64,000 bases of DNA from Mesoterricola silvestris (GCF_030295405.1 NZ_AP027080.1:4634001-4698000); one strand, 5' to 3'. Counted from the stretch's first letter, positions 1-64,000 are shown. The notes: generated by a model not told the origin, from the sequence alone. Numbers and translations are program-made.

Positions 1-748
1 GATAGGCGTCGATGCGCACCTGGGCGGTCTGGCCCATCTTCACGGTGGGGATGGAGGCCTCGTCCACTTCCATTTCGGCCTCCACTCGGCTCATGTCCGA
101 GATGGTGACCAGCACCGTGCCCGGCTGGTTCTGCAGGCCGATGACGGCCGTCTCGCCCAGTTCGATGCGCTTGGCCGTGACCACCCCGTCCATGGGCGCC
201 AGGATCCGGGTCTTGTTCAGGGCGTCTTGCCCGCCGGCCAGATCGGCCCGGGACTGGCTGACCCGCTGCTGGGCGCCATCGAAGGCGGCCTGGGCCGTGC
301 GCAGGGTGGTGGAGGCCAGGTCGAAATCGCTCTGGGAGATGATCCCGGCCTTGATGTTGGCCGAGGCCCGGGCGAAGTCCTTGCGGGCCTGCTCCAGGCG
401 GGCCCTGGCCGTCTCGAAGTCGTGGGCCATGGCCAGGGAGGCCGAGCGCAGGCTCTCCACCGCCGCCTTGGAGCGGACGTTGTCGATTTCCAGGAGCAGG
501 TCCCCCTTCTTCACCAGGTCACCTTCCTTGACCTTGAGGGCCGTGACCTGGCCCATGACGTTGGCCGTGATATCGACCTTCACCACCGCCTGGATCTTCC
601 CGTTGGCGCTGACCTTGGCTTGGATGTTCTCCCGGGCCACGGTGGCCACCTGCACCGGGACGCCCTTGTCGCCTCGACTGGCGGCGATGCCGATGGCCAC
701 GACGGCGACCAAACCCCCGCCCAGGATCCACATCTGTTTCGGCTTCAT
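1..748 (-). CDS. Efflux RND/MacA-type periplasmic adaptor subunit, N-terminal part (runs off window start)
   Basis: Membrane-fusion protein that would link an inner-membrane transporter to an outer-membrane channel. The visible 249 codons begin MKPKQMWILGGG, a single N-terminal membrane anchor (about residues 5-24). They continue with a biotinyl-lipoyl half ('VKEGDLVKKGDLLLEID', about 70-90), a long alpha-hairpin rich in Ala, Arg and Gln (about 90-165), the second lipoyl half ('RILAPMDGVV') and the start of the beta-barrel. The start at 748 is chosen because AGGAGG lies 8 bases upstream. The C-terminus and any downstream permease or ATPase are outside the window. It resembles the complete adaptor at 61690-63219 in family but not closely in sequence. 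Confidence 0.85.
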   Translation of the reverse strand, partial: MKPKQMWILGGGLVAVVAIGIAASRGDKGVPVQVATVARENIQAKVSANGKIQAVVKVDITANVMGQVTALKVKEGDLVKKGDLLLEIDNVRSKAAVESLRSASLAMAHDFETARARLEQARKDFARASANIKAGIISQSDFDLASTTLRTAQAAFDGAQQRVSQSRADLAGGQDALNKTRILAPMDGVVTAKRIELGETAVIGLQNQPGTVLVTISDMSRVEAEMEVDEASIPTVKMGQTAQVRIDAY

Positions 749-880
749 GTATACGTCCTCCTGGACCTGGGCCCATCCCTAGGAAACGCCCGGACCTCGA
801 CTTCCGTTTAGTTAAGCATGCTACCGGCCATGCCCCGGAGGGAGCCCCTCATTTCACGTCGTTTGGAACATTCATCACTC

Positions 881-886
881 TATAAT
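881..886 (+). promoter_or_regulatory. Candidate -10 element of the MFS gene
   Basis: A perfect TATAAT lies 25 bases before the ATG at 912, in a locally AT-rich patch of otherwise very GC-rich DNA. No good -35 hexamer is seen at 16-18 bp. A GGAG ribosome site follows at about 904. Confidence 0.4.
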
Positions 887-911
887 TTAGAAGTAACAGC
901 CCTGGAGCGCC

Positions 912-2123
912 ATGTCCCGCCTTTCAGAGTCGCTCCGCTCCCTGGAGTTCAGGAATTTCCGGCTCTTCTTCACGGGCCAGCTGGTCTCCCTGGTGGGCAC
1001 CTGGATGCAGAGCGTGGCCCTGTCGTGGCTGGTGTACCGGCTCACCGGGCAGGCCACCCTTCTGGGGGTGGTGGCCTTCGCCAGCCAGGCCCCCATCTTC
1101 CTCCTGGGCAGCTTCGGAGGGGTGCTGGCGGACCGGGTGGACCCCCGCCGGCTGCTGGTCTTCACCCAGGCCCTCCAGATGGTCCAGGCCTTCCTCCTGG
1201 GCTGGCTGACCCTGACGGGCTGGGTGCGCCCCTGGGAGATCATCCTCCTGGCCGTCCTCCTGGGCATCGTCAACGCCTTCGACCTCCCCGCGCGCCAGGT
1301 GCTGGTGGCCAGCACCGTCTCCCGGGACCACCTGCCCAACGCCATCGCCCTCAATTCCTCCATCTTCCACGGCTCCCGGGTGGTGGGGCCCGCCGTGGCG
1401 GGCCTCATGGTGGCCGCCATCGGCGAGGGCTGGTGCTTCCTGGTGAACGGCGTGAGCTTCCTGGCCGCCATCGCGGGCCTGCTGATGATGGACCTTCCCC
1501 CCTGGGTCTCCCGGGACGACCACCCGCCCGTGCTGGAGCACATCCTGGAGGGCATCCGCTACGTGCACGGGAACCGGGAACTGAGGCTCCTCTTCTTCCT
1601 CCTGGGCGTGGTGTGCCTCCTGGGCCTGCCCTATTCCGTCCTCATGCCGGTCTTCGCCGACGGCATCCTCCACGGCGGTCCCCGGGCCCTGGGCCTGCTC
1701 ATGGGCGGCTCCGGCGTGGGCGCCGTGCTGGGCGCCGCGGTGCTGGCCGGCCGCCGGGGCATCCACGGCCTGGAGCGCATCGCCTACCTGGGCGCCACCG
1801 GCACCGGCATCGCCCTGGCCGCCTTCGCCTACTCCCGGGTCCTGTGGCTGTCCCTGGTGCTCATCGTCCCCGTGGGCGCCACCATGGTGGCCCACATGAC
1901 CAGCAACAACACCCTCGTCCAGGTGCTCATCCCCGACGAGATGCGGGGCCGGGTCATGGCCTTCCACGCCATGGTCTTCACCGCCGCCATGCCCCTGGGC
2001 GCCCTGGCCGAAGGCGTCCTGGCCAACCACTTCGGCGCCCCGGCCACGGTGGCCGCCGGGGGCCTGGGGTGCGTGATCGGCGCCTGGTTCTTCGCGGTGC
2101 GCTTCCCGGCGGGGAAGTCCTAG
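912..2123 (+). CDS. MFS transporter, EntS/MFS_3-like exporter
   Basis: A 403-residue carrier with about 12 hydrophobic segments, probably a drug or siderophore exporter in the inner membrane. The N-terminus 'LRSLEFRNFRLFFTGQLVS' and the loop 'GVLADRVDPRRLLV' after the second segment are typical of the EntS-like MFS_3 group. The A-motif-like stretch recurs in the second half as 'DEMRGRVMAF'. The ATG has GGAG 4 bases upstream. It lies next to a divergent efflux adaptor, so both may concern export, but no substrate can be read from the sequence. The second MFS gene of the window (59207-60436) has the same architecture. Confidence 0.85.
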   Translation: MSRLSESLRSLEFRNFRLFFTGQLVSLVGTWMQSVALSWLVYRLTGQATLLGVVAFASQAPIFLLGSFGGVLADRVDPRRLLVFTQALQMVQAFLLGWLTLTGWVRPWEIILLAVLLGIVNAFDLPARQVLVASTVSRDHLPNAIALNSSIFHGSRVVGPAVAGLMVAAIGEGWCFLVNGVSFLAAIAGLLMMDLPPWVSRDDHPPVLEHILEGIRYVHGNRELRLLFFLLGVVCLLGLPYSVLMPVFADGILHGGPRALGLLMGGSGVGAVLGAAVLAGRRGIHGLERIAYLGATGTGIALAAFAYSRVLWLSLVLIVPVGATMVAHMTSNNTLVQVLIPDEMRGRVMAFHAMVFTAAMPLGALAEGVLANHFGAPATVAAGGLGCVIGAWFFAVRFPAGKS

Positions 2124-2135
2124 GAGCCTCAGGCC

Positions 2136-2252
2136 GTGGACCCATCCGGCGAGGCGACGCCCGGCCCCCTGGATGGGATGCTGGCGGCCTGGCCCGGGAA
2201 GGACAAGAAGCACCTGCGGCGGGCTCAGCAGGAAGCGAAGCTCGCCCGGTGA
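2136..2252 (+). CDS. Possible 38-residue basic small protein
   Basis: Not a recognised family. A GTG-initiated frame begins 12 bases after the MFS stop, preceded by AGGAG with a 9-base spacer. It encodes 38 residues ending in a highly charged tail ('KDKKHLRRAQQEAKLAR'). Nearly 90% of its codons end in G or C, like the flanking genes, which argues for coding. It would be co-transcribed with the MFS gene. The charged helix could bind nucleic acid or a membrane surface; this is a guess. It could also be a chance frame. Confidence 0.4.
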   Translation: MDPSGEATPGPLDGMLAAWPGKDKKHLRRAQQEAKLAR

Positions 2253-2678
2253 GGGTCCCCCCAAGAAAACACGGCGGGTTCCCCTCGATAACCCTTGACG
2301 GGGAACACACCGCATCCCCGTTTGAACCCCCTTGGAGTTGCCACCAGCTTGAGGTCATGCAGGTGCCCCATGCCAAACCAGGCACCCCTCACCGAGCAGG
2401 TTGAAGGTATAGACGGCTTGCCCAGGGCGGGCCTGCGAGCCCAGCGAAAAAATCAAACGCTGGGACGCTGAGATCTCGCTGGGGCGCTGGGAAAAGAAGG
2501 GAGAGCGTGCCTGATCCCCCCAGCGCCCCAGCGAGCTCTCTGCGACTCAGCGTTTTGGTTTTTTGCCCCGCTTTGGCGGCGCACAAACCCGTGCGATGCC
2601 AAGAACACTTCCCTGGATCCACCCTGCCCCGAGCCGATGGGATATAAGCCACCCCTGATCGGACGTCACGAACACGCC
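2253..2678. other. Convergent intergenic region with dispersed repeat
   Basis: About 426 bases between the MFS/small ORF (+) and nuoD (-) with no credible gene. It contains the large hairpin of repeat family A (2444-2566). Near 2320-2333 lies a 14-base fragment of family B (atccccgtttgaac), the same as the inner part of the repeat at 17446-17663. An 87-codon minus-strand frame here is explained by the repeat. Confidence 0.6.
2444..2566. repeat. Repeat family A, copy 1: 48-nt inverted arms forming a long hairpin
   Basis: Arms 2444-2491 and 2519-2566 are imperfect inverted copies around a 27-nt loop. The 17 bases next to the loop (core cgctggggcgctggg) pair perfectly. One arm plus loop and flank (about 2400-2500) recurs in opposite orientation at 49478-49575. 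It sits between two convergent genes. It may act as a bidirectional terminator or a REP/BIME-like element. Confidence 0.75.
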
Positions 2679-3890
2679 CTACCGGTCCAGTTCGCCCGCG
2701 ATGATGTTCATGGCCCCCAGGATGGACACCGCGTCGGCAATCAGCCTTCCCTTCACCTGCTCATCGAAGCTGCTGAAGATGGGGAAGCAGGGCGGACGCA
2801 CATGGATGCGGTACGGGGCCTTGGTTCCGTCGGAGACCAGGTAGAAGCCCAGCTCGCCGTTGGCGGCCTCCGTGGCGCTGTACACCTCGCCCACCGGCAT
2901 GTCGATGCCGTGCATGATGAGCTTGAAGTGGTGGATCAGGCTCTCCATGCGGGTGTAGACCTTCTCCTTGGGAGGGAGCGCGATCTTGTAGTCGTCGATG
3001 ATGACGGGGCCCGGGCCGATCTCCTTGAGCTTGTCCAGGCACTGGCGGATGATGCGGAAGGACTGGCGCATCTCCTCGGTGCGCACCAGGTAGCGGTCGT
3101 ACACGTCGCCGGTGGTGCCCACGGGCACGTCGAAGTCGTAGGTCTCGTAGTCCAGGTAGGGCTGGCCCACGCGCAGGTCCTGGGCGACGCCGGCGGCGCG
3201 CAGGCAGGGCCCGGTGTAGCCCCAGGAGATGGCGTTCTCGGGGGTGATGGCGCCCACGCCCTTGGTGCGGTCGGCCCAGATGGGGTTGTGGGTGAGCAGG
3301 CGCTCCATTTCGTCCACGGCCCGGGGGCAGCTGTCCAGGAACTGCTCGCAGAGGGGCTCGAACTCCGGCGGGATGTCCCGGAACAGGCCGCCGATGCGGG
3401 TGAAGCTGGAATGCAGGCGCTGGCCGGCCATCATCTCGAACAGGTCGTAGATGGTCTCCCGCTCCTTGAAGAGGTACAGGAAGGCGGTGAAGGCCCCGAT
3501 GTCCACGGCGTTGATGCCGATGCACACCAGGTGGTCCCCGATGCGGGCCAGCTCGGAGCAGAGCACGCGCAGGACCCGGCTCCGGGGCGGGTCCTGGATG
3601 CCCAGGAGCTTTTCCACCGCCAGGGTGTAGCCCACGTTGTTCATGAGGGAGCTGCAGTAGTTCAGGCGGTCCGTGAGGGGGATGAACTGCTGGTAGGTGA
3701 GGTTCTCCCCCAGCTTCTCCACGCCCCGGTGCAGGTAGCCGATCTGGGGGGTGGCCTTCACGATGACCTCGCCCTCCAGTTCCAGGACGATGTGCAGGGT
3801 GCCGTGGGTCACGGGGTGGGAGGGACCCATATTGACGATCATGCGATCGGAGTCGGAGGTGCGGGCGTGTTCCACGTTCAGCTCAGCCAT
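2679..3890 (-). CDS. nuoD: NADH-quinone oxidoreductase subunit D (49 kDa)
   Basis: Quinone-site subunit of respiratory complex I, in the peripheral arm facing the membrane. Its 403 residues match the family throughout: '[22 protein letters not shown]' region near the start with the quinone-pocket His pair, '[10 protein letters not shown]', 'NYCSSLMNN', '[10 protein letters not shown]', and the C-terminal '[16 protein letters not shown]'-type end. The ATG overlaps the nuoC stop by 8 bases, so translation is probably coupled. It is the last gene of the nuoABCD cluster; nuoE and nuoF do not follow, and a repeat-bearing convergent gap comes next. Confidence 0.97.
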
Positions 3891-4380
3891 TGAGGGATCT
3901 CGCGTCGGGGGCGTAGGAGGCGCCGATGTCCTGGCTGCAGAAGGCGTCGCCGCCGTCCAGGGGGTAGTCCTTGCGCAGGGGGTGCCCGGGGTAGTCCTCC
4001 CACATGAGCAGGCGCCGGGGGTCCGGATGGCCCTCGAAGGGGATCCCGAACATGTCCGCCACCTCCCGCTCGGACCAGTCCGCGGACTTGAAGCGGCTCA
4101 CCAGGCTGGGCACGGACTCCTGGTCGGCCACGCGCACCTTGAGGCGCAGCCGCTCCTGGCTCGTGAGGTTCAGCAGGTGGTACACCACGTCGAAGCGGGG
4201 GTCCCGCTGGCCGCCGTCCACCGCCGTGACGTCCATGAGCTGCTGGTAGCCTTCCCGGAAGATGAAATCCACCACCTCCAGGAGCCGGGACCGGTCCACC
4301 ACGACGGTCCGGTCCCCCCGGAAGGCGTGCCGGTCCAGGATGGCTCCGGGGAGCTGTTCGTCGATGCGTTCGATCACCAT
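3883..4380 (-). CDS. nuoC: NADH-quinone oxidoreductase subunit C (30 kDa)
   Basis: Peripheral-arm subunit of complex I, here a separate 165-residue protein and not fused to NuoD. The 30-kDa signature is visible as '[20 protein letters not shown]' (about residues 103-123), followed by '[18 protein letters not shown]'. The start at 4380 (MVIERIDEQ) is four bases after the nuoB stop. Longer upstream readings of this frame run inside nuoB and are not real. The 3' end overlaps nuoD by 8 bases. Confidence 0.95.
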
Positions 4381-4384
4381 GCGC

Positions 4385-4993
4385 TCACCAGATCTTCTGT
4401 TCGCCGTTCTGCCCAGCGGCCAGCACCATCTCCCGGACCACCTGGTGGTTGGTAAGGCCGCGTTCCAGCTGGAGCTGCTCCTGCCGGTCCATGGACGCGT
4501 AGAACTGCTCGATGTGCTCCCGGCGGCCCTGGAGGGTCTCCTTCTCGATCTTCTTCTGGAGCTGCATGGCCCCGAAGATGATGGATTCGGGGCGGGGCGG
4601 GCAGCCGGGGACGTACACGTCCACGGGGACCACCCGGTCGATGCCCTGGAGGGTCGCATAGGTGCGGTACATGCCCCCGGAGGAGGCGCAGACGCCCACG
4701 GAAACCACCCACTTTGGCTCGGCCATCTGGGCGTACACCTGCCGCAGGATGGGAGCCTGCTTGTTCGTGATGGTGCCCAGCACCAGGAGCATGTCCGACT
4801 GCCGGGGGGAGAAGCGCAGGGCCTCGGCCCCGAACCGGGAGAAGTCGTAGCGGGAGGCCATCATGGACATGAATTCGATGGCGCAGCAGGCGGTGCCGAA
4901 GGGCAGCGGCCAGAGGCTGTTCTTGCGGGCCCAGTTCACCACGGCGTCCAGCCGCGTGGTCATCACCGTATCGTCGAGGTTGATGCCGGCCAT
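4385..4993 (-). CDS. nuoB: NADH-quinone oxidoreductase subunit B (PSST)
   Basis: Carries iron-sulfur cluster N2, which hands electrons to quinone. In this 202-residue protein the four cluster ligands are visible as tandem C36-C37 ('GTACCAIEF'), C102 ('GVCASSGG') and C131 ('PGCPPRPE'). The start at 4993 is one base after the nuoA stop; an internal Met at residue 11 is the alternative. It lies in the tight nuoABCD operon. The C-terminus is about 40 residues longer than the minimal family core and is rich in Gln and Glu. Confidence 0.97.
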
Positions 4994-4994
4994 G

Positions 4995-5378
4995 TCAGCG
5001 CTCCCAGTCCAGGGCGCCCCTGCCCCACGCGTAAACGTAGCCCACCAGGAGGGTGGCCACGAAGCTCACCCCGGCCCAGAAGGTCCAGAGGTGCGCCTTG
5101 AACTGCACGGCCCAGGGCAGGAGGAAGGCGGCTTCCACGTCGAAGAGGATGAAGAGCATGGCCACCAGGTAGAACTTCACGCTGTAGCGGTGGCGGGCCC
5201 CGGCCTGGAGGGGGGGGGCGCCGCATTCGTAGGGGGTAAGCTTGTGCCCCTTGGGGTTGTCCGGCTTCAGCAGCCCGGGGAGGATCCTTCCGGACACCAC
5301 GAGGATCGCCGCCCCCACCAGGGCCGAGAGGATGAGCAGGAGCAGGATCGGGATGAAATAGGAGACGGGTTCGGTCAT
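4995..5378 (-). CDS. nuoA: NADH-quinone oxidoreductase subunit A
   Basis: Small membrane subunit of complex I, 127 residues with three hydrophobic segments (about 8-30, 70-92 and 97-118). The conserved loop 'YECGAPPLQ' (C52) and '[20 protein letters not shown]' are hallmark sequences of the family. It is the first gene of nuoABCD. The intergenic region upstream is shared with the divergent SPOR-domain gene and is only 85 bases long. Confidence 0.96.
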
Positions 5379-5410
5379 GGAGGGTTCCGGGGCGGCGTGG
5401 CGCCTCAGAG

Positions 5411-5416
5411 ATCATA
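5411..5416 (-). promoter_or_regulatory. Candidate -10 element for nuoABCD
   Basis: On the minus strand this reads TATGAT, 32 bases before the nuoA ATG. No convincing -35 hexamer was found at the expected distance, so this is only a weak assignment within the short divergent region. Confidence 0.25.
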
Positions 5417-5450
5417 GCGTCATCCTCCCGATATTGGCCCCGGTACTCGT

Positions 5451-5456
5451 TATAAT
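5451..5456 (+). promoter_or_regulatory. Perfect -10 (TATAAT) placed for a leaderless mRNA
   Basis: TATAAT is followed by seven C residues and then directly by the ATG of the SPOR-domain gene at 5464. A start site 6-8 bases after the -10 would fall on or next to the A of the ATG. There is no Shine-Dalgarno sequence, consistent with a leaderless transcript. Confidence 0.5.
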
Positions 5457-5463
5457 CCCCCCC

Positions 5464-6036
5464 ATGGCCGCCCGTGATTCCCAGACCGTCGTTTTGAGCC
5501 GTCAGGCCATCCTCCTGGTTACGGCGGTGGGCGTGGGCCTCCTGACCCTCTCCTATGTGCTGGGGGTCCAGGTGGGCAAGCAGAGCGCGGCCCTGCGGCG
5601 CCCCCTTTCCCGGGACGCCGGCGAGGAACTGGAGGAGCTCCCCGCCACCATGGCCGACCAGCTCAAGGCCCTGGAGCAGTCCGGCTCCGGCACGGGCTTC
5701 GAGAAGCCCCAGGAGCCCAAGGCCCCCGAGGCCGCCCCCCCCAAGGCGGCCGAGCCTCCCAAGGCCGAGGTCCCCAAGCCCGAACCCAAGAAGCCCGACG
5801 CCCCCCGGAAGGACGACGGCCACTGGACCCTGCAACTGGTTTCCACCCCCGACGCCGCCGAGGCCCGGACCGTTTCCGGCAAGGCCCGGGCCGCGGGCTT
5901 CAAGACGGAGACCGTTTCCGAAAAGGGCCTCTACAAGGTCCGCCTGACCTCCCCCACGGGCCGCGACGCCGCCGACGCCTCCATGCAGAAGCTGAAGAGC
6001 CACGGATTCAAGCCTTTCGCCATCAAGGTGGATTGA
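5464..6036 (+). CDS. SPOR-domain membrane protein
   Basis: A 190-residue protein with an N-terminal cytoplasmic stub, one membrane segment (about residues 16-36, 'ILLVTAVGVGLLTLSYVLGV'), a Pro/Lys/Glu/Ala-rich periplasmic linker (about 60-115) and a C-terminal SPOR domain (about 118-190, 'HWTLQLVSTPDAAEARTV'). SPOR domains bind denuded glycan strands at the division septum, so a role in cell division or envelope maintenance is likely. The ATG at 5464 is preceded by TATAAT and seven C with no ribosome site. The stop codon overlaps the start of the next gene by one base. Confidence 0.8.
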   Translation: MAARDSQTVVLSRQAILLVTAVGVGLLTLSYVLGVQVGKQSAALRRPLSRDAGEELEELPATMADQLKALEQSGSGTGFEKPQEPKAPEAAPPKAAEPPKAEVPKPEPKKPDAPRKDDGHWTLQLVSTPDAAEARTVSGKARAAGFKTETVSEKGLYKVRLTSPTGRDAADASMQKLKSHGFKPFAIKVD

Positions 6037-7508
6037 TGAAGAACATCATCCCGTCCCTGCTGCCGGTTCCGCGCTTCATCGAACAGGGGGAGCAGGTGCA
6101 CCTGCCCCATGCCCGCATGGTCTTCCCTCTGCGCAACATCCACTTCCGGGACGTGCGGGCCGTGGGCTTCGACATGGACTACACCCTGAGCCATTACAAG
6201 TCCCCGGAAATCGAGGAGCTGGCGTACTGCCACTCCGTTCGTCTCCTGGTGGCCGAGAAGGGCTACCCCGCCTGGCTCCTGGACACCCACTTCGACCCGG
6301 CCTTCGCCATCCGCGGCCTGGTGCTGGACGGGGCCCGGGGCAACCTCCTGAAACTGGACAGCGCCCGGCAGGTGGTGCGGGCCTGCCATGGCAGCCGGCC
6401 CTTGACCCGGGAGGAGGTGGACGCCGTGTACGGCCGCCGGCGGCTCGTGTCCCGGGCCGGAGCCTACCGGAGCATCGACACCCTCTTCGAGATCCCCGAA
6501 TGCCACCTGTACGCGGTGCTGGTGGACGCCCTGGACCGGGGCGACCTCCCGGGCCTGGACTTCCTCGGCATCTTCCAGGACGTGCGCTGGGCCATCGACT
6601 CGGCCCACCGCAACGGCGTGATGAAGGCCGAGATCCTGGCCAACCGGGACCTGTACATCCTCCGGGACCCGGACCTGCCCACGGCCCTGGACCGCTGGAA
6701 GCGGGCCGGCAAGAAACTTTTCGTGGTGAGCAACAGCGAATGGACCTTCACCGAGGGGGTCCTCAGCTTCCTCCTGGACGGCCAGGACCCCGCCCGCCCC
6801 CTGTGGACCGACTACTTCGATCTGGTCGTCGTGAGCTCCCGGAAGCCCGTTTTTTTCCTGGAAACGCAACCGGCCGAACCGCTTCCGGGGCAAAAGGCCG
6901 CCTATTCCGGAGGTAATGCACTCTGGATGGAGGAATTGCTGGATGCCAGGGGAGAGGAGATCCTCTACGTGGGGGACCATATCTACGGCGATATCCTCCG
7001 GTCCAAAAAGAATGTTTCCTGGCACACCATGCTGCTCATCCCGGAATTGGCCTGGCAACTTGAGCAACTGGAAGAACAGGCGACCGAATTGCAGGAATTC
7101 CTTCGTCTGGAGTCCGCCCGCCGGAAATCGGAGATCCGGGCCTCCCTCCTTGAGAACTTATATGAAAGAAACAGGGAACATCGCCACCTCCTCGCCCCGG
7201 TGGTTTCCCATGAGGCCCTCCAGGCTTTGGACTTGGAAGCCGGGGCCATGAAAGGCGAAATTGACGCTTCACGAAAGGCCACCCAGCTCCAGGCCCAGGA
7301 AATCATGAGGCTGGATGCCCGGCTGGAATCAACCTTCAATGCCCGATGGGGCTCCATTTTCCGTGACGGATATGAACAAACCCGTTTCGCGGATCAAATT
7401 CAAACGTATGCTTGCGCATATACCGGGCGAATCAGTAATCTGTACCTGGTAGATCCCTCCACCGCTCTTTATGCGCCGGTGCCGACGCTTCCGCACGAAC
7501 GGATCTGA
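6036..7508 (+). CDS. HAD-IG family 5'-nucleotidase (cN-II-like)
   Basis: A 490-residue haloacid dehalogenase-superfamily hydrolase related to cytosolic purine 5'-nucleotidase II, predicted to dephosphorylate nucleoside monophosphates. The catalytic motif is 'GFDMDYTL' with nucleophile D46 and acid D48. Motif II is seen in 'VVSNSEWTF' (about 228-236) and motif IV in 'YVGDHIYGD' (about 310-318). A Glu/Gln-rich coiled-coil-like tail covers about 335-450. The ATG overlaps the previous stop (TGATG). From about 6840 to the end codons are less GC-rich than in the first part and the neighbours. Confidence 0.85.
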   Translation: MKNIIPSLLPVPRFIEQGEQVHLPHARMVFPLRNIHFRDVRAVGFDMDYTLSHYKSPEIEELAYCHSVRLLVAEKGYPAWLLDTHFDPAFAIRGLVLDGARGNLLKLDSARQVVRACHGSRPLTREEVDAVYGRRRLVSRAGAYRSIDTLFEIPECHLYAVLVDALDRGDLPGLDFLGIFQDVRWAIDSAHRNGVMKAEILANRDLYILRDPDLPTALDRWKRAGKKLFVVSNSEWTFTEGVLSFLLDGQDPARPLWTDYFDLVVVSSRKPVFFLETQPAEPLPGQKAAYSGGNALWMEELLDARGEEILYVGDHIYGDILRSKKNVSWHTMLLIPELAWQLEQLEEQATELQEFLRLESARRKSEIRASLLENLYERNREHRHLLAPVVSHEALQALDLEAGAMKGEIDASRKATQLQAQEIMRLDARLESTFNARWGSIFRDGYEQTRFADQIQTYACAYTGRISNLYLVDPSTALYAPVPTLPHERI

Positions 7509-7562
7509 CTTCTTTTTCACAGCCAGCTTCCGGGTCGGCCTTGGAACAAAGCTCCACCTCTT

Positions 7563-7591
7563 TTCATCAAAGGGTCGTGCCGTTGCATAAT
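7563..7591 (+). promoter_or_regulatory. Candidate sigma-70 promoter of the XRE regulator
   Basis: TTCATC (7563-7568), a 17-base spacer and CATAAT (7586-7591) precede the XRE-type gene. The predicted start lies near 7598, about 40 bases before the chosen start codon. Because the gene encodes a DNA-binding protein, autoregulation here is plausible but not shown. Confidence 0.4.
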
Positions 7592-7637
7592 GTGGGGCAT
7601 TTAAGTCAATCTTAGGACGACAGTAGGAGTGATCAAA

Positions 7638-8090
7638 TTGAAGCGATTCGATTCCAATTCCGACGCCCCGCTCTCCGTCTCCTCGCTGGGAGACCGCATC
7701 AAGGCCGTCCGCCTCACCTGGCGATGGTCCCAGGAGGAGATGGCCGAAGCCCTGCGCGTTGACCAGGCCTCCATATCGTTCTGGGAACGGGACAAGATCA
7801 AGCCTTCCGGGTCCGCCATCGTGGCCCTGGCCTCCCTGTTCCGCACCAGCACCGACGCCCTGGAGGAGGGCACGGGGTTCCGCATCCCGGACCCCCCCTC
7901 CCACCCCGAATCCGCCAAGGTGGACCGGGAGTTCCCCCGCAGCGTCAGCCTCCCCGCCGGCAGCGAGGACGTGGTGATGGTGGTGGACCTGGCCGACGGG
8001 TCCTCCAAGGGCAAGCAGCTGTCCGAAGCCATGATGAGCCTCGTCCAGGGGGTCAAGGACAGCCGCCGCGTCTGGGTGGTCCTGGAGTAG
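7638..8090 (+). CDS. XRE-family helix-turn-helix transcriptional regulator
   Basis: About 150 residues. An N-terminal Cro/C1-type helix-turn-helix occupies about residues 15-70 ('LGDRIKAVRLTWRWSQEEMAEALRVD' region, recognition helix 'QASISFWERDKIKPS'). The C-terminal half (about 85-150) has no recognised effector domain; it contains 'DVVMVVDLADGSSKGKQLSEAM'-like sequence. The TTG at 7638 is chosen because AGGAG (7625-7629) lies 8 bases upstream. The in-frame GTG at 7629 overlaps that ribosome site. The gene converges on the LPP20-like gene with only four bases between stops. Confidence 0.75.
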   Translation: MKRFDSNSDAPLSVSSLGDRIKAVRLTWRWSQEEMAEALRVDQASISFWERDKIKPSGSAIVALASLFRTSTDALEEGTGFRIPDPPSHPESAKVDREFPRSVSLPAGSEDVVMVVDLADGSSKGKQLSEAMMSLVQGVKDSRRVWVVLE

Positions 8091-8094
8091 GTGA

Positions 8095-9129
8095 TTACCG
8101 CATTTCGGCCTTGAACTCCCCCAGCAGGCGCGGGAGCCAGCGTTCGATCTGCCGGCGGAACTGATTGACCATGCCCTCCGGGGATTCCCCCTGGACGATG
8201 ACGATGGGCACGGTGCGGGTAAGGGGGGCGCCGCCGCCCTCGGTCAGCGCGACCTTCGCCTCCAGGCGGTAGGTGACGCCGCTGTACACGTCCATGTCCG
8301 TGAAGATGAACTCGGGGCCCCGGGGACCGCCGCCGAAGGCCAGGTCCAGCACCAGGTCCGGATCCGTCTCCCGGGACACCAGCCCGCAGGCCGTGACCTG
8401 GGACTTCAGGTAGGACGCCACCCCGGGGGGGAGGTCCACGTTGGAGCGCAGGCCCAGGGCGGTGCGGGAGAAATCCACCGGGGGCAGGTCCGCCTGGTTC
8501 AAGTGATCCCTGCGCAGGTCCACCGCCGCCCGCTCCGCCTCCAGCAGGGGCCGCAGGTCGGCGCCCACCCCGGTCACCGCCAGGAGGCCCAGGGACGCCT
8601 CCACCTGGTCCAGGTCCAGGGTGAGCTTCCGGAACTTCCACAGGGCCCGGCGGCTGGACTCCTTGCCCAGGCGGACCCGGGCGAGGCGGATCGCATCCAG
8701 GCGGCTGGCCAGCGTGGCCCGGGCCTGGGGCAGGTCCAGGTAAGCCAGGGCATAGACCGTCCGGGCCGCAGGATCCGTGAAGGTCTGCTCCACCACCAGG
8801 CCGGGCAGGTCTTCGGCCCGGGCGCCCACGCTCACCTCCTCCCGCACCACCCGCTCGCCAGACCCAACGGTCGTCTGGCCATCCCGCTTCCCTTCGGCGG
8901 TGCGCTGGGTGATGCTCGTCTGCCCCTTCACCGTGGCCCGGAGGCGGGCCACCACCTCCAGGCGCGCCCGGTCCGAGGCCCGGGTGATGGACTGGCCCTC
9001 CCGGGCCACCAGGTCGGCGGTGCCCATGGCATAGAGGCGGCCGGGCGATTCGGGCAGGCGTTCGACCCAGGCGGGACGGGGGGCGGGCTGGAGGCCCAGG
9101 GCGGCGGAGAGGAGGAGGGCGGAAAGCAT
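8095..9129 (-). CDS. Secreted LPP20-like protein
   Basis: A 344-residue exported protein. The short signal peptide ends near 'LLLSAALGLQPAP' with no lipobox Cys. The following 'PAWVERLPESPGRLYAMGTA' and 'ASDRARLEVVARLRATVKG' match the start of LPP20-fold proteins, which are periplasmic or outer-membrane associated and often accompany flagella or the envelope. The rest (about 140-344) has a 'TYRLEAKVALTEGG' beta-rich region. ATG 9129 is preferred because GGAAG lies 6 bases upstream; an ATG at 9135 is in frame. It is 29 bases downstream of the aminotransferase gene, so probably in the same transcript. Confidence 0.6.
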   Translation of the reverse strand: MLSALLLSAALGLQPAPRPAWVERLPESPGRLYAMGTADLVAREGQSITRASDRARLEVVARLRATVKGQTSITQRTAEGKRDGQTTVGSGERVVREEVSVGARAEDLPGLVVEQTFTDPAARTVYALAYLDLPQARATLASRLDAIRLARVRLGKESSRRALWKFRKLTLDLDQVEASLGLLAVTGVGADLRPLLEAERAAVDLRRDHLNQADLPPVDFSRTALGLRSNVDLPPGVASYLKSQVTACGLVSRETDPDLVLDLAFGGGPRGPEFIFTDMDVYSGVTYRLEAKVALTEGGGAPLTRTVPIVIVQGESPEGMVNQFRRQIERWLPRLLGEFKAEMR

Positions 9130-9158
9130 GACCATCTTCCGATTGTCGGGCTTTCCGG

Positions 9159-10346
9159 CTAGTTCGCCAGCACGTGCCGGATCGCCGCCACCACCTGGTC
9201 CTGGTCGTCCTCGGTGAGGCCGGGCCAGAGGGGCAGGCTCATGAGCCTGTCCCCGCTCCACTCGGTGTGGGGCAGGCCGTCCCCGGGCAGGGCGTGGGGG
9301 TGCTCCCGGTAGAAATCCCGGTAGAAGCTGTGCACGTGGGCGGGGCGGTAGTGGATGCCGGTGCCGATGTTCTCCTCCTTGAGCCGGGCCACGAAGGCGT
9401 CTCGGTCCATGCCGGCCACCTCGGGGCGGATGCGGGCCACGAAGAGGTGGAAGCAGTGCTGGTGGACCTCGTCGCCCGGGACGGGGAGCACCAGGGCCTC
9501 CACGTCCTCGAGGAGCTCCAGGTAGCGGCGGAAGAGCAGGCCGCGGCGGGTGTTGAAGCCGTCCAGCTTCTTGATCTGGTGGATGCCCATGGCGGCCTGC
9601 AGGTCCATGAAGTTGGCCTTGCGGGCGGGCTCGGTCACGTCGAAGTGGGGGCTGCCCTCCTTGGACTGGCGCTTCCAGGCGTCGCGCTCGATGCCGTGGA
9701 AGCGCAGGCGCTTGATGCGGGCCTCGAAGGCGCCGTCGTGGAAGGCGATGCCGCCCCCTTCGCCCGTGGTCATGTTCTTGTTGGGGTGGAAGCTGTACAC
9801 GGAGAAGACGGAGCGCGGGTCGGAACCGATCTTCCGGCCCCGGTAGCTGGCGCCCATGGCCTGGGCGGCGTCCTCCACCACCCAGAGGCCGTGGGCCTGG
9901 GCCACGCGCCACACCTCGTCCATGGGGGCCGGCAGGCCCGTGAGGTGCACCGGGATGATGCCCTTGGTGCGGGGGGTGATGGCCGCTTCCAGCTTGGCCG
10001 CATCGAGGTTGAGGGTCGCCGGATCGATGTCCACCAGCACGGGGACGCCACCCTGGAGCAGGATGGTGCTGAGGGTGGAGACCCAGGTGAGGGCGGTGGT
10101 GATCACCTCGTCCCCGGGGCGGATCCCCAGGCACTGCAGGGTGATCTCCTGGGCGGTGGTGGCGCTGTTCATGACCAGGCAGTGGGGCACCCCGTTGTAG
10201 GCCTGGAGGGCCTCCTCGAAGCGGCCGGACTTGGGCCCGGTGGTGATCCATCCGGATTCGATGGAATCGATGATCTCGGCGATCTCCTCCTGGCCCACCA
10301 TGGGCCGGGTGAAGGGGAGGAACGCCTCCCGGCGGACATAACTCAT
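9159..10346 (-). CDS. DegT/DnrJ/EryC1/StrS-family sugar aminotransferase
   Basis: A PLP-dependent aminotransferase of 395 residues that would aminate a nucleotide-linked keto-sugar, as ArnB-like enzymes do. Substrate-site and cofactor residues include 'GDEVITTALTWVSTLST' (about 78-94), 'VEDAAQAMGA' (D159 contacts PLP) and 'YSFHPNKNMTTGEGG' with Schiff-base lysine K190. The C-terminal 'TGIHYRPAHVHSFY' and 'LPLWPGLTEDD' are family-typical. No sugar epimerase, formyltransferase or glycosyltransferase genes are adjacent, so the product (LPS, glycan or small molecule) cannot be assigned. It sits between folD and the LPP20-like gene on one strand. Confidence 0.85.
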   Translation of the reverse strand: MSYVRREAFLPFTRPMVGQEEIAEIIDSIESGWITTGPKSGRFEEALQAYNGVPHCLVMNSATTAQEITLQCLGIRPGDEVITTALTWVSTLSTILLQGGVPVLVDIDPATLNLDAAKLEAAITPRTKGIIPVHLTGLPAPMDEVWRVAQAHGLWVVEDAAQAMGASYRGRKIGSDPRSVFSVYSFHPNKNMTTGEGGGIAFHDGAFEARIKRLRFHGIERDAWKRQSKEGSPHFDVTEPARKANFMDLQAAMGIHQIKKLDGFNTRRGLLFRRYLELLEDVEALVLPVPGDEVHQHCFHLFVARIRPEVAGMDRDAFVARLKEENIGTGIHYRPAHVHSFYRDFYREHPHALPGDGLPHTEWSGDRLMSLPLWPGLTEDDQDQVVAAIRHVLAN

Positions 10347-10374
10347 GGGGACTCCGTGAAGGTGAAAAAGGATT

Positions 10375-11286
10375 CTAGCGGGCCTGGCAGGCCTGGAGGG
10401 TATTGGCCATGACGCCGGCGATGGTCAGGAGCCCCACGCCCCCGGGCACCGGGGTGATGGCGCCGGCCACGGCCGCGGCCTCCTGGAAGCGCACGTCGCC
10501 GCACAGGACGCCGCCCTTTTCCCGGAGGGTCTTCATCTTGCCGGGGTCGGCCGCGAAGATCACCTCGCCCAGGGCCGGGTCCTCCACGCGGTTGATGCCC
10601 ACGTCCACCACCACGGCGCCGGGCTTGATCCAGGAGCCCTCCACCATGCCGGGGCGGCCCACGGCGGCCACCAGCAGATCCGCCTCCCGGCAGAGGGCGG
10701 GCAGGTCCCGGGTGCGGCTGTGGGCGATGGTGACCGTGGCGTGCTGTTCCAGGAGCATGAGGGCCATGGGCTTGCCCACGATCTCGCTGCGGCCCAGCAC
10801 CAGGGCCCGGATCCCCTTGAGCTCGACCCCGTGGGCCCGGAGCATGTTCATGCAGGCCGAGGGGGTGCAGGGGCGCAGGCCCGGGAGGCCCTCCAGCAGC
10901 AGCCCCTGGTTCACGGGGTGGAGGCCGTCCACGTCCTTGGCGGGGTCGATGGCATGGAGGGCCCGCTTGGAATCCAGGCCCGCCGGCAGGGGCAGCTGCA
11001 CCAGGATGCCGTCCACCAGGGGATCGGCGTTGAGCGCGGCGATGATCCCGTCCAGCTCGGCCTGGGGGGTGTCCGCCGGCAGGCGCCGCTCCACGGAGCG
11101 GATGCCTGTGCGGGCGCAGGCGGCCACCTTGCCCCGCACGTACACGTGGCTGGCCGGGTCGTCGCCCACGATCACCACCGCCAGGCAGGGCGGGCGCAGC
11201 CCCCGGGCCGCCCGGGCCTCCACGGCCGCGGTGACCTCCCCGAGCATTCGTTCCGCATGGACCTTGCCGTCCAGGATCATGGTCAT
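10375..11286 (-). CDS. folD: Bifunctional methylenetetrahydrofolate dehydrogenase / methenyl-THF cyclohydrolase
   Basis: Interconverts 5,10-methylene-THF, methenyl-THF and 10-formyl-THF in cytosolic one-carbon metabolism. The 303 residues show 'SHVYVRGKVAACARTGI' with the catalytic Lys, 'VDGILVQLPLP', 'DPAKDVDGLHPVNQG', 'PCTPSACMNML' and the NADP-binding 'LVLGRSEIVGKPMALMLL'. The family usually has VVGRSxxVGxP, so the enzyme looks intact. ATG 11286 has GGGAG 7 bases upstream; ATG 11280 is a possible alternative. It heads a minus-strand group with the aminotransferase, 28 bases away. Confidence 0.96.
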   Translation of the reverse strand: MTMILDGKVHAERMLGEVTAAVEARAARGLRPPCLAVVIVGDDPASHVYVRGKVAACARTGIRSVERRLPADTPQAELDGIIAALNADPLVDGILVQLPLPAGLDSKRALHAIDPAKDVDGLHPVNQGLLLEGLPGLRPCTPSACMNMLRAHGVELKGIRALVLGRSEIVGKPMALMLLEQHATVTIAHSRTRDLPALCREADLLVAAVGRPGMVEGSWIKPGAVVVDVGINRVEDPALGEVIFAADPGKMKTLREKGGVLCGDVRFQEAAAVAGAITPVPGGVGLLTIAGVMANTLQACQAR

Positions 11287-11348
11287 GGCTGAGCTCCCGT
11301 CCCCCATGGTGCCCTCAATCGGCGACCTTGTCTTGGGGCCGGGATGGT

Positions 11349-11377
11349 TTGTGCGTCAAGGATATTTCACTTGTTAT
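11349..11377 (+). promoter_or_regulatory. Candidate promoter of the rimP-nusA-infB operon
   Basis: TTGTGC (11349-11354), 17 bases and TGTTAT (11372-11377). The predicted transcript would carry a leader of about 148 bases before rimP, with GC-rich pairing segments (for example ccggg near 11430 with cccgg near 11455). The hexamers match only moderately. A regulated leader is plausible for this operon but unproven. Confidence 0.35.
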
Positions 11378-11531
11378 GCGGCCCGAAGGGCGATATTCTT
11401 CTCCGTTGAATTCGGCCTGGATTTTTCCGGGCTCCAGGGCAATCGGTGGAACCCGGCCGCTGCACCCAGAGCTTCGGAAAACCTTGTCGGGTGGGTTCAG
11501 CCCGCCCCAACAGCTTTTAAGGTCACACCCC

Positions 11532-12098
11532 ATGGACGTGAAAAAACTCAAGGACCCCGTGGACCGGCAGCTGGCGCTGCTGGGCTTCGAGCTGGTGTGC
11601 CTGGAGACCGCCAAGGAGGGCCGGGACGATATCCTGCGCCTCTACATCGATCACCTGGACCGGGGCCCCGAAGGGGACCGGGCCATCACCCTCGACGACT
11701 GCGTGGCCGCCAACGACGGCCTCGTGGCCTGGCTGGACGTGGAGTTCCCCAACCTGCGGGAGACCATGAACCTGGAGATCTCCAGCCCGGGCCTCGAGCG
11801 GCCCCTCACCAAGCCCGATCACTTCCGCCGCTTCCTGGGCAGGCTCTGCCGCGTGCAGACCCTGGGCCCCATCAACGGCCAGAAGCGCTTCAAGGGGTGG
11901 ATCACCGACGTGTCGGAGGAGGCCGTCGTCCTGGAAGAGGACAACGCCCTCAAGACCGTGCCCTTCGAATCCATCCAGAAGGCCCGCCTCGCCCCCTTCG
12001 ACGAGGAGAAGGCCCCCAAACCCCGGCACGCGCCGGAACAACCGACAGCTGCCCGCGTAGAGAAAAGCGCCGGCAAGGAGACCGCATGGCACTCGTAG
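11532..12098 (+). CDS. rimP: Ribosome maturation factor RimP
   Basis: Assists assembly of the 30S subunit in the cytoplasm. The 188-residue product has the N-terminal alpha/beta domain ('LALLGFELVCLETAKEGRDDILRLYID' region; conserved 'ISSPGLERPL' at about 79-88) and a C-terminal SH3-like barrel ('GWITDVSEEAVVLEED'). A charged tail of about 40 residues is longer than usual. The start is the ATG at 11532; an upstream extension of the frame is non-coding. The last 13 bases overlap nusA, the standard rimP-nusA-infB order. Confidence 0.93.
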   Translation: MDVKKLKDPVDRQLALLGFELVCLETAKEGRDDILRLYIDHLDRGPEGDRAITLDDCVAANDGLVAWLDVEFPNLRETMNLEISSPGLERPLTKPDHFRRFLGRLCRVQTLGPINGQKRFKGWITDVSEEAVVLEEDNALKTVPFESIQKARLAPFDEEKAPKPRHAPEQPTAARVEKSAGKETAWHS

Positions 12099-13399
12099 CA
12101 ACCAGTTTCTTCGACAGCGTCAAGATGATCGCCGCGGAAAAGGGCATTCCCGAAGAGGACGTGTTCAAGGCCGTGGAGGAATCCCTCGTCAAGGCCGCGG
12201 AGAAGTACTTCCAGAGCTTCGATTTCTACGGCAACTTCCAGGCCCAGATGGACCGGGAGACCGGCGAGTTCCATGTGTACGCCCTCAAGCAGGTGGTGCC
12301 CGTGGTGGAGGAGGAGGACCTGGAGATCAGCCTCGAGGAGGCCCAGGCCCTGAACCCCGACGCCGCCGAGGGGGACACCCTCTGGCTGCCCCAGGACACG
12401 AGCCAGCTGGGCCGCATCGCGGCCCAGGCCGCCAAGCAGGTCCTGGTGCAGAAGGTGCGCGAGGCCGAGCGCGACCGCATCTTCACGGATTTCGCCGACC
12501 GCATCGGCGAGGTGGTGGTGGGCGAGGTCAAGCGCTTCGAGAAGAGCGCCATCATCCTGGAAGTGGACCGGGTGGAGGCCATGCTCCGGCGCTCCGAGGC
12601 CCTGCGCGGCGACCGCTTCGACAAGGGCCAGCGCATCAAGGTGGTCATCTCCGCCGTGGACAAGTCCGCCAAGGATCCCCAGGTGCAGGTGAGCCGCACC
12701 GATCCCCGGCTCCTCATCAAGCTCTTCGACCAGGAGGTCCCCGAGATCCACGACGGCACGGTGGTCATCCGCTCCTGCGTGCGGGAAGCCGGCGACCGCG
12801 CCAAGGTGGCCGTGCACTCCCTGGACCCCGACGTGGATCCCGTGGGCGCCTGCGTGGGCCTCAAGGGCAGCCGCGTCCAGGCCATCATCCGCGAGCTGAA
12901 GAACGAGAAGATCGACATCGTCCGCTTCGACGAGGACAACAGCCGGTTCATCGCCAACGCCCTCAATCCCGCCAAGGCCCTGCGGGTCACCGTGGTGGAC
13001 CTGGAGCACCGCCGGGTGGAGGTGGTGGTGGACGACGAGCAGCTTTCCATCGCCATCGGCAAGCGGGGCCAGAACGTCCGCCTCGCCGCCAAGCTCACCG
13101 GCTGGAACATCGACGTGCGTAGCGAGGCCGAGAAGCGCCGGGACACCGAAGCCGCCATGGGCCAGGCCCTCTCCGAGGCCCCCCACGAGGAGGATGCGCC
13201 CAAGTCCAAGCTTCCCGAAGAGTTGGGAGAAGTCGAAGGCCTCACCCCCGCCCTTGTTGAAAACCTCGCCGCCGCGGGCCATCTGGATGCCAAATCCCTG
13301 TACACTATGACCGTAGAGCAACTGCTCGCCATCGAAGGCATGGATCAGGATCTGGCCTTCCGTCTCATCGACGCCGTGCACGCCCGGTTCGGAGAGTAG
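12086..13399 (+). CDS. nusA: Transcription termination/antitermination factor NusA
   Basis: RNA polymerase-binding elongation factor, 437 residues. An N-terminal polymerase-binding domain (about 1-125), an S1 domain (about 130-200, 'GEVVVGEVKRFEKSAIILEV'), tandem KH domains (about 225-350, including 'GLKGSRVQAIIREL' and 'IAIGKRGQNVRLAAKLTGW') and one C-terminal helix-hairpin-helix segment ('LPEELGEVEGLTPALVENL', about 370-437) are visible. ATG 12086 lies inside the end of rimP, implying translational coupling. Only a single C-terminal acidic/HhH repeat unit is seen, against two in E. coli. Confidence 0.96.
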   Translation: MALVATSFFDSVKMIAAEKGIPEEDVFKAVEESLVKAAEKYFQSFDFYGNFQAQMDRETGEFHVYALKQVVPVVEEEDLEISLEEAQALNPDAAEGDTLWLPQDTSQLGRIAAQAAKQVLVQKVREAERDRIFTDFADRIGEVVVGEVKRFEKSAIILEVDRVEAMLRRSEALRGDRFDKGQRIKVVISAVDKSAKDPQVQVSRTDPRLLIKLFDQEVPEIHDGTVVIRSCVREAGDRAKVAVHSLDPDVDPVGACVGLKGSRVQAIIRELKNEKIDIVRFDEDNSRFIANALNPAKALRVTVVDLEHRRVEVVVDDEQLSIAIGKRGQNVRLAAKLTGWNIDVRSEAEKRRDTEAAMGQALSEAPHEEDAPKSKLPEELGEVEGLTPALVENLAAAGHLDAKSLYTMTVEQLLAIEGMDQDLAFRLIDAVHARFGE

Positions 13400-13459
13400 A
13401 CCCTGGGCCCCTCCCGGTTATCTCCTCCGCCCCTTCCACCTATCGAGGTAAGCCCCTTC

Positions 13460-16400
13460 ATGTTGCGCATCAACCAATTAGCAAAAGAGCTTGGCGTGAG
13501 CAATCACGAAGTGATCGACGCCCTCGAAAAGCGCCTGAACGTCCAGGGCAAGAGCCACAGCTCCAACCTCACCGACGACCAGGTCCAGTCGGTGCGCCGC
13601 GTCATCGAGAACAAGGGCCGGCCCCACGAGGAGCCCGCGGTCCAGCCGCGGCCCGTGGTGCAGACCCCCGTGCGCGTGGTGAAATCCGTGGCGCCGGCCC
13701 CCGTCGCGCCCCCGCCCCCCCCGGCGCCGGCCGTGCTCATCAAGAAGGCCGAGCCCGCCGCCCCCGTGGCGGAGCCGGTGGTGGTGGCCCCTCCGGCTCC
13801 CGCCCCCGCCCCCGTCCCCGTCCCCGTGGAAGTCCCCGCCCCGGCCCCCGCGCCGGCCCCGGTGCCCGTGGAGGTGCGCGCCGCCGAGCCCGCCCCCGAG
13901 GTGGTCAAGGCCCCCGCCCAGGAGACCTTCAGCCGGCTGCGCGTTTCCCAGGCGCCCGCCCCCGCGGCCAAGCCCCAGGAGCCCGCCCGCTACATCCAGC
14001 TGCCCCAGCCCGCCCCGGCCCGGGTGCGCCCGGAAGCCGGCGCCCGGCCCGTGATCCAGCGGCCCGGCCAGCAGCCCCAGGTGCAGCGTTCCGGCCAGCC
14101 CCAGCCCGAAAAGACCGTCCTGCCCATGGCCAGCAACACCGGCAAGGGCGAGATCCGCCACGAGCCCGCGGCCCCCGCGCCCTCCCGGCGCCCCTTCATT
14201 CCGCCCTCCATCACGGAGCTGCGGCCCGAAGGGGGCTTCACCCGCATCAAGATGTCCGACACCCCGGCCCCGGCCCCCAAGCCCCAGGAACCGGCCCGGT
14301 ACATCCAGCTGCCCCAGGCCCGTCCCGCGGGCGGCTCCTCCCGCCCCGGCGGCCCCTCCCGCCCCGGCGGTCCCTCCCGGCCCGGCATGGGCGGCCCTTC
14401 CCGTCCCGGCATGGGCGGCCCCTCCCGCCCCGGCGGCCCCGGCGCCCGTCCCGGTGGCCCCGGCGGTCCCCGCCCCGGGGGTCCCGGCCGGCCCGGCGGC
14501 CCTGGCCGCGGTCCCTCCCTGCCCACCACCACCACCATCGATCCCAACGCCCAGAAGGGTCCCGGCCGCGGCGGCCACTTCTCCGGCAAGAAGAAGGACG
14601 ACAAGCGCAGCAAGGCCGAGCGCGCCGCCGAGGAGCTTGAGCTCAAGCTCCGGCAGCCCCGCAGCCGCGCCCAGCAGATCGCCACGGAGTTCGTGAACGA
14701 CGAGATCGGCATCGTGATGCTGTCCGAGGGCGTCTCGGTGAAGGAACTGGCCGAGAAGTGCAACCGCCCCGCCAAGGACGTGGTGGCCAAGCTCCTGCAC
14801 CGCGGGATCTTCGCGACCATCAACCAGCCCCTGGACACGGAGCTGGCCAAGGAGATCGCCCGGGAATTCGGGTACCTGGCCGACATCGTCTCCTTCGAGG
14901 AGGACGTGCAGATCGCCGCCGAGGAAGGCAGCGACGTGCAGGGCGAGAAGATGCCCCGGCCCCCCGTGGTCACCATCATGGGCCACGTGGACCACGGCAA
15001 GACCTCCCTGCTGGACGCCATCCGCAAGAGCAAGGTGGCCGCGGGCGAGGCCGGCGGCATCACCCAGGCCATCGGCGCCTACCACGTCAACGTCAAGGAC
15101 GGCACCGAAGGGGCCCGCCGCCAGGTGGTCTTCATCGACACGCCGGGCCACGAGGCCTTCACCAAGATGCGCGCCCGGGGCGCCAAGGTCACCGACATCG
15201 TCATCCTGGTGGTGGCGGCCGACGACGGCGTGATGCCCCAGACCATCGAGGCCATCAACCACACCAAGGCCGCCGACGTGCCCATGGTCGTGGCCATCAA
15301 CAAGATCGACAAGCCCGGCGCCAACCCCGACAAGGTCGAGCAGATGCTCCTGCAGTACGGCATCCAGACCGAGGCCTACGGCGGCGATGTGCCCTGCGTC
15401 AAGGTGAGCGCCAAGAGCAAGGAAGGCCTGGATCTCCTCCTGGAGACCCTCCTCCTGGTGGCCGACCTCAAGGATCTCAAGGCCGTCTACGAGTGCGCCG
15501 CGGCGGGCTCGATCCTGGAAGCCCGGCTCGACCGCGGCCGGGGCCCCGTGGCCACCGTCCTGGTGCAGCAGGGCACGCTCCACGCCGGGGAGATCTTCGT
15601 GGCCGGCGCCACCATGGGCCGCGTGCGGGCCATGTTCAACGACCGGGGCGACAAGGTGTCGGAAGCCACCCCCTCCATGGCCGTGCAGATCCTGGGCTTC
15701 GAGGCCGTGCCCGTGTCGGGCGACAACCTCCAGGTGGTGGACGACGAGGCCAAGGCCCGGTCCATCGTCTCCTTCCGCCAGGAGAAGGCCAAGGCCGCCG
15801 CGCAGATCAAGCAGCGCGTCACCCTGGAGAACCTCTTCTCCACCCTCAAGGAAGGCCAGATCAAGGAACTGCCCCTCATCATCAAGGCCGATACCTCGGG
15901 TTCCGTGGAATCCCTGGTGGGCAGCCTCGAGCGCCTCTCCACGGAGAAGGTGCGGGTGCGCATCATCCACGCCGCCGCGGGCACCGTCACCGAGAACGAC
16001 GTCCTGCTGGCCGAGGCCTCCAAGGCCACGGTCATCGCCTTCTCCGTGAAGGCCGAGCGCAAGACGGAGGAGCTCGCCCAGGAGGAGGGCGTGGACATCC
16101 GGTTCCACGAGATCATCTACAAGGTCACGGAGGAAATCACCGCGGCCATGATGGGCCTGCTGGACGCTGAGGAGCGCGAGACCATCCAGGGCCTCGCCGA
16201 GGTCCGGCAGATCTTCAAGGTGGGCAAGTCGGTCATCGCCGGCTCCTTCGTCACCGAAGGCAAGGTCCAGAAGCCCTACAAGGTCCGCGTCAAGCGCGGC
16301 CCCGACACCCTGTGGGAGGGCGGCATCAAGACCCTCAAGCGCTTCAAGGACGATGTCCACGAAGTGAAGAACGGCCTGGATTGCGGCATCGACCTGGACG

Positions 16401-16477
16401 GCTTCACCGGCCTGAAGGAAGGCGACCTCCTGGAGTTCTTCACCCGGGAGAAGTTCGCCGCCACCAGCCTGGGCTAA
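13460..16477 (+). CDS. infB: Translation initiation factor IF-2
   Basis: GTPase that delivers initiator tRNA to the ribosome, 1005 residues. The IF2_N helix domain is at 1-52 ('[19 protein letters not shown]'). A very long Pro/Ala/Gly-rich linker (about 55-365) has two internal repeats. A second IF2_N-like region lies near 415-465. The G domain has G1 'GHVDHGKT' (508-515), G3 'DTPGHEAF' and G4 'NKID'; domains II-IV follow ('[19 protein letters not shown]'). The long linker resembles those of myxobacterial and acidobacterial IF-2. Starts at 13460, about 60 bases after nusA, in the same operon. Confidence 0.97.
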
Positions 16478-16530
16478 AATAATCCTGAACCCGGATGCCG
16501 CTCGGCGCACACTCCTGGTAGGGTCCCTCC

Positions 16531-16920
16531 ATGCGAAAACAGCGCGGCTTCACGTTACTTGAACTCCTCACGGTGATGACCATCCTGGCCCTCCTGGCCA
16601 CGGTGGGCATCGTGGGGTACCGCCGCCACACCAAGGCCGCCAAGGAAGCCGTGCTCAAGGAGGACCTCTTCCAGCTCAACCACTGCCTGGAGCAGTTCCG
16701 GGCGGACAAGGGCAAGTACCCCAGCGCCCTGGACATGCTGCGGACCCAAGGCTACATCCGGGATATCCCGGTGGATCCCATGACCCAGTCCAAGGACACC
16801 TGGGTGACCGAGTTCGAGACCCCCGACACCGACAGCCCCGACGCGGAGGTGGGCATCTTCCGCATCCGCAGCGGTTCCACGGACATGGGCGACAACCAGA
16901 TCCCCTACAACGAGTGGTGA
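16531..16920 (+). CDS. Type II secretion/type IV pilus pseudopilin (GspG/PilE-like)
   Basis: Exported prepilin-like protein of 129 residues. The N-terminus MRKQRG|FTLLELLTVM is a class III signal: cleavage after G6, N-methylated F7, and Glu at position +5, followed by a hydrophobic helix (about 7-28). The remainder matches the short GspG-type globular domain ('DKGKYPSALDMLRTQGYI', 'IPVDPMT'). It would be processed by the prepilin peptidase encoded at 30204-31118. No secretion ATPase or secretin gene is nearby. It starts 54 bases after infB and may be transcribed with it. Confidence 0.85.
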   Translation: MRKQRGFTLLELLTVMTILALLATVGIVGYRRHTKAAKEAVLKEDLFQLNHCLEQFRADKGKYPSALDMLRTQGYIRDIPVDPMTQSKDTWVTEFETPDTDSPDAEVGIFRIRSGSTDMGDNQIPYNEW

Positions 16921-16922
16921 AC

Positions 16923-17432
16923 ATGAAGCCCCTGGCCCGCACCGACGCCGCCGCAGCCGGCATTCTCCTTCTCTGGACGGGCATGGTCCTGGGCTTCGCG
17001 TTCCTGGTGGCCCCCCTGCTCTTTTCCATCCTTCCCAGCCGGGACGTGGCCGGCCACATCGCCGGCCGTGTGGTCGGTCGTCTGGACTGGATGGCCTGGA
17101 TCGCCTTCGGCGCCGCCGCCGCCCTGGCCCTGGCCCCCCGCTGGCTGAAGGAGATCCGGGAGGACCAGCCCGTGGGGCCCCAGCGCCTGTGGGCCGCCGC
17201 CGTCCTGGTGGCCCTTCTCATGTGCTTCACCAGCCAATGCATCGTGAGCCCCGGCCTGGACCGCATCAAGGCCCGCATGGGCGGCCCCGTGGAGGCCCTG
17301 GCCCAGGGGCATCCCGACCGGGTGGCCTACCAGAAGGCGCATGGCATCTCCCGGCAGATGATGTTCCTGAGGCTGCTGCTGGCCGTGGGCCTGGCGGCGG
17401 GCGTGGCCTGGCTGCCGAAGGAAAAGGCATAG
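16923..17432 (+). CDS. DUF4149-type integral membrane protein
   Basis: A 169-residue protein with four predicted membrane segments (about 11-35, 55-77, 88-110 and 140-162). 'LLLWTGMVLGFAFLVAPLLF' and 'GRLDWMAWIAFG' resemble the DUF4149 group, whose function is unknown. The third region contains 'CFTSQCIVSP' and 'IKARMGGPVEAL' as in other members. The ATG at 16923 follows the pseudopilin stop by two bases; two GTG codons just upstream are alternatives. A dispersed repeat begins 14 bases after its stop. Confidence 0.65.
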   Translation: MKPLARTDAAAAGILLLWTGMVLGFAFLVAPLLFSILPSRDVAGHIAGRVVGRLDWMAWIAFGAAAALALAPRWLKEIREDQPVGPQRLWAAAVLVALLMCFTSQCIVSPGLDRIKARMGGPVEALAQGHPDRVAYQKAHGISRQMMFLRLLLAVGLAAGVAWLPKEKA

Positions 17433-17445
17433 GACCAGAGTGTGT

Positions 17446-17663
17446 CGGCAAACCCCAGGTGCTTTGAAACCTTGATGAAGGGGCTGTTCCAGGTTGAACA
17501 GATCCCGGTTCATCCCATCGATCGGCGTTCATCCCGGTTTCCGCAGGGCTGACGCAGAGGTGGGTCGGAGCGCACGTTACTCGACGTCCTTGACGCAAAG
17601 GTTGCGACAACTCCCAGCGAAGTTCAAACGGGGATAAACGGGATCCAGGGGAAAAGGCAGGAT
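17446..17663 (+). repeat. Repeat family B, copy 1 (about 218 bp)
   Basis: This segment is nearly the same sequence as the reverse complement of 31216-31432, by eye about 85-90% identical along the full length. It contains internal echoes such as 'gttcatcccatcgatcggcg' and 'ggcgttcatcccgg', and an inner part 'gttcaaacggggataaacgg'. Like copy 2, it lies exactly between two convergent genes (DUF4149 and chemoreceptor). No conserved reading frame is supported, so it is probably a non-coding dispersed element. Confidence 0.85.
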
Positions 17664-17677
17664 GCGGGTACGGTGCG

Positions 17678-19204
17678 TCAGAGCTTGAAGCGGTTCACCA
17701 GGCTCTTCAGTCCGTCCGCCACGGAGGCCAGATCGTCGGAGGTCCTGGCCACTTCCTGGACCGCCGTCGACAATTGATGCGCCGCGGTGGCGTTCTGGTC
17801 CAGCTGACGGGCCGTGGAATCCATGAGCTGGCCCACGCGGCCGCTGGTTTCGGCCTGTTCCCGGCTCAGGGCGCCGATGGAGCCGATGCGGCCGGCGATG
17901 GCGGAGATGCGGGCGCGCACCGTCTCCAGGTGGTCGAGGGTGACCTGGACGCTGGCGCCGCCGCCGGTGACGGCCTCCTCGGTGAGCCGGAGGATGCCTT
18001 CGATCTCCCGGGCGCTCTGGGCGCTGCGCTCGGCCAGCTTGCGCACCTCCTCGGCGACCACGGCGAAACCCTTGCCGGCGTTGCCCGCCTTGGCGGCCTC
18101 GATGGCGGCGTTGAGGGACAGGAGGTTCGTCTGCCGGGCGATGCCCTGGATGGCCTGCACGGCCACCACGATGCGGTTCGTGGCCTGCTGGATGGCCAGC
18201 ATGCCCTCGGCGGTGCCCCGGCCTTCCCGGGCCCCCTTGTCCGTATCCTCCACGGCCGAATCCGCCTCCGTCCCGGTGTGGCGGGACTGGTCGGCCATGG
18301 TCTCCGCGTTCTGGTCCAGCTGCTGCAGGGCCTCCTGCACCCCCCGGCCGGCGTCCCGCAGCCCCAGGCTCACCTGGGCCACTTCGCCCACGGTGCGGGT
18401 CATCTCCTCGGCGCTGGCCGCCAGTTCCATGCTGCCGGAGGCCACCCGCTGGGAGGCCAGGTTCACGTCCTGGAGGGCCCGGTTCAGCTGCCCGGCCATG
18501 CCGTTGAAGGCTCCGGCCAGCTGGCCGATCTCGTCCCGGGAGCGCACCTCGGCCCGGGCCGTGAGGTCCCCCTGCGCCATGCGCCCGAAGGTGCCCGACA
18601 AGCCCTGGAGGGGCCGGAGCACATTGCGGCGCACGGACAGCGTGACCATCCAGCTCAGGAGCCCCAGGAGGCCCAACCCGGCCGCGGCGGTGATCAGGCG
18701 GGTGCGGGCCACCCGCCCCTCCAGGCCGGCGGTGGGCACCGAGACGCCGAAGGCGGCCACCAGGTCGCCGGGCTTGCGGTCCTTGAAGGCCTCCATGCCC
18801 ACGGCGCCGTGGCACAGGATGCACTCCTCCTTCAGGCGCGCCGGGGCGAGGGTGTACTTGAATCCCTCCCCGTCCTCCTTGAGGTTGGCCCGGCGCAGGT
18901 CCAGGCCGGGATCCGCGGCGAAGGCCTCCAGGGAGGCCCGCTCGAAGTCCCCGGCGGCCCCCGGCGCGTAGCGCCCGGGCTCCACCCGGTGGTAGGTCAT
19001 GCCGCGGGACGCGCAGTAGGCCTCCGCGGTGGCGTGGAACATGTTGCGGGAGGCCACCGACATGGTGGTGAGGTTGTCGTCGAAGGCCTTCTCCATGAGA
19101 TCGGCCTCCCGGGTGCCCACGGCCCAGGCGGAGGCCAGGATCACCAGGGCGAGCACCACCCCCACGGACAGGAAGATCTTCAAGGACAACTTCAGGTCAT
19201 TCAT
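17678..19204 (-). CDS. Methyl-accepting chemotaxis protein with c-haem-binding Tll0287-like sensor domain
   Basis: Transmembrane chemoreceptor of 508 residues: TM1 about 9-29, a periplasmic domain about 30-165, TM2 about 167-190, HAMP about 190-245, and a signalling domain to the end with the hairpin tip 'QGIARQTNLLSLNAAIEAAKAGNAGKGFAVVAEEVRKLAERS' region. The periplasmic part resembles the DUF3365/Tll0287-like domain and contains a c-type haem attachment motif C128-I-L-C131-H132, so it probably senses redox potential, oxygen or NO. ATG 19204 has GGAGG 7 bases upstream. A sigma-28-like promoter lies just upstream. No che genes are near. Confidence 0.9.
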   Translation of the reverse strand: MNDLKLSLKIFLSVGVVLALVILASAWAVGTREADLMEKAFDDNLTTMSVASRNMFHATAEAYCASRGMTYHRVEPGRYAPGAAGDFERASLEAFAADPGLDLRRANLKEDGEGFKYTLAPARLKEECILCHGAVGMEAFKDRKPGDLVAAFGVSVPTAGLEGRVARTRLITAAAGLGLLGLLSWMVTLSVRRNVLRPLQGLSGTFGRMAQGDLTARAEVRSRDEIGQLAGAFNGMAGQLNRALQDVNLASQRVASGSMELAASAEEMTRTVGEVAQVSLGLRDAGRGVQEALQQLDQNAETMADQSRHTGTEADSAVEDTDKGAREGRGTAEGMLAIQQATNRIVVAVQAIQGIARQTNLLSLNAAIEAAKAGNAGKGFAVVAEEVRKLAERSAQSAREIEGILRLTEEAVTGGGASVQVTLDHLETVRARISAIAGRIGSIGALSREQAETSGRVGQLMDSTARQLDQNATAAHQLSTAVQEVARTSDDLASVADGLKSLVNRFKL

Positions 19205-19231
19205 GCCGCGCCTCCGGAGGGACCTGCCATC

Positions 19232-19259
19232 TGATCGGCCCGTGGTTCGGAAAGGTTGA
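19232..19259 (-). promoter_or_regulatory. Candidate sigma-28 (FliA-type) promoter of the chemoreceptor
   Basis: On the minus strand TCAA, 16 bases and GCCGATCA, close to the flagellar consensus TAAA-N15-GCCGATAA. The -10 lies 27 bases before the ATG. The same TCAA-N16-GCCGAT arrangement precedes the PilZ-receiver gene at 22788. Confidence 0.45.
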
Positions 19260-19328
19260 CTATTTGACTCTGGATTCGGTCCGGGGCGCCAGCTCTTTTT
19301 CTCTTCATGTTTTTTAACAATTCATTCC

Positions 19329-19357
19329 TTGACCACGGTTGGCTGGACGCCAATCAT
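19329..19357 (+). promoter_or_regulatory. Candidate sigma-70 promoter of the sedolisin gene
   Basis: TTGACC (19329-19334), a 17-base spacer and AATCAT (19352-19357) lie about 75 bases before the ATG at 19431. The strong ribosome site AAGGAGGGAG is just upstream of that start. Confidence 0.45.
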
Positions 19358-19430
19358 GACCTCAAACCCACCTGGCGCCTTGAGCGCCCTTCAGCCTTTT
19401 TCACGCCATATCCCCTGCAAGGAGGGAGCA

Positions 19431-21269
19431 ATGCGTCTTCGCCACCACCTTTCCCTTGCCGGCCTCGCCCTGATCCTGGGCGCCGGCAGCATCCCCGCCA
19501 TGGCCGATACGCCGGTCCCGGTCGCCGCCGAGGAGCCCCAGACGGTCTCGCTGGTCTTCAAGCTCCGCAACACCCAGCTTCTGGAAAGGTTCATCGACAA
19601 CAGCGTCGATCCCGACCACTGGGGCTTCCGCCACTTCCTCTCCACCCGCGAATTCGCGGAGTACTTCGGCCCCCTGGACTGGCAGTTCCATGAGGTGCTC
19701 GACTTCATGACGAAGAACGGGATCACCATCAACGAGGTGTACGACAGCCACATGGTGGTGCGGGCGACCGGCACCGCCTCCCAGTTCAGCGCCCTCCTGT
19801 CCACGGACCTGGTGTGCTGGAAGGAAGGCGGGCACCGCTACCAGAGGCCCACCCGCAGGCCGAAGGTGCCCACGGAAATCGGCGATATCGTCCTGCTCGT
19901 GGCCGGCCTGGACACCCAGCCCGCCGTGCGCTCCCACGCGCTCACCACCGCCCGGGCCCAGGCTCCCGCCCAGGCCGAGGCCCCCACCGCCGTGGCCATG
20001 CCCGCTCCGGGCACCCTGGCGACCGCGACGCCGGGCAGCTACACCGTGGGCGACGTGGCCAACTTTTACAACATCAATCCGCTCTACGGCCGCAATATCA
20101 CGGGCAAGGGGACCACCCTGGGCATCGCCACCCTGGCGACCTTCAAGCAGGCCGACGCCTACCGGTACTGGTCGGCCATCGGGCTTCCCGTGCTGGCCAA
20201 CCGCATCACCGAGATCCCCCTGGACGGCGGCGCCGGCACCAACGGTTCCGGCGAGACGACCCTCGACGTGCAGCAGTCCGGAGGCGTGGCCCCCATGGCC
20301 AAGATGCTGGTCTACGAGGCGCCCAACACCGCCTCCGGGTTCATCGACTTGTTCTACCGGGCCGTTTCCGACAACAAGGTGGACTCCCTGTCGGTGAGCT
20401 GGGGCTCGGCCGAAGTCTACCTGGACGAAGACACCGCCACCGCCTACAAGCAGGTGATGATGGAGGCCGCGGCCCAGGGCATCCCCGTCATCGCCTCCTC
20501 CGGCGATTCCGGCGCCTTCGACCTGAACCGCAACTTCTACACGCCCTTCTACTCGCCGGTCAACACCGTGGACCACCCGGCCTCGGATCCCTACGTCACC
20601 GCCGCCGGCGGCACCACCCAGCCCGTGACCATCCAGCGCGCCCACGGCACCATCACCGTGCCCCAGGAGCGCCCCTGGGCCTGGAACTACCTCGAGCCCT
20701 ACTACGTGCAGTGGTACGGCCAGTACTACTACGACGCCAACCTCTTCCCCGTGGGCGGCGGCGGGGGCGTGAGCACCTACTTCGAGGCCCCCCACTACCA
20801 GCACGGCCTCGCCGGCCGCCGGAGGACGCCCGCGGCCTTCAACAGCCTCTACTACTACCCCAACTACCCGAGCCTGGACGGCGCCGTCCTGGACCTCACC
20901 ATCGAAGCGGGCTACCCCGGCCGCAACGTCCCCGACGTCTCCCTCAACGCCGACCCCTTCACCGGCTACCTCACCTGCGAGGACGGCCTCTTCTACGCCG
21001 GCAACGGCGGCACCAGCTTCGTGGCCCCCCAGCTCAACGGCATCGCGTCCCTCCTCACCCAGGCCGCCGGCCGCCGCATCGGCTTCCTCAACCCCCAGCT
21101 CTACGACATCTACAAGAAGTACGGCTACGGCCCCCGGAGCCCCTTCCACGCCGTCACCACCGGCGACAACCTCTACTGGAAGGCCATCCCCGACTACAAC
21201 CCCGCCTCCGGCCTGGGAACCCTGGACGTGACGCGGCTGGAAGGCATCCTGAACCGCCGCCGCCACTGA
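19431..21269 (+). CDS. Secreted S53 (sedolisin/kumamolisin) serine-carboxyl peptidase
   Basis: Extracellular acid protease precursor of 612 residues. Signal peptide about 1-25 ('LAGLALILGAGSIPAMA'), then a pro-domain about 30-170 (activation fold 'GFRHFLSTREFAEYFG') and a catalytic domain about 205-612. The Ser-Glu-Asp triad is E275 and D279 in 'GSGETTLDVQ' and S529 in 'GGTSFVAPQ'; the oxyanion Asp is D359 in 'SSGDSGA'. The C-terminal 'NPASGLGTLDV' is the calcium-site region. ATG 19431 is chosen because of the strong ribosome site and signal peptide. It stands alone between the chemoreceptor and hflX. It probably degrades external protein. Confidence 0.92.
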   Translation: MRLRHHLSLAGLALILGAGSIPAMADTPVPVAAEEPQTVSLVFKLRNTQLLERFIDNSVDPDHWGFRHFLSTREFAEYFGPLDWQFHEVLDFMTKNGITINEVYDSHMVVRATGTASQFSALLSTDLVCWKEGGHRYQRPTRRPKVPTEIGDIVLLVAGLDTQPAVRSHALTTARAQAPAQAEAPTAVAMPAPGTLATATPGSYTVGDVANFYNINPLYGRNITGKGTTLGIATLATFKQADAYRYWSAIGLPVLANRITEIPLDGGAGTNGSGETTLDVQQSGGVAPMAKMLVYEAPNTASGFIDLFYRAVSDNKVDSLSVSWGSAEVYLDEDTATAYKQVMMEAAAQGIPVIASSGDSGAFDLNRNFYTPFYSPVNTVDHPASDPYVTAAGGTTQPVTIQRAHGTITVPQERPWAWNYLEPYYVQWYGQYYYDANLFPVGGGGGVSTYFEAPHYQHGLAGRRRTPAAFNSLYYYPNYPSLDGAVLDLTIEAGYPGRNVPDVSLNADPFTGYLTCEDGLFYAGNGGTSFVAPQLNGIASLLTQAAGRRIGFLNPQLYDIYKKYGYGPRSPFHAVTTGDNLYWKAIPDYNPASGLGTLDVTRLEGILNRRRH

Positions 21270-21557
21270 TCCCGTCCGTACCTGCCGGTGGCCGGAGGTG
21301 GATGACACAGGGAAGGAGGGAATGCCTCCATTCCTGCGCACCGCCTTGTCGGGCCGGGAACGGAACGTGGCGCGCCCCACTCCCCCATCCAACCTCCGTC
21401 CCCGGATTACGGCAAGCGCATTCGCAGCAGCTTGCTGCTGCGAATGCGCTACCGATGGGTCGGCGCGAGGGGTCCGGACCCCGATGGGTCGGGTTCGCGG
21501 ATGGAACCTGGCTCATTCCCTTGCGGCCCCCGGCGGGGACTGCCGCCATTGCCCCCC
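21270..21557. other. Convergent intergenic region between sedolisin and hflX
   Basis: 288 bases without a credible gene. It contains a perfect 16-bp hairpin (21415-21450), the 14-base palindrome ggggtccggacccc (about 21468-21483), and 'cgatgggtcgg' twice, on each side of that palindrome. Short open frames here lack ribosome sites and conserved features. Confidence 0.6.
21415..21450. repeat. Perfect 16-bp inverted repeat with 4-nt loop
   Basis: agcgcattcgcagcag, loop cttg, then the exact reverse complement. There is no T-run on either side, so it is not a classical intrinsic terminator. It lies between two convergent genes and may limit read-through or be a REP-like unit. Confidence 0.8.
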
Positions 21558-22712
21558 TCAGAGCTCCCAGGCCTCCGGCGTACGGGGGCGGGGGGGGCCG
21601 GGGATGAGTTCCAGGAGCCATTCCCGGATCTCCTCCACGCCGTCCCGAGTGAGGGCGCAGGTGAGGACGGCTTCGGGGTGGGCGCGCTTGAGGTCGAGGC
21701 GCCGGGGGCGGGTGAGGCGGTCGGCCTGGTTCAGGACCAGGAGCCGGGCGTGGTCCTCGCAGCCGATCTCCTTGAGGGTGGCGCCCACCACCTTCAGGTG
21801 GTCCTCCAGGTCGGGGCTGGAGGCGTCGGCCACCACCAGGAGGGCCTCGGCGCTGCGCACCTCCCCCAGGGTGGAACGGAAGGCGGCCACCAGCTGGTGG
21901 GGGAGCTTGCGGATGAAGCCGACGGTGTCCGACACGAGGGCCTGGCGGGGCTCCCCGGTGGTCTCGTCCACGCCCAGCCAGGCCTTCCGGGTGGTGGTGT
22001 CCAGGGTGGCGAAGAGCATGTTCCGGGGCTCCCCCTCGCCGGTGAGCGCCTTCAGGATGCTGGTCTTGCCGGCGTTGGTGTAGCCCACCAGGGCCACCCG
22101 GGGGGCCTTGGGGCTCCGGCCCTGGCCCTGGGTCCGGCGGACCCGCTGGAGGTGCTCCAGCTCCCTCTTGAGCTGGCTGATGCGGAGGCGGGTCATGCGG
22201 CGGTCCACCTCGATCTGCGTCTCGCCGGCGCCGCCGCGCACCCCCACTCCGCCCACCTGGCGCTCCAGGTGGGTCCAGGCGCCCTTGAGGCGGGGCAGCT
22301 CGTACTCGTACCGGGCCAGTTCCACCTGGGCCTTGGCCTCGCGGGTCTGGGCCCGCTGCTCGAAGATGGCGAGGATCAGCCCGGTGCGGTCCAGGCAGGT
22401 CATGCCGGTGGCCTTCTCCAGGTTCCGGACCTGGCTTCCGGAGAGCTCGTTGTCGCAGAGGAGCATGGTCGCGCCCAGGTTCCGGGCCTTGTGGGCCACC
22501 GCCTCGATCTGGCCCTTGCCGTAGAAGGTGCGGGACTCCACGGTGGCGCGCTTCAGGCGCTCCCGCCCCACGGGCTCCAGGTCGCAGGCCCGGGCCAGTT
22601 CCTCCAGCTCGGCCAGATGCACTTCGATATCATTATCCCGGTCCTGGGGTCCTTGGTGGGCGATCAGGAAACATCGGGGGATGAGCTCAGGCATAGGGAA
22701 CGAGGTTACCAT
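21558..22712 (-). CDS. hflX: Ribosome-associated GTPase HflX
   Basis: Translational GTPase that splits stalled 70S ribosomes under stress. The 384 residues comprise the HflX N-terminal domain (about 1-190, with 'FYGKGQIEAVAHKARNLGA' and 'QVELARYEYELPRLKGAW', and the Gly-rich 'GGVGVRGGAGETQIE') and a G domain (G1 'GYTNAGKTS', G3 'DTVGFIRKLP', G4 'NQAD'). The start ATG at 22712 has AGGA just upstream; ATG 22694 lacks any ribosome site. It is divergent from the PilZ-receiver gene with 75 bases between starts. Confidence 0.95.
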   Translation of the reverse strand: MVTSFPMPELIPRCFLIAHQGPQDRDNDIEVHLAELEELARACDLEPVGRERLKRATVESRTFYGKGQIEAVAHKARNLGATMLLCDNELSGSQVRNLEKATGMTCLDRTGLILAIFEQRAQTREAKAQVELARYEYELPRLKGAWTHLERQVGGVGVRGGAGETQIEVDRRMTRLRISQLKRELEHLQRVRRTQGQGRSPKAPRVALVGYTNAGKTSILKALTGEGEPRNMLFATLDTTTRKAWLGVDETTGEPRQALVSDTVGFIRKLPHQLVAAFRSTLGEVRSAEALLVVADASSPDLEDHLKVVGATLKEIGCEDHARLLVLNQADRLTRPRRLDLKRAHPEAVLTCALTRDGVEEIREWLLELIPGPPRPRTPEAWEL

Positions 22713-22734
22713 CAATTCCTGGGTTGATTTCAGT

Positions 22735-22762
22735 TCAAGGACGGGTTCCGACGGGCCGATGC
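22735..22762 (+). promoter_or_regulatory. Candidate sigma-28 (FliA-type) promoter of the PilZ-receiver gene
   Basis: TCAA (22735-22738), 16 bases, then GCCGATGC (22755-22762), 25 bases before the ATG at 22788. The layout is the same as at the chemoreceptor gene (19232-19259), which suggests a shared motility sigma factor. Confidence 0.4.
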
Positions 22763-22787
22763 TAGCATCAGAAAACCGTGAGGGATT

Positions 22788-24104
22788 ATGGCCATTTTTG
22801 GCTTTGGCAAGGACAAGAAGGATGGCGGAGGTTCCCAGGAACTGGTCCTGGCCTACCTGGAGGACGCCCAGCGGGTGCGGGCGCCCTTCACCCTGTCCGG
22901 ACCCCGCAAGGCCGAGGTGCCCGCCGTCGTCCAGGGCATCGACGAGTCCGAGGGCACGGTCACCTTCCAGATCACCGGGCCCCTGCTGGCGGAAAAGGGC
23001 AACGCCGTCGAGCTGATCTTCATCCAGGAGGGGCTGCGCCTGGGAGGCTCGGCCCGGCTCCTGGAGACCCGAAGCGGCGTGGCGGTGCTGGAGCTCCCCG
23101 ACGCCCTGGAGCTCAAGGAGCGCCGGGGCGCGCCCCGGGCCCGCCTCAACCCCAAGGAGGGCGCCACCATCACGGCCCTCACCGGGCTCTTCGACGGGGT
23201 GGGCATCACGGGCACCATCGAGAACATCTCCGAATCCGGCGTCCGGCTCCGGGTGGAGAAGGGCATGGCCATCAAGGGCGAGAAGCGCCTGCCCCTGGGC
23301 ACCGGGCTCGTGCCGGTGGGCCAGCCCTTCATGCTCATCAAGCTCAACAAGGTCCCCAAGTGTCCGGCGGTCATGGAACTGGAGGGCAAGGCGGTGTACC
23401 TGGACGCCGGCTCCGGCGGGCTGACCATGGGCATCGCGTTCTCCCGGCCCAAGGCGGACGTGGCCGGGGCCCTGCGGGGCCTGGTGGCCTCCCGCACCTC
23501 GGCCATTCCCTCCTCCCTGCCCCCCAAGACCCGGCGCAAGGCGGAGCCCCCCTCCTCCGGCCTCCTTGCGGACGAGCCCCTGGTGCGCCCCAGGCCCCAG
23601 GAGGAGCCCAAGACCAGGCCCGCCGAGGTGAAGGCGGAGGCGCCGCCTCCCCCCCCGGAGCCCCCCAAGCCTGAAGAGGAGGAGGCCCAGCCCGCCGCCA
23701 AGAGCGACGTCCTCGCCCGCCTCAAGAAGCGCAGCCGGGCCGTGGTGGTCCTTTCCCGCACGGCGGCCTTCGACGACATCCTCAAGGGCTTCCTCCAGGA
23801 GGACGGCTTCGGGCGCGTGCTCTCCACCACCTTCCCCGAGGAGGTCTTCGAGCTCCTGCGCCAGCCCAACCTGGGGGTGCTGCTCCTGGACGGGGACATG
23901 ACGGTGGTGGAATCCCTGGAATTCGTCAAGCGGCTCCAGGCCACCTGCGAGGACCTGCCCCCCATCGTCCTGGCGGCCGAGGACATCTCCACCGCCATCG
24001 TACTGGCCGCGCGCCGGCACGGCGTGGCGCAGCTGGTGGTGCGGCCCTACGTGCTGGACGCCACCTTCTCCGCCCTGCTCTCCGAGCAGGTCGCCCTGCG
24101 CTAG
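22788..24104 (+). CDS. PilZ-domain protein with C-terminal receiver-like domain
   Basis: A 438-residue cytosolic protein. The N-terminal part (about 15-108) looks like a flagellar-brake (YcgR-like) domain. It is followed by a PilZ domain whose c-di-GMP motifs are present as R113-xxx-R117 ('RRGAPRAR') and N146-x-S148-xx-G151 ('ENISESG'). A Pro/Glu/Lys-rich linker (about 245-315) leads to a CheY-like domain (about 318-438) in which the usual acceptor region reads 'VLLLDGDM' and the Lys-Pro end reads 'VVRPYV', so phosphorylation may be lost. It probably adjusts motility or pili to c-di-GMP. A sigma-28-like promoter supports this. Confidence 0.75.
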   Translation: MAIFGFGKDKKDGGGSQELVLAYLEDAQRVRAPFTLSGPRKAEVPAVVQGIDESEGTVTFQITGPLLAEKGNAVELIFIQEGLRLGGSARLLETRSGVAVLELPDALELKERRGAPRARLNPKEGATITALTGLFDGVGITGTIENISESGVRLRVEKGMAIKGEKRLPLGTGLVPVGQPFMLIKLNKVPKCPAVMELEGKAVYLDAGSGGLTMGIAFSRPKADVAGALRGLVASRTSAIPSSLPPKTRRKAEPPSSGLLADEPLVRPRPQEEPKTRPAEVKAEAPPPPPEPPKPEEEEAQPAAKSDVLARLKKRSRAVVVLSRTAAFDDILKGFLQEDGFGRVLSTTFPEEVFELLRQPNLGVLLLDGDMTVVESLEFVKRLQATCEDLPPIVLAAEDISTAIVLAARRHGVAQLVVRPYVLDATFSALLSEQVALR

Positions 24105-24114
24105 GACCGGCCCC

Positions 24115-25068
24115 ATGCACCCGTGCCGCTGGGCCCTGGCCCTCGCCCTGCTCCTCCCGCTCCAGGCCCAGGAGACGCCCCATCCCAACCGGCTGGCCTG
24201 GCTCATGATCTTCCCGGAGCCCCTGCCCGAGGGCACCACGCAGTTCTCCCTGGAGGCCACCAACCAGTTCCTGCGTTCGGACCGCCGGGACATCACGGAC
24301 AACGGCGTCACCCACGCCCACCTCCAGGGCGAGGAATGGCAGCTCACCTCGGACCTGGCCGGGGCCCTGGGCCCCGGGCGCTTCAATGTGCGCACCCGCC
24401 TCGTCTACCGCTCCTCGGGCATCGCCTCCCGGGCCATCATGAACTGGCACAACCTCCTGGGGGTCGAGCAGGGCGGCCGGGACCAGGACCCCACCTTCGA
24501 CGACCGGTACCACCTGGAGCGCAACGGGGTCACGGTCTTCGATCTGGACAGGCCCCGCCTGCAGGTGCAGGGCGTGGACCTGGGCTACGTCCTGCCCTGG
24601 GGCGACCGCCGCCACGGGGGCCGCGCCGGGGCCACGGTGCAGGTGCCCACGGGCCGCGCCTCCGAGCTGCAGAGCAGCGGGGGCACCAATTTCCTGGCCG
24701 GGGCCGCCGCCTGGACCTCCTTCGGCCCGTTCCGCGCCTGGACCCAGGCCGAGGAGATCTGGATCAGCCTGCCCGCCCACAGCCCCCTGCGCACCGTGGT
24801 GACCCGCGGCCAGTTCTGGCGCGCCTGGGCCGGCCTGGCCTGGCAGGGCCCCGGCGGCTCATTCTGGAGGGGCTTCGCCCTGGATCTCTCCTTCGCCTAC
24901 AACGAGACCCCCTACCGCACCCACCTCACCCGGGTGGACAAGTACGGCCTGCAGCAGACCTGGGTCTTCAGCCACGAGCGGCTGCCCCGGTGGCGCTTCG
25001 GCTTCACGGAAAAGGGCGGCACCTTCGCCACGCCGGAGATCACGGGGTTCGTGACCTTCAGACCGTAG
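24115..25068 (+). CDS. DUF3187-like outer-membrane/periplasmic protein
   Basis: A 317-residue exported protein with a signal peptide (about 1-19, 'LALALLLPLQAQ'). Features such as 'NRLAWLMIFPEPLPEG', 'GRFNVRTRLVYRSSG', 'NWHNLLGVEQGGRDQ' and alternating hydrophobic/aromatic strands to 'EITGFVTFRP' resemble the DUF3187 family. Function is unknown; a small barrel or lipid-transfer role has been suggested only by architecture. The gene starts 10 bases after the PilZ-receiver stop and is followed after 46 bases by the NHL-repeat gene, so all three may form one transcript. Confidence 0.6.
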   Translation: MHPCRWALALALLLPLQAQETPHPNRLAWLMIFPEPLPEGTTQFSLEATNQFLRSDRRDITDNGVTHAHLQGEEWQLTSDLAGALGPGRFNVRTRLVYRSSGIASRAIMNWHNLLGVEQGGRDQDPTFDDRYHLERNGVTVFDLDRPRLQVQGVDLGYVLPWGDRRHGGRAGATVQVPTGRASELQSSGGTNFLAGAAAWTSFGPFRAWTQAEEIWISLPAHSPLRTVVTRGQFWRAWAGLAWQGPGGSFWRGFALDLSFAYNETPYRTHLTRVDKYGLQQTWVFSHERLPRWRFGFTEKGGTFATPEITGFVTFRP

Positions 25069-25114
25069 GGAACCAGGCCCGTGGAGGTCCCACCTTCTGG
25101 CTGGGAGGTGCGGG

Positions 25115-27253
25115 ATGGGGGGGACGCTCGCATGGGGAATCCTGGCCTGTCTGCCGGGTCTCGCGCAGGTGCAGGTGGCCCCGGCGGAGGTGGTGCTGGG
25201 GGCCGGGCAGAGGTGCGCCTTCCAGGCCACCCTGGCGCGGGCGCCGGGCGCCGACCCGTCCAGGCCGCCTTCCTGGGCCCGGGGGGAGCGGGAGCCGGAC
25301 CTGTGGCTCTGGACGCTCTCGGAGGGGGGGCCGGGCCACCTGGACGGCAGGGGCGTCTACACGGCGCCGGCGGGAGGTCCCGCGGAACGGACGCGGATCC
25401 GCGCCACCCTCGCGGCCTCGCCGGAGGTGTGGGGGGAGGCCACCGTGACCTTGATCCCCCTTCCCGATGTCCCCGTGGCCCTGGTGGGCCAGGTGCTGGG
25501 CCCGGACTGGGCGGCCCCCTACTCCACCTTCCTGCCCTTCGTGGAGGGCGACGTCCGGTGGCGTCCCCGGCCCGGGGTCGTGGCGCGCACCTCCCTGTGG
25601 GCCCATCCCCTGGAAGTGGGCTACGGCCTGCCCGCCCAGCTCACCTGGACCTTCCGCCCGGGCGCCGCCGGGGCGCGGCTCACGTACCGGGAGGGCTCCC
25701 AGACCGTTCGCAGGGACGTCTCGGGCCAGGACCGGGCCCTGCTCACCCTGCGGGGCTGGACCCGGCGCTGCCGGGTGGAATCCCTCCTCCCGGCCGGGGG
25801 CGGCACCTGGATCAGCTGCGTGGAAACCCGGCGTCTCCTCCCCCGGGGGCTCTTCCCCCTCCCGGAGGACGGGGAAGGCCCAGGCCTGGCGGCACGCTGC
25901 GCGGAGCCCAGCGGTCTCCTGGAGGTGCATCTCGGCCCCCGGCCCTCCGTCCTGGTGGCCGACGCGGGCGGCCATGCCCTCCACGTCCTGGACCCGGACC
26001 GGAAGGCGCGCACCTGGTGCGGGGACCCGGGCCAGCCGGGTCACCGGGACTCGCCCCCGCCCAAGGGCTGCCTGAGGCGGGTGGTGGAATCCCTGGCCGG
26101 CCTGCGGGAGCCGCCTCCCCGGTTCAACCGGCCCACCTTCCTCGCCCAGGGCATGGGGTGGGGCTGGGGGGCCTCCTGGCGGGTGATGGTGGCCGACAGC
26201 GGGAACCACGTCGTCCGGACCGTGACCCCCGTGGGCCGGGTGGGCACCCTGGCGGGCACCGCCGGCCATCCGGGCCACCTGGACGCGGTGGATCCTCTCG
26301 AGGCCCGGTTCAACACCCCCCAGGGCCTGGCCTGGGATCCGTGGGACCAGTCCCTCTACGTGGCCGACCAGGGGAATGCCGTCGTGCGCAAAGTCCACCG
26401 CCTGCACGGCGTCACCACGGTCGCCGGCCAGGTGGGCAACACCGGGTCCCGGGACGGGGGGCGCCAGGTGGCCCAGTTCACCAACCTCAAGGGCCTCCAA
26501 CGGACCCCCCGCCCCATGGGCCCGGCCCGTCTCTATGTCCTGGATGGCCATGCGGTCCGGGAAGTGAACCCGGGAACCGGCCAGGTGACCACGGTGCTGG
26601 GGCAGGTGGATGCGCCGGGCTTCCGGGATATCGGCCCGGGCCCGGAGCCCCCCCTCGCCCCCTGCCTCAACGACCCCTGGGACCTCAAGCCCTGCGGCCG
26701 CGCCTTCCTCATCGCCGATCGGGGCAACCACGCCGTGCGCCTCTGGGATGCCGCCCGGGGCTCCCTCACCACCCTGGCCGGCGATCCCGCCCTGCCGGTC
26801 ACCCGCAGCGGCCTGCTCCGGGACGGCATGGCCGTGCCCCTGGACGGGACCTACGGCGCCCTGCGGGGCCCCCGCGCCCTCCTCCCCCTTTCGCCGGGGC
26901 ACGTCCTCGTGGCGACGGAACCGTCGGTGGTCTCCCTGGGCCAGGGCGATCCGGCCCGGGAGCCCGCCTGGACCCTGCTCCTGGAATGCGCCGTGGAGCC
27001 GCGGGGCGGCACCTGCCAGGCCCGCTTCACCCTGGTCGGCGACCAGGAGGAGGTGGTCCCCATGGCCTACACGGTGGACTTCCTGGAGCCTGACGGCACC
27101 CTGGCCGGGCGCCGCACCGGCGACAGCTTCACCTGGCAGCCCATCCTGGCGGACGGCATCTTCGGCCAACAGGGCAAGGGCAGGGTCGTCGTCCGGTGCG
27201 TGACCCACCAGGGGCGCTCGGCGGGGGGGATGGTGGAGGTGGAAATCCGTTAG
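25115..27253 (+). CDS. Exported NHL-repeat beta-propeller protein
   Basis: A 712-residue protein with a short signal-like N-terminus ('WGILACLPGLAQV'). An Ig-like region (about 20-115) is followed by at least five NHL-type blades: 'VLVADAGGHALHVLD', 'VMVADSGNHVVRTVTP', 'LYVADQGNAVVRKVH', 'LYVLDGHAVREVNP' and 'FLIADRGNHAVRLWD'. Such propellers bind proteins or carbohydrates outside the cytoplasm. It has many Trp, Arg and Pro residues for an exported protein. ATG 25115 has GGAGG about 7 bases upstream. The partner and function are not known; a cell-surface role next to the DUF3187 protein is inferred. Confidence 0.7.
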   Translation: MGGTLAWGILACLPGLAQVQVAPAEVVLGAGQRCAFQATLARAPGADPSRPPSWARGEREPDLWLWTLSEGGPGHLDGRGVYTAPAGGPAERTRIRATLAASPEVWGEATVTLIPLPDVPVALVGQVLGPDWAAPYSTFLPFVEGDVRWRPRPGVVARTSLWAHPLEVGYGLPAQLTWTFRPGAAGARLTYREGSQTVRRDVSGQDRALLTLRGWTRRCRVESLLPAGGGTWISCVETRRLLPRGLFPLPEDGEGPGLAARCAEPSGLLEVHLGPRPSVLVADAGGHALHVLDPDRKARTWCGDPGQPGHRDSPPPKGCLRRVVESLAGLREPPPRFNRPTFLAQGMGWGWGASWRVMVADSGNHVVRTVTPVGRVGTLAGTAGHPGHLDAVDPLEARFNTPQGLAWDPWDQSLYVADQGNAVVRKVHRLHGVTTVAGQVGNTGSRDGGRQVAQFTNLKGLQRTPRPMGPARLYVLDGHAVREVNPGTGQVTTVLGQVDAPGFRDIGPGPEPPLAPCLNDPWDLKPCGRAFLIADRGNHAVRLWDAARGSLTTLAGDPALPVTRSGLLRDGMAVPLDGTYGALRGPRALLPLSPGHVLVATEPSVVSLGQGDPAREPAWTLLLECAVEPRGGTCQARFTLVGDQEEVVPMAYTVDFLEPDGTLAGRRTGDSFTWQPILADGIFGQQGKGRVVVRCVTHQGRSAGGMVEVEIR

Positions 27254-27263
27254 GGGCGCCGAC

Positions 27264-27298
27264 CCATCCCGGTTCCGGCCCTGCGGGAACGGGGATGG
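27264..27298. terminator. Hairpin between the NHL-protein gene and lpdA
   Basis: Stem ccatccc/gggatgg with a second block gttcc/ggaac and a single G-G mismatch, loop 9 nt. It sits in the 69-base convergent gap and could serve both genes. No T-run is seen. Confidence 0.45.
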
Positions 27299-27322
27299 AG
27301 CGGACGCACAGGATGGAGGGGA

Positions 27323-28729
27323 TCAGGCGTTCAGGGCCCGTCCGTACACGGCCCGCGCGGCCTCGGGGAAGGCCTCGTTGAGGGTGGGGTGGGGGTACAT
27401 CGTGTTGATGAGTTCGTCCACCGTGTACTCGCCGCCCAGGAGGGCCAGGCTCGAGGCCACCAGTTCCGTGGCCTTGGGGCCGATGATGTGGATGCCGAGG
27501 ATCTCGCCGTACTTCCGGTCGGCGACGATCTTCACGAAGCCGTGGGGCTCGCCGATGATGTTCGCCTTGGCCAGGGGCATGAAGGGGAAGGAGCCCACCT
27601 GCACGTCGTGGCCCTTTTCCCGGGCCTGGGCCTCGGTGAGGCCGATGCAGCCCACTTCGGGGTCGCAGTAGGTGACGCTGGGCACCCGGTCGTAGTTGAT
27701 GGGGTGGGGATGGACGTCCTTGCCCAGCGACTTCGCGGCGTGCTCGGCGGCCACGATGCCCTCGTCGGAGGCCACGTGGGCCAGCATGGGGGTCTTCACG
27801 ATGTCGCCGATGGCGTAGAGGCCGGGCTCGGCGGTGGCGAGGTAGGCGTCGACGGTCACGAAGCCGCGGTCCACCACGGCCTTGGTAGCCTCCAGGCCCA
27901 CCCCCGCGGTGACGGGGCCGCGGCCCACGGCCACCAGGAGGTGGCTGCACTCGACGACGCCGCCCTTCTCCCCTTCCAGGTGGCAGACCACCTTGTCCGG
28001 GAAGCGCTCGATGGAGGCGATCTTCGTCTTCACGCGCACGTCGATCTTGTCCTTCTTGGCCAGGATCTTCGCCAGCTCCTCGCCCATGGAGGCGTCCTCG
28101 ATGGGCAGGATGCGGTCCATGAACTCCACCAGCGTCACCTTGGAGCCCAGCCGCGCGAAGACCGACGCGAACTCCACGCCGATGGCGCCGGCGCCCAGGA
28201 TCACGAGGCTGGAGGGCAGCTCCGTCATGTCCAGGAGGTGGTCGCTGTTCACCACGCGCACGCCGTCGGTCTCCATGCCGGGGAGTTCCTTGGGGACGGA
28301 ACCGGTGGCCAGGATGATCCTGCGGGCCTCGTGGGTCTCGCCGGAAACCTCCACCTTGCCTCCGCCCAGGAGCCGGCCGGTGCCCTTGAGGAAGGTGACC
28401 TTGTTCTTCTTCATGAGGAACTCGACGCCCTTGCCGTTCTTCAGGACGATGCGGTTCTTGCGCTTCACGATGGCGGCCAGGTCGGCCTTGAGGGCCGAGA
28501 CGTCCACGCCGGCGATGCCGTAGTCCGCGAGGTCCGACATCTGGTCGTAGCGGTGGGCGGTCTCCAGCCAGGCCTTGGCGGGAATGCAGCCCCGGCGCAG
28601 GCAGGTGCCGCCGAGACCCGCGGGATCCTTCTCCACGATGGCGGTGGCCAGGCCCAGCTGGGCGCCGCGGATCGCCGCGATGTAGCCTCCGGGGCCGGAG
28701 CCGATGACGATGAGATCGAATTGGGCCAT
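27323..28729 (-). CDS. lpdA: Dihydrolipoyl dehydrogenase (E3)
   Basis: FAD flavoenzyme that reoxidises lipoamide in 2-oxoacid dehydrogenase or glycine cleavage complexes. The 468 residues include the FAD motif 'VIGSGPGGYIAAIRGAQLG', the redox disulfide C43-C48 ('GGTCLRRGCIPAK'), the NAD-binding 'VILGAGAIGVEFASVFARLG', 'GLYAIGDI' and the active-site 'YPHPTLNEAFPEA' His-Glu pair. Most family members have LNxGCIPSK where this has LRRGCIPAK, a mild variant. E1 and E2 genes are not adjacent. It follows plsC after 52 bases on the same strand. Confidence 0.93.
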   Translation of the reverse strand: MAQFDLIVIGSGPGGYIAAIRGAQLGLATAIVEKDPAGLGGTCLRRGCIPAKAWLETAHRYDQMSDLADYGIAGVDVSALKADLAAIVKRKNRIVLKNGKGVEFLMKKNKVTFLKGTGRLLGGGKVEVSGETHEARRIILATGSVPKELPGMETDGVRVVNSDHLLDMTELPSSLVILGAGAIGVEFASVFARLGSKVTLVEFMDRILPIEDASMGEELAKILAKKDKIDVRVKTKIASIERFPDKVVCHLEGEKGGVVECSHLLVAVGRGPVTAGVGLEATKAVVDRGFVTVDAYLATAEPGLYAIGDIVKTPMLAHVASDEGIVAAEHAAKSLGKDVHPHPINYDRVPSVTYCDPEVGCIGLTEAQAREKGHDVQVGSFPFMPLAKANIIGEPHGFVKIVADRKYGEILGIHIIGPKATELVASSLALLGGEYTVDELINTMYPHPTLNEAFPEAARAVYGRALNA

Positions 28730-28781
28730 TGCGGTGCTCCTGGAAGGTCAGAAAGATCCAACCCCCATGTTCCCACCCAAA

Positions 28782-29507
28782 TTAGCCTTTGGCCACCAGG
28801 GCTTTCACGGCCTCGTGGGCCGTCTCCCTGAGGACGTCGAGGTCTGGAATCTCGGAAGGCAGGATGGGACGGCCCACGTGGATGCGGAAGGTGCCCGGGG
28901 TGACCCGCCACCCGCCCGCGGGGAGCATCTCGAACCCGCCCGTGAGGCCCAGGGGCACCAGGGGCACGTCGGCGTCCTGGGCCAGGTTGAAGACGCCCTT
29001 CTTGAAGGGGAGCAGCGCGCCGTCCCGGGTGCGGGTGCCCTCGGGGAAGGCGGCCACGGTGGCGCCGTCGTGGATGAGGCGCGCGGCGCGCTTGAGGGAC
29101 GCGATGGCCTTGGGCCGGTTCCGGCGGTTGATGAAGATGCACCCGCCCATCCAGCACGCCGGGCCCAGCACGGGGATGAGGAGCATCTCGATCTTGGCCA
29201 GGTAAACCGGGTGGTTGGGCAGGTTGCAGGTGAGCATCATGGCGTCCAGGTAGGACGTGTGGTTGGCGATGTAGATCACCGGCTGGCGCCCCTCGCGGAT
29301 CTCCGCGGGCAGGTCCTCCCACCCGTCGATCTCGTGGCGCACGCCCCAGATGCGGCCCATGTGGGCGAAGTACACCTGGGCCACCTTGCCCATGGCCCTG
29401 CGCCCCCCCAGGAAGATCGACAGCAGGAAGCCCGCCACCGTGAACACGAAGAGCATCAGGAAGACGTACATCAGCACCAGGAAGGGCTTGACGAAGGGCC
29501 TCCTCAT
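28782..29507 (-). CDS. plsC: 1-acyl-sn-glycerol-3-phosphate acyltransferase
   Basis: Membrane-bound acyltransferase that makes phosphatidic acid from lysophosphatidic acid. 241 residues, with a hydrophobic anchor (about 9-34), the catalytic H83-x4-D88 box ('NHTSYLD'), the substrate motif 'FPEGTRTRDG' (about 152-161) and block III around 'VPLVPLGLTGG'. The start at 29507 overlaps the cyclophilin stop (ATGA). Longer readings upstream belong to the neighbouring gene. It is the middle gene of a cyclophilin-plsC-lpdA group. Confidence 0.9.
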   Translation of the reverse strand: MRRPFVKPFLVLMYVFLMLFVFTVAGFLLSIFLGGRRAMGKVAQVYFAHMGRIWGVRHEIDGWEDLPAEIREGRQPVIYIANHTSYLDAMMLTCNLPNHPVYLAKIEMLLIPVLGPACWMGGCIFINRRNRPKAIASLKRAARLIHDGATVAAFPEGTRTRDGALLPFKKGVFNLAQDADVPLVPLGLTGGFEMLPAGGWRVTPGTFRIHVGRPILPSEIPDLDVLRETAHEAVKALVAKG

Positions 29508-30115
29508 GGCGCCGCTACCACCTCGGCGGACTTGATCCGCACCGCGTACTCGGGGACGTTCTGCATGCCCTTGCGCATGATGGTGTTCACCTTCTCGATC
29601 TTGTCCACGGCCTCCATGCCCGAGACCACCCGGCCGAAGACGCAGTAGCCCGCGCCCGCCGCCGAGGGATCCTTGTAGTCCAGCGCGGCGTTGTCGGCGG
29701 TGTTGATGTAGAACTGGGCCGCGGCCGAACCCGGGTCCTCGGTGCGGGCCATGGCGATGGTGCCCCGGGTGTTCCGGAGCCCGCCCTGGAAGGCCGGGGC
29801 CGCCTCGTTGGGGATGGGCTCGTGGCAGGGCTTTTCCGTCAGGTCCGGCAGCATTCCGCCGCCCTGGATCATGAATCCCGCGATCACACGGTGGAAGATG
29901 GTGCCCGCGTAGTGCCCCTCCTTGACGTAGCGGAGGAAATTGGCGACGGTTTTCGGAGCCAGGGCGGGCTCCAGCTCCACCACCACGGGCCCGTAGCTGG
30001 TGAGGATCTGCACGCGCGGCCGGGCCTGGGGCGCCTCCTGGGCGGGAGGCGCGGCCGGGGTCTGGGCCAGGGCCGGGAGGACGCAGAGGAGGGCGGCGAT
30101 GAGGGCGGCTTTCAT
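29504..30115 (-). CDS. Exported cyclophilin-type peptidyl-prolyl isomerase
   Basis: Periplasmic folding catalyst, 203 residues. Signal peptide about 1-18 ('MKAALIAALLCVLPALAQ'), a Pro/Ala-rich spacer, then the cyclophilin domain: 'YGPVVVELEPALAPKTVANFLRY' region, the active-site 'FHRVIAGFMIQGGG' with the catalytic Arg, 'TIAMARTEDPGSAAAQFYIN' and 'VFGRVVSGMEAVDKIE'. ATG 30115 has GGAG 6 bases upstream; a TTG two codons earlier is an alternative. The gene overlaps plsC by four bases. Confidence 0.9.
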   Translation of the reverse strand: MKAALIAALLCVLPALAQTPAAPPAQEAPQARPRVQILTSYGPVVVELEPALAPKTVANFLRYVKEGHYAGTIFHRVIAGFMIQGGGMLPDLTEKPCHEPIPNEAAPAFQGGLRNTRGTIAMARTEDPGSAAAQFYINTADNAALDYKDPSAAGAGYCVFGRVVSGMEAVDKIEKVNTIMRKGMQNVPEYAVRIKSAEVVAAP

Positions 30116-30135
30116 GTTCAACTCCGGAGGACATT

Positions 30136-30164
30136 TTAAGTTATTTATTCGTTAAGGATGTCAA
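30136..30164 (-). promoter_or_regulatory. Candidate promoter of the cyclophilin-plsC-lpdA operon
   Basis: A perfect -35 TTGACA (plus-strand 30159-30164) with an AT-rich -10 region (ACTTAA/CTTAAA at 17-18 bp). It lies just upstream of the cyclophilin ribosome site in the region shared with divergent pilD. The -10 match is weak. Confidence 0.4.
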
Positions 30165-30203
30165 CGAAAGGTCCGAGGTTCCCCATCTTGCTATGCTTTT
30201 CCC

Positions 30204-31118
30204 ATGCCGACCTTCGATTTTCCCACCTGGTTCCTTTCGGCGATCCTGGCTCCCTTCGGCCTTGTTTTCGGATCCTTCGCCAACGTGCTCATCCACCGCC
30301 TGCCCCAGGAGGCCGAGGCGGACCGGGACGTGGTGCGCCGCCCCAGCCACTGTCCCAGCTGCAAGGCCCGCATCCGCCCCTGGCACAACATCCCCCTGGT
30401 GAGCTGGCTCTGGCTGCGGGGGCGGTGCGCCAGCTGCGGCTGGCGCATCCCGGTGCGCTACCCCCTGGTGGAATTCCTGGCCGGGGCCCTCCTGGCCGGG
30501 TCCGTGTGGGTGTTCCCCTTCGGCACCCTCATCTGGGCCAAGGGGGTGGTGTGCGGCTACGCCCTCCTGGTGCTCTTCTTCACGGACTTCACCGAATTCA
30601 TCCTGCCCGACGCCCTGCAGTTCCCCCTCATGGCCCTGGGCGTGCTCTTCACGATCCCCCAGATGCTATGGCCCCTGCACCTCACGTCCATCTGGGCCCC
30701 CGGCCTGACGATCCTGAGCGTCGACACCTTCGGCAACGCCCTGCAGGCCGCGCCCTGCTGGAGCACCCTGGGCCCGCGCGTGACCTGGCAGGACAGCCTC
30801 CTGGGCCTGGCCATCGGGTACGGCGTCCCCTGGGGCCTCAACCTCCTCTACCGCCTCATCCGGAAGACCGACGGCATCGGCATGGGGGACTTCAAGATGC
30901 TGGCGTGGCTGGGGGCCTTCTGGGGGTGGGCGCCGATGCTGGGGATCCTGTTCGGGGGCGCCCTGCTGGGCAGCGCGGTGGGGCTGCCACTCCTGCTCCT
31001 GCGCAAGGCCAAGGCCCAGACCATGCTCCCCTTCGGCTGCGGCCTGGCCCTGGCGACGCCGGTGGTGGTGTTCTACGGGCCGGCGCTGTGGAGAGCCTAC
31101 CTGGGGATGATCGGCTGA
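30204..31118 (+). CDS. pilD: Prepilin peptidase / N-methyltransferase (type IV, A24)
   Basis: Inner-membrane aspartic protease that cleaves and methylates type IV prepilins and pseudopilins. 304 residues with about eight membrane segments. A zinc-binding tetracysteine sits in the first cytoplasmic loop: C50-xx-C53 and C75-xx-C78. The catalytic aspartates are D128 ('FFTDFTEFILPD') and D229 in the GxGD motif 'GIGMGDFKML'. It stands alone rather than in a pilus operon. The pseudopilin at 16531-16920 is a likely substrate. Confidence 0.95.
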   Translation: MPTFDFPTWFLSAILAPFGLVFGSFANVLIHRLPQEAEADRDVVRRPSHCPSCKARIRPWHNIPLVSWLWLRGRCASCGWRIPVRYPLVEFLAGALLAGSVWVFPFGTLIWAKGVVCGYALLVLFFTDFTEFILPDALQFPLMALGVLFTIPQMLWPLHLTSIWAPGLTILSVDTFGNALQAAPCWSTLGPRVTWQDSLLGLAIGYGVPWGLNLLYRLIRKTDGIGMGDFKMLAWLGAFWGWAPMLGILFGGALLGSAVGLPLLLLRKAKAQTMLPFGCGLALATPVVVFYGPALWRAYLGMIG

Positions 31119-31438
31119 GCCGGGGTTCCCGCTGGGTTGAAGGCGGCAAGCCCTAGGTCATGAATCGATGGGTTGTTCTCGGGGTTCTGGCTCCAGCATT
31201 GACCTGACGTTCTTTATCCTGCCTTTTCCCCTGGATCCTGTTTATCCCCGTTAAACTTCGCCGGGAGTTGTCGCCGGCCTAGGTTCAAGGACGTCAAGTA
31301 ACATGCGCTCCGACCCACCTCTGCGGCAGCCCTGCGGAAACCGGGATGAACGCCGATCCATGGGATGAACAGGGATCCGCTCGACCTGGGACAGCCCCTT
31401 CATCGCGGTTTCAAGGCACCTGGGGTTTGCCGGCGCCC
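31119..31438. other. Convergent intergenic region between pilD and alaS
   Basis: 320 bases with no credible gene. Its right two-thirds is repeat family B copy 2 (31216-31432). The left 97 bases show no recognised feature. Confidence 0.6.
31216..31432 (-). repeat. Repeat family B, copy 2 (about 217 bp)
   Basis: Inverted copy of 17446-17663, aligning end to end with few gaps. Shared blocks include 'ggcgttcatcccggtttccg', 'cgcagaggtgggtcggagcg' and 'gatccaggggaaaaggcagg'. It ends 7 bases from the alaS stop, and copy 1 ends 15 bases from the chemoreceptor stop, so it is placed the same way relative to a converging gene. Confidence 0.85.
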
Positions 31439-34075
<2,637 letters not shown>

Positions 34076-34087
34076 GATCCCACTTTC

Positions 34088-35623
34088 TTAATGACGGAAA
34101 TGCCGGGTGCCGGTGAAGAAGAGCCATACCCCCAGGCGCTGGGCGGCCTCGATGACGTCCTTGTCGCGCAGGGAGCCGCCGGGTTCGATGATGGCGGAAA
34201 CGCCGTGCTGCGCGGCCAGTTCCAGGCCGTCGGCGAAGGGGAAGAAGGCGTCCGAGCCCAGGATGGATCCCCGGGCCCGGTCCCCCGCCTTGCGGCAGGC
34301 GATCTCCACGGAATCCACGCGGCTCATCTGGCCCGCGCCGATGCCCACGGTGCCCCCGTCCCGCACCAGGACGATGGCGTTGGACTTCACGGCCTTGGCC
34401 ACGGTCTGGGCGAGGACCATGTCCTCCACCAGGGGCTTGGGGCCCTTGCCGGTGGCCTTGACCTGCCACTGGTCCACGGGGGTGAAGGCGTCGTCGGGGC
34501 GCTGCACCAGGAACCCGCCGCCGATGCTGCGCAGGTCCAGGCCGTGGGCCGAAAGGGGCCAGGTGGCGGGGGTCTCCAGGAGCCGCAGCTGCTTCTTGGC
34601 GGCGAAGAGGGCGAGGGCCTCGGGGGAGAAGGCCGGGGCCATGACCACTTCCCAGAAGCTCTGGACCATGGCCTGGGCCACTTCCACCCCCACGGGGCGG
34701 TTGAAGGCGGCGATGCCCCCGAAGGAGGAGACGGGATCCCCCGCCTGGGCCTTCAGGAAGGCCTCCAGCACATGGGGCCCCCGGCCCACGCCGCAGGGGT
34801 TGTTGTGCTTGACGATGACGCAGGAGGGCGCCGCGAACTGGAAGACGGTGCGGGCCGCGGCGTCGGCGTCCAGGAGGTTGTTGAAGCTCAGTTCCTTGCC
34901 CTGGAGCTGGCGGCAGGCGGCGATGCCCTCCGCCGGGGCGCCGGGGCGCACGTAGAAGGCGGCGGGCTGGTGGGGGTTCTCCCCGTAGCGCAGGGTCTGC
35001 TTGGCCTCCAGGCCGATGCTGAGGCGCTCGGGCAGGCCCTCCCCCAGGGCGCCGGAGGCCATCCAGGCGCTGATGGCCGCGTCGTAGGCGGCGGTGCGCT
35101 GGAAGGCGGCCAGGGCGCAGGCCCGGCGGTCCTCCAGGGACCAGGTGCCTTCGGCCTGCTTTTTCAAGAACGATTCATACTGGTTAGGATCCGTAAGGAC
35201 GGTCACCGTGGCGTGGTTCTTGGAGGCGGAGCGGATCATGCTGGGGCCGCCGATGTCGATCTGCTCGATGCACTCGGCGGCGGTGACCCCGGGCTTGGCC
35301 ACGGTGGCCTCGAAGGGGTAGAGGTTGACCACCACCAGGTCGATGGGGCCGATTCCCAGGCGGGCGGCGTCCGCCACGTGGGCGGGGTCGTCCCGGCGGA
35401 AGAGGAGGCCCCCGTGGATGCGGGGGTGGAGGGTCTTCACCCGGCCCCCGAAGGCTTCGGGGGCGCCGGTGTAGTCCGCCACCTCCCGCACCGGCACGCC
35501 GGCCTCCCCCAGGGCCTTGAGGGTGCCCCCGGTGGCCAGCAGGTCCCAGCCCAGGTTCACCAGGCCCTTGGCCAAGGGCAGGAGACCTGTCTTGTCGTAG
35601 ACCGAAATCAGAGCCGTAGCCAT
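34088..35623 (-). CDS. purH: Bifunctional AICAR formyltransferase / IMP cyclohydrolase
   Basis: Catalyses the last two steps of purine synthesis: formylation of AICAR with 10-formyl-THF, then closure to IMP. 511 residues. The N-terminal IMPCH domain ('ISVYDKTGLLPLAKGL', 'GGRVKTLHPRIHGGLL', 'DIGGPSMIRSASKNH') and the C-terminal AICARFT domain ('LRYGENPHQPAAFY', 'VIVKHNNPCGVG', 'GSDAFFPFADGLE') are both complete. The start at 35623 has GGGGAA upstream; the frame extends further 5' but that part is non-coding. folD at 10375 would supply its cofactor cycle. Confidence 0.96.
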   Translation of the reverse strand: MATALISVYDKTGLLPLAKGLVNLGWDLLATGGTLKALGEAGVPVREVADYTGAPEAFGGRVKTLHPRIHGGLLFRRDDPAHVADAARLGIGPIDLVVVNLYPFEATVAKPGVTAAECIEQIDIGGPSMIRSASKNHATVTVLTDPNQYESFLKKQAEGTWSLEDRRACALAAFQRTAAYDAAISAWMASGALGEGLPERLSIGLEAKQTLRYGENPHQPAAFYVRPGAPAEGIAACRQLQGKELSFNNLLDADAAARTVFQFAAPSCVIVKHNNPCGVGRGPHVLEAFLKAQAGDPVSSFGGIAAFNRPVGVEVAQAMVQSFWEVVMAPAFSPEALALFAAKKQLRLLETPATWPLSAHGLDLRSIGGGFLVQRPDDAFTPVDQWQVKATGKGPKPLVEDMVLAQTVAKAVKSNAIVLVRDGGTVGIGAGQMSRVDSVEIACRKAGDRARGSILGSDAFFPFADGLELAAQHGVSAIIEPGGSLRDKDVIEAAQRLGVWLFFTGTRHFRH

Positions 35624-35718
35624 GGCGTTCCCCGGAAAGATCCATTCTTTCATGGAGAAGCGAAGGGGAAAACCCCGGAAGGGCGATAGGATGCAGGGCA
35701 GGATCAAGGGAGGTTCCA

Positions 35719-36057
35719 TTGGACGTTCAGGTGGAGGTCCAGTTCACCATCCAGCACACCATGGAGGAGCTGAAGGAACAGTTCGTCCGGCGGGGCCACA
35801 TCCCCGACTGGCGGGTCATCGACGCCGAGACCCGCCCCCAGCTCTTCTTCGAGACCCGCATCGTCTCGTTCAACCTCTCCTCGGAGGAGGACCGGCGGGC
35901 CTGGTTCGTGTTCAGCCTGGAGGCCTGCGGGGAGCTCCGCAAGCGCATCCCCATCCACAATGTGGTGCCCTCCGGGGTGAATATCGATATCCCGAACCTG
36001 GAGGAATTCCTTAATTTCTGCAGGAACTGCCTAGTCGCCACCCCGGGCGCGCCCTGA
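35719..36057 (+). CDS. Unknown 112-residue soluble protein
   Basis: Not recognised. An acidic/amphipathic alpha-beta protein without signal peptide or membrane segment, with a long hydrophilic N-terminal helix ('TMEELKEQFVRRGHIPDW'), 'RPQLFFETRIVSFNLSSEED' in the middle and a C-terminal 'FLNFCRNCLVATPG' that has a CxxC-like Cys pair spaced C-R-N-C. The TTG start at 35719 is chosen because GGGAGG lies 5 bases upstream. It is divergent from purH and 60 bases before nuoG, so it may be expressed with nuoG. Codon bias is like its neighbours, so it is likely real. Confidence 0.65.
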   Translation: MDVQVEVQFTIQHTMEELKEQFVRRGHIPDWRVIDAETRPQLFFETRIVSFNLSSEEDRRAWFVFSLEACGELRKRIPIHNVVPSGVNIDIPNLEEFLNFCRNCLVATPGAP

Positions 36058-36117
36058 TACCCCCCTGGTTCCATCCCCCCCTTTGCCTCATGCTGGAAGG
36101 CTGACTCGGGAAAAGCC

Positions 36118-37545
36118 ATGCCGACACTCAAGATCAACGACATCCAGGTGAACGTGGAACCGGGGACCCTGCTCCTGGACGCCTGCGCCCAGGCCGGCCA
36201 TCCGGTGCCCAGCTACTGCTACCACTCCGCCCTGACGCCCGTGGCCACCTGCCGCATGTGCCTGGTGGAGATCAAGGGGCAGCCCAAGCTCGCCACCTCC
36301 TGCACCACCCTGGCCGCGGACGGCCAGGAGGTCTTCACGAATTCCAAGGCCGTGGCCGACGGCCGGGCCGGGGTCATGGAGTTCCTGCTCATCAACCACC
36401 CCCTGGACTGCCCCATCTGCGACCAGGCCGGGGAGTGCAAGCTCCAGGACTACAGCTACCAGTACGGCAGCGGCGACAGCCGCATGGCCGAGCCCAAGCG
36501 CCGGTACCGCTACGAGGACCTGGGCGCCAAGATCGTCATCGACAAGAACCGCTGCATCCACTGCACCCGCTGCGTGCGCTTCACCCGGGAGATCTCGGGC
36601 ACGGGCGAGCTGATCGTGGCCAACCGGGGCTCGGAACTGGAGGTGACAACCTACTCCGGCCGCACCATGGACGAGAACCCCCTGGCGGGCAACGTGGTGG
36701 ACCTCTGCCCCGTGGGGGCCCTCACCAGCCGGGACTTCCGCTTCAACAAGCGGGTGTGGTACCTCAAGCCGGTGCCCACCATCAGCCGCCATTCCCCCAT
36801 GGCCAATCCCATCTGGGCCGACGTGGACCAGAACCGCCTGTGGCGCTTCCGCCCCCGTCCCCAGGGCACCCGCCTCTCCACCCAGTTCATGCTGGACAGC
36901 GAGCGCCTCGCCTGGCACCGCTACGACCTGGATCCCGCCCGGCGCCTGGCGACGCCCCTCCTGGACGGGGCCCCCGGCACCCTGGAAGCCATCGCCGCGC
37001 GCCTGCGCGCCGCGGGCTCCGTGGCCGTGGTGGGCCAGGGCACCTTCGGCTGCGACGCCGCCCAGCGCCTTGGCGACCTGGCCTCCAGCCCCGACCTGCG
37101 CTACGGCAGCGGGGACCGCCTGGAACCGGTGCAGTTCCCCACCCTGCAGCTGAGCGGCGACGGCATCTTCAATCGCCGCGGCTTCTCCGAGCGGGGCTTC
37201 CGCTTCGGGCACCTGGAGGAGCTGCTGGCCCGGGTGAAGAGCGGGGAGGTGAAGGCCCTGGTCCTCCTCCACGACGAGGAATTCTCCGGCCGGACCGAGA
37301 CCGCCAAGCTCCGGGAGATCCTGGAGGCCGTCCCCTTCAGCCTCCTGCTGGAGCCCATCCCCTCCGACCTGGCCGGCACCGCCCGGCTTCCCGTGGCCAC
37401 CTACCTGGAGGAGAGCGACTTCGTGATCAACCACGAGGGCGAGCTGCGGCGCTATCAGAAGGCCCTGGAACCCCCCAAGGGCGTGAAGCCGCTGGCCGCC
37501 TGGGCCCGGGAACTGGCCGCCGCCCTTCATGAAGCCAAGGTTTAA
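36118..37545 (+). CDS. nuoG: NADH-quinone oxidoreductase subunit G, short form
   Basis: Iron-sulfur subunit of complex I carrying electrons from the NADH module. 475 residues. Ligands for the 2Fe-2S cluster are C34, C45, C48 and C62; for the His-Cys3 4Fe-4S cluster H94, C98, C101 and C107; for the third 4Fe-4S cluster C146, C149, C152 and C197. The C-terminal molybdopterin-oxidoreductase-like part (about 220-475) is much smaller than in NuoG of 700-900 residues and carries no Mo-cofactor motifs. It is isolated from nuoABCD (31 kb away) and from nuoE/F. A DCC protein and a ferredoxin reductase follow directly. Confidence 0.9.
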   Translation: MPTLKINDIQVNVEPGTLLLDACAQAGHPVPSYCYHSALTPVATCRMCLVEIKGQPKLATSCTTLAADGQEVFTNSKAVADGRAGVMEFLLINHPLDCPICDQAGECKLQDYSYQYGSGDSRMAEPKRRYRYEDLGAKIVIDKNRCIHCTRCVRFTREISGTGELIVANRGSELEVTTYSGRTMDENPLAGNVVDLCPVGALTSRDFRFNKRVWYLKPVPTISRHSPMANPIWADVDQNRLWRFRPRPQGTRLSTQFMLDSERLAWHRYDLDPARRLATPLLDGAPGTLEAIAARLRAAGSVAVVGQGTFGCDAAQRLGDLASSPDLRYGSGDRLEPVQFPTLQLSGDGIFNRRGFSERGFRFGHLEELLARVKSGEVKALVLLHDEEFSGRTETAKLREILEAVPFSLLLEPIPSDLAGTARLPVATYLEESDFVINHEGELRRYQKALEPPKGVKPLAAWARELAAALHEAKV

Positions 37546-37869
37546 GTGTCCGGAATCCTGTTGATGGTCTATGACGCCGAGGACCTCCGGTGCCGCCGCC
37601 TGGTGGACTGGGTGGGCCGGCAGGACCGGGACGGCCGGGTGGTCACCTTCCCCTACCAGAACGGCGAGCTGGTGCGGGTGGCCCCCGAACTGGCCGGCCT
37701 GGAATTCCCCGGGCAGGTCTACACCCTTGATCTGGAGAGCCGGGTGGTGCGCGGCGGCGCCGCCATGGCGCCCGGACTGCTGCGGCGCCTGCCGCGGTGG
37801 GCCTGGGCCCGGGTCCCCGCGCGGATCCCCTGGATCGCCCGGCTCATCTTCGGAATCATCCGCCGCTGA
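37546..37869 (+). CDS. Degenerate DCC (DUF393)-family protein
   Basis: 107 residues starting with GTG immediately after the nuoG stop. The DCC family, thiol-disulfide oxidoreductase-like, normally begins YDGxCxxC; here the sequence is 'YDAEDLRCRRLVDWVGRQD', so only the second Cys remains and Asp replaces the first. The C-terminal 'RIPWIARLIFGIIRR' matches the hydrophobic end of the family. If it folds as predicted it cannot form the usual active-site disulfide. ATG at 37564 is a later possible start. It sits between nuoG and the flavin reductase, so a redox-related role is likely but unproven. Confidence 0.55.
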   Translation: MSGILLMVYDAEDLRCRRLVDWVGRQDRDGRVVTFPYQNGELVRVAPELAGLEFPGQVYTLDLESRVVRGGAAMAPGLLRRLPRWAWARVPARIPWIARLIFGIIRR

Positions 37870-37908
37870 CGATTGGGCGATAATCACTCATTGGATAAAG
37901 GCGCCGCC

Positions 37909-38700
37909 ATGCCGGAACTCAACGCCACCGTCACCCACCGCAGGGATCTGGCCCCCGGCCTGATGATCCTGCGCGTCGAGCCCCGGGGCTGGGCCCTGCC
38001 CCCCTTCAAGCCCGGCCAGTTCGCGGTGCTGGGCCTGCCCGCCGAGGCGCCCCGCAGCGCCAGCGCGCTCCCGGAGGAAGGCCACGACGCCTTTCCCCGG
38101 CGCGCCTATTCCATCGCCTCCTCCTCCCTGGACCGGGACTTCCTGGAGTTCTACATCGTGGAGGTGCCCGGCGGCGCCCTGACGCCCCGGCTCTTCGCGC
38201 TGCGGGAGGGCGACGGCCTCTGGCTGGGGCCCAAGCTCACCGGGATGTTCACCCTCGACCAGGTGGACCCGGGGCGGAACCTGGCCTTCATCGCCACGGG
38301 CACGGGCCTCGCGCCCTACATGTCCATGCTGCGCACCCACCTGGCCGCGGAACCCGGCCGGAGGTTCGCCGTGGTGCACGGCGCCCGCTACGTCAGCGAC
38401 CTGGGCTACCGGGACGAGCTGTTCCACCTGGAGCGGGACCACCGGAACTTCACCTACCTGCCGGTACTCTCCCGCCCCGAGCCCGGGTGGCAGGGCTTCA
38501 AGGGCCACCTGCAGGACTTCTGGGCCGGCCGCGACCTTGAGAGGGCCTGGGGATTCAAGCCCAGCCCGGAGGACACGGACTTCTTCGTGTGCGGGAACCC
38601 GGCCATGGTGGAGGCCATGATGGGCATCCTCCAGGCGGAGGGCTTCCGGGAGCACACCCGGAAGGAGCCGGGGCAGGTGCATTTCGAGAAGTACTGGTAG
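37909..38700 (+). CDS. Ferredoxin/flavodoxin-NADP reductase
   Basis: FAD enzyme exchanging electrons between NADP(H) and ferredoxin or flavodoxin in the cytosol. 263 residues with the FAD-binding 'RRAYSIASSS' (about 64-73), NADP-binding 'ATGTGLAPYMSML' (about 127-139) and 'FFVCGNPAMVEAM' (about 224-236), ending in the aromatic 'FEKYW' characteristic of bacterial FNR ends. The ATG at 37909 is chosen; a longer reading upstream has no ribosome site. It follows the nuoG-DCC pair by 39 bases, which suggests a link between NADP(H) and complex I. Confidence 0.88.
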   Translation: MPELNATVTHRRDLAPGLMILRVEPRGWALPPFKPGQFAVLGLPAEAPRSASALPEEGHDAFPRRAYSIASSSLDRDFLEFYIVEVPGGALTPRLFALREGDGLWLGPKLTGMFTLDQVDPGRNLAFIATGTGLAPYMSMLRTHLAAEPGRRFAVVHGARYVSDLGYRDELFHLERDHRNFTYLPVLSRPEPGWQGFKGHLQDFWAGRDLERAWGFKPSPEDTDFFVCGNPAMVEAMMGILQAEGFREHTRKEPGQVHFEKYW

Positions 38701-38709
38701 GCGCCCCCC

Positions 38710-40188
38710 TCAGGGCAGGGGCCGCAGGGTGGAGGGGTCCCGCAGGGGCAGCACGGTGACGGGCAGGCCAAGCCCTTCCCCCAGCCGGCCCGGGTGGTCC
38801 TTGGCGTCGCCCTGGCGCACCGCCTCGACGTCCCCCACCACCAGGAGCACCATCCGGGTCATGTCCAGGTACTTCCGGGCGGCCTCCCGCACCTGGTCCC
38901 GGGTGACGGACCGGAGCCTTTCCCGGAAGTCCAGGAAATAGTCCTCGGGCTGGCCGTTCAGGTTCTGGCCCGCGAAGAGGCCGGCCACGGATTCCGCGTC
39001 GGAAAAGCGGCTGGGAAAGGCCTGGATGAGCCCGTCCCTGGCCACGCTGAACTCCTGTTCGCCCACGGGCTCGCGCTTGAGCTTCTCCACCTCCTCCAGG
39101 ACCAGGCGGAGGGCGTAGGCCACGGAGCGGTTCTTGGTCTGGAAGCGGCACAGCAGGTCCCCCTTCCAGAAGGTGCCCGGCTCCAGCCGGGTGCTGACGC
39201 CGTAGGTGAGGCCCTCGTCGTTGCGGAGCCGCTTCATGAGGCGGCTGGAAACGCCCCCGCCCCCCAGGATCTCCTCCATGAGCATGGCCGCGGGCCAGTC
39301 GGGGTCGCCGCGGCGCAGGCCGGGCACCGCCAGGGCCACGACGCTCTGGGGCCCCGCCTTGCCGCACAGGTAGAGGCCGGGAGTGCGCGTGAAGGTGGGG
39401 GCGGGCACGGGGGGGCTCACCCTGGCCTCCCGGCCGGGCTTGAGGGCGCCCACGGTCCGGTCCAGGACCGCCTTGAAGGCCCTGGGGTCGATGGGGCCGC
39501 TGGCGGTGACCACCAGGTTGGCCGGATGCAGGATGCGCGCGTGGAAGGCCCGCAGATCCTCCCGGGTGATGCGCGCCAGACTGGCCTGGGTGGCCTGGGC
39601 GGAGGCGAAGTGGGATTCCCCCCGCAGCAGGTAGCCGAACTGGTATCCGGAGATGCTGTTGGCACTGTCGTTCCGCTTGGCCAGGGCCTGGAGCTGGTCC
39701 TGCCGGGCGAGGTCCAGGGAGGCCTGGGCGAAGGCGGGGCGGGTGAGCACCTCCATGAAGGCGGCGAGGCCGGTCTCCAGGTCCTTTTCCAGCACCTCCA
39801 GGGAGAGGCTGCCGGAGGTGGCGCCGCACCGGCCGTGGACGCCGGCGGCGAGGAAGGCCAGGCGCTCATCCAGCTCGTCCACCGGCGTGACCTCCGTGCC
39901 CCCGCGGCGGATCTGGTTCCCGAAGAGGGCGGCCAGGCCCTCCTTTCCGGCGGGATCCAGGTAGGATCCCCCCCGGTACAGGACCTTCACCCGCACGATG
40001 GGTTGCCCTTCCGGGTCCGGCACGATGAAGGCGGGAATGCCGTTGCGAAGGGTGACCTTGAAATCCCGGGCCCGGGGCGCCTTGAAGACCAGGGGCTGGA
40101 CCGGGAGAAGCTCCGGGCGGGCGGGAATGGGCTGGGCCGCAAGGGTGCAGGCAAGCATCAGGAGGGTGGGGACACCGAGGTTCATCAT
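38710..40188 (-). CDS. M16-family peptidase-like protein lacking the zinc motif
   Basis: 492 residues, exported (signal peptide about 1-19, 'VPTLLMLACTLAAQ'). Both M16 domains are recognisable ('YRGGSYLDPAGKEGLA', 'GPIDPRAFKAVLD', 'NDEGLTYGVSTRLEPG', the latter equal to the usual R-Y pair region). Where active members have HxxEH the sequence reads 'LAALFGNQIRRGG' (residues about 86-98), so zinc is not bound. It overlaps the active partner's stop by four bases. Active/inactive pairs of this kind form heterodimers. It converges on the FNR gene with ten bases between stops. Confidence 0.85.
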   Translation of the reverse strand: MMNLGVPTLLMLACTLAAQPIPARPELLPVQPLVFKAPRARDFKVTLRNGIPAFIVPDPEGQPIVRVKVLYRGGSYLDPAGKEGLAALFGNQIRRGGTEVTPVDELDERLAFLAAGVHGRCGATSGSLSLEVLEKDLETGLAAFMEVLTRPAFAQASLDLARQDQLQALAKRNDSANSISGYQFGYLLRGESHFASAQATQASLARITREDLRAFHARILHPANLVVTASGPIDPRAFKAVLDRTVGALKPGREARVSPPVPAPTFTRTPGLYLCGKAGPQSVVALAVPGLRRGDPDWPAAMLMEEILGGGGVSSRLMKRLRNDEGLTYGVSTRLEPGTFWKGDLLCRFQTKNRSVAYALRLVLEEVEKLKREPVGEQEFSVARDGLIQAFPSRFSDAESVAGLFAGQNLNGQPEDYFLDFRERLRSVTRDQVREAARKYLDMTRMVLLVVGDVEAVRQGDAKDHPGRLGEGLGLPVTVLPLRDPSTLRPLP

Positions 40189-41708
40189 TTTCCCTCCCGG
40201 GCCGGCGCGCTTTTGCGGCTGTAGACGAGCGTGTTCATGGATTCCTTCACCAGGTACTTCCGGGCGACCCGCTGCACGTCCGCGGCGGTGACGGCCTCCA
40301 GCCAGCGGGGTTCCTCCAGGAGATCCCGGTAGGTGCCGGCCCCTTCGGCCTCGGCCAGGGCGTTGGCGAGCACGGCGTCGTCCTCCAGGCGCTTGAAGGC
40401 GCCCATCTGAAAGCGGTTCTTGACCTTGCGCAGTTCCCGCTCCGTGACCCCCTCCCGCTGGATGCGGGCGATCTCCTCCAGCAACTGGGCCTCCACCTCC
40501 GGCGACCGGTCCTCGCCGGCGGGAACGCCGAACACCACGAAGGTGCCGGCGTACTTGAGGCCCTTGTTCCAGGCCATGACGTCGGTGGCGCTGCGGCGGG
40601 CGCGCACCAGGGCCCGGTTCAGCCGGCCCGTCTGTCCCCCCAGGAGGGCGGCCAGCACCTCCAGGGCGGGGGCGTCCCGGTGAAGGCCGCTCACGGCCTT
40701 GAAGGTGATCACCACCTCCGCGCCGGTGTCGGCTTCGGCCAGCAGGCGGGTGGGGGCGGGCTGGGGGGGCTCGGTGGTGACGATGGGGGGAACCCCCGCG
40801 GGGTTGGCGGGGATGCGCCCGAAGTAGCGCTCCATCATGGCCAGGGCGTCCCGGCTGCGGAAATCGCCCACCAGCACCGCGGAGATGTTGTTGGGCGCGT
40901 AGTAGGTGGCGAAGAATTCCTGGGCCTGTTCACGGGTGACCTGGGCGATGTCGCTGGGCCAGCCGATGATGGGCCAGTGGTAGGGGTGGGCCTGCCAGAT
41001 CAGGGAGCGGTACCGCTCCTCGAAGACCCCGATGGCGGTGGCGTCCACCCGCTGGCGGCGCTCCTCCATGACCACGTCCCGCTCCGTGTAGAACTCCCGG
41101 AACACCGGATTGAGCAGCCGGTCGGATTCCAGCCAGGCCCACAGCTCCAGCCGGTTGGCCGGCACCGTCACATGGAAATAGGTCCGGTCGCTGGTGGTGT
41201 CGGCGTTGAGCTCCGTGGCCCCGGCCCGGGTGTAGATCTGCACCAGTTCGTTCTTCTCCAGCAGGGCGCGCTGCTCGGTGGCCAGCCGCTCGAAGTCCCG
41301 TAGCAGGTCCTGGTGGCGGGGGGAGCGCACGGCCGGGTCGTTCATGTCCGCGATCTCCCCCCGGCGCAGCCTCTCCCGGAGCGTGTCCAGCTCCCTGCGG
41401 ATCTGCGCCTGCAGGAGGTCCTGGAGCCGGTTCAGCTCCGCGTCCCGGGCTGCGTCCCGGGTGCCGAGGGTGCGGGTGCCCTTGAACATCATGTGCTCGA
41501 AGAGGTGGGCGATGCCGGTGGTGCCCGGGCGCTCGTTGGCGGACCCCGCCCGCACCACCCAGCCGCAGGCGACGCTGGGGCGCTGGTGCCGCTCCACCAG
41601 GAGCACCCGCATGCCGTTGGAGAGCGTATGCTCCGTGACCGGAATGGACTGGGCCAGGAGGGGCGCGGCCAGAAGGGCCGCGAACCGCAGGAAGGGCTGG
41701 ACGAACAT
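40185..41708 (-). CDS. M16-family zinc metallopeptidase, active partner
   Basis: 507-residue exported peptidase (signal peptide about 1-20). The inverted zinc motif is H68-x-x-E71-H72 ('IAHLFEHMMFKGTRT'), and the distal Glu lies in 'YTERDVVMEERRQRVD' (about 170-185). An unusual charged insert follows the motif (about 84-135, rich in Arg, Glu and Asp). The C-terminal half has the substrate-binding 'FGVPAGEDRSPEVEAQ' region. It precedes and overlaps the inactive homologue, so the two are co-translated. It probably degrades peptides in the periplasm. Confidence 0.9.
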   Translation of the reverse strand: MFVQPFLRFAALLAAPLLAQSIPVTEHTLSNGMRVLLVERHQRPSVACGWVVRAGSANERPGTTGIAHLFEHMMFKGTRTLGTRDAARDAELNRLQDLLQAQIRRELDTLRERLRRGEIADMNDPAVRSPRHQDLLRDFERLATEQRALLEKNELVQIYTRAGATELNADTTSDRTYFHVTVPANRLELWAWLESDRLLNPVFREFYTERDVVMEERRQRVDATAIGVFEERYRSLIWQAHPYHWPIIGWPSDIAQVTREQAQEFFATYYAPNNISAVLVGDFRSRDALAMMERYFGRIPANPAGVPPIVTTEPPQPAPTRLLAEADTGAEVVITFKAVSGLHRDAPALEVLAALLGGQTGRLNRALVRARRSATDVMAWNKGLKYAGTFVVFGVPAGEDRSPEVEAQLLEEIARIQREGVTERELRKVKNRFQMGAFKRLEDDAVLANALAEAEGAGTYRDLLEEPRWLEAVTAADVQRVARKYLVKESMNTLVYSRKSAPAREGK

Positions 41709-41895
41709 GGGGGGTTCCTTTTCAGATCAAGCCGGAACAGGCCTACGGCGGGGCGATGCGGGATCGCGTCCGCAGGGGTCCAGGCCAGCGCGGGATTGCC
41801 TTCAGGCTAACCCGATGAAAACGCTGGCTGTTGGATAAAGGCAGACAAGAAATCGCCGGGTTTTACCGGGCCCCCATGCTGGATCGAAATGTCTG

Positions 41896-43503
41896 CTAGA
41901 CCGGGAGTTCCAGCAAGGCCGAGAAGCCCCCGCCGTCCCGGAACCGGAAACGGAAGCCCCACCCCTCGCGCTCCGCCATGCGGGTGAGGAGGAGGAGCCC
42001 CAGCCCCTGCCCCCGGCCCTTGCGGTCCGGCGAGGGGGCCTGGGCCTTGCGCTCCCGGAGGGCTTCCAGCATCCCGGCGGAGAGGCCCTCCCCTTCGTCG
42101 GTCACCTCGATGGCGACGCGGCGCCGTTCCCGGCGCACCTCCAGGGCGACGGCGCCGCGCCCGTGGAGGAGGGCGTTCTCCAGCAGGGTGGCCAGGGCGG
42201 ATTTCAGGGCCAGGGCCGGCGCCCGGAAGGGCCCGGCGTCCACCGTGACCCGCAGGGACCGCCCATCCTCCGCGAAGGTGGCCTCCAGCTCCTCCTTCAC
42301 CTCCTCGAAGAAGGCCGGCGTGAGGGTATCCCGGCCGGAGGAGGGCCGTGCGGGCCTGCTGCCCTCCAGCCCGCATTCGATGAGCCGCACCAGCTGGTCC
42401 ACCTCCTCGCCGATCTGGAGCAGGGTGGCCTCCTGGGCCTCCCGCGTCACTTCCGTGATGCGCACCGTATCGCAGCGGAGCTTGAGGAGGGCCAGGGGCG
42501 TCTTGAGGCTGTGGGTGAGGGAGGCCAGGCGGTCCGCCTCCAGGCGCTCCCGGTGCGCGGCGTGGCGGTAGGCCAGGAGCCCCGCCAGGGTGGCGACGAT
42601 CCAGAGCGCGTAGGCGAGCCACCCCAGGCCGCGGTGCAGCAGGAGCAGGTTGCGCTGGGCCTCCTCCTCCCGGGGCGACATGAGGCTCAGCCCCATCCAG
42701 CCCCAGCCGAAGTCGCTCTTGAGGCAGTAGTACCCGGAACCCCGGCCCAGGCCCGCCGTGAGGGGCACCTGGAGGCTCCAGGGCGGCAGCGGCTGGGGGG
42801 AGGCGCGCGGGGTGAACCCGGTCTGGAGCAGGTGGGAACCGGCGGCGTCCGGGGCATCCCGGTTCTGGAGCAGGTGCTCCCCGGAGTCCACCAGGCCGAA
42901 GCGCACCCGGGCGTGGTTGCCCAGGACGCCCTGGAGGAACCGCTCCACCTCGGGGCTTTCCGGCCGCCACCGCTTGATGGCGAACCAGCGCCCCGCGGGG
43001 AGCACCAGGATGGACTCCTGCAGGGGGCCCCGGGGATCCGGGCCGGGCCTCCAGGGCGTCACGCCGGATGCCGCCGCTTCCCGGGCCCAGGCGCGCATCT
43101 GGTCCGTGTCCGCGCCCGGGGCCGCCGGTCGCAGCCGGTCCCCGTCCCGGACCCACGCCTGGCCCCGCCCGGGGTCCACCAGGGCCCGCACCAGGGGATC
43201 CGCGGCCAGTTGCGCCGTGAGCGCCGCCTCGTCCCCGGTGGCGAAGGCCGGCGGTTCCAGGGACCTCACCCAGCGCCTCCCGATGAAATGGGCCGTCTGG
43301 TGGGCGCTGCTGGCCCAGGCGTTCCAGGCCCGTTTGACCCGGTAGGCGGCCCAGGCCTCCGGCAGGAAGGCGAAGGCCACCGAAAGGATCCCCCAGAGAA
43401 GGAGCAGCCCCTTCCATGAATAACCCTTGAGCTGCAGGCGCCGGAACCCCTTCCAGCGGCGGAAGGGCGACGTGTGGATCCGGGTGATCGCAATGGAGCG
43501 CAT
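41896..43503 (-). CDS. Sensor histidine kinase
   Basis: 535-residue membrane kinase. TM1 about 32-53, a large periplasmic domain about 54-290 without a recognised fold, TM2 about 292-312, then a dimerisation/phosphoacceptor region with H331 ('LASLTHSLKTPLALLKLRCD') and an ATPase domain with N box 'LLENALLHGRG', G1 'DEGEGLS' and G2 'GRGQGLGLLLL'. No HAMP or PAS domain is visible. It is transcribed divergently from the outer-membrane operon whose last gene encodes an OmpR-type regulator (48551-49291), the probable partner. The start at 43503 is followed by a basic segment. Confidence 0.88.
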   Translation of the reverse strand: MRSIAITRIHTSPFRRWKGFRRLQLKGYSWKGLLLLWGILSVAFAFLPEAWAAYRVKRAWNAWASSAHQTAHFIGRRWVRSLEPPAFATGDEAALTAQLAADPLVRALVDPGRGQAWVRDGDRLRPAAPGADTDQMRAWAREAAASGVTPWRPGPDPRGPLQESILVLPAGRWFAIKRWRPESPEVERFLQGVLGNHARVRFGLVDSGEHLLQNRDAPDAAGSHLLQTGFTPRASPQPLPPWSLQVPLTAGLGRGSGYYCLKSDFGWGWMGLSLMSPREEEAQRNLLLLHRGLGWLAYALWIVATLAGLLAYRHAAHRERLEADRLASLTHSLKTPLALLKLRCDTVRITEVTREAQEATLLQIGEEVDQLVRLIECGLEGSRPARPSSGRDTLTPAFFEEVKEELEATFAEDGRSLRVTVDAGPFRAPALALKSALATLLENALLHGRGAVALEVRRERRRVAIEVTDEGEGLSAGMLEALRERKAQAPSPDRKGRGQGLGLLLLTRMAEREGWGFRFRFRDGGGFSALLELPV

Positions 43504-43564
43504 GGCCCATCTTAGCCAGGGCCAACCCGGCCATGGGCCGAACCGGAACCGCGGCCGGAAACCC

Positions 43565-43597
43565 GGGCCCAGGTTCCCGGCGGGGCCCTGTTTTTTT
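43565..43597 (+). terminator. Possible intrinsic terminator
   Basis: gggccc (43565-43570) and gggccc (43583-43588) pair around a 12-nt loop, followed by seven T. On the plus strand it would end transcription entering the outer-membrane operon from the left, which runs antisense to the kinase. Confidence 0.3.
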
Positions 43598-43767
43598 GCG
43601 GCTAGTCCCGTTCCAGAACGAGGCCACCCCTAATTTAATCCCTGCTTTTAAAAAACTTATGAATCAAAATTCCGCCCTAAAAAAGGGCCTGGTATTTGTC
43701 CGCCATTTACCTTGAACCCCCTTTTGGGCGGGCTGAGAATGAACAGGAAATACAAATTCCTCCTAAG

Positions 43768-43815
43768 CTGATTCAGGGACCTGCGAACCACCTGATTCGC
43801 GCACCACCGAACCTG
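43768..43815. promoter_or_regulatory. 24-bp tandem direct repeat, candidate response-regulator operator
   Basis: Two adjacent 24-base units share CTGATTC at the start and CGAACC 16 bases later (17 of 24 positions identical). They lie 142 bases before the first outer-membrane gene and 265 bases from the kinase start. Tandem half-sites are typical for OmpR-family regulators. The assignment is inference. Confidence 0.45.
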
Positions 43816-43957
43816 GACAGCCCTCCAACCGGGGGCGGCCGAAGGATTGCCTGGCTGCTCGTTTCTCACTGCCCGTTCCGGGTCCCCGGCTCCTTCGGGA
43901 CGTCCTTTTCACACACCTCGCCTTTCAATGCGCTCAACCCTTCGGAGGTTCCACCCC

Positions 43958-44719
43958 ATGCATAATCCATCACGAAGCCTCGCCCTGGCCGCCATGCTTG
44001 CTTGTTCCCTTTCCGCCCAATCGCCGTGGGGCTTCGGGGCCAAATTCGGGGTGGCCCCCACCGTGGGCACCCCCGGGGAGCAGCGGAACCGCGGGTCCGT
44101 GCTCTGCGCCTTCCAGGGGGAACGGCGCCTGGCGGGCCGGGGCACCGTCTTCGCGGAACTGACCTACCGCTACTACCGGAGCGTCCAGTTCGAGGCCACC
44201 CGCTTCGGCACTGGGTTCGCCCCGGACGGCACGGCCGGCCAGATCACCAAGTGGGCCTTCGACACGGCCGCGGGGCTTCCCCGGGCCGACGGCCGCTACG
44301 ATTCGGTGGATATCCGCAAATCCATGCTGGAGGGCATGGGGTTGCAGGTGGGCTACCGCCATCCCCTGGGGCGGAGCATCTGGTCCCTGCAGGCCGGCGT
44401 GGCCCTCAACGCCCTCAAGTCCACCCAGGAGGTCATCGGCAGCCTGAAGGTGGTGCGGAACCGGGAGGCGGCCACGCCCACCGTCCTGGCCACGGAGGGC
44501 ATGCTCCAGAGCGTCTCCACGTCCAGCCTGCGCCCCGGATGCTTCACGGGGGTGCGGGGGGACCTGGCGTCCAACCTCTTCGTGGAATGCAACCTCTCCC
44601 TGGCGACCTTCGCGGAGGTGAACTACCTCCCCTCCAGCTACACGGGAAGGCCCGCGGCCACCGAGAGCCGAAACCGCACCAAGACCTCGCTGGAATTCAA
44701 CGCCGGCCTGAGGTTCTGA
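43958..44719 (+). CDS. Outer-membrane beta-barrel protein (operon gene 1)
   Basis: 253 residues with a signal peptide (about 1-20, 'SLALAAMLACSLSAQ'). Alternating polar/aromatic strands and a terminal Phe ('LEFNAGLRF') point to an outer-membrane barrel of about 8-10 strands. The ATG at 43958 has GGAGG 9 bases upstream; longer readings are non-coding. The family is not recognised. It is followed after 43 bases by the TonB receptor and is the first gene of a four-gene operon ending with a response regulator. Confidence 0.7.
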   Translation: MHNPSRSLALAAMLACSLSAQSPWGFGAKFGVAPTVGTPGEQRNRGSVLCAFQGERRLAGRGTVFAELTYRYYRSVQFEATRFGTGFAPDGTAGQITKWAFDTAAGLPRADGRYDSVDIRKSMLEGMGLQVGYRHPLGRSIWSLQAGVALNALKSTQEVIGSLKVVRNREAATPTVLATEGMLQSVSTSSLRPGCFTGVRGDLASNLFVECNLSLATFAEVNYLPSSYTGRPAATESRNRTKTSLEFNAGLRF

Positions 44720-44762
44720 GCAGGATCCACCTGAAACCCGAATGGAAACCGGAGGTATGAAC

Positions 44763-47700
44763 ATGAATGGAAGAAGAGGGACCGCCCTCCTGAGCATCCT
44801 GGTGGCCGGCACGGCCCTTTGCGCCCAGGAGAGCGTGGGCACCATCCTCGGCGTGGTCAAGGACGCCCAGGACCACCCCGTGGCCCAGGCCACCCTGGTG
44901 CTCACGGGCCCCCGCATGCTGGGGACCCGGGAGATCAAGACCTCGGCCAAGGGGGAGTACCGCCTGCCCCTGATCCCGCCCGGGCAGTACACCCTGAAGG
45001 TCCACAAGGAGGGCTTCGTGGGCTCAAAGGCCGAGTTCACCATGGGCTCCGGGCAGACCATGCGCCAGAACCTCACGATCAGGGCCATCCGCGTGGCCGA
45101 GGCCGTGGTGGAGGTGGTGATGGCGGCCGCGGCCGTGGACAAGACGGAGACCAAGACCGCCACGAACCTCTCCGCCGACACGCTCCGGGCCCTGCCGGTG
45201 ACCCAGCGCAACGCCCTGGGGGCCCTGAGCCTCGCCCCGGGCGTGAGCGGCACCGACATCGGCTTCGCGGTGGTCCGCGGCGGCATCGCCGGCCAGTCCC
45301 AGACGACGGTCAACGGCATCTCCGTGAGGGACAACGTCACCCGGGAATCCCGCCAGACCGAGTTCGTGCTGGAGGACCTCACCGAGGACGTGACGGTGGT
45401 CCAGAGCCCCCTCAACGCCAAGTACGGCAATTCCTCGGGCGGCATCGTCAACGTCCAGACCAAGAACGGCAGCAACACCTTCCAGGGATCCATCCGGGTC
45501 AAGCTCAGCAGGCCCACCTGGTCCGCCCTGGCGGGGGCCACCCCGGACCGGTTCGGGGAGCCCACCGCCGGGAGCAAGAAGGCCACCTACACGTCCCCCG
45601 CCTACGGCGTCGCGGACGACCTGGCCAAGACCATCGAGATCACGATCCTGGGCCCCATCATCAAGGACCGGCTCACCTTCAGCTACGGCACCCGGATCCG
45701 GTCCTCCACCTACGACTCCCGGGCCCTGGACACCGTGCTGGGCGGGGCCCACGACAACTGGCGCACGTACATCCCCACCGGCCAATGGGCCGGCAAGGAT
45801 TCGGCGGGCTACACCTGGGGCGGCGATCCCAAGAACCCCACGGTCTCCCCCGTGGTGGGCGGGGACACCAAGTTCTCCATGAACCAGTACAAGCTCTACT
45901 ACCAGATCACGCCGGAACACCAGCTGGAGGCCAGCTTCAGCCGCGACGAACTGGATTCCTTCACGCCCCAGGGCAACATGGACACCTTCGTCAACAACCT
46001 GCAGAGCTCCATCCGGGATTTCCGGAGCCTCAACTACCGGGGCATGCTCAACTCCTCCACGGTGCTGGACGTCAAGTGGGGCCGGCGCCAATCCCGCATC
46101 CACTTCCCCAGCGGCCCCCTGGACCCCATCAACGTGCGGGCCTGGGGCGAGGAGGCCACGAGCATCTTCAACACCTCCGACTCCAGCCTCCTCCTGAGCA
46201 ACGGCAACAGCTACGGATCCCAGGCCGAGGTGCGCGACGTGGAGACCATCTCCGGCAACCTGAGCTGGTTCAACGAGCGGCATAACCTCGACGTGGGCCT
46301 GGAGCTTCTGCGGGAAAGGGCCTACCAGCCCGAACAGTCCGGACCGGGGCGCCGCATCTTCTATGCTCCGGGGCGCCTGGCCGATGGCCAGTACCTGGTG
46401 TACAAGTACGAGGGTTCCCCGGCGGCGGCCGCCACCTCCCTGGGCCAGACCCTGCGCAACGGATCGGGCTTCATTCCCGAAATGCGCACCTGGGCCGACG
46501 AGGGCGGGGGTGATACCCGGAACCGGGACTACACCCATTCCCTCTACGCCAACGACCAGGTCGCCCTGAGCGGGAAGTGGAGCCTGATGATGGGCCTCCG
46601 CTACGACAACTGGCGGATCTCGGACCGCACCGGCATGCGCATCAACACCCATGCCTTCAGCCCCCGCGCGGAAGCGAAGTACGACCTCAAGGGCGACGGC
46701 ATCCACCTCCTCAGCCTCTCCTTCGCGGACATGCGCGGCACCATCGGGCAGGGCAACCTCGGCAGCTTCAGCCGCAAGGCCGGCGACATCCGGCGCCGGG
46801 CCTTCTGGAGCGCGGGCACGACCACGCCCTACGCCGTCTCCTACGCGGAGCTGACCAATCCCGCCAACTACGGCACCTACTATCACTACCAGAACAGCGA
46901 CGCCCTCTACACCGTGAACCCCGACCTGCGCCCGGAGCGGGCCCGGCAGGTGGAGCTGGCCTATCGCCAGGCCTTCGTCAACGGCGGCTTCTTCCGGGCC
47001 AGCCTCGTCTACCGGAAGTACACGGACCTCTGGTACGACCGCCCCTCGGACCTCAAGGTGGTCATGCAGGATGCCGCGGCGCCCAGCCTCACCTCCAACA
47101 ACGGCTTCGCCCACTACCTCACCTTCGACCCCATGGGCCGGCGCGAATACCGGGGCCTGGAAATGGAGTGGAGCTGCCCCGTGTTCAACCTGGGCACCCA
47201 GAAGCTGGACTTCCAGGGCAACTGGACCATGGCCCGCGCCTATTCCACGGAGACCTGGCGCGAAGGCAATTCCTCCGACACGGCGGCGCGGTGGGACGAC
47301 AAGTTCCAGGCCCTGGGCATTTCGTCGGACGTTTACAACCCCTACGGCGAAATGGACGGCACCGCCCACCACACGGTGCGGGCCTGGCTCACCTGGACCC
47401 TGGGCGCCAAGGGCGGGATCCGCAGCACCACCACCCTCAAGGGCGAGTTCGCCACGGGCTACCCCCGGAGCCGGACCCAGGACTACTACTACCCCACCCG
47501 GGACCTGGCCGGGAACCCGCTCTTCACCTCCGGGGCCACGGGGCTGCCCACCACCTTCACGGCCTACCTGAACGGGCGGGGCCGCTTCGACAACGGAAGC
47601 ACCTTCTACTCCGACCTGCAGTGGAACCTGGAATTCCCGGTGTCCGGCAAGGTCTTCTTCACCAGCCTGACCGTGGGCAACGTCTTCAACAGCCAGATCC

Positions 47701-47858
47701 CCCTCGGCTGCGGAACCGGGCTGGATGGGAGCACCCGCAACTGGCCCGACGGCTTCAACACCATCGTCGCCTCCCGGAACGGGATGGCCAACTGGGGCGC
47801 CACGGTCGGCTATGGGCAGAAACGCACCTACGCGTTCGACTTCGGCGTGCGCTTCTGA
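44763..47858 (+). CDS. Oar-type TonB-dependent outer-membrane receptor
   Basis: 1031 residues: signal peptide about 1-21 ('LLSILVAGTALCAQ'), a carboxypeptidase-regulatory-like beta-sandwich (about 25-100, 'GTILGVVKDAQDHPVAQATL', 'GEYRLPLIPPGQYTLKVHKEGF' region), a plug (about 130-230, 'LPVTQRNALGALSLAPGV', 'NVQTKNGSNTFQGSI') and a large barrel ending in Phe ('YAFDFGVRF'). This resembles the Oar family. ATG 44763 has GGAGG 7 bases upstream; two in-frame Met codons 6 and 21 bases earlier are worse placed. Substrate unknown. Central gene of the four-gene operon bracketed by a two-component system. Confidence 0.9.
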   Translation: MNGRRGTALLSILVAGTALCAQESVGTILGVVKDAQDHPVAQATLVLTGPRMLGTREIKTSAKGEYRLPLIPPGQYTLKVHKEGFVGSKAEFTMGSGQTMRQNLTIRAIRVAEAVVEVVMAAAAVDKTETKTATNLSADTLRALPVTQRNALGALSLAPGVSGTDIGFAVVRGGIAGQSQTTVNGISVRDNVTRESRQTEFVLEDLTEDVTVVQSPLNAKYGNSSGGIVNVQTKNGSNTFQGSIRVKLSRPTWSALAGATPDRFGEPTAGSKKATYTSPAYGVADDLAKTIEITILGPIIKDRLTFSYGTRIRSSTYDSRALDTVLGGAHDNWRTYIPTGQWAGKDSAGYTWGGDPKNPTVSPVVGGDTKFSMNQYKLYYQITPEHQLEASFSRDELDSFTPQGNMDTFVNNLQSSIRDFRSLNYRGMLNSSTVLDVKWGRRQSRIHFPSGPLDPINVRAWGEEATSIFNTSDSSLLLSNGNSYGSQAEVRDVETISGNLSWFNERHNLDVGLELLRERAYQPEQSGPGRRIFYAPGRLADGQYLVYKYEGSPAAAATSLGQTLRNGSGFIPEMRTWADEGGGDTRNRDYTHSLYANDQVALSGKWSLMMGLRYDNWRISDRTGMRINTHAFSPRAEAKYDLKGDGIHLLSLSFADMRGTIGQGNLGSFSRKAGDIRRRAFWSAGTTTPYAVSYAELTNPANYGTYYHYQNSDALYTVNPDLRPERARQVELAYRQAFVNGGFFRASLVYRKYTDLWYDRPSDLKVVMQDAAAPSLTSNNGFAHYLTFDPMGRREYRGLEMEWSCPVFNLGTQKLDFQGNWTMARAYSTETWREGNSSDTAARWDDKFQALGISSDVYNPYGEMDGTAHHTVRAWLTWTLGAKGGIRSTTTLKGEFATGYPRSRTQDYYYPTRDLAGNPLFTSGATGLPTTFTAYLNGRGRFDNGSTFYSDLQWNLEFPVSGKVFFTSLTVGNVFNSQIPLGCGTGLDGSTRNWPDGFNTIVASRNGMANWGATVGYGQKRTYAFDFGVRF

Positions 47859-47891
47859 CGCGATCCACGGAAATCCACGGAGGATATGACA

Positions 47892-48542
47892 ATGAGATAT
47901 GGAATTGCGTTGGCTCTCGCGGGCCTGGCGGTTGGCACCCTCCCGCTGGGGGCTGAGCAGCCGGACTACATCCGGCTGAGCGCCCTCTCCACCCAGGGGG
48001 ACCTGCGGGCCTACGCCGGCGGGAAGTCCTTCGGGCACGGTTTCGAAGTGGGCCACACGCTGGATATCCCCGGTTCCGAGGTCATCGGCCTGGGCGTGTT
48101 CGGCGGATTCATGAAAGTGACCGGGGACGCCGCCTCCCCCCTGGGGGGGCTCCGGCAGACCCTCGAGGCCTGGCGGGTGGGGGCGGATGTGCGCTTCGCC
48201 ACCCCCCTGGCGGGGCTCACGCCGTATGCGGGCCTGAACCTGAACTATTTCACCGGCAAGCGCCTCAATGGCGGCTCCGTCCTCACCTACGACGGCCGCT
48301 ACACCATCACCCCGGGCCCCTACGGCGAACGGGGCGCCAAGTTCGGCCTGCGCATCGGCCTGGAGTACCGGTTCAATCAGGCCTGGGGCGCCTCGGTGGA
48401 CTTCAACCACTCGGAGTGGTACGACGACTACGCCAAGGGCGACCACGAGCCCATGACCGGGGAGCGGGGCGTGAAGGGACTCAATCCCATCAAGCCGAGC
48501 TGGCTGGCCTTCTCGGTGCAGTACCGCTTCAAGGGCCTCTAG
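47892..48542 (+). CDS. Outer-membrane beta-barrel protein (operon gene 3)
   Basis: 216 residues with a signal peptide (about 1-21, 'ALALAGLAVGTLPLGAE'). Features typical of small porin-like barrels are 'YAGLNLNYFTGKRLNG', 'GLRIGLEYRFNQAWGASVDFNHSEW' and the C-terminal 'FSVQYRFKGL'. ATG 47892 is chosen because GGAGG lies 8 bases upstream; ATG 47886 is too close to it. It starts 33 bases after the TonB receptor and is followed after eight bases by the response regulator. Function unknown. Confidence 0.7.
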   Translation: MRYGIALALAGLAVGTLPLGAEQPDYIRLSALSTQGDLRAYAGGKSFGHGFEVGHTLDIPGSEVIGLGVFGGFMKVTGDAASPLGGLRQTLEAWRVGADVRFATPLAGLTPYAGLNLNYFTGKRLNGGSVLTYDGRYTITPGPYGERGAKFGLRIGLEYRFNQAWGASVDFNHSEWYDDYAKGDHEPMTGERGVKGLNPIKPSWLAFSVQYRFKGL

Positions 48543-48550
48543 AAGGTCCT

Positions 48551-49291
48551 ATGATGGACTCGATGCCGAGCCCGCCTTCCCCCTCACCCCTCCCCCATGT
48601 GCTGGTGGTGGAGGATGAATCCAGGATCGCCGAACTCATCCGCATGAACCTGGAGGCCAAGGAGTTCAGGGTGAGCCTGGCGGGGGACGGCCGCTCGGCC
48701 CTGGCCCTCCAGCGGGAGTCCCCGCCGGACCTGGTGGTGCTGGACCTCATGCTTCCCGACATGGACGGTTTCGAGGTGCTCCAGACCCTGCGCCTCCGCC
48801 AGGAGAGCCTGCCGGTCCTCATCCTCACCGCCCGCACCTCGGATGAGGACCGCCTCCAGGGCCTCACCCTGGGGGCGGACGACTACCTGGGCAAGCCCTT
48901 CTCCATCCTGGAGCTCATCGCCCGGATCCAGGCGATCCTGCGCCGAAGCCAGCCCGCGCGGGAACTCCCCGGCCGGATCCTCTGCAGCGGCCCCTTCCGC
49001 ATCAACCTGGTGCAGCTCACCGTGCACCGCGGCCGGGTGGACCTGCAGCTCACCCTGCGGGAGTTCCGGATCCTGGAGGCCCTGGTGGCCCACCCCGGCC
49101 GCGCCCACAGCCGCCGGGAGCTGATCCAGATGGCCTGGAACGTCGACGCCCGCCCCCTCCCCCGCACCGTGAACGTCCACATCGGCACCCTCCGCCGCAA
49201 ACTCGGCGATTCCGAAGCCCGCCCCTTCATCCAGACCCTCGAGCGCGAAGGCTACCGCTGGCTCCTCCCCGTCCGGCGGTCGAAATACTAG
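48551..49291 (+). CDS. OmpR-family response regulator
   Basis: 246-residue transcription factor. The receiver domain (about 16-130) has acidic residues E21-D22, the phosphoacceptor D65 ('LVVLDLMLPDMDGFE') and K115 ('DDYLGKPFS'). The DNA-binding winged helix (about 150-240) shows 'LTLREFRILEALVAHPGR', 'RTVNVHIGTLRRKLGD' and 'REGYRWLLPV'. A Pro/Ser-rich N-terminal tail of about 15 residues precedes the receiver. It is the last gene of the outer-membrane operon, eight bases after gene 3, and the only response regulator in the window. The divergent kinase at the other end (41896-43503) is its likely partner. Confidence 0.92.
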   Translation: MMDSMPSPPSPSPLPHVLVVEDESRIAELIRMNLEAKEFRVSLAGDGRSALALQRESPPDLVVLDLMLPDMDGFEVLQTLRLRQESLPVLILTARTSDEDRLQGLTLGADDYLGKPFSILELIARIQAILRRSQPARELPGRILCSGPFRINLVQLTVHRGRVDLQLTLREFRILEALVAHPGRAHSRRELIQMAWNVDARPLPRTVNVHIGTLRRKLGDSEARPFIQTLEREGYRWLLPVRRSKY

Positions 49292-49337
49292 GCCTCCCGG
49301 CAGGGTAAACCTACGGGTCCCGGACCTTCGCCCCGGT

Positions 49338-49368
49338 CCGTTGCCGCGTGCGGGGCACGCGGCAACGG
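49338..49368. terminator. Perfect 14-bp stem, 3-nt loop hairpin downstream of the response regulator
   Basis: ccgttgccgcgtgc, loop ggg, then the exact reverse complement. It lies 47 bases after the regulator stop, in a convergent gap. A short run aaag follows and no T-run is present, so its termination strength is uncertain. Confidence 0.6.
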
Positions 49369-49477
49369 AAAGCTCTCATCCCATTCAGGGGCCTGTGTTG
49401 TCACCCATTGGCCCCGACCCACCTTGGGGATGCGCTTCGCGTGGATGGACGAGAAGGTTGGTTCGCGCCAAGGCTGA

Positions 49478-49575
49478 TCACCTTCTTTTCCCAGCGCCCC
49501 AGCGAGCCCTCAGCGCCCCAGCGTTTGATCTTTTCCTTGGTTATGCCGAATCGCCATGGGCAGGCCGGTCCCAGC
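49478..49575 (+). repeat. Repeat family A, copy 2
   Basis: Shares 'cccttcttttcccagcgccccagcgag' region and 'cagcgtttgat' with the inverted copy at about 2400-2500; only one arm of the long hairpin is present here. The flanking 40-odd bases are also weakly similar. It lies between convergent genes, like copy 1. Confidence 0.65.
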
Positions 49576-49632
49576 TTCCGCCTGGCCGGCAAGGACAGGG
49601 TCGGCTCGTCCGGCTACGGATACGTAACCTGT

Positions 49633-50283
49633 CTAGAAGGCCACCCCCACCCCGAACGTCCACATCCGCTGGAATTCCTGCCCGGAGCCCTGGGCGCCCA
49701 GGTATCCGGCGATGTCGCTGGCGGAGTTGATATTGACCGGCTTGTCCTTGGTGATGGGCTGCTGGTAGCTGGCGGTGACGTAGGGATTGATCACCGGCAG
49801 GGGAAGGCTGTAACGGATGCCCACCCGCAGCCAGGGGCGGGCGAGGTTCTTGGTCTGCTCGGCGCCGCTCAGGGCCAGTTTGTAGTTCTGGAAGCGTTCC
49901 ATGACGCCCAGTTCCCCGGCCACGCCGGTGAAGGGGACCCAGAACTGGGCGTTGAGGCCCAGGCCCAGGCCCGACTGCTTCAGGCTGCTGCCGGCGGTGG
50001 CGGTGCCCTGCTGGACCTGGCCGTCGGCCTTCCACTGGGAGAATTCGGCGCCCCACTCCAGCTTGAGGACGGGGCCCAGGCGGATGATGCGGTGGCTGGC
50101 GGTGACGGTGAAGCCGCTACCGGTGTCCAGGCTCTTCTGGCGGATCAGGGTGCCGGTGCCCTGGATGAGGGTCTGGGGGAGGTTCTGGCCCTGGGGGAAG
50201 GGCACTTCCAGACGGAAATCCCAGGCCTGGGCGGAAAGGGGGAGGGCCAGGACGGCGAGGGCGAAGGTGGGGGTCAGGTGCAT
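49633..50283 (-). CDS. Outer-membrane beta-barrel protein
   Basis: 216 residues with a signal peptide (about 1-20, 'FALAVLALPLSAQA'), amphipathic strands throughout and a C-terminal Phe ('MWTFGVGVAF'). Recognisable pieces are 'LGLGLNAQFWVPFTGVAGELG' and 'VGIRYSLPLPVINPYVTASY', resembling small OmpW/outer-membrane-beta-barrel proteins but not enough to name a family. ATG 50283 has GGAGG 4 bases upstream; a longer reading of the frame starts without one. It is divergent from the sigma-54 activator. Confidence 0.7.
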   Translation of the reverse strand: MHLTPTFALAVLALPLSAQAWDFRLEVPFPQGQNLPQTLIQGTGTLIRQKSLDTGSGFTVTASHRIIRLGPVLKLEWGAEFSQWKADGQVQQGTATAGSSLKQSGLGLGLNAQFWVPFTGVAGELGVMERFQNYKLALSGAEQTKNLARPWLRVGIRYSLPLPVINPYVTASYQQPITKDKPVNINSASDIAGYLGAQGSGQEFQRMWTFGVGVAF

Positions 50284-50374
50284 GGGGGCCTCCGGTGGCG
50301 CACCCCCTAGAATGCAGCATCCGGCCCCGAATGTTTTCTGAATGATCAATATTTAAGGGTGTCATGTTTTTGAC

Positions 50375-50402
50375 TTGACCCATTCCCCACACGATCTAGG
50401 CT
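50375..50402 (+). promoter_or_regulatory. Candidate promoter of the sigma-54 activator gene
   Basis: TTGACC (50375-50380), 16 bases and TAGGCT (50397-50402), 22 bases before the ATG at 50425. The -10 is a modest match. It would drive the activator-prmA-murI-hydrolase group. Confidence 0.3.
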
Positions 50403-50424
50403 ATTTACAACTGCGAAAGCCCAG

Positions 50425-51846
50425 ATGTCCGAACGCCCCCGCCTCCATTGGTCCACCCTCGGCGAGCCCACCCTTGGGCTGGAACACCGCTGGGCCGGCG
50501 CCTGGGAGATCACCCTGGACCGGGCCGCCCTCCCCGCCCTGCCGCCCCGGGAGACCGATCTCTGGGTCATCACGGCCGCGGCCCCCGAGCCGCCCCCCGC
50601 CCTGGTGAGGGCGGGGTCCGAAGCCGGGGCCCTGCCCATCCTCCTGGTGCTGCCCCCCACCGGCGGCGCCGTGGACCCCCAGGCCCTGTTCCAGTGGAGC
50701 GCCCTGGGCTCCGTGCGCTGGGGGCCCATGCAGGATCTGCCGCCGGCGCCGGGATTGCGCCCGGCCACCCAGCCCCCGCTGAACCTCACGGTGACCCAGG
50801 CCCTGGCGCTGGGGCTGGTGGGCATCGGCCCGGCCATGCAGGAGGTGCTGGCCAAGGCCAAGGCGGCCGCGGCCACCCGGGCCACGGTGCTCCTCCAGGG
50901 GGAGAGCGGCACCGGCAAGGAGATCATCGCCCGGGCCATCCATTCCATGAGCGGCCAGGCCGATCTGCCCTTCGTGCCGGTGCACTGCGGCGCCATCCCG
51001 GACAACCTCATCGAAAGCGAGCTCTTCGGCTTCACCAAGGGGGCCTTCACCGACGCCCGCAAGGATGCCCCGGGGAAGTTCCGGGAGGCTTCGGGCGGCA
51101 CCATCTTCCTGGACGAGGTGAGCACCATGCCCCTGGGCGCCCAGGTGCGCCTGCTGCGGGTCCTGCAGGAGCGGGAGGTGCAGCCCCTGGGCGGAGGCGG
51201 GCCCGTGAAGGTGGATGTGCGCGTGGTGGCGGCCACCAACGCCGATCTGTGGAAGCGGGTGCAGGAAGGCGCCTTCCGGGAGGACCTCTTCTACCGCCTG
51301 GAGGTCGTGCCCATCACCCTGCCCCCCCTCCGGGCCCGGCGGGAGGAGATCCCCTTCCTGGCCCAGCATTTCCTCAACCGCAAGGCCCGCGAGCACGGCC
51401 TCTACCCCAAGGCCATCCATCCGTCGGTGGACCCGCTGCTCATGGCCCTGCCCTGGAGCGGCAACGTGCGCCAGCTGGAGAACGCCGTGGAGCGCGCCAT
51501 CGTGCTTTCCGCGGGGCGGCCGGTGCTCATGCGGGAGGATTTCACCTTCCTGGCGGACCGCATCCCCGAGGGCCGGGAGATCGTCCAGGCCCTGCCCCCC
51601 ATGGAGACCTTCGCCCCCTCGGGCCTGGTGCCGGCCGCCCAGGCCCTGGACCTGCCCGCCGAGGGGGTCGACCTCAACCAGGTGGTTACGGACGTGGAGA
51701 AGAAGCTCATGCTCCAGAGCCTCCAGGTGACCCGGGGCAACAAGAAGCGCGCGGCGGAGCTGCTGGGCCTCAAGCGGACCACCTTCCTTGAAAAGATGAA
51801 GCGGCTGGACCTGGAGGACGTCGCGCCGGATGGCGCCGAGGCCTGA
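50425..51846 (+). CDS. Sigma-54-dependent transcriptional activator
   Basis: 473-residue AAA+ enhancer-binding protein. The N-terminal 120 residues are not a canonical receiver ('[20 protein letters not shown]' lacks the acidic pocket). The AAA+ domain (about 128-350) has Walker A 'GESGTGKE' (159-166), the sigma-54 loop as 'GAFTDA' (206-211), Walker B 'GGTIFLDEV' and the '[14 protein letters not shown]' and '[15 protein letters not shown]' sensors. A Fis-type helix-turn-helix ends the protein ('[20 protein letters not shown]'). The G-to-D loop variant is seen in other activators. Target genes are unknown. Confidence 0.93.
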
Positions 51847-51858
51847 TAACCTGAGGGT

Positions 51859-52725
51859 ATGGACCATGCATCTCCCCACACCCGTTGGCTGCTCGAAGTA
51901 CCGGGGGCCGCGGAGGACCGCCTGGGCGACTGGCTCACCGCAGGGGGCGCCACCGCCACCTACCGGGAAGCGGACCCGCCCCACACCTTCTACGCCTACT
52001 TCCCCCCGGGCCTGACGCCCCCCGACGCGGCGGGCCTGGCGGCCTTCGGCGCGCGGCTCCTGCGGGAGGAGCGCTTCGAGGACGAGGACTGGCTCGCCAA
52101 GAGCCGGGAGGGCTTCGGCCCCATCGAGGTGGGCCGCGGCTTCCACATTCGCCCCCTGTGGGACGCGAGCCCCGCGCCCGAAGGCCGCACCCCCATCGTG
52201 GTGAACCCGGGCCTGGCCTTCGGCACCGGGGGCCACGAGACCACGCGGCTGTGCATGGGCCTCCTGGAGGAGCTGGCGGCTTCCGGCCGGCTCCGGGATC
52301 CGGTGCTGGACATCGGCGCGGGCACGGGCATCCTGGCCCTGACGGCCTGGCTTTGCGGGGCCCGGCGCATCGCCGCCCTGGACAACGACCCGGACTGCGG
52401 CCCGGCCATGGACGAATTCATGGCGCTGAACGCGGCCGTCCTGGACGGCGCGCGCCCCTTCACCCACTACGTGGGCCTCCTGGACGATCCCAGGGCCGAC
52501 GGCCCCTGGATGACCCTCCTCGCCAACATCCTCCTGGAGACCATCCAGGACCTGCTGCCCCGCATGGCCTCCATCGCCGCGCCCGGGGCCCTGCTGGTGG
52601 CCTCGGGCATCCTGGCCGAGCGCCAGGACGAGGCCCTGATCAGCCTCGCGGCCTACGGCTTCCGGCCCCTGAAGGTGGCCACGGAGGGCGCCTGGGTGGC
52701 CATCCTGGCGGAGCGGACGGCATGA
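51859..52725 (+). CDS. prmA: Ribosomal protein L11 methyltransferase
   Basis: SAM-dependent methyltransferase that trimethylates ribosomal protein L11. 288 residues with an N-terminal substrate-recognition domain (about 1-100) and a catalytic domain with the PrmA signature 'NPGLAFGTGGHETTRLCM' (about 112-129), SAM motif I 'LDIGAGTGILALTAW' and post-motif 'LLANILLETI'. The canonical NxxA-NILA-type motif is kept as 'ANILLET'. It begins 12 bases after the activator and overlaps murI (ATGA). Confidence 0.92.
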   Translation: MDHASPHTRWLLEVPGAAEDRLGDWLTAGGATATYREADPPHTFYAYFPPGLTPPDAAGLAAFGARLLREERFEDEDWLAKSREGFGPIEVGRGFHIRPLWDASPAPEGRTPIVVNPGLAFGTGGHETTRLCMGLLEELAASGRLRDPVLDIGAGTGILALTAWLCGARRIAALDNDPDCGPAMDEFMALNAAVLDGARPFTHYVGLLDDPRADGPWMTLLANILLETIQDLLPRMASIAAPGALLVASGILAERQDEALISLAAYGFRPLKVATEGAWVAILAERTA

Positions 52726-53513
52726 GCCGCCAGGATCAGCCCATCGGGGTCTTCGACTCCGGCATCGGCGGGCTGACGGTGGTGCGGGCGCTGCGCAAGC
52801 TCCTGCCCGAGGAGTCCATCGTGTACCTGGGCGACACCGCCCGGGTGCCCTACGGGAACAAGTCCCACGCCACCATCCAGCGCTACGCCCTGCAGGCCGG
52901 GACCATCCTGGGCCGGTACCGGCCCAAGCTCATGGTCATCGCCTGCAACACCGCCTCGGCCCACGGCCTGGGGGCGCTGCAGGCCGCCGCGCCCTGCCCC
53001 GTCATCGGCGTGATCGAACCGGGGGCCGAAGCCGCGAGCCGGGTGAAGGGACCCGTGGGGGTCATCGGGACCCTGGCCACGGTGCAGTCCGGCGCCTACG
53101 AGGACGCCATCCGCCGCCGGAACCCCCAGGCCCTGATCCACAGCCTGCCCTGCCCCCTCCTGGTGGGCTTCGCGGAGGAGGGCTGGCTGGACGACCCCAT
53201 CACCGACGCGGTGTGCCGGCGCTACCTGAACCAGATCCCCTTCGAAGTGCGCACCATCGTCCTGGGCTGCACCCACTACCCCACGCTCCTGAATTCCCTG
53301 AACCGAACCCGGCCCGACACCACCTGGCTGGACAGCGGCGAGCTGGCGGCGAAGGCCGTGGAGGACCTGCTGCGGGGCTCCCTGGGCTTCCGCACCGCCA
53401 GCGCCCGCGGCGACCTGAAGATCCTCCTCACGGACGCCGGCACCCGCCTCCAGGAGGTGGGGGAGCGCTTCCTGGGCGAGCCCCTGGACTCCGTGGAACT
53501 CGTGGAGCTCTGA
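52722..53513 (+). CDS. murI: Glutamate racemase
   Basis: Supplies D-glutamate for peptidoglycan; cofactor-independent two-base enzyme in the cytoplasm. 263 residues, family length. The catalytic cysteines are C75 ('VIACNTASAHG') and C183 ('VLGCTHYPTLL'), with the N-terminal 'GVFDSGIGGLTVVRAL' and 'YLGDTARVPYG' conserved. The start overlaps the prmA stop by four bases, and the stop overlaps the next ATG by one base, so prmA, murI and the following hydrolase are translationally coupled. Confidence 0.96.
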   Translation: MSRQDQPIGVFDSGIGGLTVVRALRKLLPEESIVYLGDTARVPYGNKSHATIQRYALQAGTILGRYRPKLMVIACNTASAHGLGALQAAAPCPVIGVIEPGAEAASRVKGPVGVIGTLATVQSGAYEDAIRRRNPQALIHSLPCPLLVGFAEEGWLDDPITDAVCRRYLNQIPFEVRTIVLGCTHYPTLLNSLNRTRPDTTWLDSGELAAKAVEDLLRGSLGFRTASARGDLKILLTDAGTRLQEVGERFLGEPLDSVELVEL

Positions 53514-54268
53514 TGCTCCTCCAGGACTCCCTGTCCCGCGCCCTGGTGGGGTACCTCACGGGCACCGTGTCCAGCTACCAGCGCCGGGTTCCCAACGACC
53601 CGGCCCAGCTGCGCGCGGCCCTCCGGCCCGGGGACGTGATCCTGGTGGAGGGCGACAGCCGCATCTCGCAGATCATCATGTACCTCACCCAGAGTTCCTG
53701 GAGCCACGCCACGATGTACATCGGGGACGCGCTCCTGAGGTGGGGCGGGCCCGAGGCGGACCGCGCCCTGGACCGGTACGGCGCCGAGGCCGCCCACCTC
53801 CTCATGGAGAGCGACCTCAAGGAGGGGGTGCGGGTGGTGCCCCTGGACCTCTACCTGGACTGCAACCTCCGCGTGTGCCGGCCCCTGGGGCTGCGCGCGG
53901 GGGCCATGGACCGGGTGATGATGGAGATGCTTTCGCACCTGGGCGTGCGCTACGACCAGCGCAACATCTTCGACCTGGCGCGGTACCTCTTCCCCTTCCA
54001 CCTGGTGCCGCGCCGCTTCCGGCCGCGCAGCCTCTACCTGGGCAGCTCCACCAGCCGCGAGGTGATCTGCTCGGCGCTCATCGCCAAGGCCTTCTACCGC
54101 GCCGGCATCACCATCCAGCCGCCCCTGGGCGAGGGCGGGGGGCCCCAGGCGCGCCACCCCAGCTACATCATGCCCCGGGACTTCGACCTCTCCGCCAATT
54201 TCCAGATCCTGAAGTTCCAGCCCCAGCGGCCCCTGCTGGAGACCCCGGCGGCCTGGGACCTCACCTGA
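53513..54268 (+). CDS. YiiX/YebB-like NlpC/P60-superfamily cysteine hydrolase
   Basis: 251-residue permuted papain-fold hydrolase. Family residues are visible: 'RPGDVILVEGDSRISQIIMYLTQSSWSHATMYIG' region with the catalytic His H65, and 'TSREVICSALIAKAFYRAG' with the catalytic Cys C186. 'ALLMESDLKEGVRVVPL' in between is also typical. It may cleave a cell-wall or lipid-linked amide bond; the immediate link to murI supports an envelope role but the substrate is unknown. ATG 53513 overlaps the murI stop. Its last 8 bases overlap the end of rsgA on the opposite strand. Confidence 0.75.
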   Translation: MLLQDSLSRALVGYLTGTVSSYQRRVPNDPAQLRAALRPGDVILVEGDSRISQIIMYLTQSSWSHATMYIGDALLRWGGPEADRALDRYGAEAAHLLMESDLKEGVRVVPLDLYLDCNLRVCRPLGLRAGAMDRVMMEMLSHLGVRYDQRNIFDLARYLFPFHLVPRRFRPRSLYLGSSTSREVICSALIAKAFYRAGITIQPPLGEGGGPQARHPSYIMPRDFDLSANFQILKFQPQRPLLETPAAWDLT

Positions 54269-55352
54269 AGACGTTCTGGTTCGGGTTGCGCTCCTCCATC
54301 TCCAGCCAGAGGCGCTGGAGGCTCTGGAGCCGCTCCGGGTAGGGCAGGTCCAGATCCTCGTCCTCGGGGTCCAGGGCCATGGGATCCTCGATCCATTCCG
54401 GCGGGAACTCCGGGAAGATGGCCGGGAGGAGGGTGCGGGGAAAGCCGCGCACGCTCAGGTTCCGGATGCCCGGGGTGTCGATGAGGGTGCCGCCCCCGGC
54501 GCAGGGCAGCCACCGCGCGCCGGTGGTGGTCTGGCGCCCGGTGCCGTAGCGGCTCATGTCCCCGGTGCGCTGGTTGAGGCCGGGGGCCAGGGCGTTGATG
54601 AGGGTGCTCTTGCCGACGCCGCTGTGGCCCACCAGGGCCACGGTGCGGCCCTGGAGGAGCCCGGCCAGCTCCGGGAGGCCCAGTCCCGTGACGGCGCTGG
54701 TCTCGACGATGGGCAGGCGCTGGGCCCGCAGGGGATCCAGTTCCGGGAGGGTGTCCTTGGCCGAGGCCCGGTCCCGCTTGGTGACGACGATGCGGAAGGC
54801 CAGCCCCGCCGCCAGGGCCAGGGTCTGGGCCCGCTCCAGGAGGCCGGGGCGCAGGGGCGGGTCCACCACCGCCGCGCACACCCAGAGCTCCTCCGCGTTG
54901 GCGCAGATGAGCTGCCAGGGTTCCCGGTCGTCGATGCCGCCCCGCTTCAGGAGGGTGCGCCGGGGCAGAACGGCCACCACCTGCGCCTGGGGGAGGTCCG
55001 CGTCCTGGCCCTCCACCGGCACCCGGGAGAACCGCACCCGGTCCCCCACCACGAGCCGGACGCCCTTGAGCTTGCCGGCCAGCGTCGCGCGGATGGGGGT
55101 GCGGTCATCCAGCTCCAGGTCCACGATCTGGCTGTGGCGCCACACCAGGGTGGCCTCCTCCAGGTGGGCCCAGGGGCCCGCGTCGGGCAGCAGGAGCATG
55201 GACCCGGCATCGTGGGCTTCCGCCTCGGTGGTCAGGCGCTCCGCGGACTGCTGGCGGCGCTTGCTCTGGGCCTTGCCCTCCCGCGCGTAGGCGTCGGGGC
55301 TGTCCAGGTCGTGGGCGTCCCGGCTCTGGCCCAGGCGGTATTTCCGTCCCAT
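54261..55352 (-). CDS. rsgA: Ribosome small-subunit-dependent GTPase RsgA, lacking the zinc knuckle
   Basis: Circularly permuted GTPase that checks 30S maturation. 363 residues: charged N-terminus, OB-fold region (about 65-135), then G4 'VVTKRD', G1 'GHSGVGKSTLIN' and G3 'LIDTPGIRNL'. After 'FPEF' the family usually has a zinc-binding Cys-x-Cys-x-His-Cys cluster; here 'PPEWIEDPMALDPEDEDLDL' contains none of these residues, so the C-terminal domain is altered or lost. It is preceded directly by the EfpL gene (start and stop meet at 55352). Confidence 0.9.
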   Translation of the reverse strand: MGRKYRLGQSRDAHDLDSPDAYAREGKAQSKRRQQSAERLTTEAEAHDAGSMLLLPDAGPWAHLEEATLVWRHSQIVDLELDDRTPIRATLAGKLKGVRLVVGDRVRFSRVPVEGQDADLPQAQVVAVLPRRTLLKRGGIDDREPWQLICANAEELWVCAAVVDPPLRPGLLERAQTLALAAGLAFRIVVTKRDRASAKDTLPELDPLRAQRLPIVETSAVTGLGLPELAGLLQGRTVALVGHSGVGKSTLINALAPGLNQRTGDMSRYGTGRQTTTGARWLPCAGGGTLIDTPGIRNLSVRGFPRTLLPAIFPEFPPEWIEDPMALDPEDEDLDLPYPERLQSLQRLWLEMEERNPNQNVFR

Positions 55353-55927
55353 CAGGCCCGCCCCGCGAACTCCCGGGTCTCCACGGCCACCTTGACCTTC
55401 TCGCCCTCCTTGATGAAGAGGGGCACCTTGATCTCGATGCCCGTCTCCAGCTTGGCGGGCTTGAGGACGTTGCCGCTGGCCGTGTCGCCCCTCGCGCCGG
55501 GCTCGGTGTAGGTGACGGCCAGCTCCACGTGGGTGGGCATCTGGAGGCCGATGGGGTTGCCGTTGTACTTCTGGATCTGGATGATGGCGCCCTCCACCAG
55601 GAAGTCCAGGGCGTCGCCCCGCATCTCGTCGTCCAGGGTCAGGGTCTCGAAGGTCTCCTGGTCCATGAAGTGGGAGCCGTCGCCGTCGGAGTAGAGGTAC
55701 GAGGCCTGCACCATCTGGAGGTCCGGCTCCTTGAACTTGTCGCCGGCCTTGAAGGTCTTGTCGAAGACCGCGCGGGTGAGGAGGTTGCGCATCTTGAGGC
55801 GCACCAGGGTCTGGCCCCCGCGGGCGGTGGGGGTGGAGATCTCCACGTCCAGGCAGTGGAAGGGGGTGTCCTCGAATTCGAAGAACATCTTTCGTTTTAC
55901 GGCGATCGCTTCGATCAGGCTTGCCAT
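55352..55927 (-). CDS. efpL: EfpL (YeiP)-type elongation factor P-like protein
   Basis: Translation factor that relieves ribosome stalling at particular motifs. 191 residues with three beta-barrel domains. The tip loop of domain I reads 'STPTARGGQTLVRLK' (residues 31-45), where classical EF-P has PGK with the modified Lys34; the 'SPTARG'-like loop is the mark of the YeiP/EfpL group. The C-terminal 'LETGIEIKVPLFIKEGEKVKV' is shared by both groups. No Lys-modifying genes (epmAB) or EarP are near. It directly precedes rsgA. Confidence 0.8.
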   Translation of the reverse strand: MASLIEAIAVKRKMFFEFEDTPFHCLDVEISTPTARGGQTLVRLKMRNLLTRAVFDKTFKAGDKFKEPDLQMVQASYLYSDGDGSHFMDQETFETLTLDDEMRGDALDFLVEGAIIQIQKYNGNPIGLQMPTHVELAVTYTEPGARGDTASGNVLKPAKLETGIEIKVPLFIKEGEKVKVAVETREFAGRA

Positions 55928-56062
55928 GGCGTCCTCGGGATGGAGATTTTGACGATGGCGGTCCCGTGGAAAACTCCCTCCCGGAAGCCGCTCAAGGTGA
56001 AATAGTGCCATGATCCAGGCAAAATCCCCAATTCCGGTATCATGGGGGCCAGGAACAACGTA

Positions 56063-57268
56063 ATGGCGGATCTTCCGAAAAACATAGGCCGGTATCTGGT
56101 CAAACGGCCCATTGGGCAGGGCGCCATGGGCGTCGTCTACCTGGCGGAGGATCCCCTCCTGAAGCGCCGCCTGGCCCTGAAGGTGGTGCGCGCCTCCGGC
56201 GAGGAGCGGGAGCAGGCCCTGGAGCGCTTCAAGCGCGAGGCGGAGATCTCCGCCCAGCTGAACCATCCCAACATCGTCACCGTGTACGACGTGGGCGACG
56301 AGCCCGCCCTGGGCCCCTTCATCGCCATGGAGTACGTCGAGGGCAACAGCCTGGGCAAGTTCATCCGGGACAATTCCCTGGAGCTGGAGACCAAGTTCGG
56401 GATCCTCATCCAGGCCATGCGGGCCCTGCGCGCTGCGCACCGCCACGCCATCGTCCACCGGGACGTGAAGCCCGACAACATCCTCGTGGCCGAGGACGGC
56501 CGGGTCAAGCTCATGGACTTCGGCATCGCCAAGACCATGGCCCCCCGCCTCACCAACGCCGGGGAATTCCTGGGCTCGCCGGCCTACAGCGCCCCGGAGC
56601 TGCTGCGGGGCGGCGACCCCACGCCCAGTTCGGACCGCTACGCCTTCGCGGTCACCTCCTTCGAGCTCCTCACGGGCCAGCTGCCCCACCCGGGCACCAA
56701 CGTGGCCGCGGTCATCACCCACATCCTCACGGAGCCGCCGGTCTTCCCCGCGGGCATGTCCGGCGACATGACCAAGGTCTTCCGCCAGGCCCTGGCCCAG
56801 GACCCCGAGGAGCGCCCCGGGTCCCTCATGGATTTCCTGCTGCCCCTCGTGGATGCCTACCCCCTGGACCCCAACTCCCGCACCCGGGTCAACGAGCTGT
56901 TCCGCCACGACGACCACGCCGGGGACATCGTGCCCCTGCGCCGCCTGCGGCCCTCGGCCAACATCCCCCCCGAGCCCCCCACCGCCGCCACCTCCACGGG
57001 CCGCACCACCGCGGGCCTGGGCGTGCGCAACACCCCGGTGCGCCCCGTCCCCTCCTACACCCTGCCCAGCGCCGTCAAGATCGAACTGGAGCCCGAAAGC
57101 CCCACCAGCACCCGCCCCCCCGGCCACGGCCAGCCCCGGGACCGCCGCCCCGGCTCGTCGGAAATCACCCCCCTCACCATGGTGAAGTGGTTCATCGCCA
57201 TCCTCGTGGCCGGCCAGCTGATCTGGTGGTTCTACCGCCTCCTGAACAGCTCAGCCCCGCCAGCCTGA
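56063..57268 (+). CDS. Membrane-anchored Hanks-type Ser/Thr protein kinase
   Basis: 401 residues. The kinase domain (about 11-265) has the Gly-rich loop 'IGQGAMGVVYLAED', catalytic K40, 'HRDVKPDNILV' and 'DFGIAK', an activation-loop end 'GSPAYSAPELL' and 'DRYAFAVTSFELLTG'. A Pro/Thr/Arg-rich linker (about 290-370) leads to a single C-terminal membrane segment (about 375-395, 'WFIAILVAGQLIWWFY'); no PASTA or sensor domain follows. ATG 56063 is preferred over 56042 because AGGA lies 8 bases upstream. It is divergent from efpL and its substrate is unknown. Confidence 0.9.
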   Translation: MADLPKNIGRYLVKRPIGQGAMGVVYLAEDPLLKRRLALKVVRASGEEREQALERFKREAEISAQLNHPNIVTVYDVGDEPALGPFIAMEYVEGNSLGKFIRDNSLELETKFGILIQAMRALRAAHRHAIVHRDVKPDNILVAEDGRVKLMDFGIAKTMAPRLTNAGEFLGSPAYSAPELLRGGDPTPSSDRYAFAVTSFELLTGQLPHPGTNVAAVITHILTEPPVFPAGMSGDMTKVFRQALAQDPEERPGSLMDFLLPLVDAYPLDPNSRTRVNELFRHDDHAGDIVPLRRLRPSANIPPEPPTAATSTGRTTAGLGVRNTPVRPVPSYTLPSAVKIELEPESPTSTRPPGHGQPRDRRPGSSEITPLTMVKWFIAILVAGQLIWWFYRLLNSSAPPA

Positions 57269-57287
57269 GAGCCCGGCCAAGGCCTCG

Positions 57288-57372
57288 TACGTGTCCCGGA
57301 TTTTCGCGCCGCCGGGTTCGCCGGCGCAGCTTGCCTGCGACGACGAACCGGGGCGCACGTCCGGGACACGTA
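57288..57372. repeat. Large nested hairpin between convergent genes
   Basis: Outer arms tacgtgtcccgga (57288-57300) and its perfect complement (57360-57372). Inside, gcgcc/ggcgc and ggttcg/cgaacc also pair, giving an 85-base near-continuous hairpin. It fills most of the gap between the kinase and mce. No second copy was found in this window. Confidence 0.75.
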
Positions 57373-57383
57373 AGGTCGGATCT

Positions 57384-57794
57384 TCAGGCCCGCGGGGATT
57401 GGCAGAGTTCCATGAGGACGCCGCCGGTTTCGGCGGGGTGGATGAACGCGATCCGGCAGCCGTGGGCGCCGGGGCGGGGGGACGTGTCGATCATGCGCAC
57501 GCCCTTGGCGAGGAGCTCCTCCACGGCGGCGTCCACGTCGTCCACCTCGAAGGCCACGTGGTGGATGCCGGGGCCCTTCTTCTCCAGGAACTTGCCCACG
57601 GGGCCCTCGGGGTCGGTGGCTTCCAGGTATTCCAGGGTGCTGGGGCCCACGGGGAAGAAGGCGGTGCGCACGCGCTGCTCGGCGACCTCCTCCACGTGGT
57701 CGGCTTCCATGCCGAAGAGCCTGCCCATGCGGCCCATGGCCTCGTCCAGGGTGGGCGACGCGATGCCCAGGTGGTTGATGCGAAGAATTTTCAT
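57384..57794 (-). CDS. mce: Methylmalonyl-CoA epimerase
   Basis: VOC-fold enzyme that interconverts (S)- and (R)-methylmalonyl-CoA in propionate metabolism. 136 residues, family length. Metal-binding residues are visible: H8 ('INHLGIASP'), E near 'TLEYLEATDPEGPVGKFL', H in 'GIHHVAFEVDD' and E in 'GVLMELCQS'. The motif 'GPGIHHVAFEVDDVDAAV' is diagnostic. No mutase or carboxylase gene is adjacent in the window. Confidence 0.9.
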   Translation of the reverse strand: MKILRINHLGIASPTLDEAMGRMGRLFGMEADHVEEVAEQRVRTAFFPVGPSTLEYLEATDPEGPVGKFLEKKGPGIHHVAFEVDDVDAAVEELLAKGVRMIDTSPRPGAHGCRIAFIHPAETGGVLMELCQSPRA

Positions 57795-57851
57795 GGGACC
57801 TCCACCCCCAGTCTACGGGAACCCCGGGGCCTTCGGCCGCATTGTGAATAC

Positions 57852-58199
57852 ATGCTCCCCCTGGTCCTCGCCCTTGCCCTCACGCCCTCCCCGGGGCCGG
57901 CCCTTCCCTCCGTGGCGGGCCTCCGCAGACCCATGCCCGTGGCGGCGGACGTGGCCGAATACGTCCGGTGGTCCCTGACGGAATTGGGCCAGGCCGTGGT
58001 GGTGGTGGAGGGGGAGTACGCCGCCCCCCTGCCCAAGGTGGCCACGGGGATCCGGTTCCTGGACGGGAACCTGCGCCTGTTCAGCGTGAGGGGGATCAAC
58101 CCCGCCGACATCCCGGCGGCCCCCTGGATGGACACCGGCACCATCCGCTCCGGCGGAAATGTCGTCCAGAAGACATATCCGATCGGCTGGGGATATTAA
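57852..58199 (+). CDS. Small exported protein of unknown function
   Basis: 115 residues with a probable signal peptide (about 1-20, 'LPLVLALALTPSPGPALPS'). The remainder is acidic with 'VAEYVRWSLTELGQAVVVVEG' and 'PWMDTGTIRSGGNVVQKTYP'. No family recognised. ATG 57852 is chosen because the frame upstream crosses the 57288-57372 hairpin and lacks a start with a ribosome site. It is followed after 48 bases by tpx. Confidence 0.5.
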   Translation: MLPLVLALALTPSPGPALPSVAGLRRPMPVAADVAEYVRWSLTELGQAVVVVEGEYAAPLPKVATGIRFLDGNLRLFSVRGINPADIPAAPWMDTGTIRSGGNVVQKTYPIGWGY

Positions 58200-58247
58200 A
58201 AAGGAGTGATAATGGGCCATGGGCTTTTCAGCCCGCAAGGAGACACC

Positions 58248-58748
58248 ATGGCCCAGGTCACGCTCAAAGGAAACCCCATCCACACCTCGGGGGATCTGCC
58301 CAGGACCGGGAACCCCGCCCCGGCCTTCACCCTCACCCGCAAGGACCTCTCCGAGGTGTCCCTGGCGGACCTCAAGGGCCAGCGGGTCGTCCTGAACATC
58401 TTCCCCAGCATCGACACGCCCACCTGCGCCACGTCGGTGCGCACCTTCAACGCCCAGGCCTCCAAGGCCGCCAATACCGTCGTGCTGTGCATTTCCGTCG
58501 ACCTGCCCTTCGCCTCGGGCCGCTTCTGCGCCGCCGAGGGCCTGGACAAGGTGGTGCCCGCCTCCGCCTTCCGGGCCCCGGAATTCGGCAAGGCCTACGG
58601 CGTCACGCTGGTGGACGGCCCCCTGCGCGGGCTCCTGGCCCGGGCCGTGGTGGTGGTGGACGAATCCGGCAAGGTCATCCACACCGAACTGGTCCCCGAA
58701 ATCGCGCAGGAACCCGATTACGCGGCGGCGTTGAAGGTGCTGGCCTAG
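58248..58748 (+). CDS. tpx: Thiol peroxidase (Tpx, atypical 2-Cys peroxiredoxin)
   Basis: Reduces hydrogen and organic peroxides with thioredoxin; probably periplasmic or cytosolic. 166 residues, family length. The peroxidatic Cys is C60 ('[15 protein letters not shown]') and the resolving Cys C94 ('[10 protein letters not shown]'). The typical N-terminus '[18 protein letters not shown]' fixes the start at 58248, which has AAGGAG 5 bases upstream. A second AAGGAG with an in-frame ATG at 58212 could produce a 12-residue-longer form. The 3' end overlaps the convergent DUF2752 gene by four bases. Confidence 0.95.
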
Positions 58749-59167
58749 ACGCCTCTCCAGATCAGGTAGCACCAGTTCGCCAGTACGGCGGCGAGGGCGG
58801 CCCCAAGGGCCGCCCTTTTCCGGTTGGGGGTCCAGGAGACCTGCGGCGCGCGGCCCGTGGCGGCGCGGAGGGCGAGGAGGGCGGCGGCCACGGCGCCGCC
58901 TCCCACCAGCAGCGGGTTCCAGAGGAGGGCCCGCAGGGGGTGCCCAGAGAAGAGGGCCAGGGCGCCGCGGGTGGCGCCGCAGGTGGGACAGGGCTGGCCG
59001 GTGAGGCGCTTGAACATGCAGGTGCCCAGTTCCACCCCCCAGCGCCGTTCCAGGTAGGCCTCGGCCCCGGCCAGGGCGGCCCAGGCCAGGACCGCGGCGG
59101 CGGCCCACAGGCTGGCCCGGGGAAACCGGGGGGCGCCGTCGGGCCTGGGGGTCGGGGGAAGGGACAC
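58745..59167 (-). CDS. DUF2752 membrane protein
   Basis: 140 residues with three hydrophobic segments (about 18-35, 82-104 and 118-135). The family motif is visible as '[19 protein letters not shown]' (about 50-68), with the CPxCGxTR signature and the Cys pair C60/C63. DUF2752 proteins are small, of unknown function, and often lie next to membrane stress genes. It starts about 40 bases after the MFS gene on the same strand and ends across the tpx stop. Confidence 0.8.
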
Positions 59168-59206
59168 CCCCCATGGTGGCCTTCGGGGGCGGGGGGTTCA
59201 ATCCCT

Positions 59207-60436
59207 TCAGTCGGTGATGCGCTTGAGGCGGCGGAGCTCCGGCACGCGCCAGGCGATGCCGCCCACCACGCCCAGGGTCATGAGGCCCCCGAAGACCACG
59301 GAGGGCACCACGCCCAGGAGCCGGGCCGCGAGGCCGGATTCGAAGCTGCCCAGTTCGTTGCTGGAGCCGATGAAGAAGCCGTTGACGGCCTGGACGCGGC
59401 CCATCATCTCCGGCGGGGTGCGGGTCTGCACCAGGGTGCCCCGCAGCACCATGCTCACGCTGTCCATGGCGCCGCTGGCGAAGAGCAGCGCCAGGGAGAT
59501 CCAGAACACGCTGGACAGGGCGAAGCCCACCCAGCACAGGCCGAAGCAGGCCACGCAGAGCAGCAGGACCAGCCCGGCCCGGTTCCGGGGCGGGTGATGG
59601 GCCTGCCAGAAGCCCATGGCCACGGAACCCACGGCGGGGGCGGCCCGCATGATGCCGAAGCCCTGGGGGCCCACCCGCAGGATATCGGTGGCGAAGACCG
59701 GCAGCATGGCCACGGCCCCCCCGAACAGCACCGCGAAGAGGTCCAGGGTGAGGGCCCCCAGCACGAGGTTGTGCGTGAACACGAACATCACCCCCTCCCG
59801 GAGGTTCTGGACGATGGAGGATTTGGCCGGTGTGCGGGGCCGGGGCGCCACCCGCAGGACCATCGTGACGGCGAAGACCATCAGCGCCACTTCCACCGCG
59901 TAGGCCAGGGTCGCGCTGCCGAACCCGTACAGGAGCCCGCCCAGGGCCGGCCCGGTGACCTGGGCCAGCTGGAAGGAGGAGCTGCGCCACGTGGCGGCGT
60001 TCTGGTAGGCCTCCCGGGGCACCAGCTCCGTGGCCAGGGCCTGGGAGGAGGGCCGGAAGAAGGCCCGCCCCAGGCCCGCCAGGGCCTGGATCGCGTAGAA
60101 GGGCCAGGCGGCGGCCGGGACCCGGCCCGCGTTCAGGGCCAGGAGGAGCACGCCCCCCAGGAGCATGACGGCCATGGAGACCAGGGACAGGGCGCGCCGG
60201 TCCCGGCGGTCCGCGGCCCAGCCCCCCACCAGGGTCAGCCCCAGGAACGGGATCGCCTCCGCCAGGCCGATGAGGCCCAGGGAAAGGGGGTCGTGGGTGA
60301 TGTGGTACACCTGCATGGCCATGGCCAGGGTCTGGATCTGGGTGGCCACCGTGAACGCGAAGATCCCCCCGAGGAACCAGCGGTACTCGGGAAAGCGCAG
60401 GGAGCTGTAAGGGTCGTGGGTTTCCGGATCACTCAT
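59207..60436 (-). CDS. MFS transporter, EntS-like
   Basis: 409 residues, 12 predicted segments. 'DPYSSLRFPEYRWFLGGIFAF' at the N-terminus, the loop 'GGWAADRRDRRALSLVSMAV' after segment 2 and 'RAFFRPSSQALATELVPRE' mark the same MFS_3 group as the gene at 912. It overlaps the start of its coding region with the end of the MacB-like permease gene by eight bases, so it is the last gene of that efflux operon. It may export the same substrates. Confidence 0.85.
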   Translation of the reverse strand: MSDPETHDPYSSLRFPEYRWFLGGIFAFTVATQIQTLAMAMQVYHITHDPLSLGLIGLAEAIPFLGLTLVGGWAADRRDRRALSLVSMAVMLLGGVLLLALNAGRVPAAAWPFYAIQALAGLGRAFFRPSSQALATELVPREAYQNAATWRSSSFQLAQVTGPALGGLLYGFGSATLAYAVEVALMVFAVTMVLRVAPRPRTPAKSSIVQNLREGVMFVFTHNLVLGALTLDLFAVLFGGAVAMLPVFATDILRVGPQGFGIMRAAPAVGSVAMGFWQAHHPPRNRAGLVLLLCVACFGLCWVGFALSSVFWISLALLFASGAMDSVSMVLRGTLVQTRTPPEMMGRVQAVNGFFIGSSNELGSFESGLAARLLGVVPSVVFGGLMTLGVVGGIAWRVPELRRLKRITD

Positions 60437-61655
60437 ATCGGAGGGCGTCGATGACGTCCAGGTTGGCGGCCTTCAGGGCCGGCAGGAAGCCGGCGACGAT
60501 GCCCACGACCCCGGAGAAGCCCATGCCCAGGGCCACGGCCCAGGGTTCGGCCACCGCGGGCAGGACGGCGGTGAACTTGAGCACCCAGATGATGAGGTAG
60601 GCGATGGCCACCCCCAGGAGCCCGCCCAGGATGGAGAGCACCACGGCCTCGGTGAGGAACTGGAGGAGGACGCTTCGCCGGGTCGCGCCCAGGGCGCGCC
60701 GCACGCCGATCTCCCGGGTGCGCTCGGTGACGCTCACCAGCATGATGTTCGAGATGCCGATGCCCCCCACGATGAGGGAGATGCTGGCGGCCATGGCCAG
60801 GAAGGTGGTGAGGACGCTGGCCTGCTGATCCTGCATCTTCACCCAGTCGTCCTGCTTGCGGATCATGAAGGGGTTCTCGTCCTTGGGGGTCAGGCGCAGC
60901 CGCTGGCGCAGGAGGGCGGTGATCTCCATCTCGGCCAGGTCGGCCTTGCCCTCCTGGGCGCTCACGAGGATGTTCTGGATGCGGTCCGTGCCCACGATCT
61001 TGTGCATGACGGTGGTGTAGGGGGCCACCAGGATGTCGTCCTGGTCGCCCATCATGCCGGCGCCCTTGGATTCCAGGACGCCCACCACCTCGAAGGGCAG
61101 CGAGGAGATGCGGATGATCTTGCCCAGGGGATCCTCGCCGTTGGGGAAGAGGGTGTCCCGCACGGTGGTGCCCAGCACGCACACCTTGGCCTGGCCCTTG
61201 GTCTCCTGTTCCGTGAAGAACCGCCCCTGCTGGACCTCCCAGCCCCGGATCTGGATGAACTGCACGCCCGAGCCCTGGATGGTGGAGACGGTGTTGTTGT
61301 TCTGGTAGATCACGGCGCGGTTGGCCCGCACCTGGGGCGTGGCCGCCACGACGGTGGAGGCCGACAGGTCCCGCTCGATGAGCTGGGCGTCCTCCTCCAG
61401 CAGGATGGGGACCGAGCCCATGCCCATGGGGCCCCGGGCGCTGTTGGAGCTGCCGCCGCCGTTGAAGATGGTCAGCATGTTGGAGCCCATGTTCTGGATG
61501 ATGGCGATGGAGGCCTGCTTGGAGCCCTGGCCGATCCCGATCATGGCGATGACCGCGCCCACTCCGATGATGATGCCGAGCATGGTGAGGAAGGCCCGGG
61601 TCTTGTTGCGCGTGATGGCGAACAGCGCCAGCTTGATGAAATCGAGGATGTTCAT
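60429..61655 (-). CDS. MacB/FtsX-family ABC transporter permease
   Basis: 408 residues: N-terminal membrane segment (about 20-43, 'AFLTMLGIIIGVGAVIAMIGI'), a large periplasmic MacB core domain (about 50-275) and three C-terminal segments (about 283-400) with 'EIGVRRALGATRRSVLLQFLTEAVVLS' region. It would act with a separate ATPase and the adaptor encoded upstream. No ATPase gene lies next to it; the operon goes adaptor-permease-MFS. The start at 61655 is 34 bases after the adaptor stop. Confidence 0.9.
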   Translation of the reverse strand: MNILDFIKLALFAITRNKTRAFLTMLGIIIGVGAVIAMIGIGQGSKQASIAIIQNMGSNMLTIFNGGGSSNSARGPMGMGSVPILLEEDAQLIERDLSASTVVAATPQVRANRAVIYQNNNTVSTIQGSGVQFIQIRGWEVQQGRFFTEQETKGQAKVCVLGTTVRDTLFPNGEDPLGKIIRISSLPFEVVGVLESKGAGMMGDQDDILVAPYTTVMHKIVGTDRIQNILVSAQEGKADLAEMEITALLRQRLRLTPKDENPFMIRKQDDWVKMQDQQASVLTTFLAMAASISLIVGGIGISNIMLVSVTERTREIGVRRALGATRRSVLLQFLTEAVVLSILGGLLGVAIAYLIIWVLKFTAVLPAVAEPWAVALGMGFSGVVGIVAGFLPALKAANLDVIDALRYE

Positions 61656-61689
61656 GGCCGGATCTCCGGGAGGATGGGAAGGCCCCGCA

Positions 61690-63219
61690 TCAGCGGCGCA
61701 TTCCGCCGGGAGCGCCGATGGGAGCGGCGGATTGCGCGGCCTTCTTCAGGTCCTCGACCCCCGTGAGCACCACGATCCCTTCGGTGACGCCCTCCCCGCT
61801 GACCTCGGTGAACATGCCGTCGCTGGCCCCCACCTTCACGGGCAGGGCCTTGGGCTTGCCGTTCACCAGGATCCACACCCGGTCCTCCCGGCGGGCCACC
61901 ATGCCCTTGCCGGGACCGCCCGGCCGTCCGCCCTGCCCACCGGGGCGCTGCTGGCCACCCGGCTGCGCGGGACCCGCCGGAGCGCCGGCCGGGCCCTTGG
62001 CGTCGGAGTCCTTGAGGAAGGCCGCGGGGTTGAACCGCAGGGCCGCGCTGGGCACCCGCAGGACCTGCTCCCGCTCCTTGGTGACGATGGTGCAGTTGGC
62101 GGTCATGCCGGGGAACAGGGCCAGGTCGCCGCGGTAGACGGGGCTGCCGGGCTGGATGTACCGCGCCGTGCTGGATTCCAGGTCGGCGGTCTGGGGCTTG
62201 CCGGGGAGGACCGGCGTGCCGCCGGACCGTGCCTGACCGCTTTCCTGGCGCATCCCGCCGGGCCGTGCCGGGCCGCCTTCCTGGCGCATGCCGCCGGGGC
62301 GGCCTTCACCGCCGTGCCAGCCGGCGGGTGATTGGGTGCCGTTGCGGGGACCCTGATGTCCACCAGGACGGTCGCCGCCCTCCCGCTTCATGCCCTCGGG
62401 CGCCGCGCCGCGGGGTTCGTTGTTCACCTCCATGACCACCAGGTAGGTGACCACGTTCTGGTTCACCACGGGATTGAGCTGCACCTGGCTGACCACCCCC
62501 CGGAACTGCTTCTCTGGGTAGCTGTCCACGGTGAAGAAGGCCCGCTGCCCCACCTGCACCTGGCCGATGTCGGCCTCGTCGATGGCGGCCTGGACCTTCA
62601 TCTTGGCCAGGTCCTGGGCGATGGTGAACATGTTGGGGGTGCTGAAGCTGGCCGCCACGGTCTGGCCCACGTCCACCAGGCGGTTCACCACCACCCCGTC
62701 CACGGGCGCCCGGAGGGTGCAGTAGTCCAGGTTGGTCTTGGCCCGGTCCACGCCGGCCTTGGCGGATTCCAGGTTGCCCTGGGCGGTCTTGAGGATCAGC
62801 TCCTTGGCGTCCAGGTCGGAGTCGGAGAGGAGCTTCTGGGCATGGAGCTCCTTGTTGCGCTTGAAGTCGATCTGGGCGTTGAAGAGGGCGGCCTTGGCCC
62901 GCTCCAGCGTGGCCCGGGCGTCCTGGATCTGGGTCAGCCACGGCGTCTCGTCGATCTTCCCGATGACCTGGCCCTTCTTCACGAGGCTGTTGAAGTCCGC
63001 GTAGATGCCCGTGACGACGCCCGAGACCTGGGTGCCCACGGGCACCTGGATGAGGGCGTTGAGGGTGCCGGTGGCGCTGATGCGGGCCGTGATGCTGCCC
63101 CGGTCCACCTTGGCCGTGCGCCACTTGATCTCCTCCTTGGGACCCCTGAGGAGGTAGGCGCCGCCCGCGCCCACCAGGACCACGGCCACCGCGCTGATGA
63201 TCCAGACTTTTCGACTCAT
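61690..63219 (-). CDS. MacA-like efflux periplasmic adaptor with Gly/Pro/Arg-rich inserts
   Basis: 509 residues. N-terminal membrane anchor (about 5-25), lipoyl halves ('GVVTGIYADFNSLVKKGQVIGKID' region and 'CTLRAPVDGVVVNRLVDVGQ'), an alpha-hairpin (about 95-165), a beta-barrel and a membrane-proximal domain. Unlike ordinary MacA it has low-complexity Gly/Arg/Pro/Met inserts (about 280-345 and 415-445), the first containing a 12-residue tandem repeat (MRQEGGPARPGG, MRQESGQARSGG). Upstream of the MacB-like permease; the two and an MFS gene form one operon. Confidence 0.85.
   Translation of the reverse strand: MSRKVWIISAVAVVLVGAGGAYLLRGPKEEIKWRTAKVDRGSITARISATGTLNALIQVPVGTQVSGVVTGIYADFNSLVKKGQVIGKIDETPWLTQIQDARATLERAKAALFNAQIDFKRNKELHAQKLLSDSDLDAKELILKTAQGNLESAKAGVDRAKTNLDYCTLRAPVDGVVVNRLVDVGQTVAASFSTPNMFTIAQDLAKMKVQAAIDEADIGQVQVGQRAFFTVDSYPEKQFRGVVSQVQLNPVVNQNVVTYLVVMEVNNEPRGAAPEGMKREGGDRPGGHQGPRNGTQSPAGWHGGEGRPGGMRQEGGPARPGGMRQESGQARSGGTPVLPGKPQTADLESSTARYIQPGSPVYRGDLALFPGMTANCTIVTKEREQVLRVPSAALRFNPAAFLKDSDAKGPAGAPAGPAQPGGQQRPGGQGGRPGGPGKGMVARREDRVWILVNGKPKALPVKVGASDGMFTEVSGEGVTEGIVVLTGVEDLKKAAQSAAPIGAPGGMRR
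62218..62289 (-). repeat. 36-bp tandem repeat inside the adaptor gene
   Basis: Two adjacent 36-base units (62254-62289 and 62218-62253) encode MRQEGGPARPGG and MRQESGQARSGG. They expand a Gly/Arg-rich insert in the periplasmic domain. This is coding-sequence expansion, not a mobile or CRISPR repeat. Confidence 0.75.
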
Positions 63220-63316
63220 GATTACCTCGATGCCAAGGGTTCGGATACCTCTACATTGCCATGTGAGGCAGGGAAGGGCAAAAAGGTTGAGCCGCGGGGC
63301 CGGATTGTGCCGGAAA

Positions 63317-64000
63317 TCAGCGCAGGAAGGGGAAGGCGTCGGCCACGACCCGGGAGGCGATGGAGAGGTACAGGGTGCCGGGGAAGAGCCCGATCACCAC
63401 CACCAGGACGCCGCAGACCAGCAGGGCGGCCCCGGCCAGGGAGGCCCGGAAGGCGGGGCGCTCCGAGGCCTCCCGCTCGGCCTTGGCGGTGGGCTTTTCC
63501 AGGAACAGGGCCACGGGGAGGCGGAAGTAGTAGTACACGGAAACCAGGCTGGCCAGGATGCCGGTCACGGCCATGGAGACGTGGCCCTGGAGGATCAATT
63601 CCTTGAAGATCATGTACTTGCCATAGAATCCCGCCATGGGGGGGATCCCCGCCAGGCCGAAGAGGCACAGGGAGGCGGCGATGGCCAGGTCGGGCCGTTT
63701 CCAGCCCTGGCCCTTCACGTCGTCGAAGGTGGTCCTGTCGCCCACCAGGCCCAGGCAGGTGAGGATGCCGAAGGCGCCCATGTTCATCACGAGGTAGGAC
63801 AGCAGGTAGAAGATGACCCCCGCGTAGGCGGCGGGGGTGGCCGCCACCAGGCCCAGGAGGATGTACCCGGCGTGGCTGATGCTGGAATAGGCGAGCATCC
63901 GCTTGATGTTGTCCTGGGCCAGGGCGGCCAGGTTGCCCACCACGAGGGTGAGGACCGCCACCAGGGCCAGGGCGGCCTGGATGCGGGCGGATCCGGGGGC
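63317..64000 (-). CDS. nuoN: NADH-quinone oxidoreductase subunit N, C-terminal part (runs off window end)
   Basis: Antiporter-like proton-pumping subunit of complex I, in the membrane arm. The visible 227 residues include 'LAALAQDNIKRMLAYSSISHAGYILLG' (broken helix and conserved His/Lys region), 'FGLAGIPPMAGFYGKYMIFK' and the final helices ending 'VADAFPFLR'. The frame is open to the window edge, so a GTG at 63961 is not the start and the N-terminus lies beyond. Other nuo membrane-arm genes probably precede it on this strand. It is the third complex-I locus of the window. Confidence 0.93.
   Translation of the reverse strand, partial: APGSARIQAALALVAVLTLVVGNLAALAQDNIKRMLAYSSISHAGYILLGLVAATPAAYAGVIFYLLSYLVMNMGAFGILTCLGLVGDRTTFDDVKGQGWKRPDLAIAASLCLFGLAGIPPMAGFYGKYMIFKELILQGHVSMAVTGILASLVSVYYYFRLPVALFLEKPTAKAEREASERPAFRASLAGAALLVCGVLVVVIGLFPGTLYLSIASRVVADAFPFLR

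Follow-up and report, generated by a model that had tools for sequence, protein, structure and literature searches.

Genomes of Acidobacteriota encode many Oar-type receptors without assigned cargo, about 20 of them in the single-contig 5.0 Mb genome of the soil-type bacterium Mesoterricola silvestris (Holophagaceae; G000), and the locus described here, in which one such receptor gene lies between two-component genes, raises the question of whether the receptor is controlled by that pair and what it might carry. Where such a receptor has a sensor, a regulator and a candidate operator of its own, its cargo can be traced. The window referred to throughout is the whole 64,000-nucleotide stretch that was analysed (bases 4634001–4698000 of the genome), and positions are counted from its first letter. 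Our analysis indicates that the locus is probably a two-component-controlled system for TonB-dependent uptake, in which sensing of the ligand, positive feedback and cleavage of the cargo by M16 peptidases would be combined.

Gene content and boundaries of the locus

Gene calling and Pfam searches upheld the five-gene layout (kinase, OMP1, Oar-type receptor, OMP2, regulator) proposed in a preliminary description of this DNA. On the plus strand, OMP1 (43958-44719; no Pfam match), a small outer-membrane beta-barrel-like protein and partner of the receptor, is followed by the Oar-type TonB-dependent receptor (TBDR; 44742-47858; PF13620, CarboxypepD_reg, and PF00593, beta-barrel, both over cut-off), by OMP2, a small outer-membrane beta-barrel protein (47886-48542; PF13505), and by an OmpR/PhoB-type response regulator (48551-49291; PF00072, receiver, and PF00486, Trans_reg_C). 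The gaps between these four genes, of 22, 27 and 8 bp, give them operon-like spacing with the regulator gene last. A mechanical ORF would place the regulator start at 48416, which lies too far upstream and was discarded in favour of 48551, 8 bp after OMP2. The membrane histidine kinase (41896-43503), with an extracytoplasmic sensor (approximately residues 50-290) followed by DHp and CA domains, is encoded divergently on the minus strand, and one 454-bp intergenic region separates it from OMP1. A receptor 91% identical to the window TBDR is present in the MAG of Holophagaceae bacterium UBA692 (contig DBMS01000001.1).

Two further genes lie downstream of the kinase on the same strand, after a gap of 187 bp, and overlap each other by 4 bp: an active M16 peptidase subunit (40185-41708; PF00675 and PF05193; HLFEH at residue 68) and an inactive M16-family subunit with a signal peptide-like N-terminus (38710-40188; PF05193; no HxxEH). 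The preliminary description had set the limits of the locus at 41896-49291, which encloses the five genes correctly but is too narrow, since the likely functional unit reaches 38710 with the M16 pair. Wide conservation of the five-gene layout was ruled out, the exact order being found in only two of the 60 genomes searched (G000 and G005).

Other genes in the window were recorded in passing. A small outer-membrane-like protein without a Pfam match is encoded convergently with the regulator gene (49633-50283, minus strand) and is conserved in G005; beyond it lies a sigma-54 activator (50425-51846, plus strand) with AAA+ and Fis-type HTH domains and no recognisable receiver domain. A pro-kumamolisin (sedolisin-type) serine peptidase is encoded at 19431-21269 (plus strand).

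Pairing of the kinase with the regulator

The genome-wide scan gave one HATPase_c and one receiver match above cut-off in the window, in agreement with the earlier reading of the kinase and regulator as its only two-component genes. A sub-threshold receiver-like stretch at approximately 23772-24050 (29.3 bits against a cut-off of 30.2) sits in a gene for a 438-residue protein (22788-24104, plus strand) and is possibly a degenerate receiver. Over the whole genome, HATPase_c and the receiver domain gave approximately 118 and 150 matches, respectively, a very large two-component complement for 5 Mb. OmpR-family regulators were found less than 2 kb from a TBDR in 4 of 17 cases in the genome, compared with 0.48 expected at random (p ~0.002).

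Five kinases of the window-kinase family are encoded in G000, each close to an OmpR-family regulator, and in all 30 Holophagaceae loci with such a kinase (30/30) a family regulator lies no more than four genes away. Trees built from 28 kinase and 28 regulator sequences contained the same 10-locus TBDR-linked clade (support 100/99 and 99/94, respectively) and the same three sub-clades. Kinase and regulator distances were correlated with r = 0.951 (16 loci, one genus), and when partners were re-paired within genomes 5000 times the highest r was 0.739, none of the 5000 reaching the observed value. Neighbourhood, congruent trees and distance correlation together argue that the kinase and regulator are cognate by descent, a co-inherited pair even though they stand four genes apart. 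The proposal that the split genes form one system is thus borne out, and the alternative that each protein has a separate cognate partner elsewhere in the genome is contradicted by the tree congruence and the pairing statistics.

The kinase itself scored 20.5 bits for HisKA, under the Pfam cut-off, and over cut-off for HATPase_c; the HSLKTPL motif, H331 and N443 were invariant in the 28 aligned sequences. The full-length model (pLDDT 77) had structural matches covering the kinase core only, and the sensor domain was therefore folded alone (pLDDT 80). In structural searches with this domain the dCACHE match was weak (E 0.016); most top rows were dCACHE chains, but the best score (Z 7.1, rmsd 4.4, 186 residues aligned) was within the range of models without a clear match. 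The extracytoplasmic domain may thus be weakly dCACHE-like, as judged from the model.

Parallel loci and receptor exchange

Our analysis further revealed two loci paralogous to that of the window in G000, both missed by the preliminary description, so that three parallel loci can be distinguished in the genus. Locus I, that of the window, is arranged as M16b-M16a-kinase / OMP1-TBDR-OMP2-regulator and occurs in G000 and G005. Locus II is arranged as regulator / TBDR-kinase-thioredoxin-like, with M16a-M16b downstream in G004 and G005, and locus III as regulator-TBDR-thioredoxin-like-kinase, with a divergently oriented M16 pair upstream of it in G002, G004 and G005. The linkage of the kinase-regulator cassette to TBDRs was seen in this genus only: a TBDR lies within two genes of the kinase at 10/10 loci of the clade and at 0/18 loci outside it. 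Near locus II of G000 there is a gene for a reverse-transcriptase/maturase-like protein (group II intron type, by eye; L048 3118-4311), which sits about where the sister genomes have the M16 pair.

The receptors appear to have a different history from the cassette. In the TBDR tree the window receptor grouped with those of L056, L057 and L052 (100/100), and the receptors of loci II and III fell in another clade (100/100), a topology that disagrees with the trees of the kinases and regulators. The OMP1-TBDR-OMP2 triad is found without a nearby two-component pair of this kind in other genera (L056, and twice in L057), and in L052, L056 and both copies of L057 homologues of OMP1 precede and homologues of OMP2 follow the TBDR. 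The L052 example is a second triad of G000 (L052 5359-14005; G000:C1:1636000-1652000); an OmpR regulator and a Reg_prop/Y_Y_Y histidine kinase are encoded divergently from it, in a layout that recalls the hybrid sensors of Bacteroides polysaccharide loci. Given the conflict between the trees, the simplest reading is that the receptor-OMP triad was apparently grafted onto a copy of the kinase-regulator cassette; a replacement of a locus II-type receptor by the triad hinges on weakly supported branches (81/55 and 93/79). The suggestion that the locus is self-contained stands as far as the cognate pair and a candidate shared operator are concerned, but it overlooked the M16 pair and the paralogous loci, and since the triad occurs elsewhere without this pair, the term would apply to this graft and not to an ancient five-gene unit.

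The three loci amount to a natural experiment, in which a regulatory cassette keeps its partner while the receptor is swapped. In our view, the system is of interest above all for its parallel loci, the exchange of the receptor, the candidate operators and the pair of peptidases.

Candidate operator and promoter

A candidate operator for the regulator was located in the kinase-OMP1 intergenic region as a direct repeat, TATTTGTCCGC/CATTTACCTTG, with an 11-bp step (43693-43714, plus strand); it is conserved in G005 and common to the locus II promoter. The pattern of its core, TTTGTCCGCCATTTAC (43695-43710, plus strand), occurs twice in the 5 Mb genome. A promoter-like sequence, TTGAAC-17 bp-GAGAAT (43712-43740, plus strand), whose -35 element overlaps the candidate operator, was read from the sequence and the alignment and is kept in G005 as TTGAAA-18-GAGAAT; it was not recovered by a stricter consensus scan and is not a strong consensus promoter.

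Single pairwise alignments of the locus I and locus II promoters were mostly not above shuffles, and a test on conserved columns was used instead. In four genomes, the receptor promoters of locus II have TTTGTCnGnCTTwAC in common, with a repeat step of 10 bp compared with 11 bp in locus I, and when a weight matrix was built from locus II alone its top site in locus I was the candidate operator, a result equalled by 2 of 300 column shuffles. The combined pattern had just two sites in G000, one at locus I and one at locus II (the latter lying before the receptor), two in G005 (loci I and II), one in G004 (locus II) and two in G001, of which one is at locus II and one elsewhere, and a reversed control pattern gave three sites over the four genomes together. 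Since these very sites were used to write the pattern, its rarity is independent evidence only in part, and the counts indicate rarity, not binding. Locus III regulators have a different recognition helix, and the locus III receptor promoters carry another 11-bp repeat, CTTG-N7-CTTG, with one site per genome in four genomes. On these comparisons the repeat is a candidate operator that would link the regulator to the OMP1-TBDR-OMP2-regulator promoter.

The site distribution bears on a rival explanation, that the pair regulates envelope or nutrient functions globally, with the receptor operon as just one target among many or as a neighbour by chance. The 18 family loci outside the clade are indeed stand-alone kinase-regulator pairs with no receptor nearby, and kinase and receptor share the exact window layout in two genomes only; however, every one of the ten clade members adjoins a TBDR, in three arrangements, and the candidate site was confined to receptor promoters in G000 and G004 and to the receptor loci I and II in G005. 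We consider a global role improbable and favour dedicated control of the receptor operon.

The possibility that the 250-nt OMP1 leader contains a riboswitch or another known RNA was also considered and rejected: Rfam gave no match at the gathering threshold in the window, with nearby sub-threshold ones only, and the leader was no more stable than shuffled sequences.

M16 peptidase pair

Structural relatives of the M16 proteins point to a heterodimer. The best solved matches came from a heterodimeric zinc peptidase: its inactive subunit, 3amj_B, for the inactive window protein (E 3.6e-40), and its active subunit, 3amj_C, for the active one (E 2.3e-48). The pair beside the kinase is conserved in G005, and M16 pairs accompany seven kinase/regulator loci in all (the window, L059, L054, L063, L055, L064 and L065). 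We found no literature combining M16, CarboxypepD and Acidobacteria.

The M16 pair might nevertheless be an unrelated neighbour, in which case the locus would simply encode a receptor for a small nutrient under two-component control. In favour of such a reading, most genera of the family have M16 pairs but no receptors with them, the close homologues in other genera lying away from TBDRs, and loci II and III of G000 have no adjacent M16 pair, the other two M16 pairs of that genome being elsewhere. It is less easily reconciled with the genus itself, where seven M16 pairs are found no more than four genes from these kinases, in three arrangements and belonging to three M16 clades. The presence of the pairs beside seven loci and their absence from others suggest that the link is real in the genus without being obligatory, and we regard the unrelated-neighbour reading as plausible, though not as the probable one.

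Proposed mechanism

According to the uptake model that we favour, the receptor would import its ligand into the periplasm, where the kinase would sense the ligand or a product of it through the extracytoplasmic, possibly dCACHE-like, domain and then phosphorylate the regulator. The regulator would bind the repeat and activate OMP1-TBDR-OMP2-regulator; because this operon includes the regulator's own gene, receptor and regulator would rise together in a proposed positive feedback. The least certain step is the fate of the cargo: the M16 heterodimer beside the kinase probably cleaves it in the periplasm after import, which would point to a peptide or protein.

In evolutionary terms, the kinase-regulator cassette exists as three loci, that of the window having a receptor of a different family in the form of the OMP1-TBDR-OMP2 triad. 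A broader and more tentative proposal, which we think rather unlikely, is a modular Holophagaceae import cassette made up of the kinase-regulator pair, an M16 heterodimer and an exchangeable TBDR, present as up to three parallel loci per genome that would take up and process distinct peptides or proteins, loci I and II using one operator type and locus III another.

Comparison with known systems

The heterodimeric M16 zinc peptidase of PDB 3AMJ resembles the window pair in having an active and an inactive subunit, each window protein best matching its counterpart; to our knowledge, that enzyme has not been linked to receptor or two-component genes.

The window receptor shares with Oar of Myxococcus xanthus, by domain architecture, a CarboxypepD_reg domain and a TonB-dependent barrel, the former being described for Oar as lying ahead of the plug and barrel (PMC6434023). 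Oar is a TonB-dependent transporter required for secretion of the protease PopC (PMC6434023). The Oar precedent is a reason to consider that the locus serves secretion or surface assembly, with the Oar-type TBDR exporting or maturing a protein, the M16 proteins acting as maturation enzymes and OMP1 and OMP2 as accessory barrels; these two small barrels, moreover, have no known uptake role. No gene for a secreted substrate is visible in the cluster, however, and two-component control of TBDRs is known for uptake, as in PfeR/PfeS (PMC10654771), so that a secretory function seems to us unlikely and uptake remains the preferred reading.

In the Fus and YddB-PqqL systems a TBDR is encoded with an M16 peptidase that processes the imported protein (PMC6793856), and the window likewise has M16 peptidase genes beside the receptor locus (38710-41708). 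However, FusC and PqqL are single chains of approximately 900 residues whereas the window M16 proteins are two subunits of approximately 500 residues, and a two-component pair is part of the unit in the window, unlike in Fus and YddB-PqqL. The locus would resemble Fus/PqqL in some parts of its working and PfeR/PfeS-PfeA in others; by the criterion of a single-chain FusC/PqqL peptidase, it is not a Fus system. A search of the window receptor against PDB chains (phmmer, E 0.01) gave no match, a result compatible with a distant relation to FusA.

The closest parallel for the regulatory arrangement is drawn, by description, with PfeR/PfeS-PfeA of Pseudomonas aeruginosa, in which the kinase senses the imported ligand in the periplasm and the pair activates the TBDR gene (PMC10654771). 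Both systems combine a sensor kinase and a regulator with a TonB-dependent receptor gene, and the window encodes the corresponding membrane kinase, with its His, ATPase and sensor parts, and a cognate OmpR-type regulator. They differ in that the Pfe ligand is the siderophore ferric enterobactin, taken up by a siderophore-class receptor, whereas the window has an Oar-type receptor with two small barrels, and in that the window regulator gene lies inside the receptor operon, with the kinase divergent and the M16 peptidases adjoining.
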